This document shows, one piece after another, positions 1-64,000 of a stretch of 64,000 nt of DNA (position 1 is its first letter; every line of letters starts with the position of its first letter). Origin of the DNA: Pseudomonadota bacterium (GTDB lineage: Bacteria > Pseudomonadota > Alphaproteobacteria > Rhizobiales > Aestuariivirgaceae); contig CAUJIO010000058.1 of NCBI GenBank assembly GCA_963205315.1, positions 1 through 64,000 of the forward strand, read 5' to 3'. The notes below the pieces were generated by a model. That model had not been told where the DNA came from. It saw nothing but the letters and a program-made list of their open reading frames with translations, and did no database searches. The position numbers were made by a program, and so were the translations under genes.

Positions 1-125
1 GTGAGCCATTGCCGCTCCTCGACGATCTCGCGGTGCATCAGGGCGATCTGTCCCGCAGGCCCGCCAAAGGAGAGGCAGCCAATGCGGGCCCAGACCCTCA
101 GGGCCTCGTTGAATGTCACGTTCAC
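1..125 (-). CDS. chrA: Chromate transporter (CHR family), N-terminal part, cut by window edge
   Basis: Reading the minus strand from a GTG at 125 gives about 41 residues with the CHR-family N-terminus: ALRVWARIGCLSFGGPAGQI, then a segment ending HREIVEERQWL. The FGGP motif and the downstream basic/acidic helix are typical of chromate:proton transporters, inner-membrane proteins that export chromate. An AAGG Shine-Dalgarno lies a few bases before the GTG; a second in-frame GTG is at 119. The rest of the gene lies outside the window, so activity and length cannot be judged. It is divergent from the oxidoreductase gene that begins at 331. Confidence 0.75.
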   Translation of the reverse strand, partial: MNVTFNEALRVWARIGCLSFGGPAGQIALMHREIVEERQWL

Positions 126-330
126 GGTTTCACCTTGTTCGCCGGCCAACTATGGAATTCATCCGTGGCATCGCGGCACCTTTTGTATCATGCAGATTGC
201 AGACGCGGGTCTTGGGCTGGCGCCTGAAGGGGAGGCCCGCGCATCCCCTGATATTTGCATAGCGCCTGTGCCTTGGCTGTCAAGAAGCAGGACGCTATGT
301 TTGCCGCAAAGGGATGATAGAAGCGAGGCC

Positions 331-3300
331 ATGTCCAAATCGATCCATAGCCTGCAAGATCTTTATGACCTTTCGATCACACGGCTGTTCCTCAGCGGAC
401 CGCAGGCGATTCTGCGCATGGTGCTGATGCAGTCCGAGCGGGACCGGCAGGCGGGGCTCAACACGGCGGGCTATATCTCCGGCTATCGCGGTTCGCCGGT
501 CGGCACCGTCGACAACCAGTTCGTTGCGGCGAAATCGGTGCTGGAACCGCGCAACATCAAGTTCCAGCTTGGGCTCAACGAGGATCTTGCCGCGACTGCC
601 CTGTGGGGCACGCAACAGGCCGAAATGCGCGGCGAAGGCAAGTTCGATGGCGTGTTCGGTGTGTGGTATGGCAAGGGGCCAGGTGTCGACCGCTCCGGCG
701 ATGTGTTCCGGCATGCCAACATGGCCGGTACGTCGCCCCATGGCGGTGTCGTCGCCATCGCCGGAGACGATCATTCGGGCGAATCCTCGACGGTGGTTCA
801 TGCCAGTGATGTGGCACTCAGCGATGCGATGATGCCGATCCTGTCGCCAGCAGGCGTGCAGGAGATCATCGACTTCGGGCTGCTCGGCTTCGCGCTGTCG
901 CGCTATGCCAGTGTGTGGGTCGGCATGAAATGCGTGCATGACACGGTCGAGTCATCGGCGGTCGTCGAGGCGGGGATTGACCGGATACAGCCGGTTATCC
1001 CGAAGGACCACATGCTGCCCGAAGGTGGCTTGCATATCCGGCCCAGCGATGACCGGGTACCGCAGGAAGCGCGGCTGCACGAAGAGAAAATTCCGGCGGT
1101 CAAGGCCTTCGCCCGGGCCAATGCCATCAACCGCATCGTGATGCAGGGTGGCAAGGCGCCGAAGCTCGGCATCGTGGCCGCCGGCAAGGCCTATCTCGAT
1201 GTGCGGCAGGCGCTAGACGATCTCGGCATCGATGAGACTCAGGCGGCAAAGCTCGGGATCAGGCTGCTCAAGCTCGGCATGGTGTGGCCGCTGGAGCCGT
1301 CGGTCATCGCGGCGTTTGCCGAGGGGCTTTCGACGTTCATCGTGGTCGAGGAGAAGCGCTCGCTGATCGAGACGCAGATCAAGGATATTCTGTATACGGA
1401 GGACAAGAGGCCCGCCGTCATCGGCAAGTGCGACGAACAGGGGCGGCCTCTGTTTGCGCCGCACGGCGTACTGGAACCGAACCAGATTGCGCTGGCCGTC
1501 GCCGAGCGCATCAATGATCGCGCGGTATCGGACTGCGCCTCGGCGCTGCAATCGGCCGCGACGGCCCGCAACCAGGCCGATCTGGTGGCGCGAGTGCCCT
1601 ATTTCTGCGCCGGTTGTCCGCACAATTCATCGACGGTGCTGCCGGAAGGCGCGCGCGGTTATGCAGGTATCGGCTGCCACTGGCTGGCGCAATTCGTTCC
1701 CGGCCGCAAGACCGAGGGCGCCACCCACATGGGCGGCGAGGGTGCCAACTGGGTGGGTGAGGCGCCCTTCTCGAAACGCCAGCATGTCTTCCAGAACATC
1801 GGTGACGGCACCTACAATCACTCCGGCCTGATGGCGATCCGCCACGCGGTCGGGTCCGGCACGACGATCACCTACAAGATCCTGTTCAACGATGCGGTGG
1901 CAATGACCGGCGGCCAGCGCCACGACGGCGGGCTGACGGTCGAACAGATCGCCAACCAGATGCGCTCGTTTGGAGTCGAGCGGATTGCGGTCGTCTCGGA
2001 CGAGCCCGACAAGTATCCGTCGCGCGCGGCATTCCCGGCCTTCACATCGTTCCACCATCGCAGTGACTTGCAGGCGGTGCAGACCGAGATGATGACGGTG
2101 AAGGGCACCAGCGTCATCATCTATGACCAGACCTGCGCGGCGGAGAAGCGCCGCCGCCGGCGCAAGGGCGAGTTTCCCGATCCGGACAAGCGCATCTTCA
2201 TCAACGAACTGGTATGCGAAGGTTGTGGTGATTGCGGCGTGCAGTCGAACTGCGTGGCGATCCAGCCGGTCGAAACCGAATTCGGGCGCAAGCGCAAGAT
2301 CGACCAGTCGTCGTGCAACAAGGACTTCTCCTGCATCAAGGGATTTTGCCCAAGCTTCGTGACGGTGGAAGGCGGCGAGTTGGTGAAGGGAACGGGACCA
2401 GCGGCGATCAATGTCGACGCCGTGCCATTTCCCGTGGTGCCCGAGCCGCAGCTGCCATCGCTCGACAAGCCTTGGAGCATCCTGGTGACCGGCATCGGCG
2501 GCACCGGCGTCGTCACCATCGGGCACATCCTCGGTCAGGCGGCCTTCATGGAGGGCAAGGGTGCGGCGCTGATCGACATGGTCGGCATTTCGCAGAAGAA
2601 TGGCGCAGTCGTCACGCATCTGAAGATCGGCGCAACGCCTGTGGATATCGCATCGGTGCGTGTGGCGCGCGGCTCCGCCGACCTCATTCTCGGCTGTGAT
2701 CTGATCACGTCTGCGTCCGAGCGCATCTTGTCTGCTGCGTCGCGCGAGAAGACCATGGCGGTGGTCAACAGTCACGAAACGATGCCGGCGCATTTCACGC
2801 ATGATGCGGCCTTCGACATACAAGGCGGAGCGCTGACACTGAAGGTCGCGGCGGCGGTGAAGCAGGGCGGGCTCAATGCCATTGATGCGACGGAGATCGC
2901 CACCAGACTGCTGGGCGATTCCATTGCCGCCAACCTCTTCACGCTGGGCTTTGCCTGGCAGAAAGGTCTCATTCCGCTGACAAGCCAGTCGATTGAGGAC
3001 GCCGTGAAGCTCAACGGCGTGGGGGTGAAAATGAACCTTGCGGCCTTTGCCTGGGGCCGTCGCGCCGCTGTGGATATAGCCGCAGTGCGCGCCGTCATCG
3101 GGGCAAAGGCCAGTCCACATCCTCAAACTCTCGATGATGTCGTGGCCCGCCGCGTGGCGTTTTTGATCAGCTACCAGAATGCCGCCTATGCCGAGAGTTA
3201 TCGCAGCTTTGTTGACAAGGTGAAGGCGAAGTCCGAACCCCTGGCGCTGGCCGTGGCGAAGAATCTCTTCAAGCTGATGGCCTACAAGGACGAGTATGAG

Positions 3301-3768
3301 GTGGCGCGGCTCTATTCGGATGGCGCGTTCGCGGAAAATCTCGCGAAGCAGTTCAAGGGAGATTTCAAACTCAAGTTCCACCTCGCACCCCCGATTCTCG
3401 GACGTGTGGACGCGTTTACCGGCAAGCCGCTGAAGAGCGTGCTTGGACCGCAGATGATGACCGGTTTCAAGTTGCTGGCAAGGCTGAAGGTCTTGCGTGG
3501 CACGGCGTTCGATCTCTTTGGCCGCACGGCGGAACGCAAGATGGAGCGGCAGCTGATTGCCGACTACCGGACGCAGATTGAGGCCCTGTTGCCCAAGCTC
3601 AATGCCACGACTTTGGCCACGGCCATCGAGATTGCCTCACTCCCCGAGATGATCCGTGGGTTCGGACATGTAAAGGCCGCGAATGTTGCCAAAGCAAAGC
3701 TGCGTCAGTCGGAACTTTGTGCCGCCTATGACGGCAAACGGACTCCGCTGAAGGCCGCGGCGGAATAG
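331..3768 (+). CDS. Indolepyruvate ferredoxin oxidoreductase, fused alpha/beta type
   Basis: A 1145-residue, thiamine-diphosphate and Fe-S dependent 2-oxoacid:ferredoxin oxidoreductase of the long fused type found in proteobacteria. Such enzymes oxidatively decarboxylate aryl pyruvates from aromatic amino acid breakdown to acyl-CoA. Visible parts are an N-terminal pyrimidine-binding region (GYRGSPVGTVD), a central TPP region (GAGCPHNSS-like CAGCPHNSSTVLPEG and GGEGANWVGEAPF), a cysteine-rich ferredoxin-like part (CEGCGDCG, then CNKDFSCIKGFCPSF), and a C-terminal gamma-type domain beginning ILVTGIGGTGVVTIG. The reading frame is open from base 1, but the family homology starts at ATG 331 (MSKSIHSLQDLYDL). 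The gene stands alone between divergent chrA and a convergent sensor gene. Confidence 0.93.
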   Translation: MSKSIHSLQDLYDLSITRLFLSGPQAILRMVLMQSERDRQAGLNTAGYISGYRGSPVGTVDNQFVAAKSVLEPRNIKFQLGLNEDLAATALWGTQQAEMRGEGKFDGVFGVWYGKGPGVDRSGDVFRHANMAGTSPHGGVVAIAGDDHSGESSTVVHASDVALSDAMMPILSPAGVQEIIDFGLLGFALSRYASVWVGMKCVHDTVESSAVVEAGIDRIQPVIPKDHMLPEGGLHIRPSDDRVPQEARLHEEKIPAVKAFARANAINRIVMQGGKAPKLGIVAAGKAYLDVRQALDDLGIDETQAAKLGIRLLKLGMVWPLEPSVIAAFAEGLSTFIVVEEKRSLIETQIKDILYTEDKRPAVIGKCDEQGRPLFAPHGVLEPNQIALAVAERINDRAVSDCASALQSAATARNQADLVARVPYFCAGCPHNSSTVLPEGARGYAGIGCHWLAQFVPGRKTEGATHMGGEGANWVGEAPFSKRQHVFQNIGDGTYNHSGLMAIRHAVGSGTTITYKILFNDAVAMTGGQRHDGGLTVEQIANQMRSFGVERIAVVSDEPDKYPSRAAFPAFTSFHHRSDLQAVQTEMMTVKGTSVIIYDQTCAAEKRRRRRKGEFPDPDKRIFINELVCEGCGDCGVQSNCVAIQPVETEFGRKRKIDQSSCNKDFSCIKGFCPSFVTVEGGELVKGTGPAAINVDAVPFPVVPEPQLPSLDKPWSILVTGIGGTGVVTIGHILGQAAFMEGKGAALIDMVGISQKNGAVVTHLKIGATPVDIASVRVARGSADLILGCDLITSASERILSAASREKTMAVVNSHETMPAHFTHDAAFDIQGGALTLKVAAAVKQGGLNAIDATEIATRLLGDSIAANLFTLGFAWQKGLIPLTSQSIEDAVKLNGVGVKMNLAAFAWGRRAAVDIAAVRAVIGAKASPHPQTLDDVVARRVAFLISYQNAAYAESYRSFVDKVKAKSEPLALAVAKNLFKLMAYKDEYEVARLYSDGAFAENLAKQFKGDFKLKFHLAPPILGRVDAFTGKPLKSVLGPQMMTGFKLLARLKVLRGTAFDLFGRTAERKMERQLIADYRTQIEALLPKLNATTLATAIEIASLPEMIRGFGHVKAANVAKAKLRQSELCAAYDGKRTPLKAAAE

Positions 3769-3775
3769 GACCGCC

Positions 3776-5071
3776 TCACGCGGCTTCTTTCGCTGTGGCG
3801 GAACTCCAGCACACGCGGCTGGGAGGCAGAATGAGATGACTTGCCATTCCGCCACTGGGTTCAGGTGAGACAGTGACATCGCCACCATGGAGACGGGCAA
3901 TCTTGCGGGCGATCGCAAGGCCCAGGCGGTCCATGCCGCCGGCATGGAGCGTGGGCTCGAAGGCACGCTCGATCGTCTCCTGAGACTGGACAGAACTGGT
4001 ATCGATAACCGAGATATCGAGGCTGCCGTCTGATACAGGAGAAAAGGATACGGCGATGGCGGTGCCAGGCCTGCTGGCCCGGATTGCATGGGTCACGAGC
4101 GTGACCAGCACGCGGCGGATGCGGGCAGCATCACATCGCAGCTCGACATTTTCGATGACATTGACGATCACCGTCGAGTCAGCTTCTTCCGCCGCCGCGC
4201 GGCAGGACTTCATGGCAATTTCGGTCAATTCCGCCGCGTCGACCTCCTGTTCGACGAGATGAAAATGATTGGCGTCGATCCGCAGCATGTCGGCGACGTC
4301 GGTGACGAAGCCGGACAGCTGGCGGCTGCAATCGAGCAGCATTTGGGGATAGGTGTTGCGCTCGTTCTCGGTCAGGTCGCGCGCAGCGGATGATTGCAGG
4401 ATTTCGGCAAAGCCCAGTATCGTATTCAGAGGCAGGCGAATTTCCTGGATCACGTCTTCCATAAATTGCAGTGTCGTGGGGGCGACCTGCTTTGCTGTTT
4501 CAGCGTCATTGAGTGAAACAGGCCTGTCAATCGGTTCCGTTGGCGTCTGCCACGCCATTTCGTCCCGACGGGAGGATGCGCTGGTGATGATACCAGCGGC
4601 ATTGATGCCGGCGGATCTGCCCCCCTCCTGCGCCAGGCCCTGTGCCGGGTCCGGATACGGAGCAAGGAGCGCGGCCACAGTCGGCATGCCGGTCTTGCGC
4701 AGAACCACCGCAATTGCCGCTCCATAGACAATTGCAATGATGCCGAGCAGATAACCCTCGGCGCCGTCCAGGTGGAGGGCCAGTGATGACGACAGGCCGG
4801 CCAGTGCCCCCGAGACGATACCCGTCGTGCGTTTGTAACGGGACAAGAAGAGAATGCCCAATCCCATGATGGCAAAGATGACCCCGATCAGCAGCGGCGC
4901 AACGGCCGGCGAGGGGTTCAGACGCGCCACTGCGGCTGCCGCTGCGATCGCCGCCAGCAAAGGGGCTACGAGAGTGCTATGCTCCAACGACTGAGCGCTG
5001 ACATCAGTCCGTTTCAAGCTCTGCTCACCGTCCTCAGCGTCAAATTGCGTTGCATTATGATCTTTTTGCAT
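3776..5071 (-). CDS. Degenerate membrane histidine kinase-like protein
   Basis: A 431-residue protein with four hydrophobic segments at about residues 33-47, 57-76, 84-100 and 108-125, then a linker, a HisKA-like dimerization helix (about 200-265) and an HATPase_c-like domain (about 300-420). The canonical phospho-acceptor motif SHELRTPLN reads IQEIRLPLN, so the histidine is Gln209. The N-box reads LVTHAIRAS, with the second Asn replaced by His, and the G1 box reads DTSSVQ instead of DxGxG. The LGLAI element is retained. It may therefore be a pseudokinase or scaffold. The frame is open up to 5149, but that start would overlap divergent hemH, so ATG 5071 (MQKDHNATQ) is preferred; its ribosome-binding site is weak. 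Confidence 0.7.
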   Translation of the reverse strand: MQKDHNATQFDAEDGEQSLKRTDVSAQSLEHSTLVAPLLAAIAAAAAVARLNPSPAVAPLLIGVIFAIMGLGILFLSRYKRTTGIVSGALAGLSSSLALHLDGAEGYLLGIIAIVYGAAIAVVLRKTGMPTVAALLAPYPDPAQGLAQEGGRSAGINAAGIITSASSRRDEMAWQTPTEPIDRPVSLNDAETAKQVAPTTLQFMEDVIQEIRLPLNTILGFAEILQSSAARDLTENERNTYPQMLLDCSRQLSGFVTDVADMLRIDANHFHLVEQEVDAAELTEIAMKSCRAAAEEADSTVIVNVIENVELRCDAARIRRVLVTLVTHAIRASRPGTAIAVSFSPVSDGSLDISVIDTSSVQSQETIERAFEPTLHAGGMDRLGLAIARKIARLHGGDVTVSPEPSGGMASHLILPPSRVCWSSATAKEAA

Positions 5072-5139
5072 TTTCAAGCCGTTAACGTGAGAGTAGTCAG
5101 TCGTCAGCGTTACGCGGCAACAGGGAACGGTCCACATCG

Positions 5140-6162
5140 ATGAATGCACTTCCTCAGGGGCACCCTTCTTTCAAGGTTGGAAAAATCGGCGTGCTGCTGA
5201 TCAATCTCGGCACGCCCGAAGGTACGTCCTATTGGCCAATGCGGCGCTATCTGAAGGAGTTCCTGTCGGACCGGCGCGTGATCGAGGTCAATCCGGCGCT
5301 GTGGTGGGTGCTTCTCAACGGCATCATTCTCACCACGCGGCCGAAGAAGAGCGGCCACGCCTACGACCAGATCTGGAATCGAGAGCGCAATGAATCGCCG
5401 TTGAAGACCATCACTCGCTCGCAAGCGGAAAAACTCGGTCAACGGCTGGCGGACTTGCCACAGATCTTCGTCGACTGGGGCATGCGCTATGGCTTGCCTC
5501 CAACGGCCGAACGCATTCAGGCACTGAAGGACCAGGGCTGTGACCGAATCCTGCTGTTTCCGCTCTATCCGCAATACAGTGCATCGACGACGGCGACCGC
5601 GTTGGACAAAGCCTATGATGCGTTGAAGGCCATGCGCTGGCAGCCGGCGATTCGTACCGTGCCACCGTATTTCGACAATCCGGCCCATATCGAGGCGCTG
5701 GCGCTGTCGCTCGAACAGCATCTCAAGACACTGGACTGGACTCCGGACCTCATTCTCGCGTCATTCCACGGGTTGCCGAAGGACTATTTCATGGCTGGCG
5801 ACCCATATCATTGCCACTGCATGAAGACCGCCCGCCTGCTCACCGAGCGGTTGAAACTGCCGCGCGAGAAGCTGCAGGTGGTTTTCCAGTCGCGCTTCGG
5901 CAAGGCGGAATGGCTGCAGCCCTATGCGCAGCAAACGGTCGAGGAGCTTCCGTCCAGGGGCGTCAAAAACCTCCTCATGATCACGCCGGGCTTCGCATCG
6001 GATTGCGTCGAGACCCTGGAAGAGGTGGCGATCGGTCTCAAGGAGACGTTCGAGGAGAAGGGCGGCGAAAAATTCTCGGTCGTGCCGTGTCTCAATGACT
6101 CCGCGTTTTCGGTTACCATGATGGAGAAGATCGTCCGGGCTGAGCTCCTTGGCTGGATCTGA
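5140..6162 (+). CDS. hemH: Ferrochelatase
   Basis: A 340-residue ferrochelatase that inserts Fe2+ into protoporphyrin IX in the last step of protoheme synthesis. The N-terminal INLGTPEG signature is present, as are the active-site His210 in SFHGLPK and the acidic Glu291 in the SDCVETLEE motif. Length is normal for the proteobacterial enzyme. The segment HCHCMK near residue 225 contains two cysteines; whether they bind a cluster cannot be said. It is divergent from the sensor-like gene before it, and the SPFH gene follows after 72 bases. Confidence 0.95.
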   Translation: MNALPQGHPSFKVGKIGVLLINLGTPEGTSYWPMRRYLKEFLSDRRVIEVNPALWWVLLNGIILTTRPKKSGHAYDQIWNRERNESPLKTITRSQAEKLGQRLADLPQIFVDWGMRYGLPPTAERIQALKDQGCDRILLFPLYPQYSASTTATALDKAYDALKAMRWQPAIRTVPPYFDNPAHIEALALSLEQHLKTLDWTPDLILASFHGLPKDYFMAGDPYHCHCMKTARLLTERLKLPREKLQVVFQSRFGKAEWLQPYAQQTVEELPSRGVKNLLMITPGFASDCVETLEEVAIGLKETFEEKGGEKFSVVPCLNDSAFSVTMMEKIVRAELLGWI

Positions 6163-6234
6163 TCAGGCTTGAACTCAACGCATGGGCGCACCATTGTGTG
6201 AGTCGCCGGGTGGCGGCGGGTTGGAGGAATCAAC

Positions 6235-7212
6235 ATGTACTTCGAAGGCTTCGGCGTTTTCGTTCTGGTTGTCGTCGCGGTTGTCGTCTTCTACCTGCTG
6301 CGCGCCATCCGGATGGTGCCGCAAGGCTATAACTATACGGTCGAGCGCTTCGGCAAATATGTTCGCACATTGCAGCCGGGCCTCGGGCTCATTGTGCCGT
6401 TCATCGACAAGATCGGCGCTAAGCAGAACATGATGGAACAGGTCATCCCGGTTCCATCTCAGGAGGTGATCACCCGCGACAACGCCATGGTGACGGTGGA
6501 CGGCGTTGCCTTCTATCAGGTGCTGGACGCGGCGCGGGCAACTTACGAGATCAAGGATCTGCAGAACGCCATTATCAATATGACGATGACGAATATCCGC
6601 ACGGTGATGGGCTCCATGGAACTCGACAGCCTGCTGTCGCAGCGCGATGAAATCAATCACCGGCTGCTGGGGGTCGTCGATCAGGCGACGCATCCCTGGG
6701 GCGTCAAGATGACCCGCATCGAGATCAAGGACATCAATCCGCCGCGCGACCTCGTCGACTCGATGGCACGGCAAATGAAAGCCGAGCGCGAAAAGCGCGC
6801 ACTCATCCTGGAAGCAGAGGGCATGCGGCAGGCCGCCATTCTCAAGGCGGAGGGCGAGAAGCAATCGGTGGTGCTGCAGGCCGAGGGCCGGCGTGAGGCC
6901 GCCTATCGCGATGCCGAGGCGCGCGAGCGTTCGGCCGAGGCCGAGGCCAAGGCCACGGAACTGGTGTCCAACGCGATTGCCACCGGAGACGTGCAGGCCA
7001 TCAACTATTTTGTCGCCAACAATTACATCAAGGCGCTGGAAGCCGTTGCCACGGCACCCAACCAGAAGCTTCTGATGATGCCGATCGAGGCATCGTCCGT
7101 CATCGGATCAATTGGCGGCATCGCCGAGATCGCCCGGGAGGCGTTTGGCGGACAGGCGCCGATCTCCAACGCGCGGCGCTCAGCCGTGCCGCATGTGCCG
7201 CCCAAAGGTTGA
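6235..7212 (+). CDS. qmcA: SPFH/band-7 membrane protease-associated protein (QmcA type)
   Basis: A 325-residue stomatin-like protein. One N-terminal transmembrane helix (about residues 4-22) is followed by a band-7 domain ([16 protein letters not shown] through [15 protein letters not shown]). After it comes a long helical, coiled-coil-prone stretch of repeated AEG-type elements ([18 protein letters not shown]), then an alanine-rich C-terminus. Proteins of this family form oligomeric microdomain scaffolds in the inner membrane and usually pair with an NfeD partner. That partner is the next gene here, starting 20 bases downstream. A GGAGGAATCAAC ribosome-binding site precedes ATG 6235. Confidence 0.92.
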
Positions 7213-7232
7213 GCGGAACTGGACGGAAAAGC

Positions 7233-7679
7233 ATGGAACACTTCGTACCGTTTCTCGGCTACTGGATCTGGTGGGTGGTCGCAGGGCTGCTGCTCATTCT
7301 CGAATTGACGGCGCCTGGCATTTTCTTCATCTGGCTTGCCGTGGCTGCAGGTCTTACCGGTCTTGCCGACATGGTCTTCGACCTGTCGTGGCAAGCCGAA
7401 TTGTTGCTGTTCGCCGGCCTTTCCCTGGTCAGCGTGTTTGCCGGGCGCTCGTTCTATCGCGGCCGCAACGCTGAACCGGACGACAATCCCTACCTCAACC
7501 GCCGGCAACTCGGCTATGTGGGCCGCAGCTTCAAGCTGGAGCAGCCAATCGTCAATGGCCGCGGCAAGCTGACGATCGAGGATACGATCTGGGAAGTCGA
7601 GGGACCCGACCTTGTGCAAGGGACCCTTGTCAAGGTGACAGGTGTCTCCGGCATGCACCTTGTGGTGGCTAAGGCCTAG
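7233..7679 (+). CDS. NfeD-like membrane protein
   Basis: A 148-residue short NfeD-family protein. Two or three N-terminal transmembrane helices (YWIWWVVAGLLLILELTAPG, then WLAVAAGLTGLADM and LLLFAGLSLVSVFAG) precede a small C-terminal OB-fold (LGYVGRSFKLEQPIVNGRGK through VKVTGVSGMHLVV). It is the usual partner of the SPFH protein encoded just upstream. The frame is open from 7209, overlapping the previous stop, but ATG 7233 (MEHFVPFLG) has a GGACGG ribosome-binding site and fits the family start. Its stop overlaps the convergent isomerase gene by four bases. Confidence 0.9.
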   Translation: MEHFVPFLGYWIWWVVAGLLLILELTAPGIFFIWLAVAAGLTGLADMVFDLSWQAELLLFAGLSLVSVFAGRSFYRGRNAEPDDNPYLNRRQLGYVGRSFKLEQPIVNGRGKLTIEDTIWEVEGPDLVQGTLVKVTGVSGMHLVVAKA

Positions 7680-8680
7680 ATCAGGCCGATCCGCAACAGG
7701 TCGTGGATGTGGATGAGACCGATCGGGCGACCGTCCTCGTCGATGACGAAGAGGCTGGTGATCTTCAGCGAGTTCAGCTGTTCGAGCGCTTCCGAGGTCA
7801 GCGCATCGGGGCCGATCGACTTGGGCGCGCGGGTCATCACCGCGCCCACACTCTGGTTCAGCAGATCCGGAGTCATGTGGCGGCGAAGATCGCCATCGGT
7901 GACGATTCCAATGAGCCGGCCCTCGCCATCCAACACGCCAAGACAGCCATAGCTGCGCTGGGTCATCAGGATCAGCGCGTCCGACATCAGCGACTGTTCG
8001 CTGGCCAGCGGCAACTCGTCCCGCCGGTGCATGATGTCACCGACGTGTTTCAGCTGTGCGCCAAGTTTGCCGCCAGGATGGAACTTCTTGAAATCACGGG
8101 CGCTGAAACCCTTGTCCTCAAGCAGCGCCATGGCCAGGGCATCGCCGAGGGCCAGTTGCAGCAGGGTCGATGTCGTCGGCGCCAGGCCGTTGGGACAGGC
8201 CTCGCGTGCCTGAGGCAATTGCAGAACGATGTCAGCTTCCTGACCGAGGGTGCTGGTAAGCACTGAAGTGATGGCGATGAGTTGCACCTGAAACCGGCGG
8301 GAGTAGGTCAGTATGTCGAGCAGTTCGGGCGACTCGCCTGAACTTGAAATCATGATGATCACATCGTCCGGGGTGATCATGCCGAGATCGCCATGGCTGG
8401 CCTCGGCGGGGTGGACGAAACTGGCCGGCGTTCCGGTGGAGGCCAGGGTCGCGGCGATCTTGCGGGCGATGTGTCCACTCTTGCCCATGCCCGTCAGGAT
8501 GACCCGGCCCCTGGCGTTGCGGATGCGGTCTACCGCCGCAACCAGATTGTCCCCCAGCGGACCGTCAATGGCCGAAATCAGCAATTGCAGACCTTCGGTT
8601 TCAGTGACAAGTGCGCGGCGGGCGGAGGCGCGCCACTGAGCGCCGAGTGGAACGGGATTCAGAAGGGTGTTGGCTGGCAT
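7676..8680 (-). CDS. kdsD: Arabinose-5-phosphate isomerase (KdsD/KpsF/GutQ family)
   Basis: A 334-residue isomerase that converts ribulose 5-phosphate to arabinose 5-phosphate, the first committed step of Kdo synthesis for lipopolysaccharide. A SIS sugar-isomerase domain occupies about residues 40-175 (GMGKSGHIARKIAATLAST, SSSGESPELLDIL). Two CBS domains follow at about 210-330 (MTRAPKSIGPDALTSEALEQ region). Size and order match the family. The surrounding genes (beta-barrel protein, galU, galE) also serve the cell envelope. Confidence 0.93.
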   Translation of the reverse strand: MPANTLLNPVPLGAQWRASARRALVTETEGLQLLISAIDGPLGDNLVAAVDRIRNARGRVILTGMGKSGHIARKIAATLASTGTPASFVHPAEASHGDLGMITPDDVIIMISSSGESPELLDILTYSRRFQVQLIAITSVLTSTLGQEADIVLQLPQAREACPNGLAPTTSTLLQLALGDALAMALLEDKGFSARDFKKFHPGGKLGAQLKHVGDIMHRRDELPLASEQSLMSDALILMTQRSYGCLGVLDGEGRLIGIVTDGDLRRHMTPDLLNQSVGAVMTRAPKSIGPDALTSEALEQLNSLKITSLFVIDEDGRPIGLIHIHDLLRIGLI

Positions 8681-8793
8681 GGGACTCTTTTAGGCAATAA
8701 CCGATGCCGATGCCAAGGGCATTGGTACAGTGCGTCAATTCGGCATTAACCATAAGCTCCTAGTTTTCGCCCAGTGTGGAGTTCCAGTTTTCA

Positions 8794-10113
8794 ATGACTT
8801 GCCGGGGTACACTTGCCGCGTGGATGATCGCCTGCCTGACAGCTGGCTTGAGCGGCCATGTCCTGGCGCAATCTGCCTTGCCTTTGAAGGGGACAGTGGA
8901 TGAGGACGCAACCGCGGCAGGGCCAGCGGTGCTGCGCCCGGAGACCTCACTTGAAGTTTCGCCGCTGGAACCACCCGATCGGCCCAGATTGCGGCGTGCG
9001 GGTGCTGCGGCCGACCCCTACGCTCCGACGGGGATTGGCACGGGAGGCCTGCGTCTTTATCCGTCCATCACGGCCGGAGCAGTCTATTCAAGCAACGTCA
9101 ACAGCAGCCCGTCGCACCCGAAAAGCGATATCGGCTGGCAGTTGAAACCCACTCTGAAGCTGGAGAGCGACTGGGTCCGGCATGCGTTGACGGTTGGACT
9201 CGACGGGAATCTGGTCCGCTATTCCGGCTCCCCCCGGTTCGACACATCCAACCTGAATGTCAGCGAGCGGTTGCGGCTGGATGTGCGCCGCCATACGACC
9301 GCCGAGATCAACAGCGGCTATATTCTGGACGAGCCAGGTGGCGATGATCCGACCGAGCACAGCCTGACGGGCACAGCAGCCCTCACCCATGATTTCGGAC
9401 CGATGAGTGCCAGGATCAGTGCAGGGACGACGACCCGGCTCTACGACGATCTGCGACGGAGCAACGGCAGTGTCGAAGACAATGGCGATCGCGACTATGT
9501 CGAGACATCGCTGGGATTGCGTACCACCTATAATGAATACGGGACGATCCGGCCCTATGTTGAAGCAAGTCTCGCACCGCGAACCCATCTGCGTGAACTG
9601 GATCGCCATGGCATCAACCGTGACTCGACCGGCTATGCCCTGACGAGCGGGCTTGAACTTGATGCGGGTCCGATCTGGGCGGGTGATCTCGGCCTGACCT
9701 ATCTTCACCGCAGCTATGATTCCGCAAGTCTTGGTTCAGCAGGCGCCTTCGGACTTACCGGAAACGTGACCTGGAGCCCCAATGACCTGACCAAGGTCGT
9801 CATGACGGCGGGAACGGCGCTGGATGAAACGACGCAGGCGGACATGCCGGCCACAGCGACGTGGACGGCCGGTGTCGGGATGACTTACGGCCTCCGTGAC
9901 AATATCGACCTGCTCGCCGGAGCAGCGATCAAAATCGAAGACACGGGCCGCGGGGTTGACACCACCTATGACGGATCAATTGGTGTCGCCTGGAAGCTCA
10001 ATCCGATGATGGCCTGGACAGCGGGTTATGACCTTACATGGTTTGATGCCGGCACAACGGGGGGCGACTATGTCGAGCACCGTTTGAGAACCGGGGTGAC
10101 GCTTTCCCGCTAA
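8794..10113 (+). CDS. Outer membrane beta-barrel protein (BBP2-like)
   Basis: A 439-residue secreted protein. It begins with a signal peptide ([21 protein letters not shown], probable cleavage after VLA), then an acidic/proline-rich linker (about 30-85). The C-terminal part is a run of amphipathic strands with alternating hydrophobic and polar residues and many aromatic girdle residues, ending in TGVTLSR. The pattern [20 protein letters not shown] near residue 90 is typical of the outer_membr BBP2 family linked to exopolysaccharide export. No ligand can be assigned. GTG 8776 is an alternative in-frame start, but ATG 8794 gives a cleaner signal peptide and has GGAG upstream. Confidence 0.75.
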
Positions 10114-11003
10114 AGCCCGCCCTGGCTGGCCAGGATCCGCTTGAGCGCAGCGCGGAAGCCATCGCCCAGGTCCTGACGCTCGAGGGCAAATGCGACATTG
10201 GCAGCAAGAAATCCGATCTTGTCGCCGCAGTCATAGGTCGTTCCATTGTATTTGATGCCGTGGAACGGCTGCTGCTTCATCAACCGCATCATGGCATCGG
10301 TGATCTGAATTTCACCGCCCGCGCCCGCTTCCTGCTTTTCGATCTCGGAGAATATTTCGGGCTGCAGGATATAGCGTCCGGAAATGATGAGATTTGACGG
10401 CGCATCCTCGACTTTCTTGGGCTTTTCGACCATGCCGTCGATCTCGAAGGCGTTGCCGTTCCAGTTCTTTGCGCCGACGACACCATAGCGGCTGACCTGG
10501 TCCCACGGCACTTCCTCGACGGCCAGCACATTGCCGCCGCCACGCGCCTCATAGACGTCCATCATCTGTTTCAGGCAGCCGGGCCTGGCATGCATCACCA
10601 TGTCTGGAAGGAGGAGGGCGAAGGGTTCGTTGCCAACCAGATTCCGCGCGCACCACACAGCGTGGCCCAGACCCAGGGGTTCCTGCTGGCGGGTGAAACT
10701 GGTCTGACCGGCGGCGGGAAGATCCTGCTCGAGCATGTCGAGTTCGGCCGACTTGCCGCGTTTGCGCAGTGTCGATTCAAGTTCGTACTGCTTGTCGAAG
10801 TGGTCCTCGATGACTCCCTTGTTACGGCCCGTCACGAAGACGAAGTGCTCGATGCCCGCTTCGCGCGCCTCATCGACAGCTAACTGGATCACCGGGCGAT
10901 CGACAACGGTCAGCATTTCCTTGGGCATGGCCTTTGTCGCCGGCAAAAATCTGGTGCCAAGGCCCGCCACCGGGAATACTGCCGTCTTGATTTGCCGGAC
11001 CAT
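10110..11003 (-). CDS. galU: UTP-glucose-1-phosphate uridylyltransferase
   Basis: A 297-residue GalU that makes UDP-glucose from UTP and glucose 1-phosphate for polysaccharide and galactose metabolism. The nucleotidyltransferase signature [20 protein letters not shown] is at the N-terminus. LLLPDMVM and [13 protein letters not shown] match conserved GalU elements. Length is standard. It is convergent with the beta-barrel gene (stops overlap by four bases) and divergent from galE, with which it shares the UDP-sugar pool; 124 bases separate the two starts. Confidence 0.96.
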
Positions 11004-11127
11004 AGATTTACCTCACATTAATGCTGATCGTGCGCCACATTCTGAGCTTAAGTGCCTCTTTGCACTCTAGTTCCATAAAATTCGGTTGCACGGACAATTT
11101 GACGCTCAAGCAATATCGGAGAAAACC

Positions 11128-12117
11128 ATGACCGTTCTTGTCACCGGCGGCGCCGGCTATATTGGCAGCCATATGGTGATGGCGCTGACCGACATGGGAG
11201 AGGATGTCGTCGTGCTTGACAATCTCTCCACCGGCTACTGGTGGTCGGTCTCGCCCAAGGCCAAGCTGGTGGAAGGAGATATCGGCGACGAAGCCTTGCT
11301 GGACCGGCTGATGGCGGATCACAGGTTCGATGCGGTCGTGCATTTCGCCGGCTCGGTCGTCGTCCCGGATTCGGTTCGCGATCCCCTGGGATATTACCTC
11401 AACAACACCGTCAAGTCGCGGATGCTGATGGCATCCGCAGTGAAGGCGGGCATACCACGCTTCATCTTTTCCTCGACCGCTGCCGTCTACGGCAATCCGC
11501 TGACGCAGCCCGTGTTCGAGGACACCGTCCCGGCGCCCATCTCGCCATATGGTTCCTCGAAGCTGATGACCGAATGGATGCTGAAGGACGCGCACGAAGC
11601 ATATGGATTGCAATATATCGCGCTGCGCTATTTCAATGTGGCGGGAGGTGATCCGCTGGGCCGCATTGGCCAATCGACGCCGCGCGCCACGCACCTGATC
11701 AAGGTGGCCTGCCAAACCGCACTCGGCCAGCGTGCGAATCTCGAGGTCTTCGGCACTGACTACGATACGCCGGACGGCACATGCCTGCGCGACTATATCC
11801 ACGTCAGCGACCTGATCGCGGCACATATCGATGCGCTGGGGTATCTGCGGACCGGAGGCAGAAGCGGCATCTTCAACTGTGGCTATGGCAAAGGCTATTC
11901 GGTGCTCGATGTTATCAAGGCGGTGGAGCGGGCCAATGGCGCGGCGCTGCCGGTGAAATTCGTTGCGCGGCGAGAGGGCGATCCGGTCGCCATCATTGCG
12001 GGCGCCGACCGGATCCGTTCGCTGCTTGGCTGGCAACCGAAGCACGAGAATCTCGATTTCATCGTCGAGACGGCGCTGAACTGGGAGCGCAAACTGGCCC
12101 AACGCAACGCCGCCTGA
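11128..12117 (+). CDS. galE: UDP-glucose 4-epimerase
   Basis: A 329-residue short-chain-dehydrogenase-fold epimerase that interconverts UDP-glucose and UDP-galactose. The NAD-binding motif VTGGAGYIGSH starts at residue 4. The catalytic serine and Tyr-x-x-x-Lys pair lie in SSTAAVYG and SPYGSSK. The C-terminal NCGYGKGYSV and GWQPKH are standard. The open frame extends to 11086, but ATG 11128 (MTVLVTGG) matches the family start, with CGGAGAAAACC upstream. Neighbouring galU supplies its substrate. Confidence 0.95.
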   Translation: MTVLVTGGAGYIGSHMVMALTDMGEDVVVLDNLSTGYWWSVSPKAKLVEGDIGDEALLDRLMADHRFDAVVHFAGSVVVPDSVRDPLGYYLNNTVKSRMLMASAVKAGIPRFIFSSTAAVYGNPLTQPVFEDTVPAPISPYGSSKLMTEWMLKDAHEAYGLQYIALRYFNVAGGDPLGRIGQSTPRATHLIKVACQTALGQRANLEVFGTDYDTPDGTCLRDYIHVSDLIAAHIDALGYLRTGGRSGIFNCGYGKGYSVLDVIKAVERANGAALPVKFVARREGDPVAIIAGADRIRSLLGWQPKHENLDFIVETALNWERKLAQRNAA

Positions 12118-12213
12118 TTCCTGTTTCCGGCCCGATTGAGGCCGCATTTGGCGGGTGAGATTGATCCCTGTTAAGTTGGCTCGTGTCCGGGTGGCACGAA
12201 TCGAAGGGATCCC

Positions 12214-13416
12214 ATGTTCAAACGCTTGCTTGCCACATTCATTCTTCTGGCGCCGCTTGGTGCTGCACCGGCATGGGCCGATGCAAAGTTTGAAGCTTTC
12301 ATCGAGAAATCGCTGTGGCCCAAGGTGAAGGCGGCAGGGTTCTCGCGCCAGCTGTTCGATCAGGCTTTTGCTGGCATCACCGACCCTGATCCGGCAGTGC
12401 TGAAACTCGCCGGCAACCAGCCGGAGTTCACCTCCACGACGTCTGACTATCTTGCGAAGGCTGTGACGCCCATTCGCATCGAAACGGGACAGGCCAAGAA
12501 GGCGGACGAGGCCAAGCTGCTGGCGGCAATCGAAAAGAAGTACGGCGTTGACAGGCATATCCTGCTCGGCATCTGGGGCATGGAGTCGAACTTCGGCAAG
12601 GACAAGGGTTCGATGAGCGTCATGCGTTCGCTGGCGACGCTGGCTTATTCCGGCCGCAAGAAGAATTATGCCAACGAACAACTCATCGCGGCGTTCAGAA
12701 TTCTCAAGCGTGGCGTCGTCAAGGCCGACAACTTCACCGGCTCCTGGGCGGCGGCCATGGGGCACACGCAATTCATCCCGACCTCTTACATTTCCTATGC
12801 CGTCGACTGGACCGGAGACGGGGTGAAGGACATCTGGAATTCAAAGGAAGATGCGCTGGCCTCCACCGCCAACTATCTCGCCAAAGCCGGATGGAAGGCC
12901 GACCGGCCATGGGGCTGGGAAGTGACATTGCCTGAAGATTTCAACAAGTCGCTGATCGGCCGCTCAAAGTGGCGGACGGTGGCCGAGTGGCAGAAGCTCG
13001 GTGTCGTGCGCGCCGATGGCGCGAAGTTCGGGTCGCCGCAGGCCGATGCCTTTGTGATGGTGCCGCAAGGGGTCGCTGGTCCGCGCTTCCTGGTGACGCG
13101 GAACTTCCTGGCGATCATGGATTACAACTTGTCGCATTCCTATGCGCTGGCGGTGGGCCACCTCGGCGATCGCATCCGTGGAAAGGGACCGATCATCGCC
13201 AGTTGGCCATCGGTGGACTTCGATCTGTCGTTCGAGCAGCGTGTGGACTTGCAGCGCCGCCTTATTGCCAAGGGATTCGAGACGGGTGGGACTGACGGGC
13301 GTTTCGGCGCGCGCACCTATGAGGCGATCATTGCCTATCAGAAGAGTGCAGGCCTGCCTCTCAATGGCGTGCCGTCGGTCAAGCTGCTGCAACATATTTC
13401 AAAGGCGGGAGGATGA
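12214..13416 (+). CDS. Lytic murein transglycosylase (MltB type) with peptidoglycan-binding domain
   Basis: A 400-residue periplasmic transglycosylase. A signal peptide ends in APAWA (cleavage near residue 22). The SLT_2 (MltB-like) domain follows, with the catalytic glutamate Glu124 in GIWGMESNFG and the conserved WAAAMGHTQFIPTSY. A PG_binding_1 domain lies at about 335-400 (QRRLIAKGFETGGTDGRFGA). It cleaves glycan strands with formation of 1,6-anhydro-muramyl ends. No lipobox cysteine is visible, so it is probably soluble. The start has GAAGGGATCCC upstream. The next gene overlaps its stop by four bases, so the two are probably co-translated. Confidence 0.92.
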   Translation: MFKRLLATFILLAPLGAAPAWADAKFEAFIEKSLWPKVKAAGFSRQLFDQAFAGITDPDPAVLKLAGNQPEFTSTTSDYLAKAVTPIRIETGQAKKADEAKLLAAIEKKYGVDRHILLGIWGMESNFGKDKGSMSVMRSLATLAYSGRKKNYANEQLIAAFRILKRGVVKADNFTGSWAAAMGHTQFIPTSYISYAVDWTGDGVKDIWNSKEDALASTANYLAKAGWKADRPWGWEVTLPEDFNKSLIGRSKWRTVAEWQKLGVVRADGAKFGSPQADAFVMVPQGVAGPRFLVTRNFLAIMDYNLSHSYALAVGHLGDRIRGKGPIIASWPSVDFDLSFEQRVDLQRRLIAKGFETGGTDGRFGARTYEAIIAYQKSAGLPLNGVPSVKLLQHISKAGG

Positions 13417-14471
13417 GACGGCTGGCGGCCATAGCGCTGCTCGGCGGGGCCCTCGCCCAGCCTGGCCTGGCGCAAACTACGGATACGCCGGTGATGGGAT
13501 CGGAGGTGACGGCCGAACAACCAGCGGCCGGTGACAGCATCCAGCTGACCCACATGCTGGTGCTCGGCGACGCGATCGGCGGGGGGCTGGGCGCCGGCCT
13601 CATCCGCATGACGCAAGGCGGCGGACGCTACGACGTGTCGCTGCGATTCAATGAAGAATCCGGACTGGCGCGGCCCGATGTCTATGACTGGTCAGAGACG
13701 TTGCCGAAGATCCTCGCCACCAACAGCTATGATGTGATCGTGGTGCTGATGGGCAGCAATGACCGGCAGATGATCCGCGATGGCAATAATCGTCTCGTGT
13801 TCAACACGCCCGACTGGATCACTGCCTATACGGCCAGGCTGGACGCGCTGCTGGAACAGCTCACACAGTCGGGCGCGAAAGTGTTTTGGGTGGCGATTCC
13901 TCCCATGGCCGACGCGGCCTATGACGCCGACCTGAAGGCGATCGCCGCCCTGCAACGCGACCGCGTGGAGGCGCGCGGATTTGCCTATCTCGATTACCGC
14001 GCGCAGTTGAGCGCACCTGACGGCAGCTACACCGACAGCGGACCCGACGAAGCGGGTGTCGTGCGAAAGCTGCGCGGCAAGGATGGCATCTCGTTTTTCA
14101 AGGCGGGCAATAACCGGCTCGCCCAACTTGTCCTGCAGTCGATCGAAAGCGGCAAGCGCGACCAACCGGCGCCGCGCGCCGTCATCAGCGTTGCGGCGCC
14201 GCCAAAGCAGAATCTGGACCGGCCGGTGCCGCTGTTTGGCCAGTCGCTGATGTTTGGCGTGGCGTTGACGGTGGAGCCCAAGGACATTCGCGCGGATGCG
14301 CTGGTGGTGTCGGGCGCCGGTCTGATGCCGTCTGCCGCCTTCCAGGCCATTCGCGAGATGACGGTGGACGGCAGTGCGGCTGCAAAGCTCATGCGGCGCG
14401 GTGAATTGGCGCCGGTTCCCAAAGGCCGGGCGGATGACTTCTCGTTGCCGCCTGAGCCATCTGCCAACTGA
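13413..14471 (+). CDS. Secreted DUF459/SGNH-hydrolase-fold protein, apparently catalytically dead
   Basis: A 352-residue secreted protein (signal peptide to about residue 21, GLAQ). It has the DUF459 layout of SGNH hydrolases: block I near 52, VLMGSND at about 111-117 and a block V region near 224. Block I reads GDA (Ala54) where the nucleophilic Ser of GDS is expected. Block V reads DGISFF (Ser227) where the catalytic His of DGIH is expected. The Asn of GSND is kept. It may bind rather than hydrolyse an envelope sugar or ester. It overlaps the transglycosylase gene (ATGA), which supports an envelope role. Confidence 0.75.
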   Translation: MRRLAAIALLGGALAQPGLAQTTDTPVMGSEVTAEQPAAGDSIQLTHMLVLGDAIGGGLGAGLIRMTQGGGRYDVSLRFNEESGLARPDVYDWSETLPKILATNSYDVIVVLMGSNDRQMIRDGNNRLVFNTPDWITAYTARLDALLEQLTQSGAKVFWVAIPPMADAAYDADLKAIAALQRDRVEARGFAYLDYRAQLSAPDGSYTDSGPDEAGVVRKLRGKDGISFFKAGNNRLAQLVLQSIESGKRDQPAPRAVISVAAPPKQNLDRPVPLFGQSLMFGVALTVEPKDIRADALVVSGAGLMPSAAFQAIREMTVDGSAAAKLMRRGELAPVPKGRADDFSLPPEPSAN

Positions 14472-14488
14472 ACCATCTGCCAACTGAA
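14457..14488 (+). repeat. 16-bp tandem duplication across the stop codon
   Basis: The unit CCATCTGCCAACTGAA occurs twice back to back (14457-14472 and 14473-14488), and the stop codon of the DUF459 gene lies in the first copy. The second copy would add the same four residues and stop again, so the duplication does not alter the product. It looks like a recent slippage event. Confidence 0.85.
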
Positions 14489-14579
14489 CACGCGGGGTTC
14501 GTGAGCAAATCCGTGGCAGCGCGTGGCGCGAGTGATAAGGTTCTGACGTTGACCAAAGAATCGCGGCAGGACGGACGGC

Positions 14580-16058
14580 ATGTATCTCGGCATCGATCTC
14601 GGCACATCGGGCGTAAAATCCATTCTCATTGACGACAATCAGAAGATCATTGCTGAACAGTCTTCTGCACCGCTCGCCGTGTCGCGCCCGCATCGCAGCT
14701 GGTCTGAGCAAAATCCGGATCATTGGTGGGCGGCCGTCTGCCAGACGCTGGATGGGTTGGCAGCCAACAATCCCCGCGAAACATCCGCGATCAAAAGCAT
14801 TGGGCTCTCCGGGCAGATGTATGGCGCTACGGTGCTCGATGCGTCCGACAAGCCCTTGCGCCCCGCCATTCTGTGGAACGACACCCGGACAGAAAAGCAG
14901 TGCGCCGATCTTGAAGCCGCTGCGCCGGAGATCCGCAGCATCGCCGGCCGCAAGCCCACACCGGGCGTGACTGCGGTCAAGCTCACATGGCTGCGCGACA
15001 ACGAACCGGACATCTTCCGCAAGACCAGTCATGTGCTGTTGCCGAAAGATTACATCCGCCTGCAGCTGTCCGGCGACAAGGCCTCCGACATGGCTGACTC
15101 CAGCGGCACAATGTGGATGGACGTGGCGCGGCGCGAATGGTCCGAGGCGCTGCTGTCGGCCACCGGCATGCGGCGCCAGCAAATGCCGGCGCTCTATGAA
15201 GGCACCGAGGTGACGGGCAGCTTGCGGTCAGCTTTGGCAAGCCGCTGGGGCATCGCCGGCCCGGTCACGATTGCAGCTGGTGGCGGCGACAATGCTTGCG
15301 GTGGCTGCGGAACAGGTGTCATCGCCGACGGTGAGGGCACCGTGTCGCTCGGAACGTCGGGTGTGCTGTTCGTGGCCATGAAAGAGGCACGGCCCAGTTA
15401 CGACTATGCCATCGAGACGCTGTGCCATTCAGTGCCTGGCGTGTGGCACCAGATGTCGGTCATCCTCTCGGCGACGTCCTGCCTCAACTGGCTTGCCAAG
15501 CTGCTGAAGCGCAATCCGGCGGAACTGGTGATGCAACTCGGTTCGGTGATGGGTGCGCCGTCGCAGGTGCTGTTCGTGCCATTTCTCGATGGCTGCTGGT
15601 CGCCGCACAGCGATGCCGAGATCCGCGCTGCGCTGATCGGCCTGCAGCATTCCACCGACGATGCGGTGCTGGCCCGCGCGGTGCTGCAGGGTGTGGCCTT
15701 CGCCTTGCGGGAGTGCGCCGATGCGTTCCGGGCGACAGGCACCAACATCGACAGGCTTCTCGCCATTGGCGGCGGCTCGCGCTCGGATCTTTGGCTGTCG
15801 ATGATTGCAACGTGTCTCGGTGTCGAACTGCGCGTTCCCGCTGCGAGCGAGCTGGGCGCTGCCTTCGGGGCGGCACGCCTCGCGCTTATTGCAGCAACGG
15901 GCGCCAATCCCGCCGATGTTCTGACCTTGCCGAAGATCAGCCGGACGATCGAGCCCGACCGGCAATACCAACAGGCCTATGCCGACACCTATCAGGACTG
16001 GTTGCAGGTGATGCCGGAAATCCGGCGCGCGTCAGTTTCTCTCGGGCGGCGTGGATGA
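14580..16058 (+). CDS. xylB: FGGY-family xylulokinase-like carbohydrate kinase
   Basis: A 492-residue sugar kinase that probably phosphorylates D-xylulose or a related ketose or polyol. It has the N-terminal phosphate loop GIDLGTSGVKS, the xylulokinase segment SGQMYGATVLD followed by PAILWND, and the C-terminal FGGY signature region GGGSRSDLWLSMIATCLG. Xylulokinases normally have SGQMHG; the His is Tyr here, so substrate preference may differ. The 3' end overlaps the convergent GlpD-like gene by 27 bases. It is the first gene of the polyol supercluster. Confidence 0.8.
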   Translation: MYLGIDLGTSGVKSILIDDNQKIIAEQSSAPLAVSRPHRSWSEQNPDHWWAAVCQTLDGLAANNPRETSAIKSIGLSGQMYGATVLDASDKPLRPAILWNDTRTEKQCADLEAAAPEIRSIAGRKPTPGVTAVKLTWLRDNEPDIFRKTSHVLLPKDYIRLQLSGDKASDMADSSGTMWMDVARREWSEALLSATGMRRQQMPALYEGTEVTGSLRSALASRWGIAGPVTIAAGGGDNACGGCGTGVIADGEGTVSLGTSGVLFVAMKEARPSYDYAIETLCHSVPGVWHQMSVILSATSCLNWLAKLLKRNPAELVMQLGSVMGAPSQVLFVPFLDGCWSPHSDAEIRAALIGLQHSTDDAVLARAVLQGVAFALRECADAFRATGTNIDRLLAIGGGSRSDLWLSMIATCLGVELRVPAASELGAAFGAARLALIAATGANPADVLTLPKISRTIEPDRQYQQAYADTYQDWLQVMPEIRRASVSLGRRG

Positions 16059-17765
16059 CGTTGGGGTGAGCGCCCGCACGCGATAGCGTCCACCCAGCAT
16101 GACGCTGGTGTGTTCGATCTCGGCGCGGCGGCGTTCATCCGTCCAGCCCAGTTCTTCTGCGGCGATCGCTGCGATGGCATCGACGACGCCTGCCGATATT
16201 CCATCCTCGAAGGGCAGGAGTGTGCGGCGAAGAATGATATCGGCAAGCCGCGTCACGCGTTCGTTGCGGATGATCCAGCGGATTTCGCCGGAGTGGTATT
16301 TTCCATCACCAAGTGGCTGGGTACCGGCAGACGACATGGTCTTGGCCACGTCGCGGGCGGCGGTGCCATAGCGGCGCAGCAATGGGGCGATACCGGATTC
16401 GGCGATTCCACTTTCCTTGCTTATTTCGGCGCGGAGGCTCTCGAGTCCAGGCTGATCGCCTGGCAGGCCCTTGCTGCCGCCGATGGGCTGGCTGAGTGTG
16501 CTGTTTGCATGCGCCTTGCCCAGATGTTTCATGACCGCTTCGGCGATCTGTTCGGCGCAGGCGCGGTAGGTCGTCCACTTCCCGCCGACCAGTGTCATTA
16601 CCGGATAGGGCCGCGTCGAATCGGCATCGAAGACATGCAGTGCGTGATCGCGGCTGATCGCGCCGGTGGCCGATGCGCCACTCCACGGCAACGGCCTGAT
16701 GCCAGCATAGGCAAAGACGATTTCATGTTCCTTTGCATTGCTGCCGGGAAGCACTTCATCGAGCACCTTGAAGAGGTAGTCGATCTCCTCCTTCGAGCAG
16801 GCAGGATCATCGGGCGCCTCATCACGGATGTCGGTGGTGCCGAGCAGGATCAGTTCGCTGTCGAGGGCATAGACGAGGCAAGCGCGGAAGTCGTGGGTTT
16901 CGAAATAAAGCATGCCATCGTCCAGCTGCTGCGCGATGTCAGGCCGCCGCATGACGAGATGTGAGCCACGCGTGCCGCCAATGAGGCGCTTGTCGATTCC
17001 AAGATTGCGGTCGACCGCGTCTGCCCATGCGCCCGCACAGTTCACCACGAGGCGAGGTGTCAGCGAAATTGTCTCGCCACTGATTTCGTCCCGAAGAGTG
17101 ACGCTCCTGCCATGGCTTTTCTGCAAGGAGACATAAGAGAGTGCCATGGACTGTGGGCAATCCTGTTCGGCATCCTTCATGAGTTCAAGCGCCAGCCGTT
17201 CGGGATGGACCAGGCGGGCATCATAATATTCGGCCACGGCGCAGACCCTGTCGGCCAGACCGGGGATCATCCGGTGGCTGGCGGCACGCGAGAGAATGCG
17301 GTGTGTCGGCATGTTGCGCGTCGCCCGGCCGAACCAGTCAAAAAACACCAAACCCAGTTTGACGACAAGAATGCCCTTGGCGCCCGGAGTCTTTTTCAGC
17401 TTCAGGAAACGCAATGCGGCGGAAAAAGCCCCTCCGAACCAGTTGAAAGCCGGGACCCAGACCGGAATGGGCTTTACCAGATGCGGCGCATTGCGGACGA
17501 GATGGTTGCGCTCGATGACGGACTCCCGCACCAGGGCGAACTCGCCGGTCTCCAGATAACGAAGGCCGCCGTGAATCAGGCGGGACGGGGCGGCGCTGGT
17601 GCCCGAGGAGAAATCGCCCTTGTCGATCAGAATGGCGGGGACACCCTGCAAGGCCAGGTCCCGATACAGGCCGATGCCGTTAATTCCGGCGCCGACGATC
17701 AGGACCAGAGTCTCGTCGCCGGGGCTCGCCTTCAGTTTGCCCAGCAGTTCGGCCCGATTGCGCAT
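16032..17765 (-). CDS. FAD-dependent glycerol-3-phosphate dehydrogenase-like protein (GlpD paralogue)
   Basis: A 577-residue GlpD-family flavoprotein that probably oxidises a polyol phosphate to a ketose phosphate and feeds electrons to quinone. FAD-binding elements are VLIVGAGINGIGLYRDLAL near the N-terminus, IHGGLRYLE, and the C-terminal VGGKWTTYR. It is longer than the 504-residue GlpD encoded at 36546-38060. The frame is open to 17882, but ATG 17765 (MRNRAELLG) has CAGGAAAA upstream. It diverges from an FGGY kinase, as EryA/EryB-type kinase and dehydrogenase pairs do, so a non-glycerol polyol phosphate is plausible (inference). Confidence 0.8.
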   Translation of the reverse strand: MRNRAELLGKLKASPGDETLVLIVGAGINGIGLYRDLALQGVPAILIDKGDFSSGTSAAPSRLIHGGLRYLETGEFALVRESVIERNHLVRNAPHLVKPIPVWVPAFNWFGGAFSAALRFLKLKKTPGAKGILVVKLGLVFFDWFGRATRNMPTHRILSRAASHRMIPGLADRVCAVAEYYDARLVHPERLALELMKDAEQDCPQSMALSYVSLQKSHGRSVTLRDEISGETISLTPRLVVNCAGAWADAVDRNLGIDKRLIGGTRGSHLVMRRPDIAQQLDDGMLYFETHDFRACLVYALDSELILLGTTDIRDEAPDDPACSKEEIDYLFKVLDEVLPGSNAKEHEIVFAYAGIRPLPWSGASATGAISRDHALHVFDADSTRPYPVMTLVGGKWTTYRACAEQIAEAVMKHLGKAHANSTLSQPIGGSKGLPGDQPGLESLRAEISKESGIAESGIAPLLRRYGTAARDVAKTMSSAGTQPLGDGKYHSGEIRWIIRNERVTRLADIILRRTLLPFEDGISAGVVDAIAAIAAEELGWTDERRRAEIEHTSVMLGGRYRVRALTPTSSTPPERN

Positions 17766-17805
17766 CTTATAGCATTTTCCTGACGACAATGATGGCGACC
17801 GCATT

Positions 17806-17825
17806 AATGGCAGTTTATTGCCATT
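17806..17825. promoter_or_regulatory. Perfect inverted repeat, candidate operator
   Basis: AATGGCA-GTTTAT-TGCCATT is a perfect 7-bp inverted repeat with a 6-base spacer, 41 bases upstream of the GlpD-like start and in the divergent intergenic region. It is suited to a dimeric regulator. No other copy was noticed in the window. Confidence 0.5.
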
Positions 17826-17895
17826 GGAAGACAGTAATTTATGCCGCTTGGGACGGTCAAGAATTTTATTCTTTTTAAACAATACGTTGGTTGTG

Positions 17896-17909
17896 AAGAA
17901 AATTTTCTT
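17896..17909. promoter_or_regulatory. GAAA/TTTC palindrome, candidate RpiR operator
   Basis: AAGAAAATTTTCTT is a perfect 14-bp palindrome just upstream of a candidate promoter for the kinase at 18030. Related GAAA..TTTC elements lie before the aldolase gene (26021-26032) and in the spacer before the E1 gene (28970-28978). RpiR-family repressors often bind such sites, and one is encoded at 27864-28781. Confidence 0.4.
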
Positions 17910-17919
17910 ATGAACTGGA

Positions 17920-17947
17920 TTGACAATTCCCCGCCATCAAATAGCCT
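17920..17947 (+). promoter_or_regulatory. Candidate sigma-70 promoter for the FGGY kinase
   Basis: TTGACA at 17920-17925 is a perfect -35 box. A weak -10-like TAGCCT follows at 17942-17947 with 16-base spacing, about 80 bases before the kinase start. The -10 is poor, so this is tentative. Confidence 0.35.
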
Positions 17948-18029
17948 AGTGTCAACAAAGGCCGGATTGGAGCTTTCGCTCCCGTCCCAGACTGTGAATG
18001 CAGCAGGCGCCGGCCGGACGGGAGGAAAG

Positions 18030-19598
18030 ATGCGCGAGCGCCTGATTGGCATTGATGCTGGCGGCACAATGACGAAAGTTGTGCTGTTTGATTTGGCCGG
18101 GAACGAATTGGGTTGCGAACGCCAGCCCAATATCATGCTGTTGCCGCATCAAGGCTGGACCGAGCGCGATCCCGAGCGCATGTGGTCGGCCACCTGTCTG
18201 TCGATCCGCAACCTTCTGGAGAAGACTGGCACTGATCCTGCCGACGTTGTGGCAGTTGCGCCATCGGGTTACGGCGGCGGGGTCTATCTCGTCGAGCGGG
18301 ATGGTACGCCGGTGCGCAATGGACTGGTGTCGACCGATACGCGCTCCATTCCGATCATCGAGGCATGGGCGGCCAGCGGCCTCGGACGGCAGGTGTCGTC
18401 GCTCATCGAGCAGCAGATCTGGCCAGGCCAAACCCTGGCCATTCTGGCCTGGATGAAGGCACATGAGCCCTCTACCTTCGAGCGCACCGCACATGTGCTG
18501 TCATGCAAGGACTTCCTGCGCATGCGCCTGTGCGGCGACATCTCGACGGATCCGACCGATGCAGGCTGCGCCGGCATTCTGAATGTGAGCCGGTCGCAAG
18601 TCTCACGCGAGGCTTTCGAGGCAACCGCGATGACGGGCTGGTACGGCAAGCTGGCACCTGTTGCGTCATCGACGGAAATTGCCGGCAAGGTCAGCGCCGA
18701 CGCCGCACGCGCCACCGGCCTTAAAGCCGGCACACCGGTCGTTCGCGGCGTCTATGATGTGGTCGGTTGTGCGCTGGCCACCGGTGTCGCCCAGTCCCGT
18801 CAGCTTGCGGCTGTCGCCGGTACTTTCAGCATACACTCCACATTGCACCGCAAGCCGGCACTGAATCCGCTTCCCACCATTCAGACTCCTTATCCTGTGG
18901 ACGGGCAGATTCTCGCGACGATCGCGACGCCGACATCGGCCAGCAATCTCGAATGGTTCTGCAAGACGGTGATGACGGCGGACGCCGAACAGGCGGAGAA
19001 AGACGGCCGCAGTGTCTATGACGTCTGTAACCAGATGGTCCAGCAGACGCTTGAGAAAGACAGCAGGATTCACTTCTTCCCATTCTTGTACGACGGTCCG
19101 CGCGGAGCGCCGGCCGGGTTTGCCGGACTTACCGCCAGCACCACGAAAGCCGATCTCCTGCGGGCAATTTTCGAAGGCGTGGTTTTCGCTCACCGCACCG
19201 ATCTCACCTATCTGCTCACCGGTCCCGACGCCGCGCGTCCGGACGTGATCCGCCTGGCAGGAGGACCGTCCCGCAGCGCGGTCTGGACGCAGATGTTCGC
19301 CGATGGCCTGGGCCTGCCGATCGAAATCGCCAATGGCGGTGAGCTTGGCGCCAAAGGCGGTGCAATCTGCGCCGCTGTGGCAATCGGCGCCTATTCCGAT
19401 GTGCCTGACGCCATGCGGCACATGGTGAAGGTTGAGCGCCGCTTCGAGCCTGAGCCTCGCCGTGCCGCCGCGCTGGCCTCCAAGTACAAGGACTACATTC
19501 GAGCCATAGAAACGAGTGTTCAGGCGTGGTCAAAGTCGCGGGGCGCAGACAGCGGGGAGTTTGCAGATGTCATCCCGCAGAAGGTCTCTGCGGCGTGA
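18030..19598 (+). CDS. FGGY-family carbohydrate kinase, polyol type
   Basis: A 522-residue sugar/polyol kinase. The phosphate loop is GIDAGGTMTKVVLFD at residues 7-21; the ATP-side elements include LAGGPSRSAVWTQMFADGLG and GGELGAKGGAICAA. A strong GGGAGGAAAG ribosome-binding site fixes ATG 18030, although the frame is open to 17841. It diverges from the GlpD-like gene and precedes the ABC transporter, so it probably phosphorylates the imported polyol. Resemblance to erythritol/L-xylulose-type kinases is a family impression, and the substrate is not proven. After the stop, 297 bases separate it from the transporter, with a GlpR-like box inside. Confidence 0.85.
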   Translation: MRERLIGIDAGGTMTKVVLFDLAGNELGCERQPNIMLLPHQGWTERDPERMWSATCLSIRNLLEKTGTDPADVVAVAPSGYGGGVYLVERDGTPVRNGLVSTDTRSIPIIEAWAASGLGRQVSSLIEQQIWPGQTLAILAWMKAHEPSTFERTAHVLSCKDFLRMRLCGDISTDPTDAGCAGILNVSRSQVSREAFEATAMTGWYGKLAPVASSTEIAGKVSADAARATGLKAGTPVVRGVYDVVGCALATGVAQSRQLAAVAGTFSIHSTLHRKPALNPLPTIQTPYPVDGQILATIATPTSASNLEWFCKTVMTADAEQAEKDGRSVYDVCNQMVQQTLEKDSRIHFFPFLYDGPRGAPAGFAGLTASTTKADLLRAIFEGVVFAHRTDLTYLLTGPDAARPDVIRLAGGPSRSAVWTQMFADGLGLPIEIANGGELGAKGGAICAAVAIGAYSDVPDAMRHMVKVERRFEPEPRRAAALASKYKDYIRAIETSVQAWSKSRGADSGEFADVIPQKVSAA

Positions 19599-19655
19599 AT
19601 GCAATGCAGCAAAGACATGTTTCGCATCGCACAACGAGCGGATGCGGATTCTTTA

Positions 19656-19673
19656 ATTCGAAACAAAACGAAG
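19656..19673. promoter_or_regulatory. GlpR-box-like motif upstream of the ABC operon
   Basis: ATTCGAAACAAAACGAAG matches 15 of 18 positions of ATTCGAACGAAAACGAAT found at 35593-35610 before glpR. Further CGAA-containing repeats follow to about 19725. DeoR/GlpR-family repressors bind CGAA/TTCG repeats, so this is a likely GlpR site controlling the transporter. The rest of the 19599-19895 spacer shows no gene. Confidence 0.6.
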
Positions 19674-19895
19674 ATCGATTGCTCGAATACGAAGGTCTCC
19701 AACGAAAACAAGTTGCGAAAGTCGAAAATAAATGAAATTGTGATTTTCGCGAACGTGCCTGTGACGAGTCCTTGGTGGACCTAAGTTTCTGAAATTGCGG
19801 AGTAAGCATGCCAGGCGCAAGCCAATTGAAATCCTCAGCCATGCCGGTCCTGCGTTTGGCTTTCCCGCACTGGCGCGCGAAAGGTACTGCAGTCC

Positions 19896-21014
19896 ATGCT
19901 TGAGCTGATCAATGTCACCAAGGTTGCAGGTGGCCAGACTCACATTCATCCCACCAACCTCAAGCTCGAACGGGGAACGCTGAACGTTCTTCTTGGTCCG
20001 ACACTCTCCGGAAAGACGACGCTGTTGCGGCTGATGGCCGGGCTTGAAAAGCCAACCGCGGGCGAGGTCCACTTCGACGGCGCGGACGTGACGGGCATGG
20101 CGGTGCAGAAGCGCAAAGTCGCTATGGTGTATCAGCAGTTCATCAACTACCCCGCTATGACCGTTTACGAAAACATTGCTTCGCCGTTGCGCGTCGCGGG
20201 TGAGAGCCAGGACTCCATCGACCGCGAGGTTAAAAAAGTTGCCGAGCTGATGCGGCTGACGCCCTATCTCGACCGGCAGCCCCTCAGTCTGTCAGGTGGC
20301 CAGCAACAGCGTACGGCACTGGCCCGCGCCATCGTCAAGAAGGCCAGCCTCGTTCTCCTGGATGAGCCTTTGGCAAATCTCGATTACAAGCTGAGAGAAG
20401 AGCTGCGCGCCGAATTGCCCAAGATCTTCGCGGCCTCCGGCGCCATTTTCGTTTATGCGACGACCGAGCCTTCCGAGGCCCTGCTGCTCGGCGGCAATAC
20501 CGCGACGCTGCATGAGGGACACATCAGCCAGTTCGGAAAGACCATTTCAGTCTACCGCAATCCCGTGGACCTCATTTCCGCGCGTACCTTTGCCGACCCG
20601 CCGCTCAACACCATGGCCTTCGTGAAATCCGGCCGCGAGTTCAAGGTTGCGGATAGTGGCCCGGGTGAGGCATCCGCACACAAGAGCCTGCCCGTGCCGG
20701 CGCATCTTTCCGGCATTGCGGACGGTCCTGTGACACTGGCGTTCCAGCCGCATCATATTTCGCTCGCGGCACCATTTCCGTCAGCGCCAAAGCTCAGGGT
20801 CAAGACGCTGATTTCGGAAATCGCCGGGTCGGAAAGCTTCGTGCACGTGGAGTTCGGTCCATCGCGATGGGTGATGATCGAACATGGCGTCTGCGATCTC
20901 GAACCCGATACCGATGTCGAGGTCTATATCGATAGCCGCCACTTGATGGCATTCGGCAGTGACGGCAAGGCTCTTGCCGCGGCGCCTCACGACGACAGTC
21001 ATCGGGCAGGGTGA
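19896..21014 (+). CDS. glpS: Polyol ABC transporter ATPase 1 (GlpS-like)
   Basis: A 372-residue ABC ATPase of the rhizobial GlpSTPQV type, energising polyol import. Walker A is GPTLSGKTT (34-42), Q-loop region VYQQFINYP, signature LSGGQ (132-136), and Walker B LVLLDEP (152-158). The H-loop reads YATTEPSEA, so the switch histidine is Thr190. A TOBE-like C-terminal region follows. GlpT encoded next has the opposite pattern, so the two should form an asymmetric heterodimer. Eleven bases separate the genes. Confidence 0.88.
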   Translation: MLELINVTKVAGGQTHIHPTNLKLERGTLNVLLGPTLSGKTTLLRLMAGLEKPTAGEVHFDGADVTGMAVQKRKVAMVYQQFINYPAMTVYENIASPLRVAGESQDSIDREVKKVAELMRLTPYLDRQPLSLSGGQQQRTALARAIVKKASLVLLDEPLANLDYKLREELRAELPKIFAASGAIFVYATTEPSEALLLGGNTATLHEGHISQFGKTISVYRNPVDLISARTFADPPLNTMAFVKSGREFKVADSGPGEASAHKSLPVPAHLSGIADGPVTLAFQPHHISLAAPFPSAPKLRVKTLISEIAGSESFVHVEFGPSRWVMIEHGVCDLEPDTDVEVYIDSRHLMAFGSDGKALAAAPHDDSHRAG

Positions 21015-21024
21015 GGGCAGGGGC

Positions 21025-22095
21025 ATGGCCAAAATCAATCTCGATCACATCCGCCACGCCTACGGTCTTAGGCCTACGGCGCCGCAAGACTATGCATTGC
21101 GTGAAGTCCACCATGAATGGAACGACGGCGGCGCCTATGCGCTTCTCGGGCCATCCGGCTGCGGCAAGACCACTCTGCTCAACATCATCTCCGGACTGGT
21201 GCGCCCGTCAGAGGGCCGCATCCTGTTCAACGACCGCGACGTCACGCAGCTGTCGACGGAGGAACGCAACATCGCGCAGGTGTTCCAGTTCCCGGTGATC
21301 TACGACACCATGACCGTTTACGACAATCTGGCGTTCCCGCTGCGGAACCGGAAGGTGCCGGAGGCACAGGTCGACAAGCGCGTCAGGGAAATTCTCGAGA
21401 TGCTCGATCTCAGTGACCGGGCGGGCAAGAAAGCAAGAGGCTTGACCGCCGACCAGAAGCAGAAGATTTCGCTTGGCCGCGGCCTCGTGCGCTCTGACGT
21501 GAACGCAATCCTGTTCGACGAACCGCTGACGGTCATCGATCCGCATATGAAATGGGTACTGCGCTCGCAATTGAAGAGCCTGCACCGGCAGTTCGCCTAC
21601 ACCATGGTCTACGTGACACATGACCAGACCGAGGCCCTGACGTTTGCCGACAAGGTTGTCGTGATGTTCGAGGGCCAGATCGTGCAAATCGGCACACCGG
21701 CCGAGTTGTTCGAGAAGCCGAGCCACACGTTCGTCGGATATTTCATCGGCTCGCCGGGCATGAATGTGCTTTCGGTCGATGTCCAGGGCAGCACCGCGCG
21801 CATTGGCGACATAAGCATCGACATCGGTTTTGCGCCGAAGGTCGGCAAGGGCCAGAAGACCGAACTCGGCATCCGTCCCGAATTCATGAAGCTGTCGCGC
21901 AAGGGAATGCCGCTGCAGATCAACAAGGTCGAGGATATCGGCCGGCAGAAAATCGTCCGCGCCACATTCGCCGGACAACCCGTCTCGATCGTGGTCAAGG
22001 AAGACGGCGAGATCCCGACGGACGCGCATGTCGATTTCGTCAATAGCGGCATCAACATCTATGCCGATTCCTGGCGTGTCGAGCGGGAGGGCTGA
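21025..22095 (+). CDS. glpT: Polyol ABC transporter ATPase 2 (GlpT-like)
   Basis: A 356-residue ABC ATPase. Walker A is GPSGCGKTT (42-50), Walker B ILFDEP (162-167), and the H-loop His199 in YVTHDQTEA. The signature motif reads LTADQ (140-144) instead of LSGGQ. The C-terminal TOBE-like domain includes LGIRPEFMKLS. ATG 21025 has GAGGGCAGGGGC upstream; the open frame from 20959 overlaps glpS. It pairs with the upstream ATPase. Name by similarity to the Rhizobium glycerol transporter; other polyols are possible substrates. Confidence 0.88.
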   Translation: MAKINLDHIRHAYGLRPTAPQDYALREVHHEWNDGGAYALLGPSGCGKTTLLNIISGLVRPSEGRILFNDRDVTQLSTEERNIAQVFQFPVIYDTMTVYDNLAFPLRNRKVPEAQVDKRVREILEMLDLSDRAGKKARGLTADQKQKISLGRGLVRSDVNAILFDEPLTVIDPHMKWVLRSQLKSLHRQFAYTMVYVTHDQTEALTFADKVVVMFEGQIVQIGTPAELFEKPSHTFVGYFIGSPGMNVLSVDVQGSTARIGDISIDIGFAPKVGKGQKTELGIRPEFMKLSRKGMPLQINKVEDIGRQKIVRATFAGQPVSIVVKEDGEIPTDAHVDFVNSGINIYADSWRVEREG

Positions 22096-22097
22096 GC

Positions 22098-22964
22098 ATG
22101 AACAAGACCTGGAACAACAAGGCCTGGTTCCTGGTGCTGCCGGCGTTCATCGTCGTTGCATTCTCGGCTATCATTCCCCTGATGACGGTCGTGAACTACT
22201 CGGTTCAGGACACGTTCGGGAACAACGAGTTCTTCTGGGCCGGCACGGAGTGGTTCAAGGAAATTCTCGATTCCGACCGGTTCTGGAGTTCACTTGGCCG
22301 AAACCTGATGTTCTCCTTCATCATCCTGGTGATCGAGATCCCGCTCGGCATCTTCATAGCCCTGAACATGCCGCGGCGGGGCATCGGCGTGCCGATCTGC
22401 CTGGTGACCATGGCGATGCCGCTGCTTGTTCCGTGGAACGTCGTGGGCACGATCTGGCAATTGCTGTGCCGCTCCGATATCGGGCTTTTGGGATATGCGC
22501 TGGCGCGTATCGGGATCCAGTTCAGCTATGCTTCCGATCCGCTGCACGCCTGGATCACGGTGGTGGCGATGGACGTCTGGCATTGGACGAGTCTCGTCGT
22601 GCTGCTGTCCTACGCGGGCCTGGTGTCAATTCCTGATGCTTACTATCAGGCCGCGCGCATCGACGGCGCCTCGCGCCTGTCGGTGTTCCGCTACATCCAG
22701 CTGCCGAAGATGAAACGCGTGCTGCTGATTGCGTTCCTGCTGCGCTTCATGGACTCTTTCATGATCTATACCGAGCCCTTCGTGGCCACCGGCGGCGGCC
22801 CCGGCACATCGACCACTTTCCTGTCGATCGATCTCGTCAAGATGGCCATCGGACAATTCGATCTCGGTCCTGCCGCAGCGATGTCGCTCATCTACTTCCT
22901 GATCATCCTGCTGCTGTCGTGGATCTTCTATACGGTCATGACCAGCAGCGATGCCGAGACTTGA
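22098..22964 (+). CDS. glpP: Polyol ABC transporter permease 1 (GlpP-like)
   Basis: A 288-residue inner-membrane permease of the MalF/UgpA class with six predicted transmembrane helices, the first at about residues 10-32. The EAA-type loop is YYQAARIDGASRLSVFRYIQ, which docks to the ATPases. It starts two bases after the glpT stop. It forms the translocation pore with the next gene. Confidence 0.9.
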   Translation: MNKTWNNKAWFLVLPAFIVVAFSAIIPLMTVVNYSVQDTFGNNEFFWAGTEWFKEILDSDRFWSSLGRNLMFSFIILVIEIPLGIFIALNMPRRGIGVPICLVTMAMPLLVPWNVVGTIWQLLCRSDIGLLGYALARIGIQFSYASDPLHAWITVVAMDVWHWTSLVVLLSYAGLVSIPDAYYQAARIDGASRLSVFRYIQLPKMKRVLLIAFLLRFMDSFMIYTEPFVATGGGPGTSTTFLSIDLVKMAIGQFDLGPAAAMSLIYFLIILLLSWIFYTVMTSSDAET

Positions 22965-22975
22965 GGATAACGCCA

Positions 22976-23839
<864 letters not shown>

Positions 23840-23851
23840 GGAGTCATTGCG

Positions 23852-24133
23852 ATGGATTTCTCATGGATGGCCTGGACGCTGCCGACGGCACTGTTCTTCG
23901 CAACGATGATCGCATTCCTGCTCGGCATGGCGGTGTGGGAATATGTCTCGCCGGGCGGCGCACCGCGCATCGGCATCCTGCGCTTCGAGACGACGCGCGG
24001 CGACCGGCTTTTCCTCTCCCTGCTCGGGAGTGCTTATATTCATATCGCGTGGTTGGGGTTCGTGAACCTCGATCTGTGGTGGGCTACTGCCTTGTCCCTG
24101 ATCTATGCGTATTGCGTGTTCAGGCTTGTCTAG
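23852..24133 (+). CDS. DUF2160 small membrane protein of the GlpSTPQV operon
   Basis: A 93-residue protein with three hydrophobic segments (about 9-32, 50-70, 74-92). DUF2160 proteins are a regular companion of GlpSTPQV-type transporters, always between permease and binding protein as here. Its role is unknown; a small accessory subunit of the permease complex is the simplest guess. It begins 12 bases after the permease stop. Confidence 0.85.
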   Translation: MDFSWMAWTLPTALFFATMIAFLLGMAVWEYVSPGGAPRIGILRFETTRGDRLFLSLLGSAYIHIAWLGFVNLDLWWATALSLIYAYCVFRLV

Positions 24134-24210
24134 GCGTGTAGTGGCGGGTGGCCGGGCAAACAGTCCCGTTCGCTCTTTGACAATGAAGTCGTAAACTCTG
24201 GGAGGATCCA

Positions 24211-25932
24211 ATGCGAAAGCACCTATTAGCGACGACCACCTTGCTGGCGATGGCCCTGTGCGGCCCGGCCTACGCCGGAATGGACGAAGCCAAGGCGTTC
24301 CTTGATACCGAAATCAATGGCCTGTCAGCGCTGTCGCGCGCCGACCAGGAAAAGGAAATGCAGTGGTTCGTCGATGCGGCAAAGCCGTTTGCCGGCATGG
24401 AAATCCATGTCGTGTCGGAAACCATCCCGACGCATGAATATGAATCGAAGACCCTCGCCGCCGCTTTCGAAAAGATCACCGGCATCAAGGTCATTCATGA
24501 CCTGATCGGCGAAGGTGACGTGGTTGAGAAGTTGCAGACGCAGATGCAGTCGGGCGAGAACGTCTATGACGCCTATGTCAACGACTCGGATCTCATCGGC
24601 ACGCACTGGCGCTACCAGCAGGCTCGCAACCTGACCGACTGGATGGCCAATGCCGGCAAGGACGTGACCAACCCCGGCATCGACATTGATGACTTCATCG
24701 GCAAGTCCTTCACCACCGCTCCGGACGGCTTCCTCTATCAGCTGCCCGACCAGCAGTTCGCGAACCTCTACTGGTTCCGCTACGACTGGTTCAACGACGA
24801 GAAGAACAAGGCCGACTTCAAGGCCAAGTATGGTTATGATCTCGGCGTTCCGGTCAACTGGTCGGCCTACGAAGACATCGCCGAATTTTTCACGGGCCGT
24901 GAGATCGACGGCAAGAAGGTCTGGGGCCATATGGACTATGGCAAGAAGGACCCGTCGCTCGGCTGGCGCTTCACCGACGCCTGGCTGTCGATGGCCGGCA
25001 ACGGCGACAAGGGCATCCCGAACGGCCTGCCGGTCGACGAATGGGGCATCCGCGTCAACGAGAAGTCGCAGCCGGTCGGTTCCTGCGTGGCACGCGGTGG
25101 TGACACCAACGGCCCGGCTTCAGTTTACTCGATCGCCAAGTATCTCGAGTGGCTGAAGAAGTACGCTCCGCCGGAAGCCCAGGGCATGACCTTCGGCGAA
25201 GCTGGCGAGTTGCCGGCTCAGGGTGCGATCGCCCAGCAGATCTTCTGGTACACCGTGTTCACGGCCGGCACCGTTGTTCCGGGCCTTCCCGTCGTGAATG
25301 AGGATGGCACGCCGAAGTGGCGCATGGCTCCCTCGCCGCATGGCGTCTACTGGAAGGACGGCATGAAGCTCGGTTATCAGGACGCCGGTTCGTGGACGAT
25401 CCTGAAGTCGACACCGGATGACCGTGCAAAGGCCGCCTGGCTCTATGCACAGTTCGTGACGTCGAAGACCGTCGACGGCAAGAAGAGCGATGTCGGCCTG
25501 ACCTTCATCCGTCAGTCGACGCTCGATCTGCAGCACTTCACCGACCGTGCGCCGAAGCTCGGCGGCCTGATCGAGTTCTACCGCTCGCCGGCCCGCCTGC
25601 AGTGGTCGCCGACCGGCACCAACGTTCCTGACTATCCGAAGCTGGCTCAGCTCTGGTGGCAGAACATCGGTGACGCCTCCTCGGGTGCGAAGACCCCGCA
25701 GGAAGCCATGGACTCGCTGTGCGCAGAGCAGGAAAAAGTGCTCGGCCGCCTCGAGAAGGCCGGCGTCCAGGGCGAAATCGGTCCGAAGCTCGCCGAAGAG
25801 AGCGATCTGGCCACCTGGAATGCCGCTGCTGTAAAGGCCGGCGGCCTTGCTCCGCAGCTCAAGATCGAAAACGAAAAAGAAAAGCCGATCACCGTCAACT
25901 ACGACGAGCTGATCAAGTCCTGGAAGAAGTAA
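24211..25932 (+). CDS. glpV: Polyol ABC transporter substrate-binding protein (GlpV-like)
   Basis: A 573-residue periplasmic binding protein of the large family-1 type. A signal peptide (MRKHLLATTTLLAMALCGPA, cleavage near YAGM) is followed by a bilobed fold with VSETIPTHEYESK near the N-terminus. It is the last gene of the operon, has a strong GGGAGGATCC ribosome-binding site, shows markedly uniform GC-ending codon use as expected for an abundant protein, and is followed by a strong terminator. It captures the polyol in the periplasm and passes it to the permeases. Confidence 0.9.
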   Translation: MRKHLLATTTLLAMALCGPAYAGMDEAKAFLDTEINGLSALSRADQEKEMQWFVDAAKPFAGMEIHVVSETIPTHEYESKTLAAAFEKITGIKVIHDLIGEGDVVEKLQTQMQSGENVYDAYVNDSDLIGTHWRYQQARNLTDWMANAGKDVTNPGIDIDDFIGKSFTTAPDGFLYQLPDQQFANLYWFRYDWFNDEKNKADFKAKYGYDLGVPVNWSAYEDIAEFFTGREIDGKKVWGHMDYGKKDPSLGWRFTDAWLSMAGNGDKGIPNGLPVDEWGIRVNEKSQPVGSCVARGGDTNGPASVYSIAKYLEWLKKYAPPEAQGMTFGEAGELPAQGAIAQQIFWYTVFTAGTVVPGLPVVNEDGTPKWRMAPSPHGVYWKDGMKLGYQDAGSWTILKSTPDDRAKAAWLYAQFVTSKTVDGKKSDVGLTFIRQSTLDLQHFTDRAPKLGGLIEFYRSPARLQWSPTGTNVPDYPKLAQLWWQNIGDASSGAKTPQEAMDSLCAEQEKVLGRLEKAGVQGEIGPKLAEESDLATWNAAAVKAGGLAPQLKIENEKEKPITVNYDELIKSWKK

Positions 25933-25960
25933 TTCTTCCTCGATCCTTCGACTGAAACTG

Positions 25961-25993
25961 CACCGCCCGGACCTTGTTCCGGGCGGTGTTTTG
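25961..25993 (+). terminator. Rho-independent terminator of the ABC operon
   Basis: CACCGCCCGGA (25961-25971), a 6-base loop, then TCCGGGCGGTG (25978-25988) form a perfect 11-bp GC-rich stem, followed directly by TTTTG. It lies 28 bases after the binding-protein stop. Confidence 0.9.
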
Positions 25994-26003
25994 TTGGGGA
26001 GAA

Positions 26004-26032
26004 CATTTCCTGAGGAAATGGAAAGAATTTTC
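26004..26032. promoter_or_regulatory. Palindrome pair upstream of the aldolase gene
   Basis: CATTTCC-TGA-GGAAATG (26004-26020) is a perfect 7-bp inverted repeat, directly followed by GAAAGAATTTTC (26021-26032). Both resemble sites of RpiR-family repressors. They sit in the 338-base spacer before the aldolase gene; the remainder, 26033-26270, shows no gene. Confidence 0.45.
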
Positions 26033-26270
26033 AGCAGACTAGGTCGGACTTGATGCCTGCTTGTGGACTCCGTGATGCGCTCGGTCTGTGCATGGCTGTA
26101 TCGTCTGAAAAGCCGACATGAATGCGTGGTGTTGTTCGTGAAAAATATTTACAGAAATGCGGACGTCTGGTAGGTGATTTGACTGATCTGCACCACCCGC
26201 GGCGGCCTCTGCCGGTACATGAGACTGCAGCGCGAGATGACGAAACGCAACCAGTCAAACGGATGAGAAC

Positions 26271-27152
26271 ATGACACTTGTGACGATGGGGCCGATGCTG
26301 AAGCGTGCCCAGTCTGCCGGTTACGGCATCGCCGCTTTCAACATGATCGACTACAACAGTGCGCGGTCGATCATCGAGGCAGCGTCGGATCTCGATGCGC
26401 CGATGATCGTGCAGGTCTCGGTCAAGACGATCCGGCACTGGGGCTTCAAGCCAATCGCCACATGGGTCCGCATGCTGGCGGAAGGTGTCGATGTGCCTGT
26501 CGCCTTGCATCTCGATCACTGTAGCGACGTCGAGGTGATCAAGGGCTGCATCGATGCGGGCTGGACCTCGGTGATGTTCGACGGGTCGGCTCTGCCTTTT
26601 GCCGAGAACCGCCAGAAATCAGAAGCCGTTTACAAGATCACCGAAGCGGCCGGCGTCGGGCTCGAAGCCGAGATCGGCGCCATTGGCGGCGTCGAGGATG
26701 ACAAGTTTGTGGCCGAGGATGCTTCCATTCTCGCCGACTATGACGAGTGCGTGGCATTCGTCAGCAACATGCCGAACCTCGCCGTGTTTGCGCCGGCCAT
26801 CGGCACCGCGCATGGGTTCTACAAGGGCAAACCGAAGATCGCGTATGATCTGCTGAAGCGCATCACGGCGACCATTCCCATCCCGATTGCGCTGCATGGC
26901 GGTACGGGACTGAGCCAGGACCAGTTCGACAATTGCATCGCGGCCGGCTGTGCCAAGGTCAATATCTCGACCATGCACAAGCATCAATTCATCGAAGGCT
27001 TCATCGAGGTGCGCAAGCAGAAGCCGAAGCTCGAAGAGCCACTGCCTTTCATCGTTGGCCAATACACCGCGATGAAGAAGGACGTCTGTGACATGATCGT
27101 CGCCTTCGGATCCAAGGGCAAGGCGGCCCATGTGGCTGGCAAGGCGGCCTAG
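26271..27152 (+). CDS. Class II (zinc) ketose-bisphosphate aldolase family protein
   Basis: A 293-residue TIM-barrel aldolase of the fructose/tagatose-bisphosphate class II type. It probably cleaves a ketose (bis)phosphate to dihydroxyacetone phosphate and an aldehyde. Catalytic and metal residues are visible: Asp82 and zinc ligand His83 in HLDHC, Glu133-Glu135 region (LEAEIG), His181 in GTAHG and His209 in ALHGGTG. It is shorter than canonical Fba and lies between the polyol transporter and an HAD gene whose ATG abuts its stop codon. The exact substrate is unknown. Confidence 0.85.
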   Translation: MTLVTMGPMLKRAQSAGYGIAAFNMIDYNSARSIIEAASDLDAPMIVQVSVKTIRHWGFKPIATWVRMLAEGVDVPVALHLDHCSDVEVIKGCIDAGWTSVMFDGSALPFAENRQKSEAVYKITEAAGVGLEAEIGAIGGVEDDKFVAEDASILADYDECVAFVSNMPNLAVFAPAIGTAHGFYKGKPKIAYDLLKRITATIPIPIALHGGTGLSQDQFDNCIAAGCAKVNISTMHKHQFIEGFIEVRKQKPKLEEPLPFIVGQYTAMKKDVCDMIVAFGSKGKAAHVAGKAA

Positions 27153-27851
27153 ATGCTGAAGGCACTGATTTTTGATTGTGACGGTGTTCTGGTCGACACC
27201 GAACGCGATGGCCACCGGGTGTCATTCAACGAGGCCTTTGCCCGGGCAGGACTCAAAACCGAATGGAGCGTCGAGCGCTATGGCGAATTGCTGCTGACGG
27301 CGGGCGGCAAGGAACGCATGCGCCGTCATTTCGATGAGACCGGCTGGCCTGACGGATTGGCAGACCGCGATGCCTTGATCGCGCAACTGCACAAACTGAA
27401 GACCGATATCTTCATGGAGCTTATCGGCAAGGGCAAGCTGCCGCTGCGGCCAGGCGTGCAGCGCCTCGTCGATGAAGCAATTGCCGCGGGTACGACCCTG
27501 GCGGTGTGCTCGACGTCCAACGAGAGAGCTGTCCAGTCAGTCGTAGATGTGCTGCTGGGACCGGCACGCTCGGCCAAGATCACAGTGTTTGCAGGCGACG
27601 TCGTTGCGGCGAAGAAGCCGGCGCCGGACATTTATCATCTCGCCGCCAGGACTCTTGGGCTCGCGCCCGAGACCTGTGTCGTGGTTGAAGACAGCAACAA
27701 CGGTTTGCGGGCGGCAAAGGCTGCGGGGATGCATTGCATCGTCACGATCTCGTCCTACACGGCGGATGAGGATTTCAGCCTCGCTGACAAGATCGTCCGT
27801 GATCTCGATGACGGGATCGGCATCGATGTCTGCCGGGGGCTTGCGGCCTAG
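27153..27851 (+). CDS. HAD-superfamily sugar phosphatase, CbbY-like
   Basis: A 232-residue HAD hydrolase. Motif I is FDCDGVLVDTE (8-18), motif II CSTSN, and motif III/IV AKKPAPDIY with VVEDSNNGLRAA. A helical cap lies between motifs I and II. CbbY proteins act on sugar (bis)phosphates such as xylulose 1,5-bisphosphate. Its start codon touches the aldolase stop (TAGATG), so the genes are translationally coupled and it may dephosphorylate or proofread a pathway intermediate. It converges on the RpiR gene. Confidence 0.85.
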   Translation: MLKALIFDCDGVLVDTERDGHRVSFNEAFARAGLKTEWSVERYGELLLTAGGKERMRRHFDETGWPDGLADRDALIAQLHKLKTDIFMELIGKGKLPLRPGVQRLVDEAIAAGTTLAVCSTSNERAVQSVVDVLLGPARSAKITVFAGDVVAAKKPAPDIYHLAARTLGLAPETCVVVEDSNNGLRAAKAAGMHCIVTISSYTADEDFSLADKIVRDLDDGIGIDVCRGLAA

Positions 27852-27863
27852 GCTGCGCGGCCT

Positions 27864-28781
27864 TCAGTCTGGCCTGGTGTCCTTGTTGTGGCGTCCGTAG
27901 TGCTCTTCCAGCGCCACTCCGGTGAGGCGAAGGTTTTCGGCCGTCGTCTTGCCGGCCCGAAACAGCACACCGACATAGAGCACATCGACGAGGAAAAGCT
28001 GACTTAGGCGGCCCTCGAGAAAATCGCCATGCAGCGGCACGACCTGCTGTGAGGCGCCCCACGTGGTCAGACAGACCGATCCGGCATGGGCGACGTCGGA
28101 CTGGGCGTTGCTGGTGATAGCAATTGTCGTGGCACCGTTCTTCTTCGCCAGCATCATGGCATCGGCAACTGTTGCCGTCGTGCCGGTATGGGAAATTCCA
28201 ACCATGGCATCGCCGGGCTTCAGCTGAGCGGCCATGATCGTCTGGGTATAGCTGTCGCGGTAGCTGGCGGCGTCGAAACCCGCCTTGAGAAACATATGTG
28301 CCGCCTCGTCGCAGATCGCCGCGCCACCGCCGACCCCGACAAAGACGATCTTTCGCGCCGACTGGAGAGCCTCGACGGCCTGTTCGAGGCGATGCGCATC
28401 GAGCATGCGCTGTGTTCCCTCGAGTCCGGACACCAGAAGCGAGGCAAGCTTGCCGCTGGTCCTGATCAGGGAGTCGCTCTCATCTATCTCCACGGGAATG
28501 TTGGCATATGAGCTCTTGGGCCGCGAGCCCTCCGCCACCGAAAGCTTCAGATCGGGATAACCTTCATAGCCCAGGGCGCGGCTCACACGGCTGATGGTTG
28601 CTTCGCTGACGCCAAGATTCCGGCCGAGTTCGGTGATGGATGAATCGAGCCGTCGGCCGGCGTTCTCCCGCAGGAAGTCAGCGACGACCCGCTCGGATTT
28701 TCGCAGCGAACCATAGCGCTCCTGAATGCGTTCCAGCAGATTTCCCCGCCGGAGTTCCGTCCATTCGGTGCTGTCGGTCAT
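27864..28781 (-). CDS. RpiR-family transcriptional regulator
   Basis: A 305-residue regulator. The N-terminal RpiR-type HTH is at about 10-85 (ITELGRNLGVSEATISRVSR). A SIS domain at about 130-270 (VGVGGGAAICDEAAHMFLKA, GISHTGTTATVADAM) binds a phosphosugar effector. Members usually repress sugar-phosphate catabolic genes next to them. It lies between the aldolase-HAD pair and the E1-E2 operon and diverges from the latter. GAAA/TTTC palindromes near three promoters in the cluster are candidate targets. Confidence 0.9.
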   Translation of the reverse strand: MTDSTEWTELRRGNLLERIQERYGSLRKSERVVADFLRENAGRRLDSSITELGRNLGVSEATISRVSRALGYEGYPDLKLSVAEGSRPKSSYANIPVEIDESDSLIRTSGKLASLLVSGLEGTQRMLDAHRLEQAVEALQSARKIVFVGVGGGAAICDEAAHMFLKAGFDAASYRDSYTQTIMAAQLKPGDAMVGISHTGTTATVADAMMLAKKNGATTIAITSNAQSDVAHAGSVCLTTWGASQQVVPLHGDFLEGRLSQLFLVDVLYVGVLFRAGKTTAENLRLTGVALEEHYGRHNKDTRPD

Positions 28782-29235
28782 TCGTAATGTCCGCGGTCAA
28801 ACTTCAAATGGGGCAGGACGCCCTGAAGACCAGTAGCACCTCCGGACGTGTAAGAAAAGTTCCTACCATAGGCATCAACGAGCCTCCGAACCTTTCGCTG
28901 CCCTGCCGTTTGGTGAGAGCGGCGGTGAGGACCGGTGAAATCAACTGGGCAAGCAACCAAGGCTTTGGCGAAAATTTCCGTGGAGCCATGGTCTCGCAGT
29001 CGGGTTTTCCACCGGTGCGCCCGTGTCCAGTGGCGATGCGGCTGACACATCCGGCATGAAGGCGTTTGCTATAATCATTACAATACAATTGCTTATATCA
29101 AATTCTGGACATCAATCATATGTCGAAACACGATGGGGTGAAGCTTGTGAAGAAAGTTTTACTCGACAAGAAATTCGGCCAATGTTACTGACGATTGACG
29201 ATCAATTTTTGCAATGACAGGGATGCTTTAATTTC
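28782..29235. promoter_or_regulatory. Divergent intergenic region between RpiR and E1 genes
   Basis: A 454-base gene-free stretch, noticeably AT-rich in 29060-29220. It contains GAAAATTTC (28970-28978), a possible RpiR half-site pair, and TTGACGATCAA (29195-29205), a short inverted repeat 30 bases before the E1 start. No convincing -35/-10 pair was found and no conserved protein reading was seen on either strand. Confidence 0.4.
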
Positions 29236-30222
29236 ATGTCCGCACAACCAAAGAGGCCAAATGTTCCGTCCCGTGAACTTCTGGAAAAACTCTTCAGGAC
29301 GGCCTACAAGATCAGGGTTTTCGAGACCGAGGGCATCAAGCTCTACCGTCAGGGCCTGATCCGCGGCTATTTCCATCCCTATCTCGGACAGGAGGGAATC
29401 GCCACCGGCGTGTGCGCCGCTCTGCAAGAGGGCGATTACATCGCTTCGACACACCGCGGCCACGGTCACTGCATCGCGTGGGGCGCCGACGTGAAGAAAA
29501 TGGTCGCCGAACTTCTGCAGAAGGAGACGGGCTATTGCCGCGGTTACGGCGGCTCCATGCATATCGCTGACATCAGCAACGGCAATCTGGGCGCAAATGG
29601 TATCGTCGGCGCCGGCACACCGCTGGGTGTGGGTGCAGCGCTGGCGGCGCAGATCAAGGGTTCGGATGCGGTCACTGTAACATTCTCCACCGATGGTGCC
29701 TCCAACAACGGTACCTTCATGGAATCGCTCAACCTCGCAGCCATCTGGAATCTCGCCTTCGTGCTGGTCATCGAGAACAACCAGTATGCGGTTTCGACCA
29801 CCATCGAAGAATCGACGCGCGAGCCGGATCTTTACAAGCGCGGCCTCGGCATCGGCGTTGAAAGCCATCAGGTGGACGGCAACGATCCGCTCGCGGTCTA
29901 TGAGATGACGCAGGACGCCGTCGCCAAGTGCAGGGCCGGCAAGGGGCCGATCCTGATCGAGGCCAAGACCTTCCGCCACATGGGCCATCATGTGAACGAT
30001 CCGGGTAAGTACATGCCGGCTGACAAGCTTGCTTACTACAAGGCCCGCGATCCAGTTGACCGGGCGCGCAACAACCTCACGGAAATGTCAGGCATCGACG
30101 CGGCGCAGATCGAGGCCATCGAAAGCGAAATCCGCAAGGAATTCGAGGATGCCGTCGAGTTTTCGCGTAACAGCCGCGAGATCACCATCGCAGAATTTGA
30201 AGCCTTCACCGCCGACTATTGA
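29236..30222 (+). CDS. TPP-dependent acetoin/2-oxoacid dehydrogenase E1 alpha subunit
   Basis: A 328-residue E1-alpha of the pyruvate/acetoin dehydrogenase family. It has YHPYLGQEGIATG-like FHPYLGQEGIATG near residue 55, STHRGHGHCIAWG, the phosphate-binding GGSMHIADISNGNLGANGIV and the thiamine-diphosphate region TDGASNNGTFMESLN with ENNQYA. The GHGHC and GGSMH arrangement resembles AcoA of acetoin systems rather than pyruvate dehydrogenase. It heads an operon with E1-beta, a transaldolase-family gene and a lipoyl-hydrolase E2. No E3 gene is present in the window. Confidence 0.88.
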   Translation: MSAQPKRPNVPSRELLEKLFRTAYKIRVFETEGIKLYRQGLIRGYFHPYLGQEGIATGVCAALQEGDYIASTHRGHGHCIAWGADVKKMVAELLQKETGYCRGYGGSMHIADISNGNLGANGIVGAGTPLGVGAALAAQIKGSDAVTVTFSTDGASNNGTFMESLNLAAIWNLAFVLVIENNQYAVSTTIEESTREPDLYKRGLGIGVESHQVDGNDPLAVYEMTQDAVAKCRAGKGPILIEAKTFRHMGHHVNDPGKYMPADKLAYYKARDPVDRARNNLTEMSGIDAAQIEAIESEIRKEFEDAVEFSRNSREITIAEFEAFTADY

Positions 30223-30245
30223 GCCCGGTTGAGAGAGATCAGCAA

Positions 30246-31250
30246 ATGACCAGAGAAATCATGTACCGCGATGCGCTTCGGGAAGCGATCGACGAGGAAA
30301 TGGCCCGCGACAAGACGGTCTTCATCATCGGCGAAGGCATTGCTGAACGCGGCGGCTCCTACAAGGTCACCGAAGGGCTGTTGGCGAAATATGGCCCGAA
30401 GCGGGTCCGCGATACGCCAATTGCCGAAGCAGGCATGATCGGCGTCGGCGTCGGTGCTGCCATCGCGGGTGCACGGCCGATCGTTGAAATTCTTTACGTC
30501 GACTTCGCCATGCTCGGCATGGACATGCTGGTCAACCAGGCCGCCAAGTTCCGGCTGATGACCGGCGGAGACGGCCGCGTGCCTTTCGTGATGCGCACGC
30601 AGGGCGGAACCGGCGGCGGTGTGGCGGCACAGCATTCGCAGAGCCTCGAAGCGCTGTTCTATCATATTCCGGGTCTCAAGGTCGTCATGCCCTCGGTGCC
30701 CGCAGATGCCAAGGGCCTGCTGAAATATGCATTGCGCCAATCGGACCCGGTCATGTTCCTCGAACACAAGCATCTCTACATGACCAAGGGTCTGGTGCCG
30801 GAGGGCGAGCACATCATCGAGTTCGGCAAGGCCGACATCAAGCGTCCCGGCAAGGATGTGACCATCATCGCCTGGTCCAACATGATACCGCGGGCCCTTG
30901 AGGCCGCCGCCAAGCTGGCGGAAGAGGGCATTGATGCCGAAGTACTCGATCCCCGCACCTTGGTGCCGCTCGACAAAGAAGCGATCCTGACCTCGGTTGC
31001 GAAGACCAATCGCGTGGTGATCGTGCAGGAAGCCGTCCGCCGGGGAGGCGTGGCGTCCGACATCGCATCGATCATCCAGGAAGAAGCCTTCTATCAGCTT
31101 GATGCACCGATCGAGATTGTTGCGGGCCTCAACATTCCTGTGCCGTTCAATCTTGAGCTCGAAAAGGCCAGTGTGCCGCAGGTGCCGGGCATCATGGCGG
31201 CCGTCAGGCGCTCGCTGCACCTGGCGCCCGCCGCCATCGCCGCACAGTAG
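30246..31250 (+). CDS. TPP-dependent acetoin/2-oxoacid dehydrogenase E1 beta subunit
   Basis: A 334-residue E1-beta with the transketolase-like central and C-terminal domains. YRDALREAIDEEM is at the start, then IGEGIAERGGSYKVTEGLL, DTPIAEAGMIGVGVGAA, and QGGTGGGVAAQHSQSLEA. These match AcoB/PdhB. The frame is open from 30219, overlapping the E1-alpha stop, but ATG 30246 (MTREIMYRD) has GAGAGAGATCAG upstream and is the family start. It forms the alpha2beta2 heterotetramer with the upstream product. Confidence 0.88.
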   Translation: MTREIMYRDALREAIDEEMARDKTVFIIGEGIAERGGSYKVTEGLLAKYGPKRVRDTPIAEAGMIGVGVGAAIAGARPIVEILYVDFAMLGMDMLVNQAAKFRLMTGGDGRVPFVMRTQGGTGGGVAAQHSQSLEALFYHIPGLKVVMPSVPADAKGLLKYALRQSDPVMFLEHKHLYMTKGLVPEGEHIIEFGKADIKRPGKDVTIIAWSNMIPRALEAAAKLAEEGIDAEVLDPRTLVPLDKEAILTSVAKTNRVVIVQEAVRRGGVASDIASIIQEEAFYQLDAPIEIVAGLNIPVPFNLELEKASVPQVPGIMAAVRRSLHLAPAAIAAQ

Positions 31251-31283
31251 TCACGTCATCCGATAGGCAGCTGGAACAAAACA

Positions 31284-32504
31284 ATGACGATGCATGTGCT
31301 CGAGAAGCTCGCGGCGACCAATCCGGAATGTGAAATCTGGTGGGATTCCTCGCCCCTGGTCTATGCCGGATGGAAGGCTTCCGTCCTCAGGAACGCGCCG
31401 GCCGGAAAGTCATCGGAATGGCGGGACCAGCTGACGCGGCTCTTCGACGAGACCGAAGTCCGGAACTCCGGGCAGATGGGCTTTCGGGGGGTGACCACCA
31501 ATCCGCCGCTGTCACTCCAGGCCATCCAAGCCGATCCCGCGTTCTGGGCCGACGAAATCCGCAAGATCGCGTTGGGCCACGATGCGGATGATATCGAGGG
31601 CATCTACTGGGAGATCTACCTTGACGTGGTGCGCCGCGGCGCGGCCATGATCTCAAAAGCCTATGAGGTATCCGGCGGCAAATATGGATTTGTCTCGGGG
31701 CAGGTCGATCCGCGCTTCGTGACGGATGGCGAACGCATGTTGCGGCAGGGGCTTGAGCTTGCAGCGATCGCGCCAAACGTCATGGTGAAGATTCCGGGCT
31801 CGATGGAAGGCTATCAGGTCATCGAGGAGCTTACGGCACGGGGCATTTCGACCAACAATACGACGTCGTTCACTGTGCCGCAGTATGTTGCCTGCATGGA
31901 CGCGGTGTCGCGCGGGTTGGCGCGGGCGAAGGCCAATGGCGTCGACCTGTCGGCATGGCGCTCGGTCATCACGCATATGTCGGCACGTCTCGGCAATGTC
32001 GGCGATCTCAAGGCTCAGGCAGAGGCTCGCGGCATTGCGTTGACGCCTGAAGATATTCTTCACGGCGAGCTGGCGGTGATGAAACGCGCCTATTGGCTGG
32101 GCCAGCACAACAAACACCCGAGCAAGATGCTGCAGTGTTCGATGCGGGTGAGCGATGCGGGCCCTGGAGGCACGGCGTCCAGCTGGCACATTTCCAAGCT
32201 GGCTGGTGGCGATTTTGTCTATACCTGTCCGCCGAGCTACATTGCGCAACTGATGCAGGCCGAGGACCGGTTGCCGGCGTTTGATGCGGAAGCCATCAGC
32301 GAGGAAGCGCCCGCAGCTTCAATCGACAAGCTGATGCGCATTCCGTATTTCCGCCAGGCCTATGAGCCGGACGGCATGAAGCCGGAAGAATTTTCGCGCT
32401 TCGGCGCCTTCGTGACCACAGCTGCCGAGTTTGCCGGCGCAACCCGCAAGACAGTCGATTTCGTGGCGCAGTCGGTGGAAGCCGCGCAGCGCCTGGTGGC
32501 CTGA
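31284..32504 (+). CDS. Divergent transaldolase-family protein with aldolase-type active site
   Basis: A 406-residue transaldolase-fold protein. Conserved features are Asp21 in WWDSS, GVTTNPPLS at 69-77, the Schiff-base Lys169 in MVKIPGS, and Asn191/Thr193 in GISTNNTTSF. The position of the transaldolase catalytic Glu (motif VxxEVDxR) is Gln140 in VSGQVDPR. In fructose-6-phosphate aldolase the same site is Gln, and the swap favours aldol cleavage over transfer. About 90 extra C-terminal residues carry no recognised domain. It is inserted between the E1-beta and E2 genes, so it may generate or use the substrate of that dehydrogenase. Confidence 0.75.
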   Translation: MTMHVLEKLAATNPECEIWWDSSPLVYAGWKASVLRNAPAGKSSEWRDQLTRLFDETEVRNSGQMGFRGVTTNPPLSLQAIQADPAFWADEIRKIALGHDADDIEGIYWEIYLDVVRRGAAMISKAYEVSGGKYGFVSGQVDPRFVTDGERMLRQGLELAAIAPNVMVKIPGSMEGYQVIEELTARGISTNNTTSFTVPQYVACMDAVSRGLARAKANGVDLSAWRSVITHMSARLGNVGDLKAQAEARGIALTPEDILHGELAVMKRAYWLGQHNKHPSKMLQCSMRVSDAGPGGTASSWHISKLAGGDFVYTCPPSYIAQLMQAEDRLPAFDAEAISEEAPAASIDKLMRIPYFRQAYEPDGMKPEEFSRFGAFVTTAAEFAGATRKTVDFVAQSVEAAQRLVA

Positions 32505-32517
32505 GAGAGGAACAGAC

Positions 32518-33771
32518 ATGGCACGTCCCATACTCATGCCGCAGGTCGGGCAGGATCTGACCGAGGGCAAGATCGTCGCGCTGCGCGTCAAGGTCGGCGA
32601 CAAAGTGAAGAAGGGCGACATCGTCGCCGATGTCGAGTCCGAAAAGGCGACCTTCGAGGTCGAGGCCTTCGAGACCGGAACGATTCTTGAGGTGCGGCAC
32701 AAGGTCGGTGACACGGCCACGGTGCTGCAGCCGTTGATGCTGGTTGGCGAAGAGGGCGAGGTGATTGCCTCGGCGAATGCCGGCACCGCGCCTGCGGCCT
32801 CCGCTGTTCCTCTTGCAGCCGCCCAGCAGCCGACCATCGTTCGGCAATCGCAGGGCAAAGCCGGATCGTCGCCGCTGGCGCGCAGGCTGGCCGGTGAAGC
32901 GGGTGTGGATATCGCTGGCATCGCCGGGTCTGGTCCCGGCGGGGCGGTGGTCAAGAAGGATGTCGAGGCCATGCGGCGTAGCGCTCCCGCGGTGACAACA
33001 CCGCCGGCAGCAAGCGGGGCATTGCGGACGCTTCAGGCCGGCACCGGTGATCCCGTGGTCTTCGTTCATGGCTTTGGTGCCGACCTCTCGGCCTGGCGTC
33101 CATTTGTGCTGCATCTGGGGATCAAGAATCCGGTGCTGGCCTTCGATCTTGCGGCGCATGGCGCCAATGCCGACGTTCAGGCTGATGGCTTTGATGCGCT
33201 CACTGGCATGGCGCGCGGCTTGATCGCGCAAGCCGGGGTCACGCGCCTGCATCTGGTGGGGCACTCGCTGGGTGCGGCAGTCGCGGCCAGCCTCGCTGGC
33301 GGTGGTGATCTCGATGTGCGGTCGCTGTCGCTCATTTCGCCCGCAGGCCTTGGTCCCAAGGTCAATGGCGATTTCGTCTCGGGCTTCCTGTCGTCGACTT
33401 CCGAGGCTGCGCTCAATGTCTGGCTCGGGCTGCTGGTGCACAATCCGGCGCAGCTGCCTGGGGCGCTGGTGCGAGCGACCATGGCGGCGCGCGAGGGGTC
33501 GATGCTGGCCGACAGCCAGAGGCGTCTGGCGTCTGGCGTCTTCTCCGGCAACACGCAGCTGTTTTCGATCCGCGATGCGCTGCAGCGCTTTTCGGGCCCA
33601 ACCCGCGTCATCGTGGGACAGGAGGATCGAATCATTCCCGCGGAATATGCGCGGACCGTTCCAGGCCAGGTGGCTGTGCATGTTCTGGCGCAAACCGGGC
33701 ATCTGCCGCAGCTCGAAGCGGCGCAACTTGTGGCGCGGCTCGTTACAGAAACCGTTCGAAGCGCCGGCTAG
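32518..33771 (+). CDS. Acetoin-dehydrogenase-type E2: lipoyl, E3-binding and alpha/beta-hydrolase domains
   Basis: A 417-residue protein of the AcoC type. A lipoyl domain (1-77) has the modifiable Lys43 in ESEKATFEV. A peripheral subunit-binding domain (about 116-152, SSPLARRLAGEAGVDIAGI) recruits E3. An alpha/beta-hydrolase replaces the usual acyltransferase, with nucleophile Ser250 in GHSLGAA, an acidic residue in GQEDRIIP and His in TGHLPQLE. It would take the acyl group from E1 and pass it to CoA. ATG 32518 is preferred over the upstream open frame and has GAGAGAGGAACAG. Confidence 0.88.
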   Translation: MARPILMPQVGQDLTEGKIVALRVKVGDKVKKGDIVADVESEKATFEVEAFETGTILEVRHKVGDTATVLQPLMLVGEEGEVIASANAGTAPAASAVPLAAAQQPTIVRQSQGKAGSSPLARRLAGEAGVDIAGIAGSGPGGAVVKKDVEAMRRSAPAVTTPPAASGALRTLQAGTGDPVVFVHGFGADLSAWRPFVLHLGIKNPVLAFDLAAHGANADVQADGFDALTGMARGLIAQAGVTRLHLVGHSLGAAVAASLAGGGDLDVRSLSLISPAGLGPKVNGDFVSGFLSSTSEAALNVWLGLLVHNPAQLPGALVRATMAAREGSMLADSQRRLASGVFSGNTQLFSIRDALQRFSGPTRVIVGQEDRIIPAEYARTVPGQVAVHVLAQTGHLPQLEAAQLVARLVTETVRSAG

Positions 33772-33791
33772 CCCGGTGTTTCACCTCCAGG

Positions 33792-33825
33792 CCGGGCCAG
33801 CATTGCTCCCTGTATGCTGGCCCGG
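33792..33825 (+). terminator. Strong hairpin after the E2 gene, no T tract
   Basis: CCGGGCCAGCAT (33792-33803), a 10-base loop and ATGCTGGCCCGG (33814-33825) form a perfect 12-bp stem. No T run follows, so it may be a mRNA-stabilising or attenuating hairpin rather than a true terminator. Confidence 0.5.
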
Positions 33826-33932
33826 TGCTGCGGCCCAGCCGTCAGTTCGACCTCGGTGTCTCTGGAGGTTGCCGTTGCCGGGCTGCTATGCTTGAAGCCT
33901 CACAGACAGACCAACTCCAAAGGACACGATCG

Positions 33933-34610
33933 ATGGCCGGCACACTCCTGTTCGACCTGGATGGTACGCTGGTCGACAGCGCAGGTGATCTCGCGGGCTC
34001 GCTCGATACGCTGATGCAGGAGAAGGGCAAGGCGCCGATCGGCATCGACATCGGGCGGCAGCTCATCGGCCACGGCATTGCCAATCTGGTGCGCAGTGCC
34101 CTGAAACTGCGGGGTGCGCGCGATGGCGAGGAAGACAGCCCCGCCGACTTGAAGCGCTTCATGGAAATCTATGGTGCAAGGCTGACGCAGACGACGCGCC
34201 CCTATCCAAACGTGATGGCGACCTTGCAACAGCTGGCGGCAGAGGGCTGGACCATGGCAGTGTGCACCAACAAGCGCGAGCTTTTCGCCAGAGCCATCGT
34301 CGATGATCTCGGCATGTCGAAGTTCTTTCCCGTTGTTTCCGGGCCCGATACGTTTGGGGTAGGCAAGCCCGACCCGCGCCATCTCCTCGAGGCGGCGAAG
34401 GCTGCCGGCGGTGGGGAACCTGTGCTTTTCGTGGGCGATTCCGAAGTCGATGTCGCCGCCGCCAAGGCAGCCCAAATGCCGGTCATCGCACTGAGCTACG
34501 GTTACTCGAAATTGCCGCTTGCAAGTCTCTCGCCCGATGCGATCGTCGACCACTTCAATCAGGTTCCGGCAGCCATCCGCAACGTCCTCAACAAGCTGTC
34601 CCGGACCTAG
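33933..34610 (+). CDS. HAD phosphatase, phosphoglycolate-phosphatase-like
   Basis: A 225-residue HAD hydrolase of the Gph/CbbZ type. Motif I is FDLDGTLVDSAGD (6-18), motif II CTNKRELFA, and motif III/IV GKPDPRHLL and FVGDSEVDVAAA. It removes phosphate from 2-phosphoglycolate or a sugar phosphate. ATG 33933 (MAGTLLF) has AAAGGACACG upstream; the frame is open from 33825. It sits between the E2 gene and the EryC-like isomerase gene, 21 bases from the latter, so a pathway role is possible, although housekeeping Gph activity cannot be excluded. Confidence 0.85.
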   Translation: MAGTLLFDLDGTLVDSAGDLAGSLDTLMQEKGKAPIGIDIGRQLIGHGIANLVRSALKLRGARDGEEDSPADLKRFMEIYGARLTQTTRPYPNVMATLQQLAAEGWTMAVCTNKRELFARAIVDDLGMSKFFPVVSGPDTFGVGKPDPRHLLEAAKAAGGGEPVLFVGDSEVDVAAAKAAQMPVIALSYGYSKLPLASLSPDAIVDHFNQVPAAIRNVLNKLSRT

Positions 34611-34631
34611 CCTCGAAAAAGGGATTCCAAA

Positions 34632-35561
34632 ATGCCGCTGCGCCTGTCGCTCAACACCAACCCGCTGGTCAACCGCTTCGCCGATGTCGACGACCTGTGC
34701 GATACGCTGGCGCAGAAGATCCGCATCGGCAACATCCAGCTGGTGCCGGAACTGCTCAATCCATCATGGCCCGCGGCCACCATCAGCAAGCGCGAGCGGC
34801 AATTCCAGAAAGCCTTTGCGCGCAACGGCATCCGCGCCACGTCGATGATGACCAGCACCTACAGCCGGCTCAATCACATGGGGCATCCCGATGCCGACGT
34901 AAGGCGCTACTATGTCGACTGGTTCAAGACGCTGGCCGACATTTCCGGTGCAATCGGTGCCGAGAGCATGGGGTCGCAGTTCGCGATCTTCACCCAGAAG
35001 GACTACAATGACGCGGTCCGCCGCGAGGAATTGATCGAGACGGTGATCGAGTGCTGGCGGGAGGTTGCGGAACACGCCAAGGCGGCCGGATTGAAGTTCA
35101 TTTTCTGGGAACCGATGTCGGTCGGCCGCGAGTTCGGGCATACGATTGCCGAGTGCCGGTCATTCGACAAACGGCTTGAAAGGGCTGGGCTGGCGATTCC
35201 GTTCCGGATGATCGTCGACATCGACCATGGCGACGTGACGTCCACCAACCCGGCAGATACCGATCCATATGCCTGGGCCGCGGCCTTCCCTGTGGAATCG
35301 CCAATCATCCACGTCAAGCAATCCTCCATGAACAAGGGCGGTCACTGGCCCTTCACGGCCCAACACAACAAGGATGGCCGAATCCAGCCGAAGAAGCTTA
35401 TCGACACCGTGAAGGCGGCGGGCGGCGTGAACACCGAGATCTGCATGGAACTGTCCTTCCGCGAGCGGGAGCCGACCGACAGCAATGTCGTCGACATGAT
35501 CCGGGAGTCGGTGGCCTATTGGGAGCCGCATATCGATACCGGCCTGAACGCGCGCCTGTGA
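34632..35561 (+). CDS. EryC-like sugar-phosphate isomerase/epimerase (TIM barrel)
   Basis: A 309-residue xylose-isomerase-like TIM-barrel protein that strongly resembles EryC of Brucella and rhizobia, the isomerase/racemase of tetrulose phosphates in erythritol breakdown. Signature stretches are LSLNTNPLVNRFAD at the start, GRLNHMGHP-like YSRLNHMGHPD, YVDWFKTLADI, FIFWEPMSVGREFGHTIAEC, and DIDHGDVTS. Metal ligands probably include the Glu in WEPMS and the Asp/His of DIDHGD. AAGGGA precedes ATG 34632. Its presence suggests that a C4 polyol such as erythritol, or a close analogue, is degraded by this cluster; other Ery isomerases are not in the window. Confidence 0.82.
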   Translation: MPLRLSLNTNPLVNRFADVDDLCDTLAQKIRIGNIQLVPELLNPSWPAATISKRERQFQKAFARNGIRATSMMTSTYSRLNHMGHPDADVRRYYVDWFKTLADISGAIGAESMGSQFAIFTQKDYNDAVRREELIETVIECWREVAEHAKAAGLKFIFWEPMSVGREFGHTIAECRSFDKRLERAGLAIPFRMIVDIDHGDVTSTNPADTDPYAWAAAFPVESPIIHVKQSSMNKGGHWPFTAQHNKDGRIQPKKLIDTVKAAGGVNTEICMELSFREREPTDSNVVDMIRESVAYWEPHIDTGLNARL

Positions 35562-35590
35562 CATTGCGGCCGGGGGGGCGTTTTATCCCG

Positions 35591-35612
35591 GCATTCGAAC
35601 GAAAACGAATGC
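35591..35612. promoter_or_regulatory. Candidate GlpR operator upstream of glpRDK
   Basis: GCATTCG-AACGAAAA-CGAATGC is a perfect 7-bp inverted repeat with an 8-base spacer, 134 bases before glpR. It contains the CGAA/TTCG units typical of DeoR/GlpR sites and nearly matches the box at 19656-19673. A second TTTCG motif follows at 35619-35623. Confidence 0.65.
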
Positions 35613-35745
35613 TTTATCTTTCGATTTTTGGCGAATTGTCGGCTGCCTCTTGCGGATAGCGAAAGGAAGTGAAATAACGGCTTTCGTGTAGACAACGCGA
35701 CACTCTTGAACGTGTGGCCAGGCTGGCCAAGACCGTGGACTCCAG

Positions 35746-36549
35746 ATGCAGATCGTAAGCCCCCGTCAGCAGCAGATCATGGCACTTGCCCGGCAGACGG
35801 GCAACGTCACCGTGGACGATCTTGCTGTGCGCTTCGATGTGACGCCGCAAACCATCCGCAAGGATCTCAATGAGCTCTGTGACGGCAAGTTGCTGGCTCG
35901 CACCCATGGCGGGGCGATGCTCTCATCGGGCGTCGAGAACGTCGCCTACGAAGCCCGGCGCAATCTTGCGGCAAGCGAGAAAGGCGTGATCGGGCGCCAT
36001 GCGGCGAGTCTCATTCCCAACAACTGTTCGCTGTTCATGAACATCGGCACCACGACGGAAGAAGTGGCCCGGGCACTTGTCGGACATGAAGGTTTGCTGG
36101 TCATCACCAACAACATCCATGTGGCGACGATCCTGATGCCCAGCCCGCGGATCGATGTGATCCTTGCTGGCGGAATGTTGCGCAAGGCCGATGGCGGCAT
36201 CGTTGGCGAAGCGGCCGTCGATTTCATTTCGCAGTTCAAGGTCGATCACGCCGTAATCGGTGCATCCGCACTCGACGAAGACGGCGCCATGCTCGACTTC
36301 GACTATCGCGAAGTGCGTGTGGCCAAAGCCATCATGCAGAATGCCCGCAATGTGATGCTGGTCGCCGATGGTATGAAGTTCACGCGCACCGCGCCGGTGC
36401 GCATCGGCCATCTTTCGGACGTCGATACGTTCGTCACCGACCGCACGCCTCCCGAGCCGATCGTCGAACTGTGCCGCGATAGCGGCGTGCATCTCGAGAT
36501 TGCCGGAGATGGAACTCAAACCGACACCGATATGGATGCAGCCGAATGA
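35746..36549 (+). CDS. glpR: DeoR-family repressor of glycerol metabolism
   Basis: A 267-residue DeoR-type regulator. The N-terminal winged HTH is QQQIMALARQTGNVTVDDLA followed by FDVTPQTIRKDLNELC. A DeoR sensor domain follows with GTTTEEVARAL, AGGMLRKADGGIVG and VADGMKF; the effector is probably glycerol 3-phosphate. It overlaps glpD by four bases and is the first gene of glpR-glpD-glpK. The two CGAA-rich boxes at 35591 and 19656 are likely targets. Confidence 0.92.
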   Translation: MQIVSPRQQQIMALARQTGNVTVDDLAVRFDVTPQTIRKDLNELCDGKLLARTHGGAMLSSGVENVAYEARRNLAASEKGVIGRHAASLIPNNCSLFMNIGTTTEEVARALVGHEGLLVITNNIHVATILMPSPRIDVILAGGMLRKADGGIVGEAAVDFISQFKVDHAVIGASALDEDGAMLDFDYREVRVAKAIMQNARNVMLVADGMKFTRTAPVRIGHLSDVDTFVTDRTPPEPIVELCRDSGVHLEIAGDGTQTDTDMDAAE

Positions 36550-38060
36550 TCTATGACCTCTTCATCATCGGCGGCGGCATCAATGGCTGCGGCATCGCGC
36601 GCGACGCCTCGGGGCGCGGCCTCAAGGTGTTCCTGGCGGAGCAGGGCGATCTTGCCTCCGGCACGTCCTCGGCTTCCACCAAGCTCATTCATGGCGGCCT
36701 GCGCTATCTGGAACACTATGAATTCCGGCTGGTGCGCGAAGCCCTCATCGAGCGCGAAGTGCTGCTGAAGTCGGCCCCCCACATCATCTGGCCCCTGCGC
36801 TTCGTGCTGCCGCACCATCAGGGACTGCGGCCCTGGCCAGTGTTGCGGCTCGGCCTCTTTCTCTATGATCACCTCGGCGGCCGCAAGATTCTGCCGCCGA
36901 CGCGCAGCGTCGATTTCCGCAGCGATGTGGTGGGGCGGCCGCTGAAGGAAGAATTCACCCGCGGCTATGAATATTCCGATTGCTGGGTGGAAGATGCCCG
37001 CATGGTGGTGTTGAACGCCAGGGCGGCCGAGGCCAAAGGCGCACAAATCCGTGTACGGACCAAATGCATTTCAGCGCGCCGCGTCGATGGTGTGTGGGAA
37101 CTGACGATCTCTGCCGAAGGCGGCGCTGAGGAGATAGTGCGGGCCAAGGCGCTGATCAATTCGGCCGGGCCTTGGGTCAGCCAGGTGCTGGGTGCCGTGG
37201 TCGGGCGCAACGATCCCGACAAGATCCGCATGGTCAAGGGCAGCCATCTGGTTGTCGACAAGCTCTATGATCATGACCGCTGCTATATTTTCCAGAATGC
37301 GGACGGGCGCATCTGCTTTGCCATTCCCTACGAGCAAAACTACACGCTTATCGGCACCACCGATCAGGATCATCAGGGTGATCCGGGAGCGCCGAAGATT
37401 TCGGATGCCGAGACGGACTACCTGCTGGGCGCGGTGAGCGAGTATTTCCGGCGGCCGGTGACGCGGGAGAATGTGCGCTGGGCCTATTCCGGCATTCGCC
37501 CGCTTTATGACGACGGGGCCTCAAAGGCGCAGGAGGCGACGCGCGACTATGTGCTGAAGCTCGATCATCCCGAAGGGGGCGCCCCGTTGCTCTCGGTGTT
37601 TGGCGGCAAGATCACCACCTTCCGCAAGCTGGCGGAATCGGCGATGGAGAAGATCGCGCCTTTCTTCCCCGCCATGGGCAAGCCCTGGACATCCACCGCC
37701 TCGATGCCGGGCGGTGATTTTCCGTATACGGAGGTTGAGGCGCGCATTGCGGAACTGTCGCGCAAGTACTCCTTTCTGCGGCCGGGCAACGTGCGCCGCA
37801 TGTTCCGCGCCTATGGCACCGATGCCGAGCAGATCTTCGATGGCGCGCGGTTCGCCGCCGACATGGGCAAGAGTTTCGGGCCGTTGACCGAGCGCGAAGT
37901 GGAGTGGCTCAAAACACGGGAATGGGCGCGAAGCGCTGATGACATTCTCTGGCGGCGCTCGAAGCTCGGTCTCCACATGTCGAAAGACGAACAGGATTTG
38001 CTGCGTCAGCACATGGCGGCCGTACCTGACGCCAAGGACATGACTCTCGCACAGGGATAA
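36546..38060 (+). CDS. glpD: Aerobic glycerol-3-phosphate dehydrogenase
   Basis: A 504-residue FAD enzyme that oxidises sn-glycerol 3-phosphate to dihydroxyacetone phosphate and reduces membrane quinone. The FAD motif YDLFIIGGGINGCGIARDAS is at the N-terminus, followed by LIHGGLRYLEHYEF, GTTDQDHQGDPGAP and a C-terminal FGGKITTFRKLAE. It has the standard GlpD length, unlike the longer paralogue at 16032-17765. It is translationally coupled to glpR, and glpK follows after six bases. Confidence 0.95.
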   Translation: MIYDLFIIGGGINGCGIARDASGRGLKVFLAEQGDLASGTSSASTKLIHGGLRYLEHYEFRLVREALIEREVLLKSAPHIIWPLRFVLPHHQGLRPWPVLRLGLFLYDHLGGRKILPPTRSVDFRSDVVGRPLKEEFTRGYEYSDCWVEDARMVVLNARAAEAKGAQIRVRTKCISARRVDGVWELTISAEGGAEEIVRAKALINSAGPWVSQVLGAVVGRNDPDKIRMVKGSHLVVDKLYDHDRCYIFQNADGRICFAIPYEQNYTLIGTTDQDHQGDPGAPKISDAETDYLLGAVSEYFRRPVTRENVRWAYSGIRPLYDDGASKAQEATRDYVLKLDHPEGGAPLLSVFGGKITTFRKLAESAMEKIAPFFPAMGKPWTSTASMPGGDFPYTEVEARIAELSRKYSFLRPGNVRRMFRAYGTDAEQIFDGARFAADMGKSFGPLTEREVEWLKTREWARSADDILWRRSKLGLHMSKDEQDLLRQHMAAVPDAKDMTLAQG

Positions 38061-38066
38061 ACGGAT

Positions 38067-39551
38067 ATGCCAGATCTGATCCTAGCCATCGACCAGGGCA
38101 CGACCTCATCGCGGGCCATCGTCTTCGATGCGAAGCTGAAGCCGCTGGGATCGAACCAGAAGGAATTCCGGCAGTTCTATCCGAAATCCGGCTGGGTCGA
38201 GCATGATCCGGAGGAGATCTGGTCATCGGTTCTCACCGTTTGCAAGGCGGCGCTGAGGAAGGCCAAGGCAAAGCCGCACGCCGTGAAGGCCATCGGCATT
38301 ACCAACCAGCGCGAAACGGTGGTGATCTGGGACCGCAAGACCGGCAAGCCGATTCACAAGGCCATCGTCTGGCAGGACCGCCGCACGGCGGGGATTTGCG
38401 AGCAGCTGAAAGCTGAAGGCTACGAACGTCAGTTCACGGAGAAGACCGGGTTGCTGCTCGATCCGTATTTCTCCGGCACCAAGATCAAGTGGCTGCTCGA
38501 CACGGTGAAGGGTGCGCGCGCCAAGGCGGAAAAGGGCGAACTTGCATTCGGCACCATCGATACATTTCTCATCTGGCGGCTGACCGGCGGCAAGGTGCAT
38601 GCCACGGATGCCACCAATGCCTCGCGCACACTGCTCTACAATATCCACGCCGGCGAGTGGGACCAGGCGCTACTGCGCATTCTGGACGTGCCGGCGAGCC
38701 TGCTGCCCGAGGTGAAGGACTGCGCGGCGGATTTCGGCAGCACCGATGCGAGGCTTCTGGGTTCGGCTATTCCGATCTGCGGTGTGGCCGGCGATCAACA
38801 GGCCGCAACCGTTGGGCAGGCGTGTTTCGAGCCCGGCATGATGAAATCCACCTATGGCACGGGCTGTTTTGCGCTGCTTAATACCGGACACACAGCTGTT
38901 GCCTCGCAGAACCGCTTGCTGACGACGGTGGCCTATCAGCTTGATGGCAAGCGCACTTATGCGCTGGAAGGGGCCATTTTCATTGCCGGAGCCGCGGTGC
39001 AGTGGCTGCGTGATGGATTGAAGCTGGTGAAGTCAGCGTCCGAGTCTGGCGCGTTGGCCAAGTCGGCCGATCCGAACCAGCAGGTCTATCTGGTTCCCGC
39101 CTTCGTGGGCCTTGGAGCACCCTACTGGAACCCGCAGGCGCGCGGCGCGCTGTTCGGGCTGACGCGTGGCACGACCAACAAGGAACTGGCGCAGGCCACA
39201 CTTGAAGCTGTGTGCTACCAGACGCGCGATCTTCTCGAGGCGATGCAGAAGGATTGGGGCTCGCAGGGCAAAACCATCCTGCGTGTCGACGGTGGCATGA
39301 CGGCATCCGACTGGACGATGCAGCGCCTCGCCGACATTCTCGATGCGCCGGTCGACCGGCCGCAAGTGCTGGAGACAACGGCGCTTGGCGCCGCCTATCT
39401 TGCAGGCCATCAGGCCGGACTGCTGCCCAAGCCCTCGGTCTTCGCCAAGACATGGAAGCGCGAGACGCGCTTCGTGCCAAAGATGAAGGCGGATGTGCGC
39501 GAGGCCAAGTATGACGGCTGGAAGGACGCAGTCCGAAAGCTGCTGGCTTAG
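38067..39551 (+). CDS. glpK: Glycerol kinase
   Basis: A 494-residue FGGY kinase that phosphorylates glycerol to sn-glycerol 3-phosphate. The phosphate loop [15 protein letters not shown] is at the start, with [40 protein letters not shown], and the C-terminal [20 protein letters not shown], all typical of GlpK. It ends the glpRDK operon and overlaps the convergent lgt gene by four bases. No GlpF facilitator is next to it, so the ABC importer may supply glycerol. Confidence 0.96.
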
Positions 39552-40465
39552 GGAGTTGCTGCCTCCGTTGCCGTTCCGCGCTTGATGGCGAGATAGTCCG
39601 TCGTCCAGCTCGTCGGGATCGACAGCGGGAAGAGGATCAGCAGCAGCAGGACGATAGCGCTGAGCAGCGAGACGGGTGTGGTACCGTCAGGTTGGTCTGT
39701 TTGCTCGTACACAGGCCGCCACAGGCAGATCGCCAGCATCACGGCGCCGAAGACGGCCATGCCGATGTTGAACCATTGGCCTGGTCCCAGTCCACCGAGC
39801 GAAGATTCGTAGTCGCGGAACTGGTCGACAAGGAAACGCAGGCCGCCATAACCAATGAGGAAGACGGAGGTGGCGACGCCCTGACCAGCCGGCCAGCGCC
39901 GGGGGATGAGCATCAGCAGCGGCACGAGCGCCAGGTTCTTGGCGCCATCGTAGAGCGAGACCGGATGGCGGAAGCCTTCGACGTCGGGGAGTTTCACGCC
40001 CCATGGCATGGATGTCACCGTACCGATGACGCCGCCTTCGATGAAGTTGCCGATGCGGCCGACGCCGAAGATGAAGGCGGCCGCGACCGAGAGGATGTCC
40101 AGCAGCTTGAGGATGGGTGTTCGTGTCCACAGTGATGCAAGGAGAGCGGCGAGCGCCGAGCCCGCCAGGAGACCATGTGTCGCCATGCCGCCAACCCACA
40201 ACTGAGGAATCTGGTTCAGATGATCGCGATACCAGGCCCACTCGTAGACGATGACTTCGAACACCCTGCCACCGGCAAGGATCAGCACGACGAAGATGAT
40301 GGAAAGGTTGACGACCTGGGCAGGGGACCAGCCCAAGGTCTCCCGTTTCCGCCACAGCCACCACAGCATGAAGGCGAAACCAAAGGTATAGGCGAAGCCA
40401 TACCAGTAAACGCGAAACCCCGCGATGGTGAACATCACGGGGTCGATATTGTGAACGAAACCCAT
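39548..40465 (-). CDS. lgt: Prolipoprotein diacylglyceryl transferase
   Basis: A 305-residue inner-membrane enzyme with about seven transmembrane helices that transfers diacylglycerol from phosphatidylglycerol to the lipobox cysteine of prolipoproteins. The Lgt signature GRIGNFIEG is present, with [11 protein letters not shown] near the N-terminus. The usual FHGGL segment reads THGLLAG, keeping the His-Gly but not the second Gly, so it could be a divergent Lgt or a paralogue. ATG 40465 has a strong GGAGGAGGCC upstream; an open frame reaches 40492. Confidence 0.82.
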
Positions 40466-40495
40466 GTGGCCTCCTCCTTCTCGGAGCCACATTGC

Positions 40496-40516
40496 GGCGC
40501 GCCGGATTGGCGCGCC
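40496..40516 (-). terminator. GC hairpin after gltD
   Basis: GGCGCGCC-GGATT-GGCGCGCC forms an 8-bp stem with a 5-base loop, 10 bases after the gltD stop and before lgt in the same direction. There is no T tract, so termination would be weak. Confidence 0.35.
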
Positions 40517-40526
40517 TTGATTGGCA

Positions 40527-41945
40527 TCAACGCGGGAGGATGGTTTCTCCCATCAGGTATTCGTCGACGGCACGGGCGGCCTGACGGCCTTCGCGGATGG
40601 CCCAGACGACGAGTGATTGGCCACGGCGCATGTCACCGCCGGCGAAGACCTTCTCGACGCTGGTCTTGTAGTTCATCACATTGGCGTTGACGTTGCCGCG
40701 CGGGTCGAGGGCGACGCCGAGCGACTGCAACATGCCATCCTGCACCGGATGAACGAATCCCATGGCGAGCAGCACGAGATCGGCCTTCAGCTCGAACTCG
40801 CTGCCGGGGATTTCCTTCATGGCGCCATCGACGCGGACGCAATGCAGCTTCTTCACTTCGCCGTTCTCGCCCGAGAAGGACTTGGTCAGCACCGAGAAGT
40901 CGCGCTCCGCACCTTCCAGGTGCGATGACGACGTGCGCATCTTCAAGGGCCAGTTCGGCCAGGTGAGAAGCTTGTTTTCCTTCTCCGGCGGCTGCGGCAT
41001 GACTTCCAGCTGGGTGACCGAGAGCGCGCCCTGGCGGTTCGAGGTGCCGATGCAGTCCGAGCCTGTATCACCGCCGCCGATGACGACGACGTGCTTGCCC
41101 GCTGCAAGGATCGGGTGATTGTCGAGCGGGGCCTCCTTCGAGACGCGGCGGTTCTGCTGCGGCAGGAATTCCATGGCGAAGTGCACACCGGCAAGGTCGC
41201 GGCCCGGGATCGGCAAATCGCGCGGCTTCTCCGAACCGCCAGACAGCAGCACGGCATCGAAGCTGTCGACCAGCTGCTGGGCGTCCTGCGTCACACCGAT
41301 GTGGGTGCCATAGTGGAAGGTGACGCCCTCGGCTTCCATCTGCTGGATACGGCGGTCGATCAGGTGCTTTTCCATCTTGAAGTCGGGGATGCCATAACGC
41401 AGCAGGCCGCCGGCCTTGGCGTTCTTCTCGAAGACATGGACGGAGTGACCGGCGCGGGCCAACTGCTGGGCGGCGGCCAATCCTGCAGGTCCGCCGCCGA
41501 CGACGGCAACTTTCTTGCCGGTTTTGTCGCGGAAGTTCTCCGGTCTCAGCCAGCCGTTTTCCCAGGCCTTGTCGACGATGGCGCATTCGATGGTCTTGAT
41601 GGTGACCGGCGTATCCTCGAGGTTCAGCGTACAGGACGCCTCGCAGGGTGCGGGGCATACACGGCCGGTGAATTCGGGGAAGTTGTTGGTCGAGTGCAGA
41701 TTGCGCGAGGCCTCTTCCCAGTCGCCCAGATAGACCAGATCGTTCCAGTCGGGGATCTGGTTGTTCACCGGGCAGCCGTTGTGACAGAAGGGGATGCCGC
41801 AGTTCATGCAGCGCGCCGCCTGATTGCGTACGCCTTCCTCCGACAGAGGAATGACGAACTCATGGTAGTGCCGCAATCGGTCAGCGGCCGGCGTGTACTT
41901 CCGGTCCTGCCGCTCGATCTCGAGGAAACCTGTGACCTTGCCCAT
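40527..41945 (-). CDS. gltD: Glutamate synthase (NADPH) small subunit
   Basis: A 472-residue flavoprotein that passes electrons from NADPH to the large subunit. The N-terminal Fe-S cysteine region is [20 protein letters not shown]. The FAD motif [20 protein letters not shown] and the NADPH motif [20 protein letters not shown] are present. Length is normal. It follows gltB with the stop and start almost touching (TAA, C, ATG), with AGGAG inside the gltB end, so the two are translationally coupled. Confidence 0.96.
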
Positions 41946-41946
41946 G

Positions 41947-46620
<4,674 letters not shown>

Positions 46621-47078
46621 GGCCAACTCCTTGTCTCTTCCTCAGTCCATTTTATCTCCAACTGGCCCGTCATTGAACCGGCTGGCGTCTTTTTTCGTCG
46701 TCTTTGGCGCAGGGGCTGATCTTGGGCGGGGGAGCCTTTGGGTGGCTGCCGGACCCGTTCCGGGCGATCAAACTCCTGGGCTTTCGTCTGCCCTTCGAGT
46801 TGACCCTTACTTGCGTTTGCGGAGCGTAGCTCGGGGCATGCAAGCGGCGTCAACGGCCGGTTTGGCCGTCGCTTTCAGGTTGGATGTGGTCGTATTCCGG
46901 AGCATCCGGGTCCACTAGCCTTGATTAACACCGCGAAAGGACAGGGGTACTGTCCTATTTCTTTTAAGCAGATTGAGGGGCGCCGCGCAAGGAAGGAATC
47001 GGCTACGGGAAAAATACGCAATAATATTGCGCGCGTTTGATATTCTCAGTTTCCCATATTTGAGATAATTTCCTGAAT
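46621..47078. promoter_or_regulatory. Divergent region between gltB and the XRE gene, with palindromes
   Basis: A 458-base gene-free stretch. CGCAAT-AAT-ATTGCG (47017-47031) is a perfect 6-bp inverted repeat. TTCCCATATT (47051-47060) and AATATGAGAA (47076-47085) are inverted copies at 9 of 10 positions, and the second contains the start codon of the XRE gene, which suggests autoregulation. The 46621-46990 part shows nothing recognisable apart from the gltB ribosome-binding site. Confidence 0.5.
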
Positions 47079-47651
47079 ATGAGAACGGAGCACCTAAGCG
47101 ACGTCAGCATGGACCAGCGCATCGCGCAACGCTTGCGAAGTCTGCGAGCGGAACGGGGATGGTCGCTGGAAGACCTCGCGGCGCGCAGCGGCGTCAGCCG
47201 GGCGAGCCTGTCGCGGCTAGAGATCGGCGAGGTGAGCCCGACCGCGAGTGTCCTCGGCAAGCTGTGTGCGGCCTTCGGCCTGACGCTGTCGCGGTTGATG
47301 TTCCTGCTTGAGGACCAGTTCCCGGCACGGCTGGCGCATGAGGACCAGCCGGTGTGGACGGATGCGGACGCGGACTTCGTCCGCCGCGCAGTGTCGCCCC
47401 CGGCGCAAGGATTGGCAGGCGAAGTGATCGACTGTGAGCTGAGGCCCGATACGCAAATCTGTTATGAACGGCCGCCGCGGCCCGGCCTCGAACATCATCT
47501 GGTGATGATGGAGGGCGAGCTTGACATCACGGTTGACGGGCAGAGCCACAGGCTGCTGCCGGGCGACTGCTTGCGCTATCGGCTGCAAGGGGCGAGCCGG
47601 TTCATGACGCCTCCACATGCTGGTGCTCGTTATTTTCTCTTTGTGGTATGA
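47079..47651 (+). CDS. XRE-family regulator with cupin sensor domain
   Basis: A 190-residue regulator. The HTH is at about 12-70 (RIAQRLRSLRAERGWSLEDL, then RSGVSRASLSRLEIGEVSP). A cupin barrel at about 110-190 (LEHHLVMMEGELDITVDGQS, LPGDCLRYRL) binds a small ligand. Such proteins often control amino acid or polyamine genes. ATG 47079 has no clear Shine-Dalgarno and may be leaderless; ATG 47109 (MDQRIAQR) is the alternative. The acetyltransferase gene follows 10 bases after it, so they are probably an operon. Confidence 0.88.
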   Translation: MRTEHLSDVSMDQRIAQRLRSLRAERGWSLEDLAARSGVSRASLSRLEIGEVSPTASVLGKLCAAFGLTLSRLMFLLEDQFPARLAHEDQPVWTDADADFVRRAVSPPAQGLAGEVIDCELRPDTQICYERPPRPGLEHHLVMMEGELDITVDGQSHRLLPGDCLRYRLQGASRFMTPPHAGARYFLFVV

Positions 47652-47661
47652 GGGGGACGCG

Positions 47662-48120
47662 ATGATCGACATCCGCAAGGGCGACCTGCAAGACGCACGT
47701 ATTCTTGCCTTGCTGCGTTATCACTTCGACACATGCCATGAAGTGTCGCCGCCGGGCAGCGCGCATGTGTTGGACGTATCACGGCTTGCTGATCCAAGCA
47801 TTGATTTCTTCGCAGCCTGGGGCGGCGGCACGTTGCTGGGCGTTGGTGCCGTCAAGTATTCCGACGATGCATTCGGGGAAGTGAAGTCAATGCACACGTC
47901 CGAAGCTGCACGGCGCCGTGGCGTTGGCGGCGCCATCCTCCGGCACATCATCGAGACGGCTCGTTCCAGGGGCATCAAGCGGCTCAGCCTCGAAACCGGT
48001 TCATTCGGATATTTCGAACCGGCCGTTGCCCTCTACAAGGCGCATGGGTTCGTGGAATGCCCACCCTTCGGTGACTACAAGCTTGATCCCAACAGCGTAT
48101 TCCTCACGCGCGAGATCTAG
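47662..48120 (+). CDS. GNAT-family N-acetyltransferase
   Basis: A 152-residue GNAT enzyme using acetyl-CoA. The pyrophosphate-binding motif is SEAARRRGVGGAILRHIIE at about residues 92-110, and the C-terminal LETGSFGYFEPAVALYKAHG is typical of the PhnO/YjaB-like group. The substrate is not known. ATG 47662 (MIDIRKGD) has GAGGGGGACG upstream; the frame is open from 47617. It overlaps the convergent exporter gene by four bases. Confidence 0.9.
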   Translation: MIDIRKGDLQDARILALLRYHFDTCHEVSPPGSAHVLDVSRLADPSIDFFAAWGGGTLLGVGAVKYSDDAFGEVKSMHTSEAARRRGVGGAILRHIIETARSRGIKRLSLETGSFGYFEPAVALYKAHGFVECPPFGDYKLDPNSVFLTREI

Positions 48121-48899
48121 AGAAGCGGCGCCACGCCCTTCCATGTCACGTATGCGCCGATCAGCATGACGAAGATGGCGAAGACCATGGACAAAGTGCC
48201 TTTGGAACCTGAGAGATGCTTGCCTGCAAATGTGCCGATTATTCCGCCCGCTACACCGCCGGCGATGAAGAGGCCTGCAATGCGCCAGTCGACGAGGCCT
48301 GCGAGCGCGTAGTTCGCTGCGGTCGTTGCGCCAAACACGGTGATTGCCACCAGCGAAGTGCCTATGGCGTAGGCGATCGGCATTCCGGTTGCGAGCATTA
48401 GACCGGGAACGATGAGAAAGCCGCCGCCAATTCCAAAGAAGCCCGAGAGCATGCCAACAGCAAACCCGATGAGCAGCAACAGGGGCAAGAGTTCCCGGAC
48501 GGTCGAGAACGTCAGGCGGATGTCGGGATTGCCCTCGGCATCTTTTTTCAGCAACATCACCGTGCCGACGATCAGCATGAGAACGCCGAAAAGCGCCAGC
48601 AGGTTTTGCCCCGGCACCTTCATCGCAATCGTCGATCCTGCCCACGCGCCGGCTATTCCGGCGGCCGAAAACGAAACGGCACAAGGCCATTTCACCATGC
48701 CGTTGCGGGCATGGTTCACAAGATTGGCTGCCGCGCTAAGTGACACCGCGATTGCGCTGGTGCCAATGGCGAGATGCGGCGAGCCGATGCCGACAACGTA
48801 GAGCAGGAGAGGCACGGCGATGATCGAGCCACCGCCGCCCACCAGGCCCAGAACGAAGCCGACGAGCGAGCCGGAGATGATGCTCAGCAGGTCTTGCAT
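48117..48899 (-). CDS. TauE/SafE-family sulfite/sulfur-anion exporter
   Basis: A 260-residue membrane protein with about eight hydrophobic segments in the two-repeat TauE/SafE layout. The first repeat has GLVGGGGSIIAVPLLLYVVG; the second has GFFGIGGGFLIVPGLMLATG. Members export sulfite, sulfoacetate or similar anions. It lies downstream of the rhodanese and ArsR genes on the same strand, which fits removal of sulfite made by the persulfide dioxygenase encoded across the operator. Confidence 0.9.
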   Translation of the reverse strand: MQDLLSIISGSLVGFVLGLVGGGGSIIAVPLLLYVVGIGSPHLAIGTSAIAVSLSAAANLVNHARNGMVKWPCAVSFSAAGIAGAWAGSTIAMKVPGQNLLALFGVLMLIVGTVMLLKKDAEGNPDIRLTFSTVRELLPLLLLIGFAVGMLSGFFGIGGGFLIVPGLMLATGMPIAYAIGTSLVAITVFGATTAANYALAGLVDWRIAGLFIAGGVAGGIIGTFAGKHLSGSKGTLSMVFAIFVMLIGAYVTWKGVAPLL

Positions 48900-48911
48900 G
48901 GGCGTCTGGTG

Positions 48912-49220
48912 CTAGCCGCGCTTGACCGGCAATCCAGCCGCCTTCCAGGCTTCGATTCCGCCATCGAGAATGTAGGTCTCGGCATCCGTGCAATTGGCCA
49001 GCGCGCGTTCGTTCATGCGGGTGCGGGCGCCAGATTTGCAGTGGAAGACGATTACCGGCGGTGCATCGTTCAGTGGCACCCCCATCCGCGACAGCGGATG
49101 GTTGCGGGCGCCGGGAATATTCTCGGCCGCATACTCATTCTGCTCACGGATATCGATGAGCAGGGCGCCATCATCGACAAGCTTCCTGGCGTCTTTGGCG
49201 GATATATGTTTCAGTGACAT
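48912..49220 (-). CDS. Single-domain rhodanese
   Basis: A 102-residue sulfurtransferase. The active-site loop is HCKSGART with the persulfide-carrying Cys61. LIDIREQNEYAAENIPGARN and ILDGGIEAWKAAGLP are typical. It would move sulfane sulfur between glutathione persulfide, thiosulfate and acceptors. It lies 13 bases after the ArsR stop and before the exporter, forming a three-gene operon. Confidence 0.93.
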   Translation of the reverse strand: MSLKHISAKDARKLVDDGALLIDIREQNEYAAENIPGARNHPLSRMGVPLNDAPPVIVFHCKSGARTRMNERALANCTDAETYILDGGIEAWKAAGLPVKRG

Positions 49221-49233
49221 GTTTGGTTTCCTT

Positions 49234-49548
49234 TCAGCAGAATTGGGTTTTCAGCGTGGTGAGGAGCTGGCCGACGCGCGGATCGGCAACGCGATAGAAG
49301 ATCGACTGCGCATCGCGCCGGAATGCCACCATTTTCTCATCGCGCATGCGGGCGAGGTGCTGAGACAGCGCCGACTGGCTCAATCCAACCTCGGCGCTGA
49401 GTGCCATGACGCCCATTTCGCCGTGTTCGAGCAACTTGCAGAGAATCATCAGACGCTTCTCATTGGCCAGCGCCTTCAGCAGTGTCGCGGCTTCCGAGGC
49501 CTTTTCCTCAAAGCCCGCCAGCGACTGGTCGATCATTGGTACGGTCAT
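49234..49548 (-). CDS. ArsR-family persulfide-responsive repressor (BigR/SqrR type)
   Basis: A 104-residue winged-helix repressor. The recognition helix is LSQSALSQHLARMRDE. Cys37 (ILCKLLEHGE) and the C-terminal Cys104 (TQFC) sit at positions like the reactive cysteine pair of BigR/SqrR, which form a disulfide or polysulfide when sulfide builds up and release DNA. The surrounding rhodanese, exporter and MBL dioxygenase genes are the standard target set. ATG at 49536 (residue 5) is an alternative start. Confidence 0.88.
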   Translation of the reverse strand: MTVPMIDQSLAGFEEKASEAATLLKALANEKRLMILCKLLEHGEMGVMALSAEVGLSQSALSQHLARMRDEKMVAFRRDAQSIFYRVADPRVGQLLTTLKTQFC

Positions 49549-49572
49549 CCGATCCTCGTGAATTAGATATTG

Positions 49573-49596
49573 CTAATATATAATTCTCTAATATAT
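49573..49596. promoter_or_regulatory. AT-rich direct repeat, candidate BigR-type operator
   Basis: CTAATATAT occurs at 49573-49581 and 49588-49596, 15 bases apart, in the 79-base divergent spacer between the repressor and the MBL gene. TTAG-ATATTG-CTAA at 49563-49576 adds an inverted element. The run stands out sharply from the GC-rich surroundings, as BigR boxes do. Confidence 0.6.
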
Positions 49597-49627
49597 TGTC
49601 AAGCGAAGTTGCATACCTGAGGTCGTC

Positions 49628-50497
49628 ATGCGCCAGCCAATCATTCACGCCTTCTTCGATGAACCCACCAATACCGTCAGCTATCTTGTGGCTGATCCCG
49701 TGACCCGTCAGGCTGCGGTGATCGACCCGGTGCTGGACTACGACCACAAGTCTGGCAAGGCCTCGGCCAAGTCGGCGGATCAGATTCTCGAAAAGGCCCG
49801 TGCGGACGGGTTCACCATTGGGTTGATCCTGGAGACCCATGTGCATGCCGATCATTTGTCCGGTGCGCCCTACATCAAACTCAAGACGGGCGCAAAAGTG
49901 GCAATCGGCGAGCGCATACGCGAAGTGCAGAAAATCTTCCGCCCGGTGTTCAATGCAATGGACGTCTCCGGGGAAGGATCGGAATTCGATATTCTGTTCA
50001 AGGACGGCGACCGCTTCAAGATTGGCGAGCTTGGCGGCGAAGTGATTGCGACGCCCGGCCACACGCCAGCCTGTGTGTCCTATAAGATCGAGGATGCCGT
50101 CTTCGTTGGCGACACGCTGTTCATGCCGGACTATGGCACGGCGCGCGCGGACTTTCCGGGCGGGGACGCGCGTGAACTTTACCGCTCGATCCGCAAGCTG
50201 CTGGCGCTGCCGAAAAAGACGCGCCTGTTCATGTGTCACGACTATCTCCCCAGGGGCGGCCGCGACCACTATTCATGGGAAACCACGGTGGGAGAGGAAC
50301 TGGCTCACAACGTCCATGTGCATGAGGGTGTGAGCGAGGACGAGTTCGTGAAGATGCGGATGGCGCGCGATACGACGCTTGCCGCGCCGACGTTGTTGAT
50401 GCCGTCCATCCAAGTCAACATGCGGGCCGGGAATCTGCCGCCCGCTGACGCCAATGGCGTGCACTATCTGCGGGTGCCGATCACCCTTGCGTCCTGA
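49628..50497 (+). CDS. MBL-fold persulfide dioxygenase-like hydrolase (Blh/ETHE1 type)
   Basis: A 289-residue metallo-beta-lactamase-fold enzyme. Metal ligands are in HVHADHLSG (about residues 70-78), TPGHTPACVSY and FVGDTLFMPDYG. The CHDYLPRGG motif near residue 205 is shared with Blh of BigR operons. It probably oxidises glutathione persulfide to sulfite, which the neighbouring exporter would remove. It is divergent from the repressor gene and shares the AT-rich operator. Confidence 0.9.
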   Translation: MRQPIIHAFFDEPTNTVSYLVADPVTRQAAVIDPVLDYDHKSGKASAKSADQILEKARADGFTIGLILETHVHADHLSGAPYIKLKTGAKVAIGERIREVQKIFRPVFNAMDVSGEGSEFDILFKDGDRFKIGELGGEVIATPGHTPACVSYKIEDAVFVGDTLFMPDYGTARADFPGGDARELYRSIRKLLALPKKTRLFMCHDYLPRGGRDHYSWETTVGEELAHNVHVHEGVSEDEFVKMRMARDTTLAAPTLLMPSIQVNMRAGNLPPADANGVHYLRVPITLAS

Positions 50498-50570
50498 ACA
50501 TGGCTGATTTGCCAAGCTGACTCCTGATCGCTAGTGAGGGGGCAGCAACCCCTTTGGCCGTCAGGACAAC

Positions 50571-51464
50571 ATGGCAGTGTCTACCAACCTTCGCGGTATC
50601 GGTGCCGTGCTCCTTGCCACTGGTGCTTTCGTGGCCAATGACAGCTGCATGAAACTGGCGCTGTCGGATGCGCCGCCGTTTCAGGTGCTGGTGATGCGCG
50701 GCATCGCCGCCTGTCTGTGGTGCCTGCCGGTTGTGCTGTTCGCCGGTTTTGGCCGCGACCTGCCGAAAACCTTCAACCGTTGGGTCCTGTTGCGCTCCTT
50801 CAGCGAAGTTTTCGCCATTCTCAGCTTCATTCTGGCGCTGGCCAAGATGCCGATTGCCGATGTGACGGCGATTGCGCAGACGGCTCCGCTCATCGTGCTG
50901 ATCGGGACCTGGCTGATCTGGGGCGACAAGATCGGCACGCTACGATTCTTCCTGATCGCAGTTGGAATCACCGGTGCCATTCTGGTGGCACAGCCCGGTG
51001 GCGACGCGGCCTCGCCTTTCGCTATCTTCGGCTTCTTCTGTGCCGTCGGTGCGGCTGGCCGCGACATTGCCACCCGCAAGGTGCCGAGCGGAACGCCGGC
51101 TTTGATCGTCACCTTCTCGACGTTGCTCACCGTGATGCTTTCGGCCCTCGTCTGCCTTCTGCTGTTCGAGACACCTGTGCAGCCGACATTGCGGCACGCC
51201 GGGCTCATGGCGGTTGCAGGCATCTTCCTGATGTGCGGCCATGCCTTCATCTTCCTGGCCTATCGCATGGCGCCGGCGCGCGTGGTGGCTCCGTTCAACT
51301 ACGCATTCATGTTGTGGGCAGGGCTTTCAGGCCTGCTGTTGTTCAATGAAGTTCCCAATGCGCTTGCCATCGGCGGCATGACCCTCATCCTGCTGGCTGG
51401 CCTTGCGGTGGTGATGCTGGAAGGCCGGACACGGCAAGGTGAACGGGCGTCACCTGCAGCTTGA
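50571..51464 (+). CDS. EamA/DMT-family transporter
   Basis: A 297-residue inner-membrane protein with ten predicted transmembrane helices in two EamA repeats (GAVLLATGAFVANDSCMKLA and, in the second half, AVGAAGRDIATRKVPSG). The family exports metabolites such as amino acids or uptakes S-adenosylmethionine; the substrate cannot be told. CAGGACAAC precedes ATG 50571. It is upstream of the bufferin genes in the same direction, 71 bases apart, but probably a separate unit because the latter has its own strong ribosome-binding site and leader. Confidence 0.88.
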   Translation: MAVSTNLRGIGAVLLATGAFVANDSCMKLALSDAPPFQVLVMRGIAACLWCLPVVLFAGFGRDLPKTFNRWVLLRSFSEVFAILSFILALAKMPIADVTAIAQTAPLIVLIGTWLIWGDKIGTLRFFLIAVGITGAILVAQPGGDAASPFAIFGFFCAVGAAGRDIATRKVPSGTPALIVTFSTLLTVMLSALVCLLLFETPVQPTLRHAGLMAVAGIFLMCGHAFIFLAYRMAPARVVAPFNYAFMLWAGLSGLLLFNEVPNALAIGGMTLILLAGLAVVMLEGRTRQGERASPAA

Positions 51465-51535
51465 CGTCCAAGTGATTTCCAGTTGACCATGGGTTGGGGC
51501 AAGAACGGCTCATTGGAACCACAGGAGGACAATCC

Positions 51536-51826
51536 ATGACAACGACACGACGCAACACGCTTCTTGCCATCGCCGGTGCAATGACGGCCGCCATCGCCGC
51601 GACCGCCGCATCGACCGCATCCCAGGCGGCGGACATGGAGAAGTGCTACGGCGTTGCGCTGAAGGGCCAGAATGATTGCGCCGCCGGGGAGGGCACCAGC
51701 TGCGCAGGCACGTCGACAATCGACTATCAGGGCAACTCCTGGAAGCTGGTGCCGAAGGGCACATGCGTCACCACCGAAACACCACTGGGCCCAGGCTCGC
51801 TCGAGCCGATCAAGCGTCCAGCCTGA
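51536..51826 (+). CDS. bufA: Bufferin-type RiPP precursor (DUF2282)
   Basis: A 96-residue secreted precursor peptide. A signal peptide (to about residue 31, ASQA) is followed by a core with four cysteines: Cys37 ([11 protein letters not shown]), Cys48 (NDCA), Cys56 (SCAGTS) and Cys77 (PKGTC). Known DUF2282 bufferins carry this pattern; MNIO enzymes convert the core cysteines to thiooxazoles, giving a periplasmic copper-binding product. The signal peptide serves as leader. A strong ACAGGAGGAC precedes ATG 51536. It is followed by the MNIO enzyme, its partner and a DoxX gene. Confidence 0.9.
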
Positions 51827-51867
51827 GATTGACGGGGCGCGGGTCAATTCTGCGCCTCATTGCCACG

Positions 51868-52719
51868 ATGCGAGTGCCCTCATCCCTACCCGATCGCGGC
51901 GGCCTCGGACTGAAGGCCGAGCACTATCGCGATATTCTGGCTGCAAAGCCGGATGTCGGGTTCTTCGAGATCCATGCAGAGAATTATATGGGCGGCGGCG
52001 GTCCTCCACATCGATACCTCACGGCCATCCGCGTTGACTATCCGATCTCGCTGCATGGCGTTGGGCTTTCGATTGGCGGTGATCGCCCACTGGATCGCGA
52101 TCATCTGCAGCGGTTGAAGGACTTGAGCGACCGCTATGAGCCGGGCCTTTTCTCGGAACACCTCGCCTGGTCGACGCATGAGAGCGGTTATCTCTGCGAT
52201 CTGTTGCCGCTGCCTTATACCTCGGGAACGTTGCAGAGAGTCTGCGATCACATCGAGCAAACCCAGACCGCAATGGGCCGCCAGATGCTGCTTGAGAATC
52301 CGTCGAGCTATCTCGACTTCGAGGAGAGCACCTATTCCGAGGGACAGTTCATTGCCGAGATCGTGCGGCGTACCGGGTGCGGGTTGTTGCTCGATGTCAA
52401 CAACGTGTTCATATCAGCGGTGAATCTCAAGTTCCCGGCCATCGCCTATATCGATGCGTATCCGCTTTCACATGTGCAGGAGATTCATATCGCCGGGCAT
52501 GACGTGACGCGTGACGATGCCGGCCATCCGCTGCTGATCGATTCGCATGGCGCTTCAGTGGTGGACGAGGTGTGGGATCTCTATGCCGCGGTGATCGCCA
52601 GAACGGGCGCGCTTCCGACGCTTGTCGAGCGCGACAACAATGTGCCATCCCTCGACGTGCTGGTAGCCGAAGCCCGGCAAGCCGACCGGCTGATGCGGCG
52701 CATGGCAAAGGCATCGTGA
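51868..52719 (+). CDS. bufB: DUF692/MNIO multinuclear iron oxidative enzyme
   Basis: A 283-residue TIM-barrel enzyme of the MNIO (formerly DUF692) family that modifies cysteines of the bufferin precursor. Likely iron ligands are in [62 protein letters not shown] and LVERDNN, all matching the family. ATG 51868 (MRVPSSLP) is the family start but has a weak ribosome-binding site; TTG 51829 lies in frame right after the bufA stop. Translation is probably coupled to its neighbours, since its stop overlaps the bufC start (TGATG). Confidence 0.9.
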
Positions 52720-53435
52720 TGCAGGCCCGGCAATTTCATGATGCGATCGGCAACTGGTCGGAGCCGCTGCCGCACAGGCGTATGGCGGTGTATCGCAATA
52801 ATGTTGCAGTGGGCCTCGTCACGGCACTGAAGGTACGGTTCCCGGTGACAGAACAACTCGTGGGAACGGAATTCTTTTCCGCCATGGCGCTGGCCTATGC
52901 CGAGGGCGAAAGGCCAAGCAACGCGGTGCTGATCAACTACGGCAGCGGTTTCGCAGATTTCATACGTGGTTTTGAACCAGCGCGCACTATAGCATATCTT
53001 GCCGATGTCGCGGCGCTCGAGTCCTTGTGGTGGCGGGCGTATCACGCTGCCGATGCCACACCCCTGCAGGCCGCCGCGCTGGAGGGGATCGAAGCAGAGG
53101 CGCTAGGCGGCCTTCATTTCACGTTCCATCCTTCGGCCGCTGTTATGAGATCACCTTTTGCAGCGGGCTCCATCTGGCAGGCGCATCATGGCGGACCCGT
53201 GATGTCTTCGCTGAATAGTGAAGACGCCGAATGTATTCTCGTGAGACGGCCCTTCGCCGAAGTCTGCGTCAGCCTTATTCGGCCAGAGCGTTTCACCTTC
53301 TTGCACGAACTCCAGCATGGCGCCTCTCTGGCTGACGCGGTGGACGCAGCACTTGACCTCTGCCCAGGCTTCGATATCGCAACCGAACTGGCCGCCTTTT
53401 TCGCAGCCGATCTCGCAACAGGATTTTCCCTATGA
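52719..53435 (+). CDS. bufC: DUF2063 MNIO partner protein
   Basis: A 238-residue protein of the DUF2063 (BufC/RRE-like) family, the obligatory partner of the MNIO enzyme that presents the precursor. The N-terminal helical DUF2063 domain has [20 protein letters not shown] and [13 protein letters not shown]. The C-terminal part is less conserved. It overlaps both neighbours (bufB stop and DoxX start), so the genes are tightly coupled. The start is ATG 52719, with GTG 52716 possible. Confidence 0.88.
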
Positions 53436-53866
53436 CACGTCTCGTCGACTGGGTGATCGGGCTTCTGGCCCGCATCCCGTTCTCCATCATCGCGCTCATC
53501 GGACGGCTGGCCATCGGTCTTGCATTCTGGAACTCCGGACGCTCGAAGGTCGATGGCTGGAACATCTTTCACGTCAACGACCGGACATTGTTCCTGTTCA
53601 AGGAAGAGTACAAGCTGCCGTATGTCCCATCGGAGTGGGCAGCGCTGGCGGCGCAGATTGCCGAGCATGTGCTGCCGGCGCTGATCATCATTGGCCTTGC
53701 GACACGGTTCTCGGCGCTGGGCCTGCTGATCATGACTCTGGTCATCCAGATCTTTGTCTATCCGAATGCCTATGTCGTGCATGGCACCTGGGCGGCGGTG
53801 CTGCTGATGCTGATCAAATTCGGGCCGGGAACATTGTCGGTCGATCACATCCTCTACCGCCGCTGA
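53432..53866 (+). CDS. DoxX-family membrane protein of the bufferin operon
   Basis: A 144-residue membrane protein with four predicted helices (about 12-30, 68-88, 90-110, 113-132). The DoxX hallmark [20 protein letters not shown] is near residue 25. DoxX proteins are frequently encoded at the end of bufferin operons; their job is not established, and redox supply or export of the product are guesses. It overlaps bufC by four bases. Confidence 0.9.
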
Positions 53867-53926
53867 ATCCGCCTCTCGACGGCCGAGCTCAAATCATGGC
53901 AGAAGAATCGCAATGATTCCCCTGCC

Positions 53927-54622
53927 ATGACCAAGAACATTCTCATCGTCTTGCATTCGGACGTCTCTTCTCCCGGCCGCATCGGCCACATGCTGGTGGA
54001 GAAGGGCTACCGGCTCGACCTGCGCCGTCCATGCCTTGGCGAGGCGCTGCCTGCGAGCATGGAACATCACGCCGGCGCCGTCATCTTCGGCGGACCGATG
54101 AGCGCCAATGATCCCGACGACTGGATTGCCCGCGAGATCGACTGGATCGGCTTGCCGCTGAAAGAGGAGAAGCCGTTCCTTGGCGTGTGCCTGGGCGCGC
54201 AAATGCTGTCGAAGCAACTGGGTGGCCGCGTCGGGCCGCATGCCGACGGGCTTGTGGAAATCGGCTACTATCCATTGAGGCCGACGGACGAGGGCAAGGC
54301 CTTCGGGCCATGGCCGGAGCACGTCTATCACTGGCACCGCGAAGGCTTGACGTTGCCGCATGGCGCGACGCGGATGGCGACGGGCGAGACTTTCGAAAAC
54401 CAGGCCTTCCGCTATGGGCCAAAGGCTTTCGGCATCCAGTTTCATCCCGAGGTGACCCGCCTTACCATGCATCGCTGGGGTGTGCTGGGAGCGCACCGCT
54501 TCAACATGCCGGGCGCTCAAAATTCAAAGGCCCATCTGGACGCCAATCTCGTCCATGACGGGCCCGTGAAGGACTGGCTGTCACGCTTCCTCGACCGCTG
54601 GCTGACGTCTCCGTCCGCGTAG
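53927..54622 (+). CDS. Class I glutamine amidotransferase-like protein
   Basis: A 231-residue protein of the GMP-synthase-like class I amidotransferase group. The nucleophile is the Cys in LGVCLGAQMLSKQLGG, with the partner His-x-Glu in QFHPEVT. No synthase domain is attached, so it may act on gamma-glutamyl compounds rather than in purine synthesis. The start is ATG 53927; an in-frame upstream start was not seen. It is 60 bases after the DoxX gene and convergent with the response regulator gene. Confidence 0.88.
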   Translation: MTKNILIVLHSDVSSPGRIGHMLVEKGYRLDLRRPCLGEALPASMEHHAGAVIFGGPMSANDPDDWIAREIDWIGLPLKEEKPFLGVCLGAQMLSKQLGGRVGPHADGLVEIGYYPLRPTDEGKAFGPWPEHVYHWHREGLTLPHGATRMATGETFENQAFRYGPKAFGIQFHPEVTRLTMHRWGVLGAHRFNMPGAQNSKAHLDANLVHDGPVKDWLSRFLDRWLTSPSA

Positions 54623-54625
54623 AAC

Positions 54626-55093
54626 TCAAGCCACGGCGCGCTGGCACTCCGGCGGCAAGGCCACAATCTCGATCCAGTAGCGGCCGACCGTCTTGACGAT
54701 CTCGACAAGGCTGTCGAACGTCACCGGCTTGCAGATGAAGGAGTTCACGCCAAGGTTATAGGTGCGGACAATGTCTTCCTCTGCTTTCGAGGTGGTGAGG
54801 ATGACGATCGGAATGCGCTGCAGGACGGGCGAGGCCTTGATCTCGCGCAGCGCGGTGCGGCCGTCCTTGCGCGGCATGTTGAGGTCGAGCAGTATGAAGC
54901 CCGGATAGGGATGGTCGCTCAAATTGGCGTATTCGCCTTCCCTCTGCAGATAATTCATGAGCTGAACGCCGTCTTCGACGAAATCGACCGGATTGCCCAG
55001 GCGAGACTCTTCGAAAGCGTCCTTGATCATCATGCGGTCGTCAGCATCGTCCTCGGCGACGAGGATGCGGATGGGAAGGGTGCTGCGGCTCAT
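54626..55093 (-). CDS. Single-domain response regulator (Rcp1-like)
   Basis: A 155-residue CheY-like receiver without an output domain. The acidic pair is in AEDDADD, the phospho-acceptor Asp in LLDLNMPRKDG, Thr in LTTSKAEED, and Lys in ICKPVTF. The extended loop with DHPYPGFILLD is typical of Rcp1-type regulators paired with phytochrome-like kinases. It overlaps the kinase gene by four bases, so the two are a cognate pair. Confidence 0.93.
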   Translation of the reverse strand: MSRSTLPIRILVAEDDADDRMMIKDAFEESRLGNPVDFVEDGVQLMNYLQREGEYANLSDHPYPGFILLDLNMPRKDGRTALREIKASPVLQRIPIVILTTSKAEEDIVRTYNLGVNSFICKPVTFDSLVEIVKTVGRYWIEIVALPPECQRAVA

Positions 55094-56799
55094 GCTGCAT
55101 ATTCCTTGTTCGATTGCGAAAGGGGGAAGGTGATGACGAAGGTCGAGCCTTCGCCCGGAACGCCGAGGGCATCGATGAGGCCCTGATGGCGTTCGACGAT
55201 CTTGCGGCAGGTGGCGAGGCCAATGCCGGTGCCTTCGTATTCGGTGCGGCTGTGCAGGCGCTGGAAGATCACAAAGATCTGTTCCTTGAACTGCTGTTCG
55301 AAGCCAATGCCGTTATCGGCAATGCGGATGTTCACGGCACGGCCGCTGACCGGCAGGTCGTGGGTCTCGATGAACTCGGCGGTGATCTTCACCACCGGGT
55401 CGACATCCTTCTTGCGGAACTTGATGGCATTGCCGATCAGGTTCTGGAATAGCTGCCGCATCTGCATCGGATCGGCTTCAATCTTCGGCAGATCGCCGAC
55501 CTCGACCGTCGCCCCGGTTTCCTCGATGCGGATCTGCAGGTCCGAAAGCACGCCACTCAGCACATCGTTCAGCGATACGTTTTGCATCGGTGCCGCCGCC
55601 GTGGTGACGCGCGAATAGGACAGGAGATCGTTGATCAACTGGCGCATGCGGTTGGCCGCACTCTGCATGCGATTGACGAACATCTGGCCTTCCTCGGGAA
55701 GGACGGAGATGTATTTCTTCACCAGACGGTCGCCAAAGGCCTCGATCTTGCGCAGCGGTTCCTGCAGGTCGTGAGATGCCACGTAAGCGAAGTCCACCAG
55801 TTCCCGGTTCGACCGCTCAAGCTTCTTGGTGTACTCGATCATCTTGTCGGTGGTGGTTTCGAGATCGGTGATGTCCTGGTAGGTGGCAATGGTGCCGCCG
55901 TCCGACATCGGCTCACTCATCACGGCGATGACGCGGCCATCCTTGAGGCGCTGCTTGATGACCGTGCGGATGCGCAGGCGTGCCGGATCGTTGCGTTCGG
56001 CGAGCGCTCGCTCTGCTTCCTCGGCGGTGTAGTTGCCGAGGCTGACGGAATATTCCATCAGTCCGCGCAAGGTGATGCCTGGCTTCACGACATCGGCCGA
56101 GAAGCCGTAGATCTCCAGGTAGCGCCGGTTGACGACGATCAGCCGCTGGTCCTTGTCGAACATGCAGAGGCCCTGGACCATGTTGGACAGGGCGGTATCG
56201 AACTGCAGGTTCTTGGCATGAAGCTGCTGGGAAATGCGCAGCATTTCCATCTCGCGGTGCTTCATCTCGGTGATGTCGGACCGGGTGCCGACGACGCCGC
56301 CATCCAGGGTACGCTTCTCGGTGATCAGCAACCAGCGGCCGTCGGCCAATTGAACTTCAAGCGGTTCACCGGGATTGCGGTGGCGATGCAGACGCCACTC
56401 GATATAGTCCTCAGGGTCCATGCCATTGAGGACGAGGGCGCCACGCGATACGGAGTGGCGGAGGATTTCTTCCTTGGGTGCCCCGGGCATGACGATGTCA
56501 GAGACAAGCGGGCTGTAGTCGACATATTTGCGATTGTAGAGAATCAACCGGTCGTCGGCGTCGTAAAGCGCAAAGCCGTCGGCCATCACGTCGAGCGCAT
56601 GCATCAGGCGCGAGCGCGACTTCTCGGCAATCATTTCGAACTGGGTGTTGAGGTCCAGTTCCGTCGACTGTCCCTCGACCTGGCGCACGGTTTCGACCAC
56701 AGAACCGTTGGTCAAGCGGCGGCGGCGCACTTCGACCACCTGAGCGCTTGGGGACGCGTAACGGAATGTGTAGGAGGCGCCCGGCGTCAGGCCCTTCAT
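55090..56799 (-). CDS. PAS-domain sensor histidine kinase
   Basis: A soluble 569-residue kinase. Two PAS domains are at about 65-175 and 195-315, HisKA at about 335-400 with phospho-acceptor His343 in SHDLQEPLRK, and HATPase_c with QNLIGNAIKF, DNGIGF and GTGIGLATCRK. The stalk sequence is like phytochrome-type kinases, but no chromophore domain exists. The frame is open to 56856, but bases from 56801 on match the dctM remnant on the other strand, so ATG 56799 (MKGLTPGAS) is preferred; ATG 56835 is an alternative. The true 5' end may have been altered by the rearrangement next to it. Confidence 0.85.
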   Translation of the reverse strand: MKGLTPGASYTFRYASPSAQVVEVRRRRLTNGSVVETVRQVEGQSTELDLNTQFEMIAEKSRSRLMHALDVMADGFALYDADDRLILYNRKYVDYSPLVSDIVMPGAPKEEILRHSVSRGALVLNGMDPEDYIEWRLHRHRNPGEPLEVQLADGRWLLITEKRTLDGGVVGTRSDITEMKHREMEMLRISQQLHAKNLQFDTALSNMVQGLCMFDKDQRLIVVNRRYLEIYGFSADVVKPGITLRGLMEYSVSLGNYTAEEAERALAERNDPARLRIRTVIKQRLKDGRVIAVMSEPMSDGGTIATYQDITDLETTTDKMIEYTKKLERSNRELVDFAYVASHDLQEPLRKIEAFGDRLVKKYISVLPEEGQMFVNRMQSAANRMRQLINDLLSYSRVTTAAAPMQNVSLNDVLSGVLSDLQIRIEETGATVEVGDLPKIEADPMQMRQLFQNLIGNAIKFRKKDVDPVVKITAEFIETHDLPVSGRAVNIRIADNGIGFEQQFKEQIFVIFQRLHSRTEYEGTGIGLATCRKIVERHQGLIDALGVPGEGSTFVITFPLSQSNKEYAA

Positions 56800-56800
56800 C

Positions 56801-57685
56801 GGCACGCTGGCAGGTCCCGCCACGCTCGGACTCATGATCCCGCCGTCGATCATCATGGTGGTCTATGGGGTGATGACCAACGAGTCGATTGCCGCCATCA
56901 ACATTGCCGGCGTCATTCCTGGGTTGGTGCTTGCGCTTCTCTTCAGCGGCTACATCGTCCTCAAGACCAAGACGATGAAGGACTACACGCCCGCCGTCGA
57001 ACCGGTCTCGACCCTGTGGGAAAAAGTCTGGGCGAGCCGGCGGCTTGTTCCGGTTTTCGTGCTGTTGTTCCTCGTCATCGGTTCGATGTTCGCCGGCTAT
57101 GCCACGGCGACCGAGTCCGCGGCTGTCGGCGTTGCCGGGTCCTTCGTGCTGGCGTGGATGCAGGGAACCCTAAACTGGAAGAGTTTCAGCGAGAGCCTGA
57201 TGAGCGCCACGCTCGCCTCGGCGATGATCGCGCTCATTCTGGCCTCTGCTTCCGGGCTGTCGCTGGCGATGGGTTTTCTGGGCCTGCCGGAAGCGCTCGC
57301 CGCCTGGGTCGGTTCGCTTCATCTTTCGGCCTTCTGGCTCATCATGTGCCTGTTGGTGATGTATACAATCCTTGGCTGCTTCCTTGATGGAATCTCGTGT
57401 GTGGCGCTCACCATTGCCATCATCGAGCCGATGGTGCGTCAGGCCGGGATCGACATGATCTGGTTCGGTATCTTCGTCGTCCTGGTCGTCGAGATGGCGC
57501 AAATCACGCCGCCGGTCGGCTTCAATCTCTTTGTCCTGCAGCAGATGACCGGTTACGACATCTTCAAGATTGCACGTTGGGCTGCCCCGCAATTTCTTAT
57601 CATGGTGCTGATGGTCTTCGTACTCATCGCCTTTCCGGCACTCGTCACGTGGCTGCCGCAGCAGATGATCCCGGTCAGAGTGTAA
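56801..57685 (+). pseudogene. dctM: 5'-truncated TRAP transporter large permease (dctM')
   Basis: The frame encodes about 294 residues of the C-terminal two-thirds of DctM, the large TRAP permease of about 430 residues. It starts within the conserved GTLAGPATLGLMIPPSIIMV element and runs through TATESAAVGVAG and ITPPVGFNLFVLQ to a normal stop. A stop codon (TAG, 56771) lies just upstream in frame, and the bases before 56797 belong to the kinase gene on the other strand. The first 130-150 residues, dctQ and dctP are missing. It is a remnant or rearrangement junction; ATG 56834 could still give a 283-residue product. Confidence 0.8.
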
Positions 57686-57965
57686 ATGGCGCTCCTGCCA
57701 TGCTCCATTTGGAGCAGCGCGGAAACCCAATCTTAACGCAATTCCCACCGCTCGAAACTCTTTGGAAACTCCTGCCATGTCAACATGAGCACATGGCAAG
57801 CAGACCCGGAGCGGGGCAAGCGCCAGGGGCAGTTCGGGATCAGGTATTGCGTACCCGGACACCAGTTTGAGCGAGGGGCCTCCCCAGGGAGTGCTCCTCG
57901 TTGCTTTTCCGGGTGGATACTGAAAGCTTGCGGAACTGCGGCCCACGCACGACATTGCGCTCTGA

Positions 57966-58979
57966 ATGTCAAATCCGCTCCCCTTCGATTCCTGGCTGAG
58001 GCCCGATGCCCACGGGCTCTATTGCGCGCCCGGAGATTTTTACATCGATCCGCATGCTGCGGTGGCGCGGGCCATCGTCACGCATGGCCACTCGGATCAT
58101 GCGCGGCCCGGCCACGCGGCGGTGCTGGCGACGGACGACACGCTCAACATCATGAGGCTTCGGCTCGGTTCCGGGGCGGGCGGCCACCTGCAGGCCGCTG
58201 TCTATGGCCAAAGCCTGCGTATCGGCGAGGTTACGGTCCGTCTGGTGCCGGCTGGTCATATCCTCGGCTCCGCCCAGGTGGTGATCGACTACAAGGGTCA
58301 GCGTGCCGTCATCTCGGGTGACTACAAGAGGTATCCTGATCCGACGTGTGCGCCCTTTGAACTTGTGCCGTGTGACCTCTTCGTCACCGAGGCGACGTTC
58401 GGACTGCCGGTTTACAAGCACGAGGCGCCGCTCGCCGAAGTCCGGAAACTCATCCAGTCCCTCGCCGATTTCCCGGAACGCACCCATCAGATTGGTGTCT
58501 ACGGCCTTGGCAAGTGCCAACGTCTCATTGCGACGTTGCGGGAGGCGGGATACGGCAAGCCAATCTATCTGCATGGCGCGTTGCGATCGATGACCGATTA
58601 CTATGTGTCGCGTGGTTTTGATCTGGGCGATGTGCCGTCAGTCGCCGAGACAAAGGACAAGCTGGCGGGCGAAATCGTGCTGTCGCCGCCCTCGGCGCTG
58701 GGGGACCGCTGGTCGCGGCGGTTCGCCGATCCGCTGATCGGATTTGCCTCGGGCTGGATGCGCATTCGCGGACGAGTGAGGCAGCGCGGCGTGGAGCTGC
58801 CACTCATCATCTCGGATCATTGTGACTGGCCGGAGCTGCTGCAGACCATCACGGAGACAGGCGCAGGCGAGGTGTGGGTCACGCATGGGCGCGAGGAGGC
58901 GCTGGTCCACGAGATGACCAAGCGCGGCATTACTGCGCGCGCCCTGGCGCTGGTGGGCCGCGAGGACGAGGCTGAATGA
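57966..58979 (+). CDS. Ligase-associated DNA exonuclease (MBL/beta-CASP type)
   Basis: A 337-residue nuclease of the MBL fold. The metal motif is THGHSDHARPGH (about 39-50), followed by AGHILGSAQVVI, ISGDYKRYPDP and ISDHCDWPEL. The YGLGKCQRLI element is characteristic of ligase-associated exonucleases. The next gene, a DNA ligase, overlaps its stop by four bases. In the full system a DEXH helicase and a phosphoesterase follow; neither is here. It probably works in DNA end repair. The 280 bases upstream hold no gene. Confidence 0.92.
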   Translation: MSNPLPFDSWLRPDAHGLYCAPGDFYIDPHAAVARAIVTHGHSDHARPGHAAVLATDDTLNIMRLRLGSGAGGHLQAAVYGQSLRIGEVTVRLVPAGHILGSAQVVIDYKGQRAVISGDYKRYPDPTCAPFELVPCDLFVTEATFGLPVYKHEAPLAEVRKLIQSLADFPERTHQIGVYGLGKCQRLIATLREAGYGKPIYLHGALRSMTDYYVSRGFDLGDVPSVAETKDKLAGEIVLSPPSALGDRWSRRFADPLIGFASGWMRIRGRVRQRGVELPLIISDHCDWPELLQTITETGAGEVWVTHGREEALVHEMTKRGITARALALVGREDEAE

Positions 58980-60562
58980 GGTCCTTCGCCAATCTTCTCG
59001 ACCGCCTGACCTACACGCCATCGCGGTCCGGCAAGCTGCTGCTGATGCGGAATTATTTCCGCGCCACTCCGGATCCGGACCGTGGCTTCGCGCTGGCGGC
59101 GCTGACGGATGGATTGCCGCAGCCGTTTCCGCTTCGCCGTGTGCTCGGTGAGATCGGTGCAGCGCGGTTCGATCCCGAACTCTTTCGCCTCTCTCGCGAT
59201 GATGTGGGCGACACGGCGGAGACCGTGGCGCTGATCTGGCCCGGCTCTTCAAACGTTGACGACACGCTGTCGCTGCCGGACGTTGTCATGGGCCTGGAAT
59301 CCGTGGGGCGTGACGGCCATGCAGCCCTCTTGACGCAATGGCTCGACAGGCTTGATGCAACGGGCCGCTGGGCGCTTCTGAAATTCCTCGGCGGCGCGGC
59401 GCGCGTTGGCGTTTCGGCGCGCCTGGCCAAGCAGGCGGTGGCCGATGCATTCGGCCGCAATGTCGATGACATCGAGGAACTGTGGCACGGACTTAGCCCC
59501 CCTTACGAGCCGTTGTTCGCGTGGCTGGAGGACAAGGCCGAACGGCCGCGCCTCGCTGCAACGCCCGTGTTCCGTCCGCTGATGCTGGCGCACGCGCTGG
59601 AAGACAGTGACTGGCAAGCGCTGCGAATTGAGGATGTCGCCGCGGAATGGAAATGGGATGGCATTCGCATTCAGGTTTCGGCGAAAGGCGGCGTCACACG
59701 TCTATTCTCGCGCAGTGGCGACGACATCACGGCCGGCTTTCCAGAGCTTACAGAACAGTTCCGGGGTGATGCAATTCTGGACGGCGAGCTTCTTGTGATG
59801 CGCGATGGAAACGTTGCACCCTTCGCCGACTTGCAGCAACGGCTCAACCGCAAGACCGTGACGCGCGCCATGGCGAGCAAATATCCGGTGCATGTCCGAC
59901 TCTATGATGCGCTCGAAATCAACGGTGAAGATTTGCGTGGGCTGCCATTCGTGCAACGGCGGTCGCTGCTTGAGGCCTGGCACAATCAGCATGCGCCACA
60001 GCAGAGCGATGTCTCCGAGATTCTGAACGTCCAGAGCAAGGACGCATTGCAGCAGATCTGGGAAACGACGCGGGCCGAAGGCATCGAGGGCCTGATGCTG
60101 AAGCGCAAGGACAGTCCCTATCTGGCGGGCCGGCCCAAGGGGCATTGGTTCAAGTGGAAGCGCGCGGCGCTGACGGCTGACTGCGTGCTGCTTTATGCGC
60201 AGAAGGGTTCCGGCAAGCGCTCGTCGTTCTATTCCGACTATACGTTCGGCGCCTGGGGCGAGAAGGACGGTGCACCTTATCTGGTGCCGGTCGGCAAGGC
60301 CTATTCCGGCTTCACCGATGCCGAACTCGAACAGATCGACCGCTTCGTGCGGCAGAACACCATCGACCGCTTTGGCCCGGTGCGATCTGTCACGCCGAAG
60401 CTGGTGCTGGAAGTGGCCTTCGATGGCGTGCAGGCATCAACGCGCCACAAGTCCGGCATCGCCATGCGCTTTCCCCGCATCGCCCGCATCCGCTGGGACA
60501 AGCCAGCGGCGGAGGCGGACACGCTCGACACGCTCAAGAAGCATATCGTGTCACGCCCTTGA
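58976..60562 (+). CDS. ATP-dependent DNA ligase
   Basis: A 528-residue ligase of the bacterial ATP type. An N-terminal DNA-binding domain (1-200) precedes the adenylation domain with the nucleotidyl Lys226 in EWKWDGIRIQ, then ILDGELLVM, and VEGLMLKRKDSPY-like IEGLMLKRKDSPYLAGRPKG, and an OB domain to the C-terminus (FDGVQASTRHKSGIAMRFPR). It seals nicks using ATP, in the exonuclease-coupled LigC/LigB-like family. It is translationally coupled to the nuclease gene and overlaps the convergent amidase gene by 29 bases. Confidence 0.93.
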   Translation: MRSFANLLDRLTYTPSRSGKLLLMRNYFRATPDPDRGFALAALTDGLPQPFPLRRVLGEIGAARFDPELFRLSRDDVGDTAETVALIWPGSSNVDDTLSLPDVVMGLESVGRDGHAALLTQWLDRLDATGRWALLKFLGGAARVGVSARLAKQAVADAFGRNVDDIEELWHGLSPPYEPLFAWLEDKAERPRLAATPVFRPLMLAHALEDSDWQALRIEDVAAEWKWDGIRIQVSAKGGVTRLFSRSGDDITAGFPELTEQFRGDAILDGELLVMRDGNVAPFADLQQRLNRKTVTRAMASKYPVHVRLYDALEINGEDLRGLPFVQRRSLLEAWHNQHAPQQSDVSEILNVQSKDALQQIWETTRAEGIEGLMLKRKDSPYLAGRPKGHWFKWKRAALTADCVLLYAQKGSGKRSSFYSDYTFGAWGEKDGAPYLVPVGKAYSGFTDAELEQIDRFVRQNTIDRFGPVRSVTPKLVLEVAFDGVQASTRHKSGIAMRFPRIARIRWDKPAAEADTLDTLKKHIVSRP

Positions 60563-61460
60563 GCGCATCGAGGGCGATGCGGCAGGCCACCGAATAGGCC
60601 GGGTTGAAGACATTGGCGATGTCATAGCGCACGGCCTGTCCCATGATGTGGCTGGCGGCCACTTCGTCCAGCCCATAATCGGCGATCAGCCAGTCGAGCA
60701 TTTCAGTCGTCGCGTGTTGCAGCGCCTGATCGAGCGGGCGGGCATTGCCGACGGTGAATATCTCGGTGGCGTTGCGGCCGCGCGGCCAGCCGATGGCCTT
60801 GCCCTTCACGACCTTCACCGAGAAGGTCACCTCGGCCGCCGTCTCGATGCCGGTGCCGACGATCTCGCCGTCGCATTGCTGGGCATGGACGTCGCCCAGA
60901 TAGAAGAGGGCGCCTGGAACCGAAACGGGGAACATGACATCGACGCCGGTGCAGAAGCCGCGATAATCCATGTTGCCGCCATAACGCCCGCTGGTGGCGG
61001 TGGAGATCGCCTGACCCATGTCGGGCGCCACGCCGAAGCAGCCGATCATTGGTTCGACGGCCACCGACCAGTCCTTCAGGCTGGGTGGCGGCGATTGCAG
61101 CCGCGCGCGGTTCGCCGCGATGTCGATGATCCACTCGGTCTTTTCGCGCTCGGGGAAGCGCGACACAGCGCCTGGATCGACGACATTGGGACTCAGCACC
61201 TGAAAGGTCCAGCCGGTGGGACGCGTCATGCGGATGGCGCCGATGTTCACAACGAGCGTGTCGTCGGGTTCAGCACCTTCAATGAAGAACGGCCCGGTCA
61301 TCGGGTTCGGGCGCTCGCCCGGCTTGTTGCCATGGCGATCGAACCCGCGCGCATCGACGGTCTCGGCGATGACAGTGTCGCCATCGGCGATCCTCAGCGC
61401 GGGCGGATGGCTGCCGAGCGTGTTGTAGAAGGCAGTCGGCGAAAAGCGGTGGGTGGTCAT
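60534..61460 (-). CDS. Acetamidase/formamidase family protein
   Basis: A 308-residue FmdA_AmdA family amidase that hydrolyses formamide or acetamide to ammonia and the acid. Conserved pieces are GPFFIEGAEPDDTLVVNI, MIGCFGVAPD, GRYGGNMDYRGFC, YLGDVHAQQCDGEIVGTG, and the C-terminal AVRYDIANVFNPAYSVACRI. The frame is open to 61643, but a double ATG at 61463/61460 follows CAGGACGAT; MTTHRFSP at 61460 is chosen for spacing. It overlaps the ligase 3' end by 29 bases and has no transporter or regulator beside it. Confidence 0.9.
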   Translation of the reverse strand: MTTHRFSPTAFYNTLGSHPPALRIADGDTVIAETVDARGFDRHGNKPGERPNPMTGPFFIEGAEPDDTLVVNIGAIRMTRPTGWTFQVLSPNVVDPGAVSRFPEREKTEWIIDIAANRARLQSPPPSLKDWSVAVEPMIGCFGVAPDMGQAISTATSGRYGGNMDYRGFCTGVDVMFPVSVPGALFYLGDVHAQQCDGEIVGTGIETAAEVTFSVKVVKGKAIGWPRGRNATEIFTVGNARPLDQALQHATTEMLDWLIADYGLDEVAASHIMGQAVRYDIANVFNPAYSVACRIALDALKGVTRYAS

Positions 61461-61658
61461 CATATCGTCCTGAATCGCGTTGGCGGGGTTGACCCGAACA
61501 ATAGGAGACTTGCCGCGCGATGCAACTGGTGGAACTGGAGAAGAAGGAGAAATCACCGCCACGGAAGAGCCGCCATCCAGAACACCGGGAGGAGGATGAA
61601 ACCAGCTTCTTGAATTACCTATTGATTGGATGTGGTGGCCCAAGAACGCATTGGATCA

Positions 61659-61820
61659 TCACAACACCAACATGTAGACCTGTCTTGGCACGGTGCCGCT
61701 GCGCACCACGCTCACCTGCCGGTTCCGCACATTGTAAGTGGTGGTGAAGGTGTCGCCACCCTTGACATCGACGGTGATGTTACCCGCCGCGTCATGGGTG
61801 AAGCTTCGGGTCTCACCGCA
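61659..61820 (-). pseudogene. Rhs/YD-repeat fragment
   Basis: Minus-strand reading gives GETRSFTHDAAGNITVDVKG followed by GDTFTTTYNVRNRQVSVV and a stop at 61661. FTHDAAGNIT and YNVRNRQ are the core of Rhs/YD repeats, normally part of proteins over 1000 residues. The piece has no start and its upstream frame runs into the Sel1-like gene, so it is a remnant. Confidence 0.7.
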
Positions 61821-61843
61821 AATCAGGGTATTTCTTTGTTGTG

Positions 61844-62323
61844 CTAAAGTCGATTGGTAAATTCGCCAAGCCTCTCGGCCGCTGCCTCAACCCCCTGTTT
61901 TGCAGCTCGCCTAATCATAACCAACCCGCGCTCTTTGTTTTTCTTTATCCCGTTGGTACAATAGACTAGATTGAGGCCATGTTCAAACTGTGCCTGGGGC
62001 AAACCACCTTCAGCCGCCTTGCGAAAAAGTTCGGCCGAGCGGCGTTCGTCTTTCTCAACTAGATCCCCTTGTTGATAGCAGACAGCCAAAGCGAAATTTG
62101 CTGGGGGGAATCCGGCCTCCGCGGACTCCGTAAGTAGCCTTATACTGCGGGACTCAAATTCATCTTTCGTTTCCTCGTTTGAAACGCTGAATTGTGAGTA
62201 CCAGTACAGTGCTTCAGGTTCCCGTCTAGCGATTAGTGGAGTCAGTAAATCCATTGCACGCCTCGTATCCCCTTGTTCTTCAATTAGGTACTGTATGTCA
62301 GCGAGTTTGAACGCGAATTTCAT
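61844..62323 (-). CDS. Sel1-repeat protein, possible immunity protein
   Basis: A 159-residue, all-helical protein with Sel1-like repeats: LYWYSQFSVSNEETKDEFES, FPPANFALAVCYQQGDLVEK, and LPQAQFEHGLNLVY with short helices between. Codon use is more AT-rich than that of neighbouring genes, which fits horizontal transfer. Sel1-like proteins are common next to polymorphic toxins such as Rhs, and this one lies between Rhs fragments, so an immunity role is plausible but not shown. The ribosome-binding site is weak. Confidence 0.65.
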   Translation of the reverse strand: MKFAFKLADIQYLIEEQGDTRRAMDLLTPLIARREPEALYWYSQFSVSNEETKDEFESRSIRLLTESAEAGFPPANFALAVCYQQGDLVEKDERRSAELFRKAAEGGLPQAQFEHGLNLVYCTNGIKKNKERGLVMIRRAAKQGVEAAAERLGEFTNRL

Positions 62324-62330
62324 TGATCAG

Positions 62331-62504
62331 TTACCCATGCGGGCGAATGCGTTGCCCATTCGGAGCTGTACAGCGGCATTGTGGATGGTGAGTGGACTTG
62401 GCTCCAAGCTTTTCTTTTGCGGCCTTCTCCGCGGCATTCTTCGCTTCTTTCATTGTATCGCAATCCCCATAGCTCTGAAATGCGTCAGCACGTGTTTTCT
62501 TAAT
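62331..62504 (-). pseudogene. Open fragment, possible toxin C-terminus
   Basis: A short minus-strand frame without a good start reads TRADAFQSYGDCDTMKEAKN, then AAEKAAKEKLGAKSTHHPQC and RCTAPNGQRIRPHG before a stop at 62333. The Cys/His-rich end and helical lysine-rich part resemble tips of polymorphic toxins. It opens only after an in-frame stop near 62507, right at the end of the 74-residue gene. Composition favours a real remnant, but the assignment is tentative. Confidence 0.3.
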
Positions 62505-62724
62505 TTAACCTACAAAGCTCATGTTCATTCGGGTCCCGGAGCATGACAAGCGCGCCTGCGTCCGTTTTCACTACGATTCCTTCACTGTACTGTTGCCAGG
62601 CAACCTTGGGAAACTCTTCGGTGAATTCTCCTGTATCTATCGATAAAACAACACTTCCCACATCGTCATTAGCCAGTCGAACTCTGTCACCTAGTCGAAC
62701 CAATTCTCCGCTCATATACCGCAT
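62500..62724 (-). CDS. Small hypothetical protein, 74 residues
   Basis: Encodes a 74-residue acidic protein starting MRYMSGELVRLGDRVRL with a compact beta-rich pattern (VGSVVLSIDTGEF, GIVVKTDAGALVMLRD). A strong AAGGAG seven bases before ATG 62724 supports translation. It begins 11 bases after the Rhs fragment stop, in the arrangement of a toxin-immunity pair, and is AT-richer than the surrounding genome. No family is recognised; an immunity protein is a guess. Confidence 0.6.
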   Translation of the reverse strand: MRYMSGELVRLGDRVRLANDDVGSVVLSIDTGEFTEEFPKVAWQQYSEGIVVKTDAGALVMLRDPNEHELCRLN

Positions 62725-62735
62725 TTCTCATCTCC

Positions 62736-63074
62736 TTATGGTGTCAGCACCGGAAAGCCGCCGTTGAGATCAACCCAGGCTGGATCTGGTGGCAGTGGTG
62801 CAACATCACCGGGCTTTGTTCTTTTGTTCCAGCGATACCTGCAGTCATTTGGATTCTGATTAACTACAAAGAGGTTAAGGTGTGGGCGGCCGAGGTGATC
62901 GGCATGCACCATCGACAGCACCGGCGGGGCGGTGTTGACGGCACTGACGAGCGCCAGCGGCACGTCGACCGGCTCATTGTTGTTGCTGGCTAGCCAGATG
63001 TATTCGCGGAGTGTAGCTCCGGTGGCGCCATCGGCCCCGGAGATCAGGTGGCCGCCCAGGTCTTGCGTGTCACA
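62736..63074 (-). pseudogene. Rhs core C-terminal fragment
   Basis: The minus-strand frame carries GGHLISGADGATGATLREYI then WLASNNNEPVDVPLALVS and VHADHLGRPHLNLFVV, the closing Rhs core that ends in the HADHLGRP motif. After it the sequence diverges into a short tail with no known toxin. The N-terminal bulk of an Rhs protein is missing; the frame runs upstream into the tRNA and has no plausible start. It is a decayed orphan. Confidence 0.75.
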
Positions 63075-63092
63075 TATAGCAACCAGGGGTCC

Positions 63093-63168
63093 TGGTGGAG
63101 CGAAGGGGGATCGAACCCCTGACCTCGGCATTGCGAACGCCGCGCTCTCCCAACTGAGCTACCGCCCC
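63093..63168 (-). tRNA. tRNA-Ala (anticodon CGC)
   Basis: The 76-nt minus-strand sequence folds as a cloverleaf with acceptor stem GGGGCGG/TCGCTCC (two G-U pairs), D-arm with AGCTCAGTTGGGAGAGC, anticodon loop TTCGCAA (CGC), T-arm GGGGTTCGATCCCC and an encoded CCA. It reads GCG alanine codons. A short hairpin (ACCAGG/CCTGGT, 63082-63096) at its 3' end may help to end transcription. Confidence 0.95.
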
Positions 63169-63275
63169 TTCCACAGGTGATCCGGCTTTTAGTCCAGTGG
63201 CAGCAGAAGCGTCAAGCTTGCTTGCGTGCGGGTCACGTCCTACATGGAGGGGAATTGAACCCTGCACCGGACGTG

Positions 63276-63569
63276 ATGATGCTGAACCCGTTTCTCTGGC
63301 TGATCCTGACGATCATCGACCTGTATTTCTACGTCATCCTGGCGACCGTCATCCTCAGCTGGCTGGTGGCCTTCGGTGTGGTCAATGCCTCCAATCCCTA
63401 CGTGCGCCAAATTGGCATGGCGCTCAGGCGGCTGACCGAGCCGTTGCTGGGACCCATCCGGCGGGCCTTGCCGGACCTCGGCGGCATTGACGTATCGCCC
63501 ATCGTCCTGTTGCTGGCATTGCAGTTCGTGAAGTATCTCGTCGCCTATTACGGCGTGCAGTTGCTGTGA
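63276..63569 (+). CDS. YggT-family membrane protein
   Basis: A 97-residue protein with two hydrophobic helices (about 6-30 and 70-93) and the YggT motif ASNPYVRQIGMALRRLTEPL, followed by LGPIRRALPDLGGIDVSPIV. It is thought to help in osmotic or division-related membrane function. The start is uncertain: ATG 63276, GTG 63273 and TTG 63255 (just after GGAGGGGAA) are all in frame. It overlaps the next gene by four bases. Confidence 0.85.
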   Translation: MMLNPFLWLILTIIDLYFYVILATVILSWLVAFGVVNASNPYVRQIGMALRRLTEPLLGPIRRALPDLGGIDVSPIVLLLALQFVKYLVAYYGVQLL

Positions 63570-63889
63570 CCTCGCCGCTCCGCCCTGGCAAGGGCGGGTT
63601 GCTGCTGGCCGTGCGGGTGACGCCCAAGTCGTCGCGCGATGAAGTGACGGGCCTTCACGCCGCTGCGGATGGGGCTGTGTCGCTGGCCGTGAAAGTCACG
63701 GCGCCGCCGGACAAGGGCAAGGCCAACAAGGCGGTTATCGAGACCATCGCGAAGGCGGCGGGCCTGCCGAAATCGTCCCTGTCCCTGGTTTCCGGTGAGA
63801 CGGAGCGTCACAAGACGCTTCTGGTGACTGGAAATCCGGCGGCACTTGAGGCATGGATTGCGGCGCGCGTGAATGCAGGGAAGGAATAG
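63566..63889 (+). CDS. DUF167 (YggU) family protein
   Basis: A 107-residue small alpha/beta protein of unknown function. The family motif [14 protein letters not shown] is at about 17-30, followed by [20 protein letters not shown]. It starts with GTG overlapping the yggT stop (TGTGA). It is flanked by yggT and folD, the usual order in this group. Confidence 0.92.
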
Positions 63890-63894
63890 TGAAT

Positions 63895-64000
63895 ATGGCG
63901 AAAGTCATCGACGGCAAGGCCTATGCGGAAGGCCTCAGAGGGCGCATCGCCAAAGCGGTTACGGGTCTCAAATCCGCGCATGGATTGACGCCGGGCCTGG
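63895..64000 (+). CDS. folD: Methylenetetrahydrofolate dehydrogenase/cyclohydrolase, N-terminus only
   Basis: The frame from ATG 63895 reads [20 protein letters not shown] followed by [15 protein letters not shown], the FolD N-terminal region (IDGKA, LR, PGL). FolD interconverts methylene- and formyl-tetrahydrofolate. The gene is cut by the window edge; it follows DUF167 after five bases. Confidence 0.8.

Follow-up and report, generated by a model that had tools for sequence, protein, structure and literature searches.

A canonical Buf1 bufferin operon of an Aestuariivirgaceae bacterium and the repeated promoter element upstream of its precursor gene

What does a compact unit of four genes, headed by that of a short cysteine-rich precursor, make in an alphaproteobacterium, and what might switch it on? 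The unit lies in a stretch of 64,000 nucleotides (hereafter the window) at the start of contig CAUJIO010000058.1 of assembly GCA_963205315.1, assigned to the Aestuariivirgaceae. We consider it highly probable that this is a canonical Buf1 operon for a periplasmic copper-chelating peptide, transcribed from its own promoter with half-sites of the OmpR-family type. The features on which this reading is built are collected in Table 1.

Table 1. Features of the bufferin operon and its upstream region (positions in the window)
Feature	Position	Strand	Basis
Promoter element TGA-N8-TGA-N8-TGA, pattern TNACNNNNNNKTGATTTCCNNKTGA	51462-51486	+	Exact match; TGA at 51462, 51473 and 51484
-10-like hexamer CAAGAA	51500-51505	+	Position of the aligned CAnnnT; the copy in the window is without the final T
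Ribosome-binding site AGGAGG	51523-51528	+	Read from the sequence
bufA, Buf1 (DUF2282) precursor, 96 aa	51536-51826	+	Pfam PF10048, 89.3 bits (cut-off 22.4)
bufB, MNIO enzyme, 283 aa	51868-52719	+	Pfam PF05114 (MbnB_TglH_ChrH), 352 bits (cut-off 25)
bufC, DUF2063 (PME-type 1) partner, 238 aa	52719-53435	+	Pfam PF09836, 71.9 bits (cut-off 27.2)
bufD, DoxX membrane protein, 144 aa	53432-53866	+	Pfam PF07681, 61.8 bits (cut-off 23.6)

Gene content and predicted product

The original prediction had read the locus as a bufferin-type operon of DUF2282, MNIO, DUF2063 and DoxX genes, overlapping or tightly packed at 51536-53866. Both parts of this reading hold: the coordinates are correct, with a one-base overlap between the stop of bufB and the start of bufC and an ATGA overlap between bufC and bufD, while the identification is borne out by the Pfam matches, by the score of BufB above the NCBIfam bufferin-maturase equivalog NF050167, MNIO_BufB (383.9 bits, cut-off 310), and by the recurrence of the gene set. 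In 80 loci fetched by BufB similarity (like all our fetched loci, best-scoring matches and no random sample), BufC occurs throughout (80), BufA in 77 and DoxX in 65, and 64 have the complete set, counted as presence in the same locus and on the same strand, though not always as adjacent genes; because the full set occurs in so many of the loci, the association goes beyond chance. The other proteins score below the cut-offs of more specific NCBIfam models, namely BufA for BufA2 (27.8 versus 60 bits, so that it is not assigned to Buf2), BufC for the HvfC equivalog (27.8 versus 142 bits) and BufD for the HvfX equivalog (44.1 versus 80 bits). The DoxX gene at the end of the operon had been suggested as a possible peculiarity, and this idea was rejected: the core genes described for Buf1 are those of the precursor, the MNIO, DUF2063 and DoxX (PMC12452194), Caulobacter CC3254-CC3257 likewise includes DoxX (PMC3511200), and the gene is common among the loci of the BufB relatives, as counted above.

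Conservation of the individual proteins is equally typical. The sole departure of BufB from positions conserved in at least 95% of 129 relatives is I208 in place of L, a conservative change; BufC, compared with 96 relatives, shows none at the 90%-conserved positions; and BufD departs twice from the consensus of 42 relatives (G29 for A, S38 for T) and is 43-78% identical to 11 DoxX proteins of other bufferin loci. Sequence searches with BufC found no PDB relative, and its relatives were recovered by fold alone: the AlphaFold2 model (pLDDT 93.7) matches TglI of the TglHI complex (8hci_A, E 8.9e-6) and Neisseria NGO1945 (3dee, E 8.0e-5). Judged by this model, BufC has the fold of the MNIO partner proteins. 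The operon of the window is thus a canonical, ordinary Buf1 member of a large, recently named family, whose DUF2282 precursor domain occurs in 154 of the 297 genomes of the order and in 49 of 100 relatives, the genome under study being included in both counts.

The core of the precursor is no exception. Its cysteines do lie at positions 37, 48, 56 and 77, as originally given, but the suggestion that the core (EKCYG..NDC..SCAGTS..KGTC) might differ in modification or metal was rejected, since the 11-8-21 spacing is the modal DUF2282 type, seen in 121 of 134 distinct cores as against 11-7-21 in 12 and 11-9-21 in one (four precursor matches, three with CFGT and one truncated, were set aside). As a separate observation, all but one of the 12 cores spaced 11-7-21, the shorter type, come from loci with two neighboring DUF2282 precursors; two such adjacent precursors accompany one MNIO in L006, L007, L009, L010, L026, L056, L064, L073, L105, L117 and L118. 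Inspected by eye, the N-terminus of BufA is signal peptide-like, with a positive n-region, a hydrophobic stretch and small residues ahead of ADMEKC. Tat export as a family trait was considered and discarded: an RRx-hydrophobic pattern occurs in just 8 of 143 precursors, and TTRRNTLL of the window does not fit it.

In the available accounts, the Buf1 precursor is exported, its two central cysteines being modified and the outer two forming a disulphide (PMC12452194), and PME1-dependent MNIOs install 5-thiooxazoles in products that generally bind copper (PMC12668002). The earlier expectation that all the core cysteines become thiooxazoles was accordingly too wide, the published Buf1 modification sites comprising only the two central ones (PMC12452194). 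By analogy with these characterized homologs, on which the chemistry, export and copper binding are modeled here, BufA would be synthesized with an export signal; BufB, an iron-dependent MNIO, and its partner BufC would convert Cys48 and Cys56 to 5-thiooxazoles; a Cys37-Cys77 disulphide would form after export; and the mature periplasmic peptide would chelate surplus copper, with DoxX as a putative membrane partner. Transcription would proceed from the operon's own promoter immediately 5' of bufA, with its three OmpR-family-type half-sites spaced by 11 bp. On the same analogy, the peptide made by the operon is almost certainly small, periplasmic and copper-binding, of a type already known and widespread.

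A Buf1 operon with a different modification, or one serving another metal or stress (e.g. chromium, cadmium, mercury or oxidants), would have its precedents in the Caulobacter four-gene operon, whose response to chromium and cadmium is mediated by sigma F (PMC3511200), and in the existence of MerC-bufferin fusions (PMC12452194). However, the core, the cysteine spacing and the conserved residues of BufB are all family-typical here, no distinguishing sequence feature was found, and we regard a departure from the copper-binding product as improbable.

The operon called bufferin 1 is, we take it, Caulobacter CC3254-CC3257. That locus matches the operon of the window in gene content and order (DUF2282, DUF692, DUF2063, DoxX) and is transcribed as a single sigma F-dependent unit (PMC3511200). 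The Buf1 family of the MNIO landscape paper has in common with the window the four cysteines, an exported precursor (in the window predicted as such), the MNIO, the PME-type 1 partner and DoxX, and no difference was found in the genes (PMC12452194). Buf2 bufferins share the MNIO and a short cysteine-rich precursor but differ in the latter being of the Buf2 family. The captophorins (fontiphorin, oxazolin and gonophorin), with which bufferins have been proposed to form one class, share the PME1-dependent MNIO and the thiooxazole chemistry, whereas their Lys-Cys precursors carry EGKCG repeats in place of DUF2282 (PMC12668002).

A repeated element upstream of bufA

A stretch shared by the regions upstream of bufA in the window and in several relatives resolves to T-S-A-C, T-G-A-T-T-T-C-C and K-T-G-A at an 11-bp period. 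A matrix of 27 such sites, applied leave-one-out to 137 distinct upstream regions (143 minus six duplicates), places 35 of them above the 99% level of 4000 control windows (about 1.4 expected) and 29 above the 99.9% level (0.14 expected), where the controls exclude real bufA promoters and, having been taken anywhere in the loci, are mostly coding. The element of the window itself, with its own copies excluded from the training, scores 29.7 against a control maximum of 14.54. Because the elements are 61% identical pairwise, as against 31% for the following 35 bases, their conservation does not simply reflect close kinship. Alignment of 35 regions by the element alone further brings out a -10-like CAnnnT 13 bases past the last half-site, with C in 24, A in 26 and T in 23 of the regions. 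The transcription start would then be at about position 51512, past the EamA gene and 24 bases short of bufA. Given the positions of the element, the -10-like box and this predicted start, bufABCD is most likely transcribed from a promoter of its own, on which an OmpR/PhoB-type activator would occupy roughly -50 to -26.

This promoter anatomy points to control of the operon in trans. Its five neighbors scanned (48.9-54.7 kb) encode a rhodanese, an ArsR-family regulator, a Blh-like protein, an EamA protein and a glutamine amidotransferase, with no copper-sensor equivalog among them; the initial remark that no copper sensor lies nearby thus stands for these five genes, but not as a distinguishing mark of the operon. 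The ArsR/SmtB-family regulator (49234-49548, minus strand), located about 2 kb upstream and divergent to the Blh-like gene, reaches 86.3 bits with the broad NCBI 'metalloregulator' subfamily model, above its cut-off of 55, and resembles BigR, though under the cut-off (78.7 versus 155 bits). At 48912-50497, the genes for the rhodanese, this BigR-like regulator and the Blh-like sulfur dioxygenase are arranged around an AT-rich divergent intergenic stretch, and the order Blh-EamA-bufABCD-amidotransferase recurs in L058. As the Blh-like, EamA and bufABCD genes are co-directional with short gaps, the operon might instead be read mainly from this BigR-like/Blh-like/EamA region, as part of a sulfide or persulfide response; one related genome (L016/L058) indeed shows the order Blh-EamA-buf too, and another (L024) the order EamA-buf. 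Against this, the conserved promoter element lies between EamA and bufA, and L058 is alone among the 80 loci L058-L137 in having a Blh match. On these grounds the sulfide-response reading was rejected as very unlikely.

Across the order, the element pattern with at most one mismatch occurs at 82 sites in 65 of the 297 genomes, versus 13 sites for the reversed pattern (rows counted by eye), and at least 23 of these 82 are followed, within some 400 bases and on the same strand, by a DUF2282 match (also by eye). An attempt to delineate a regulon in the genome under study by the same kind of search was abandoned: with up to three mismatches it gave 55 sites versus 11 for the reversed pattern, but because 24 of the 29 sites examined lie inside open frames of at least 100 aa, codon structure accounts for most of the excess, and the reversed pattern serves poorly as a control. 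The site of L188 likewise falls inside a frame under another gene-calling rule. Near-exact elements stand upstream of a gene that by eye resembles NAD kinase in L157 and L160 of genus g49, this gene being next but one in the former and next in the latter, and similar sites occur elsewhere in the genus. Nor did the surroundings of the element offer a dedicated regulator: none was seen by eye beside it in the 18 other loci of the order inspected, and no two-component gene adjoins the operon among the 25 listed of 42 Pfam families (76 of 127 neighbor frames, 11 element-bearing loci).

The same genome carries a second, Buf2-type operon (G000:C44, locus L001; MNIO at 16371-17153 and precursor match at 17240-17464, both on the minus strand). 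A related tandem-repeat element is located at C44:17554-17578 (minus strand), about 69-93 bases upstream of the likely Buf2 ATG, and scores 16.8 on the final matrix, i.e. above the control maximum. The presence of this related copy suggests that both bufferin operons may be jointly controlled in this genome. In the Buf2 loci elsewhere, where 12 of 30 rows have a recognized precursor, the scores on an earlier matrix are 16.03 for this genome's own site, 9.63 for L219, 1.32 for L218 and below zero for the other nine; since the scores of the others are low, co-control of Buf2 is clear in this genome only.

Candidate regulators

The control described for Buf1 operons is by an ECF sigma factor of the sigma F/NrsF type, as in Caulobacter (PMC12452194; PMC3511200). 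NrsF is present in 119 of the 297 genomes of the order but was not found (PF06532) in the genome of the window, which is 99.86% complete and has the tandem-repeat promoter instead; such control is therefore unlikely here. Within the order, NrsF occurs in 1 of 23 DUF2282 genomes with the element upstream versus 60 of 131 others (Fisher p 1.1e-4, uncorrected for relatedness, with at most 10 candidates scored per genome). Counted by locus, one has both, 31 the element only, 23 NrsF only and 68 neither (p 0.0045; one NrsF query, duplicates L002, L014 and L016 removed), where many loci of about 3 kb hide some NrsF, such that the counts for 'element only' and 'neither' are maximum values. We consider it highly unlikely that a sigma F/NrsF-type factor controls this operon. 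In NrsF-bearing loci such as L028, L029, L041 and L099, TCAC-N7-GTNN boxes stand shortly before a GTAAC upstream of bufA, which we assume may be the sigma F -35; possibly, it is as if two controls were stacked there.

The tandem repeat has a counterpart in the CenR regulon of Rhodobacter sphaeroides, where the ChIP-seq motif, TGA-N8-TGA, lies 5' of the gene as it does in the window and has been reported to precede several operons of other Alphaproteobacteria; the targets are mostly exported or membrane proteins, a further likeness to the bufferin operon (PMC9275681). No annotated bufferin gene is seen in Table 1 of that paper, and DUF692, DUF2282, DoxX and copper are absent from its main text (PMC9275681). 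A CenR matrix was made from the 31 printed ChIP-seq sites, with only base frequencies coming from the loci analyzed here. It places 68 of the 137 bufA upstream regions above the 95% level of 358 intergenic controls (about 7 expected) and 30 above the 99% level; at the former, 200 column-permuted matrices give a mean of 6.3 and a maximum of 17, none reaching the real value, and the order-reversed matrix gives six. Matches are found in 30 of 51 alphaproteobacterial versus 1 of 23 beta/gammaproteobacterial loci (p 6e-6, this and all other p-values being too small on account of related sequences; classes from record titles, with L063 and L089, of unclear class, left out) and in 37 of the 61 remaining same-order loci. 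At a threshold of 9.79, exceeded by 15 of the 358 intergenic controls, 25 of 35 element loci, 15 of 32 NrsF loci and 26 of 70 with neither have a match; being present in all three groups, the CenR-type match is not confined to NrsF-less loci. Of 32 regions with the element, 13 have their best CenR match starting right at it, and in seven the match lies 32-33 bases further upstream.

This enrichment suggests that an OmpR-family regulator, such as CenR, may control bufA. That some member of the family does so appears probable from the sequences; CenR itself is the leading candidate, albeit a tentative one. A different OmpR-family regulator (e.g. ChvI, or a CopR- or UzcR-like protein) recognizing a similar tandem repeat is also to be reckoned with, as a possibility short of a probability. 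Three half-sites at an 11-bp period, with a -10-like box at a fixed distance, are generic for the OmpR family, and the genome under study has 12 Trans_reg_C places; moreover, the CenR score of the window is moderate (9.80, reached by 174 of 4000 random control windows) and that of its own Buf2 site low (1.9, reached by 3715 of 4000 controls). On the other side, the CenR matrix is enriched where none of the permuted ones is, and the UzcR motif CATTAC-N6-TTAA, as given in a review, is unlike the element (PMC8963506). As a control, the locus of tolQ, a published CenR target elsewhere, was scored with the CenR matrix and gave no clear site near the gene: the best plus-strand sites score 10.01 and 9.41, the nearer of the two lying about 370 bases ahead of the tolQ match. 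In the genome under study, an OmpR-family regulator in L239 is a candidate CenR by synteny with Brucella otpR and adjoins a weakly FtrB-like, probably cyclic-nucleotide-binding protein; a CenR-like site scoring 12.55 precedes the start of the regulator by about 112 bases, with two higher-scoring sites elsewhere in L239.

Implications for bufferin control

Taken as an operon, the locus is a further Buf1 member of a large family that was named only recently. What is new here, and the part worth following, is the repeated promoter element common to many of its relatives and the likeness of this element to CenR sites. Among the papers listed from a collection that covers few subscription journals, none pairs CenR with a bufferin, MNIO, DUF692 or DUF2282. 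We put forward, as a conjecture to which we give somewhat less than even weight, that many alphaproteobacterial bufferin operons are direct CenK-CenR targets and have no copper sensor of their own, sigma F/NrsF acting alongside CenK-CenR or in its place. If true, this would provide a testable answer to what activates bufferin operons that have neither a sigma factor nor a copper sensor next to them. It would also bring a copper-binding RiPP into an envelope-stress regulon, and thereby place periplasmic copper buffering within a general envelope-stress program.
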